Counted from the stretch's first letter, positions 1-7,602 are shown. The stretch is 7,602 bases of DNA from Gemmatimonadota bacterium (GCA_002686955.1 NYZA01000208.1:1-7602); one strand, 5' to 3'. Numbers and translations: made by a program. The notes: a model not told the origin generated them from the letters alone.

Positions 1-1507
1 CCAGCCGATATCCGCTCCAGAAAGCCCTCTCCGCCTCCGGATCGGCGGGCGGAATTCGGGCGGCGCCTCCAGTCGTGATGGTCGCACGCAGCACCCGCCG
101 CGCGCCACCCGAAGCCTCGACCTCGGCTTTCACGTGATCGACGAGTCCAAGGGTGTCGGTGGGAGCGAAGTAGACACAGGCCATCCCCTCGGGCGTCAGC
201 CGTCCCCACTCAGCGCTCCACGTGCAGCGCAGCGGCCTTGACTCGCCCGGCTCCGCTTCTATGCTCAGCCGAATCTTCTCCCCGGCTCCCAGATGCACTC
301 GACTCGGGCCCACCCAACGGATCTGGAGCGGATCGACGTCGCTCGGCACGGGGTTGCGGCGCTTCCGATCCCTACGCCGAGCGGTCGGAGCTCCGTCGAA
401 ACCCCCGCTCGGCGCCTCGATCGGGGCCAGAGCCGCTTCGGGCCGCCCATCCCCTTCGCGAAGTCGCGCCCTCACGGACTCTCGTAATAGCTCGGTGGTC
501 GCACTGTCGTCCGGGTCGAGACGATGCGCGAACGCGAGCCGATCGATCGCACGCTCTCCATCCTTCTTCACCAACGCGGCTTCCGCCTCCAAACGAGCTT
601 CGGCCGCAGTGATGCGGCGCAGCAGCGTTTCCCACGTCGCAATCAGACTGTCGGGCAAAACACGCTCCGGCCGGGGGAGCATTCGCTTCGCGCGCTCAAC
701 CTCGCCCGCATCGAGCGCGACCGACGCCTCCCAAATCGCCACCTCGGGGCTCGGCCGCCGTTCCACCTGCCCCTCCCAGACGACCCATGTGAGCGCAAAC
801 ACCGCCGCTAGCAGAGCTGCCATCGCGCCCCGCATTCCTGAGCGCGGCGCCTCCCGCACACGCTCGTCCTCTCTCCGAAAGCGAAAAAGAAACCTGCCGA
901 TCCCGATCTCGTCGCCGGAGCGCAGCAAGGTGTCGGCGATCAGCTCCCCACGCACCCTCGTTCCGTTTCGACTCCCCAGATCCTTGATCGAGGGTCCGCC
1001 GGCGCTCATGTAGAAGAGAGCGTGCTCGGAAGAGACATCTGGATCGTCCACTGGAATCCAGCAGCCCAGATTGCGCCCGATCTTCGCTCCGTCGTGGACA
1101 GGGAATACGCGCGCCGACTTGCCGCCGACCACGAGCTCGATCGCCCCGATCCGCTCCCTCTGCGGTCCGGACAGCGTCGCCCGCTCGCGCTCGGAGCTCT
1201 CGAGCCGAAGCTCATAGAGCCCGACATGAACGCTTTGGTTCGGACCGAGCACCAGATCTCCCGTCACCGGCTCACCGTCCGACAAGAGCCGGCACTCTCG
1301 GTCGACCGGACTGAGCCGAAGTCCCTCGGGATCGATCCGAACCTCGACATGGCGTGGACGCACCCCTCTCGGCTCGATCCGTATGTCCGCATCCGGTCCG
1401 CTCCCGATGACGATCGCACGATCGGCAAGCCGCTGCCGAGCGATCTCCTCGCTGCCGAGCAGCAGAACCAAAGTCCTCGCAACCTCCTCGTCAGGGCCCC
1501 GGTCCAT
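1..1507 (-). CDS. Membrane protein with two FHA domains, TPR-like segment and Ig-like domain (partial, runs off left edge)
   Basis: An uninterrupted frame of 502 codons starts at ATG 1507, 12 bases after the stop of the previous gene (which is in the same frame), and leaves the window still open. Residues 12-104 form a first FHA fold (IVIGSGPDADIRI, RPRHVEVRI, closing VHVGLYELRL). It lacks the binding Arg (Ser-36), the Ser before the His, and the Asn-Gly. Residues 118-211 form a canonical second FHA: KIGRNLGCWIPV with Arg-145, DVSSEHAL with Ser-159, Ser-160 and His-162, and SRNGT with Asn-181 and Gly-182, closing IGIGRFLFRF. One membrane helix spans about 228-245 (AMAALLAAVFALTWVVW). Residues 256-350 are helical and TPR-like (FAHRLDPDDS), followed by a Pro/Arg-rich linker. 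Residues about 393-478 look like an Ig-like beta domain (CTWSAEWGRL, VYFAPTD) with two Cys (428, 444). FHA domains bind phosphothreonine and should be cytoplasmic, with the C-terminal half outside. Likely a regulator or scaffold of the pilus; the C-terminal end is unseen. Confidence 0.82.
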   Translation of the reverse strand, partial: MDRGPDEEVARTLVLLLGSEEIARQRLADRAIVIGSGPDADIRIEPRGVRPRHVEVRIDPEGLRLSPVDRECRLLSDGEPVTGDLVLGPNQSVHVGLYELRLESSERERATLSGPQRERIGAIELVVGGKSARVFPVHDGAKIGRNLGCWIPVDDPDVSSEHALFYMSAGGPSIKDLGSRNGTRVRGELIADTLLRSGDEIGIGRFLFRFRREDERVREAPRSGMRGAMAALLAAVFALTWVVWEGQVERRPSPEVAIWEASVALDAGEVERAKRMLPRPERVLPDSLIATWETLLRRITAAEARLEAEAALVKKDGERAIDRLAFAHRLDPDDSATTELLRESVRARLREGDGRPEAALAPIEAPSGGFDGAPTARRRDRKRRNPVPSDVDPLQIRWVGPSRVHLGAGEKIRLSIEAEPGESRPLRCTWSAEWGRLTPEGMACVYFAPTDTLGLVDHVKAEVEASGGARRVLRATITTGGAARIPPADPEAERAFWSGYRL

Positions 1508-1519
1508 CGTCGCCCGGCC

Positions 1520-2101
1520 CTACTCTTCCGCCGCCGGCCGGCATTCGAGCTGCATCTCCTTCGCCCACTGATATCGCGCATCGAAGGGGTCGGGAATCGA
1601 CTCGAGAACAACCTGTGCGTGGTAGAGCGCCCGCTCGAGGTCCCCGGCCGCGAAAGCGACTTCGGCGGAGCTGCGATGGAAGCGGAATCGCTCGCAGAAC
1701 TCTTTCTCAGCGATCAAGATTCGATCGAGGAGGTCGTAGAGCAGTGGAGGACTCGAGGCGATCCCCGCCGCCTCTCGTGCCGCCGCGTTCCAGACGATCA
1801 TCGCCTCGTACAGATTCCCCCAGGCGAGATCGCGCTCGTTGTAGAGGCGGTCGCCGCCGGCCGCGATCCGCTCCGCCGCTCGCAGATCTCCATCTCCCAC
1901 ACGCGCGGAGATCTCGACCAGATCGGGCACGAAGCTCGCGCAGGGAACCGACTGCTCCGCCCCTCCGACGCGGGCCTGAGGCACAGGATCGGTCTCCGGC
2001 GCCGGCGCACCCCGGTGCAAAACTCCCGCGACTACGAACAGAACGACCGCCGCTGCGTAGATCCGCAATCGGCGACTGAATCCACCGGCTATTCCGGGCA
2101 T
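1520..2101 (-). CDS. Single-pass membrane protein with TPR-like exterior domain, function unknown
   Basis: I do not recognise this 193-residue protein. It has a short basic N-terminus (SRRLR), one hydrophobic helix at about 13-28 (IYAAAVVLFVVAGVL), a Pro/Ala-rich linker (about 30-50) and a mainly alpha-helical domain from about 56 to 187. The stretch near 144-178 (SSAEVAFAAGDLERALYHA, then ESIPDPFDARYQWA) resembles one tetratricopeptide repeat, and 60-85 (GDGDLRAAERIAAGGD) resembles another. By the positive-inside rule the helical domain faces the periplasm. It contains three Cys (54, 136, 187). The ATG at 2101 has a strong SD, AAGGAGAGG (2118-2110), inside the end of the DUF192 gene, and lies four bases after its stop. 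An upstream in-frame ATG at 2131 has no SD. Position in the tad operon, and a topology and TPR-like region shared with the next gene product, suggest a partner or pilotin-like accessory role. This is inference only. Confidence 0.75.
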   Translation of the reverse strand: MPGIAGGFSRRLRIYAAAVVLFVVAGVLHRGAPAPETDPVPQARVGGAEQSVPCASFVPDLVEISARVGDGDLRAAERIAAGGDRLYNERDLAWGNLYEAMIVWNAAAREAAGIASSPPLLYDLLDRILIAEKEFCERFRFHRSSAEVAFAAGDLERALYHAQVVLESIPDPFDARYQWAKEMQLECRPAAEE

Positions 2102-2105
2102 TGGC

Positions 2106-2489
2106 TCAGCCTCTCCTTCCCTTCGAAGCATCGTTCGCGAGTTCGAGCCGCTCGCCGGGTCGAATCGACGCCTTTTCAGCGGCGCCGGCGGCCAACTCGA
2201 GCGCATGACGGGCGCCCCGGCCTCCCCACGCCAAACGCCAAGGTCCCAAGCGCGACCGAATCCTCGAGACCCGTCCCTGGGCGTCGGCGAAAACCACGTC
2301 GATCGGGAAGGCCATGAAAAAGGTGTGAATCGAGTTGCAGGGCGTGATCCACAAGCCCTCTCCCGGTTCGAGGCGCGAGCGACCGATCAGCCCGATCGCT
2401 CGGGAGACGACGGTGCTCGCCAGGCGAACCCGGTCCGCGATCTTCCGATCGCCGCAGATTACGACAGATAACGCGTGCTGTCTCAGAAT
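2106..2489 (-). CDS. DUF192 family protein, non-canonical start codon (ATT or CTG)
   Basis: A full DUF192 domain can be read here: KIADRVRLASTVVSRAIGLI, then GRSRLEPGEGLWITPC, then NSIHTFFMAFPIDVVFAD with DAQGRVSRI, ending IRPGERLEL. The order GL.GR, PGEGL.I.PC.SIHTFFM.FPIDV.F.D..G.V is the family pattern. DUF192 proteins are small beta-rich proteins of unknown biochemical role. No ATG, GTG or TTG exists in frame upstream of the domain; the first is a TTG at 2354 that would delete its first third. A GGAGAG SD (2498-2493) precedes ATT at 2489 and CTG at 2486, so I take ATT 2489 (127 residues) with CTG 2486 as the alternative. Both overlap the tadC TGA. A GTG at 2493 is in another frame. No signal peptide is visible from these starts. 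The stop lies four bases before the next ATG. The domain call is secure; the start is uncertain. Confidence 0.85.
   Translation of the reverse strand: MLRQHALSVVICGDRKIADRVRLASTVVSRAIGLIGRSRLEPGEGLWITPCNSIHTFFMAFPIDVVFADAQGRVSRIRSRLGPWRLAWGGRGARHALELAAGAAEKASIRPGERLELANDASKGRRG
2110..2118 (-). promoter_or_regulatory. Ribosome binding site that decides the start at 2101
   Basis: AAGGAGAGG on the coding strand lies in the last codons of the DUF192 gene, eight bases before the ATG at 2101-2099. No comparable site precedes the other in-frame ATG at 2131, so the shorter product is preferred. Confidence 0.75.
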
Positions 2490-3349
2490 CCACTCTCCAG
2501 CGAACGCATTACCTCGGGCACGTACGGTCCGACCAGGATCAGGAAGACGCAGGGCACGAGAAAAAGTACGGTCGGCAGGCTGATGAGAACCGCCGCGCGC
2601 CCCGCCCGCTCTTCGGCGCGCTGGAAGCGTTTCGCGCGAACCTGCTCTGATTGCATCCGCAGGGTCCGGCCGAGGGGAACACCGTAGCGATCCGCCTGAA
2701 TGATCGCCGAAGCAAGAGTCCTCACCTCGCCGATCCGCAAGCGGTCGGCGAGGTTTCGCAAGGCACCGCGCCGGGTCGCTCCCAGCCGGATCTCCAGCAG
2801 CACCATCCGCATCTCCTCGGTCAGCGCCGATGGCGTGGCCCGCTCGATGATCCGCTCGACGCCCGAGGTGAAGTCGAGCCCCGACTCCACGGAGAGCACG
2901 AGCAGATCCATGAAACCGGGGAGCAGGCGCGTAATCTCGTTGCAGCGTTTCGCGGCTCGGTGGCGCAGCCAGAGCCAGGGCAGCGAGCCGGCGATCACGG
3001 CCAAAAGCAACGACGGAATCGCCGCGACGCCCACCAAGCTGCTCCCCACCGCCGCGATCGCCGCAAAGCCCAGCGAGATCGCCACGAACTCCGCGAATCC
3101 GATCACCACCTCTTGACCGGCCCGCTCGATCAAGCGCTCATGCGCCTTTCGCAACCCGGCGATCGATCCTCGGCCCAAGAGCTCCCTCTTCCATCGCCTC
3201 GGCGCCTCCCCTCCCACGACACCGAGCGCTTCGGCAACCTGCCTGCGCCGCTCAGCTTCTACCTGGAGCACATAGCGCAAGAAGAGCGCGCCCTGGTGAA
3301 CGATCACCCCGGCCGAAAGGCCGACGATCGCCAGCAAGAGCAAACGCAT
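2483..3349 (-). CDS. tadC: Tad pilus platform protein TadC (T2SS F family)
   Basis: The 288-residue product is the second inner-membrane platform protein, expected to pair with TadB. Hydrophobic segments lie at about 2-27, 83-104, 106-128 and 252-275. The T2SSF domain runs from RLLPGFMDLLVLSVESGLDF (about 141-160) through VLLEIRLGATRRGALRNLADR (about 183-203), VRTLASAIIQADRYGVPLGRTL (about 209-230) and the basic helix QVRAKRFQRAEERAGRA. The latter is the usual TadC signature before the last membrane helix. The ATG at 3349 follows the tadB TAG with no gap and has GGAGAG (3359-3354) four bases upstream. The coding end overlaps the start region of the next, DUF192, gene. TadC is distinguished from TadB by that basic RAKR..RAEE.A helix, by its position after TadB, and by the D.G.PLG motif in place of TGGDL. 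Confidence 0.95.
   Translation of the reverse strand: MRLLLLAIVGLSAGVIVHQGALFLRYVLQVEAERRRQVAEALGVVGGEAPRRWKRELLGRGSIAGLRKAHERLIERAGQEVVIGFAEFVAISLGFAAIAAVGSSLVGVAAIPSLLLAVIAGSLPWLWLRHRAAKRCNEITRLLPGFMDLLVLSVESGLDFTSGVERIIERATPSALTEEMRMVLLEIRLGATRRGALRNLADRLRIGEVRTLASAIIQADRYGVPLGRTLRMQSEQVRAKRFQRAEERAGRAAVLISLPTVLFLVPCVFLILVGPYVPEVMRSLESGF
2493..2498 (-). promoter_or_regulatory. Ribosome binding site for the DUF192 gene
   Basis: The coding strand reads GGAGAG at 2498-2493, inside the last codons of tadC. The same GGAGAG core precedes tadB, tadC and the gene starting at 2101. Counting from the end of GGAG, the ATT at 2489 is five bases away and the CTG at 2486 is eight bases away, both workable. 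The GTG at 2493 is only one base away, too close. This site is the main evidence for a start near 2489-2486. Confidence 0.6.
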
Positions 3350-4195
3350 CTAGCTCTCCACCCGCGTCAGTTGGCGGATCGCAACGAAGGCCAGCAGGTA
3401 GAGAATCGCCACCAGTGTCAGCATCGCCAGCCCGAGCGGCGTTCCGTAGTGAGCCACGGCCCGACTCGGATCACCCACAACGGTCCAGAACAGCAGCAGA
3501 GGGGGCACGATCGCCACGAGCAATCCTTGCAGTCTGCCGGCGCTGGTCATCGACTTCAGCTTCCGCGCGACCCGGTTCCGTTCCCTAATCTGCAGCGAGA
3601 TGTTCTGAAAGATCTCTCCGAGATCTCCACCGGTCTGGTGCGCCACCGAGATCGCAGTGACGACCAGATCGAGATCTTCGGATTTCATCCGACGTGCCAG
3701 CGTTCCGATCGCCTGCTCGATCGGCGCCCCCAGCCTCGTCTCGTGCAGCACCAGCCCGAACTCCTCCGAGATCGGCGACTCCATTTCGTCCACCACGGTC
3801 CGCACCGCCTGGTGCAGATTGAGTCCGACCCGCAGGCAACTCGCGATCGTGGTGATTCCATCGACGAGCTGAAGCTCGAAGCGGCGCGAACGACGGCTGC
3901 GAAGCTGCGCCAGGATCGCCCGCGGCGCCGCATAGCCGATCGCCACCATGACCACCAGTCCGACGCTCCCCATCCCGCTCAGCAGAGCGACGAGAGCGAG
4001 AAGAACCGTTGCCAACATCGAGAGAATGAGCACCTGGTCCGCCTGCATATCGGAATACAGATAGTCGAGATCTCTCGCGGCCCGGCCGAGGAAACCGCTC
4101 CGAAAAGCACGATATCGTCGCGTCGAGATCCGCAAGCCGGCAAAGACCGCGGCGAACGCACTCAGGCCGAGGAGGCCGAGAATCGCGTAGCTCAT
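3350..4195 (-). CDS. tadB: Tad pilus platform protein TadB (T2SS F family)
   Basis: The 281-residue product is one of the two inner-membrane platform proteins on which the CpaF ATPase acts. Hydrophobic segments lie at about 3-20, 55-75 and 77-95 (close pair), 220-240 and 254-274. The T2SSF domain lies between the third and fourth: LVDGITTIASCLRVGLNLHQAV near 110-131, LVLHETRLGAPIEQAI near 148-163, DLVVTAISVAHQTGGDLGEIFQNIS near 176-200, then IRERNRVARKLKSMTSAGR. LG.P...A, TGG.L and a final R..K..TA.GR-type stretch are typical TadB features. The start chosen is the ATG at 4195-4193, which overlaps the cpaF stop as ATGA and has an excellent SD, GGGGAGAGG (4208-4200), four bases upstream. A reading frame open 25 codons further up lies wholly within cpaF and lacks such a site. 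The TAG stop directly abuts the tadC ATG. Confidence 0.95.
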   Translation of the reverse strand: MSYAILGLLGLSAFAAVFAGLRISTRRYRAFRSGFLGRAARDLDYLYSDMQADQVLILSMLATVLLALVALLSGMGSVGLVVMVAIGYAAPRAILAQLRSRRSRRFELQLVDGITTIASCLRVGLNLHQAVRTVVDEMESPISEEFGLVLHETRLGAPIEQAIGTLARRMKSEDLDLVVTAISVAHQTGGDLGEIFQNISLQIRERNRVARKLKSMTSAGRLQGLLVAIVPPLLLFWTVVGDPSRAVAHYGTPLGLAMLTLVAILYLLAFVAIRQLTRVES

Positions 4196-5772
4196 CCCGC
4201 CTCTCCCCACGGAATATCGAGCCCCCGACCGCGTAGAAGATCGACGAGGCGTGGCCGCACCCCCGTCCACGAGAAGTCGCCTACAATCCGCTGATTCTCA
4301 TCGATTCGGTTCTGCTCGAAGCGGAAAAGATCGACAAGGTGGAACTCGCCCGGCTCCGCGTCCGACACCTCCGAAATCGCGATGATCTTCCGGCTGCCGT
4401 CGGCGAAACGCTGCGTCTGCACGACGATGTTCACGGCCGACATGATCTGATCGCGAATCGCCCGAGAAGGAAGATCGAGGCCGCTCATCAGCACCATCGT
4501 TTCCAATCGAGAGAGCGCGTTCAACGGTGAGTTGGCGTGGATCGTCGTCAATGACCCCTCGTGCCCGGTGTTCATGGCCTGCAACATGTCGACCGCCTCG
4601 CCCCCGCGACACTCCCCGACGATGATCCGGTCGGGCCGCATGCGCAACGAGTTGATCACCAGCGCGCGAAATGTCACTTCCCCCTTCCCCTCGATATTCG
4701 AGGGTCGGGCCTCGAGAGCAACCAGATGCTCCTGAGGCAGGCTCAGCTCCGCCGCATCCTCGACCGTGATCACCCGCTCCGTCGTTGGGATGAAGCTGCC
4801 CAGAATATTCAGCAGCGTCGTCTTGCCCGACCCCGCCCCGCCGCTGATCACGGTATTTCGCTTGTACTCCACGCAGAGACGAAGAAAACGCGCCATCTCC
4901 CACGAGAGGCTCCCCCGCTTCACCAGGTCGCCGATGTCGAAAATCACCCGCGAGAACTTGCGAATCGTGAGGGTAGGTCCCGTGATCGCCAAGGGTGGAA
5001 TGATCGCATTGACACGGCTGCCGTCTGGCAATCTCGCGTCGACCATCGGGCGCGCCTCGTTGATCGAGCGTCCCAGTGGAGCGACAATTCTCTGAATCAC
5101 ATTCACGATCTGGTCGTCGGAGAGGAACTTCTTGTCGGTCAGACTCAGCCGCCCCTCGGCCTCGACATACACCCGATCCCGCCGGTTGACCATCACCTCC
5201 GACACCTCGGGATCGCTCAGCAAATCTTCGATCGGCCCGAATCCCAGCGAGTCCTCCATCAGCTCCTTGGCGAGCAGCTCCCGATCGACGAAGGGCGGAA
5301 TATCGCTGTCGAGCTCCCGTATCAGGCCTCGAATCGTACGTTCCGTCTCTGTTCTGAGCGCGGCATCATCGAGGCGACGCAGATCTATTCGCTGAATCAG
5401 CGTGCGGTGCAATCGCACCTTCGTCTCGAAAAACGCCTCTTCCTCTTCGTCGGTGAGGACGGAGCCTACACCGCGGCCAGCCTCCGGCTGCAACAAGAGC
5501 TCGCATTTCCCTACGCGCACGATATCTCCCGCTGCGAGCACGCGGCGATCGACACGCCGATCATTGACGTACGTACCGCCGTTCGTCCCGACATGCTCCA
5601 GAAGAACGGACCCATCTTCGCCCAACCGGATCTCGGCGTGCCGCCCATCGATCCCCTCGTGCGGCAGAAAAATGTCACACTCCGCCGCCGAACCGACGAC
5701 GCAGCTCTCGTCACCGATCGTATGAGGTTCGATCCGACCATCGGGAGTGTGCACGATCAGCACCAGCGCCAC
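4192..5772 (-). CDS. cpaF: Tad pilus assembly ATPase CpaF/TadA with N-terminal FHA domain
   Basis: The 526-residue product is the cytoplasmic secretion-superfamily ATPase that powers Flp pilus assembly. Residues 1-97 are an FHA domain: strands [26 protein letters not shown] and a closing [14 protein letters not shown]. The usual Arg after Gly-27 is Ser-28, and the Ser before xxHA is not conserved, so phosphothreonine binding is doubtful. After an acidic linker (DEEEEAFFE), residues 115-300 carry the CpaF N-terminal helical and PAS-like region ([34 protein letters not shown]). The ATPase core has Walker [10 protein letters not shown] at 311-319 (Lys-317), an Asp box ITVEDAAEL at 335-343, Walker [13 protein letters not shown] with Glu-387, and a His box [15 protein letters not shown] with His-404 and His-412, so it looks active. 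The start is GTG with only a weak SD, five bases after cpaC, suggesting coupling. Its TGA overlaps the tadB ATG (ATGA). CpaF without the FHA is usually shorter by about the length of that domain. Confidence 0.96.
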
Positions 5773-5777
5773 GGTCT

Positions 5778-7142
5778 CTACCGGCCTTCCGCATCTTCAG
5801 GATCAACGCTCTCGTCAGGCGCCGATTCATCGCTCCGCCGCTTCGAATCGATCTGCTCGTCACGCTCCGTACGAAGCTCTTCGAGCGTCCCTCCGCCGAT
5901 CATCGATCGCCCCCCCGCGAGTACATGGGGTGTCACCAGAATCAGTGTCTCGATCTCGTCGATCTGCGTGCGATTCGACCCGAAAAGAAGCCCGATAAGG
6001 GGAATCCGCCCGACGAGCGGAATCGGTAGAGAGCGCCGCGTCTCTACCTCGGCCGTCGAGAGCAACCCGGCGATCGCCAAGGTCTCTCCTGCCCTTACCT
6101 GGACACTCGTCGAAGCCTCTCTGGAGCGAATCCCCGGCGTGCCCAGCACCGAATTCGCGTAATCCGGCTCCGATACCTCGGCGTGGATCTCGAGCGCCAC
6201 CGCGTCGGCCGCGACGATTCGCGGCGCCACCTCGAGAATGGTGCCGTAGTCCTGAAACTGAACCGTCACCGCTCCCTGGCTGCTCTCGACCGGATAGGGC
6301 AGCCTCCCCCCCACCTGAAAGCGCGCATTGGCTCCGTTCTCCGCCACGAGCTGGGGCTTGGCCAGCAGCTTCGCATCGCCCCTCTCTTCGAGCGCCCGCA
6401 GCTCCACCAGCAGCGGCGATATGCGCGCCATCTTTCCCACCGCGACGGGATTGTCGCCCAGGTCCGCGAGCGTCTCCTCACCGAAAAGAGCCCCCCCTCG
6501 CGGCGGCGAAAATTGATACTCCAAACCCCGATCGGAATCGCTGAAATCGATATCGAATTGTTGCAGGGTCTCGAACCATTCCAGCCCAAGCTCCTCGACC
6601 CCGTTTCGAGTCAGCTCGAAAACCTTCACATCGAGCTGCACATTGCTGCCGACCGTCAGATTCTCGACCAAATCGATGACATTGTCGAAACGCTCTACGA
6701 CCTTTCTGTATCGATCCAGCTCGCTCCTCGTTCGAATCGCCCCCCGAACCGCGATATTCGATCCGGCATCGACAACCTCGATCCCGAAAATATCGCCGAT
6801 CAAGAGCTGCAAATCGTCGGCCGCGATCCGCTGTGAAACGACACGAATCCTCCTGGTCTCCGTGCGTCCCCCGGGATAAACGATCGTAATGCTGGTGCTA
6901 CCTTCCCCTACTCCCGTGATGATCACCTGCCGGTTCCCGGGCAGCGCCCGCACCGAGACAACACTTCGATCGGCGGCAACGATATTCGAAAAGCGCGCAA
7001 GCTCGAGCGTCCTTTGCTCATTCGGATCGAGCTGCATCGCCGGCGCCTGCGCGAATGCGATCGGAGCACATGCTAAAAACAATATCGCCAACAACAATCG
7101 CCGGCCGCGCCCAGTTTCGTTGCCAACGCTCCTAACGCTCAT
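5778..7142 (-). CDS. cpaC: Tad/Flp pilus secretin CpaC/RcpA
   Basis: The 454-residue product is the outer-membrane channel through which the Flp pilus exits. A signal peptide covers about residues 1-31: basic start (GRGRR), hydrophobic core LLLAILFLACAPIAFA, likely cut after AFA. Residues 36-102 form the pilus/secretin N-terminal domain, with RFSNIVAADRSVVSV and a GxGEGSTSITI strand typical of CpaC. Residues about 105-165 form a BON-like fold. The secretin domain runs from about 168 (VQLDVKVFELTRNGVEELGL) to 405. It includes LLAKPQLVAENG, the VAPRIV strand, PGIRSREASTSVQVRAGETL, the PLVGRIPLIGLLFGS signature and the closing LILVTPHVL. Residues about 409-454 are a highly charged, likely disordered tail. 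The ATG (7142-7140) lies inside the end of cpaB, with a modest GGTGA-type SD. The length is normal for the family. The TAG stop is five bases before cpaF. Confidence 0.95.
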   Translation of the reverse strand: MSVRSVGNETGRGRRLLLAILFLACAPIAFAQAPAMQLDPNEQRTLELARFSNIVAADRSVVSVRALPGNRQVIITGVGEGSTSITIVYPGGRTETRRIRVVSQRIAADDLQLLIGDIFGIEVVDAGSNIAVRGAIRTRSELDRYRKVVERFDNVIDLVENLTVGSNVQLDVKVFELTRNGVEELGLEWFETLQQFDIDFSDSDRGLEYQFSPPRGGALFGEETLADLGDNPVAVGKMARISPLLVELRALEERGDAKLLAKPQLVAENGANARFQVGGRLPYPVESSQGAVTVQFQDYGTILEVAPRIVAADAVALEIHAEVSEPDYANSVLGTPGIRSREASTSVQVRAGETLAIAGLLSTAEVETRRSLPIPLVGRIPLIGLLFGSNRTQIDEIETLILVTPHVLAGGRSMIGGGTLEELRTERDEQIDSKRRSDESAPDESVDPEDAEGR

Positions 7143-7602
7143 AGGTCACCGCCGGCTTCCGTTCAGGCGCCTTCTTCCGCGGCTCGGGCGGATCCAGCTC
7201 AAGCAGACGTTCCAGAGTCATCTCCTCGGCCGCATCCGGCCTCGACAAATCGTCGGGATGGCGGAGCACCAGCCGAATCTCCGCCGTCTCACTGGAAAGA
7301 GCGAGAACCTCCGCTTCCCGATGGGTCACCTTCAGCGTCACCGTCGTCGCGTTCGCGCGTTTGCGCCCCTTCGTCGCCAACATCGAAAGACCGGGCAGCT
7401 GATCCCCGCCGAAGCTGATTCCGGTCCGCTCCCCCACCGCCAGCACCGGCACGGTCTCGGGGATCTCCCCCTCACCTTCACCCTCACCTTCGCCCTCGCC
7501 CTCACCTTCACCCTCACCTTCACCCTCACCTTCACCCTCACCTTCGCCCTCACCCTCACCTTCGCCCTCACCCTCACCTTCGCCTTCGCCCTCACCTTCG
7601 GC
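7132..7602 (-). CDS. cpaB: Flp pilus assembly protein CpaB/RcpC, C-terminal part (gene runs off right edge)
   Basis: This is the C-terminal 156 residues of a CpaB/RcpC-type protein, the periplasmic partner of the Tad secretin, anchored in the inner membrane. After a Glu-Gly repeat the sequence reads PETVPVLAVGER, then TVTLKVTHREAEVLALSS, then IRLVLRHPDD. This matches the usual CpaB order: the VLAVG strand, the TVTL..T..EAE.LALA helix-strand unit, and the final LxLRxPxD motif. A charged tail of about 38 residues, rich in Pro, Lys and Arg, follows and ends VTYER before a TAG stop at 7134-7132. The signal anchor and the first half of the protein (SAF-like domain) lie outside the window. The next gene, cpaC, starts inside this one (11-base overlap), so translation is probably coupled. 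Identification rests on these motifs and on the position directly before a CpaC secretin. The Glu-Gly insertion is unusual for the family as I know it. Confidence 0.85.
   Translation of the reverse strand, partial: AEGEGEGEGEGEGEGEGEGEGEGEGEGEGEGEGEGEGEGEGEGEGEIPETVPVLAVGERTGISFGGDQLPGLSMLATKGRKRANATTVTLKVTHREAEVLALSSETAEIRLVLRHPDDLSRPDAAEEMTLERLLELDPPEPRKKAPERKPAVTYER
7465..7599 (-). repeat. In-frame hexanucleotide tandem repeat encoding (Glu-Gly)22 in cpaB
   Basis: On the coding strand the six-base unit GA(G/A)GG(T/C) runs uninterrupted from 7599 to 7468, giving 22 Glu-Gly dipeptides followed by one more Glu (7467-7465). Higher-order structure is visible on the plus strand. A 12-base unit ctcaccttcacc occurs three times in a row (7501-7536), and an 18-base unit ctcaccctcaccttcgcc occurs twice in tandem (7549-7566 and 7567-7584). 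The mixed third positions show it is not a perfect array. Because the unit is six bases, copy-number change would keep the frame. The repeat sits just before the PETVPVLAVG strand of CpaB and may begin at or just beyond the right edge, where the first complete codon encodes Ala. Confidence 0.95.

Follow-up and report, generated by a model that had tools for sequence, protein, structure and literature searches.

The window, by which is meant the whole stretch of DNA analysed, is the entire contig C208 (7602 bp) of a 4.28 Mb genome that is 84.5% complete. All Tad genes lie on the minus strand in a co-oriented run with small gaps or overlaps, in the order CpaB (fragment), CpaC secretin, FHA-CpaF, TadB, TadC, a DUF192 protein, P4 and a tandem FHA-FHA-TM protein (Table 1), and from this spacing the run probably represents one operon. 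By Pfam matches the window contains CpaF/TadA, TadB, TadC, the RcpA/CpaC secretin and RcpC/CpaB, and from this gene content the run is identified as the core operon of an FHA-CpaF type of Tad (type IVc) pilus. The CpaB/RcpC fragment opens with a (Gly-Glu)n repeat (7465-7600), the DUF192 frame has no ordinary start codon ahead of the domain, the P4 protein has a probable start near 2101, and the tandem FHA protein lacks about 50 C-terminal residues, judged from its version in the nearest relative, genome G001. Regarding the pilin, only a weak Flp match was detected in the window's genome; in G001 a match above the cut-off is located on a separate contig, near a prepilin-peptidase-like ORF.

Table 1. 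Genes and domains of the window, with the evidence for each assignment.
Feature	Position	Strand	Evidence
CpaB/RcpC C-terminal part, clipped at contig end	7132..7602	-	RcpC Pfam 29.9 bits
CpaC/RcpA secretin	5778..7142	-	Pfam Secretin 134.7 bits and T2SS-T3SS_pil_N
FHA-CpaF (TadA) motor ATPase, class III architecture	4192..5772	-	T2SSE 200 bits and FHA 53.5 bits; FHA-CpaF clade placement
CpaF FHA domain, degenerate ligand site (Ser28, Asp42, Gly65)	5497..5718	-	FHA profile alignment
TadB/CpaG inner-membrane platform protein	3350..4195	-	T2SSF 66.6 bits
TadC/CpaH inner-membrane platform protein	2483..3349	-	T2SSF 53.8 bits
DUF192 protein	2106..2492	-	DUF192 74.5 bits; same position in G001 and L156
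P4-family protein, TM and predicted helical (TPR-like) periplasmic domain	1520..2206	-	Structure model; relatives in L060, L079, L156
Tandem FHA-FHA-TM protein, C-terminus clipped at contig end	1..1507	-	Pfam, model; full-length orthologue L053:9468-11117
FHA1, degenerate (Ser36, VRPRH, no Asn-Gly)	1208..1429	-	Profile alignment; Z 13.2 vs 3hx1
FHA2, canonical ligand set (Arg145, Ser159, His162, Asn181-Gly182)	884..1099	-	Profile alignment; Z up to 16.6
Predicted transmembrane helix of tandem FHA protein, residues ~227-247	767..829	-	Hydropathy and model helix 227-247

FHA domains are modules that normally read phosphorylated threonine. The phosphothreonine ligand set scored here comprises Arg, Ser, His and Asn-Gly, located with an FHA profile built in this analysis. 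In the FHA domain of CpaF, serine, aspartate and glycine occupy the Arg, Ser and Asn positions; FHA1 of the membrane protein has serine at the Arg position, arginine at the Ser position and no Asn-Gly, and FHA2 has every residue of the set. The initial annotation had called the first two sites degenerate and the third complete, and all three residue patterns were confirmed, with Gly65 of CpaF added as a further substitution that it had overlooked. Two FHA/Yop-YscD_cpl stretches were detected by Pfam in the membrane protein, the score of FHA1 being marginal (20.7 bits, exactly the Pfam cut-off). In the AlphaFold2 model both are beta domains with pLDDT mostly 80-95, and comparison of this model by VIA-align matched FHA1 to 3hx1 and FHA2 to EmbR, OdhI and GarA (Z scores in Table 1), so that both domains of the membrane protein are predicted to adopt FHA folds. 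The N-terminal domain of CpaF is an FHA domain by its HMM scores. FHA calls by chance are excluded by the Pfam scores, the agreement of the orthologue and the predicted folds. The alignment of FHA2 spans the motifs of the phosphothreonine readers GarA and DgcB, and its sequence matches also include OdhI and MDC1. No FHA domain beyond these three was found in the window's genome (84.5% complete) at E up to 1; the same genome has 11 kinase matches and one PP2C.

Comparison within the class covers two genomes, that of the window and G001, which belongs to another genus of the same family. Contig C669 of G001 (locus L053) has the gene order of the window from CpaB through CpaC, FHA-CpaF, TadB, TadC, DUF192 and P4 to the tandem FHA gene, with FHA-CpaF proteins that are 67% identical, and has the same three FHA domains, with no further ones found. 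The ligand positions are Ala/Glu/Ala in its CpaF-FHA and Ser/Glu/none in its FHA1, both degenerate, and its FHA2 keeps Arg, His and Gly with Ser changed to Ala and Asn to Ser. Identity between the two genomes is 40% for CpaF-FHA, 37% for FHA1 and 46% for FHA2; given this overall identity of FHA2 and its Ser and Asn changes, the ligand residues of FHA2 were not specially kept between the genera. Since the sister genus has degenerate CpaF-FHA and FHA1 sites as well, these two losses are old and not random. The orthologous operon thus shares both losses, and the earlier idea of FHA2 as one conserved sensing module is unsupported for the lineage, since the site is broken in the sole orthologue. 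On the 3' side of the G001 FHA gene there are MTAP-like, FliW-like and flagellin-like genes (named by eye from translations), and no kinase or phosphatase gene was detected in the 13.3 kb of this locus. The G001 genome has nine kinase matches, and no canonical FHA domain was found in it.

Regarding the distribution of FHA domains on CpaF, eighty named CpaF loci and twenty from further genomes were scanned with the FHA profile, and a CpaF tree of 99 rows was built from the ATPase part only. The FHA-bearing CpaF proteins form one group (51 rows, SH-aLRT 95) with one row inside it that has no FHA, and another FHA-bearing row, the very long L150_b, sits at the drawn root outside the group. The CpaF of the window, by its N-terminal FHA and its placement among the FHA-bearing CpaFs, belongs to class III, and forms one degenerate pair with that of G001. 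With Lys counted as equal to Arg, the CpaF-FHA site is intact in 23 rows and degenerate in 28, and 5 state changes are needed among the FHA-bearing rows; for a three-state label on the whole tree, none of 200 shuffles gave as low a change count. Random variation of all three sites is excluded by this clustering of the losses on the tree. Losses of the CpaF-FHA site are mostly clade-wise, the site being degenerate in all 16 rows of the Pseudomonadota-type clade. Intact states are scattered across many branches of the FHA-CpaF clade, the deep order of which is poorly resolved; from this spread we infer that the intact state would be ancestral and that the changes would be losses. More than half of the sampled FHA-CpaF proteins are without the full ligand set, so an FHA domain on CpaF is not safely assumed to bind phosphothreonine.

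Membrane proteins with FHA domains are encoded after TadB/TadC in Auribacterota, Lentisphaeria/Victivallales, Planctomycetota and others, and after CpaF in Myxococcota. In the Victivallales-type loci FHA2 has Ser for Arg (6/6) and FHA1 is canonical in five of the six, the Myxococcus tandem protein has two canonical FHA domains, and in Bdellovibrionota FHA1 is without Asn. No relative of the window's tandem FHA protein was found among the named genomes, and the region that follows its two FHA domains has a recognisable counterpart only in G001. The P4 protein has a confident helical C-terminal part in the predicted model, for which no confident match was found in the PDB (best E 0.026, designed repeats and TPR proteins). 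Members of the P4 family carry an N-terminal FHA domain in L060, L079 and L156 (FHA-TM-P4), and in L063 and L061 this domain is degenerate but still recognisable; the P4 proteins of the window and of G001 have no FHA domain.

Genes for protein kinases and phosphatases are present beside FHA genes in other Tad lineages. Locus L156 (genome G218) encodes on a single strand a PP2C, prepilin peptidase, TadE/TadG-like proteins, CpaB, CpaC, FHA-CpaF, TadB, TadC, DUF192, FHA-TM-P4, FHA-FHA-TM-TPR and a Ser/Thr kinase with a TM and an NHL propeller; it shares the window's gene order, and all four of its FHA domains are canonical. The kinase gene directly follows the FHA genes in L102, closes the gene run in L150 and lies upstream in L112, where a PP2C gene directly follows the tandem FHA gene, as in the Bdellovibrionota loci; L119 has both kinase and PP2C. 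In a set of 101 loci that leaves out the window, 11 of the 34 loci with a canonical FHA domain also have a kinase or PP2C, vs 1 of the 67 that lack such a domain, three of these twelve counting only via a kinase at the locus edge (Fisher p 1.7e-5, relatedness ignored). In tree-aware independent pairs the two traits nearly always changed in the same direction, with too few pairs for significance. The link between Ser/Thr kinase signalling and the pilus that the initial annotation had proposed therefore has counterparts in other Tad lineages, but none at the G001 locus.

These data make it somewhat probable that the FHA-Tad operon of the window is a derived one, with CpaF-FHA and FHA1 serving phospho-independent docking and FHA2 left as the last candidate reader. 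The ancestral operon would have had intact FHA domains that read threonine phosphorylation under the control of a linked kinase and a PP2C. The sites of CpaF-FHA and FHA1 would have died before the genera of the window and G001 split, leaving these domains with phospho-independent binding only; P4 has no FHA domain here. On the cytoplasmic side, CpaF-FHA and the FHA pair of the bitopic inner-membrane protein may now make up a docking layer that keeps CpaF close to the TadB/TadC platform. FHA2 would be the only remaining candidate for reading phosphothreonine in the window's species, and its site is already impaired in the sister genus. This docking layer in a derived operon is argued for by the gene order and the CpaF-FHA and FHA1 losses shared with G001; by the single clade of FHA-CpaF, in which few changes and intact states on many branches are as expected of losses; by L156, with the same order, four canonical FHA domains, a PP2C and a TM kinase; by the FHA of the P4 family in three other loci, absent in the window; by the kinase/PP2C association with canonical FHA domains; and by PrgH and EssC as precedents for FHA domains that act without phosphothreonine. 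Against it, FHA2 is fully canonical and, alongside 11 kinase matches, the sole canonical FHA domain found in the genome, as would suit a live reader; with two genomes of the class its retention or loss rests on one comparison, the direction of change in the FHA-CpaF clade is provisional, and the tree-aware pairs are too few for significance. A wider reading, which we put forward tentatively as falling short of an even chance, is that this Tad branch ancestrally had a threonine-phosphorylation module of its own (a membrane kinase, a PP2C, and FHA domains carried by the motor and by two inner-membrane proteins, with every part present in L156) that was dismantled stepwise in several lineages, the window being an intermediate with one reader left.

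It was originally suggested that FHA2 is a working phosphothreonine receptor gating pilus assembly on Ser/Thr kinase input, the other FHA domains being scaffolds. A sensing role of FHA2 in the window's species is plausible from its canonical residues and its closest matches, which are known phosphothreonine readers, and the kinase matches and PP2C of the genome, the kinase-bearing sister operons of other lineages and the recurrence of a pair of one intact and one degenerate FHA in Victivallales-type and, partly, Bdellovibrionota loci all agree with it; phosphothreonine reading by FHA2 is nevertheless a candidate function, and with Ser and Asn gone in the sole orthologue and no kinase at the G001 locus the full receptor model seems rather unlikely. 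It is unlikely, too, that all three FHA domains are purely structural, as in SctD/PrgH or T7SSb EssC, with the canonical residues of FHA2 a functionless leftover: the joint survival of every FHA2 ligand position in the window would be improbable under long neutral drift, even if the loss of the site in a sister genus with nine kinase matches and no canonical FHA found, the match of the Yop-YscD_cpl model to the membrane-protein FHA domains and the PrgH and EssC precedents (PMC3635987, PMC11217815) point that way. The initial annotation had also proposed to look for a Ser/Thr kinase or phosphatase gene just beyond either end of the window; related Tad operons do have a linked kinase and/or PP2C, but the 13.3 kb of G001 has neither. 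The contig stops inside the tandem FHA gene, the 3' side of which lies outside it, and in L156 and L102 a kinase directly follows this gene; the system might thus still be kinase-controlled, with G001 the exception. This we regard as improbable, given the MTAP-like gene at that place in G001 and two of three FHA sites being dead regardless. No contig continuing the gene was found with the C-terminus of the orthologue (a match on C109 was examined and rejected as a bridge), and a search for a bridge via the MTAP-like neighbour, which had no positive control, was empty.

The switching-on of Tad pili at surfaces or by contact is poorly understood so far, and the presence of kinase, phosphatase and FHA readers in one Tad run, with graded loss of readers in relatives, makes phospho-control of CpaF testable. 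The T6SS has a PpkA-PppA-Fha threonine phosphorylation pathway with kinase, PP2C and FHA in one cluster. L156 resembles the T6SS ppkA/pppA clusters (PMC3224232) in this grouping, although the machine is another one and no kinase or phosphatase was seen in the window or at the G001 locus. In the T3SS proteins SctD/PrgH/YscD, an inner-membrane protein likewise has a cytoplasmic FHA without phosphothreonine residues, with Yop-YscD_cpl matches, and the FHA residues of PrgH are mutable without effect on secretion (PMC3635987); these have a single FHA and ring-forming periplasmic domains, whereas the protein of the window has two and another periplasmic part. T7SSb EssC, the degenerate FHA domains of which bind a pseudokinase, and the T7SSd/e/j ATPases have N-terminal FHA domains, which, depending on the subtype, are either degenerate or canonical and accompanied by a linked kinase (PMC11217815); in these systems the FHA domains are part of the ATPase itself, and the machine is unrelated.

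Regarding Tad systems, FHA-CpaF, FHA-rich Tad clusters and a suggested signalling cascade are already published (PMC8460266, PMC12019362), and no paper on a kinase-PP2C-FHA Tad operon or on clade-wise loss of the CpaF FHA site was found among the open-access papers searched. Class III CpaF proteins, defined by an N-terminal FHA, have been described as phosphothreonine-binding and mostly betaproteobacterial (PMC12019362); the window has the same fusion to the CpaF N-terminus, but its site is degenerate, as are those of the sampled Pseudomonadota-type rows (16/16). In the Myxococcus Kil system, KilF is an FHA-CpaF with FHA-domain neighbours for which a signalling role was suggested (PMC8460266, PMC12075869), so that FHA-based signalling in a Tad system has been proposed before (PMC8460266). 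The myxobacterial loci L089, L099 and L168 share with the window a tandem FHA-FHA-TM gene, which directly follows CpaF; their FHA domains are canonical, whereas two sites are dead in the window, and the Tad genes of the Kil system lie in two separate clusters, whereas TadB and TadC of the window are in the same operon.

Regarding the genes that accompany the FHA proteins, the locus that shares the gene order of the window and additionally carries PP2C and kinase genes (L156) has four FHAs in its Tad operon, all of which are canonical, i.e., have the ligand set of Arg, Ser and Asn residues for phosphothreonine reading. A PP2C gene was also detected directly after the tandem-FHA gene in the Bdellovibrionota-type loci L082, L087, L100, and L114 (first 3.2 kb), where this pair lies upstream of the Tad operon and CpaF is without an FHA; the tandem-FHA gene of L087 has TPR matches. 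At another locus, L150, the kinase closing the FHA-Tad operon has its own degenerate FHA ahead of the TM helix, and a second, very divergent FHA-CpaF is present.

Coordinates of features in the window and compared loci
Feature	Coordinates	Content
Complete Tad operon	L156:304-16139	PP2C at one end, membrane Ser/Thr kinase with NHL propeller at the other
Kinase	L150:14302-16752	
DUF192 frame	2106-2492	
Repeat in CpaB	7465-7600	6-bp based; encodes ~45 residues of Gly-Glu

The DUF192 position is common to several FHA-Tad operons (G001, a genome of another genus in the same family, L079, and L156). In the window, no ATG, GTG or TTG precedes the domain in this frame, and the earliest such codon is the TTG at position 2354. 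The frame may have an unusual start or be coupled to the stop codon of TadC. Since the Gly-Glu repeat is absent from the G001 CpaB and the window contig breaks there, it may be genuine or may stem from the assembly.

The FHA of class III CpaF has been described as phosphothreonine-binding (PMC12019362), whereas the full ligand set is missing here from all 16 CpaF FHAs of the Pseudomonadota-type class III clade (L062-L111), which often have Lys, Gly, and Gly in its place.
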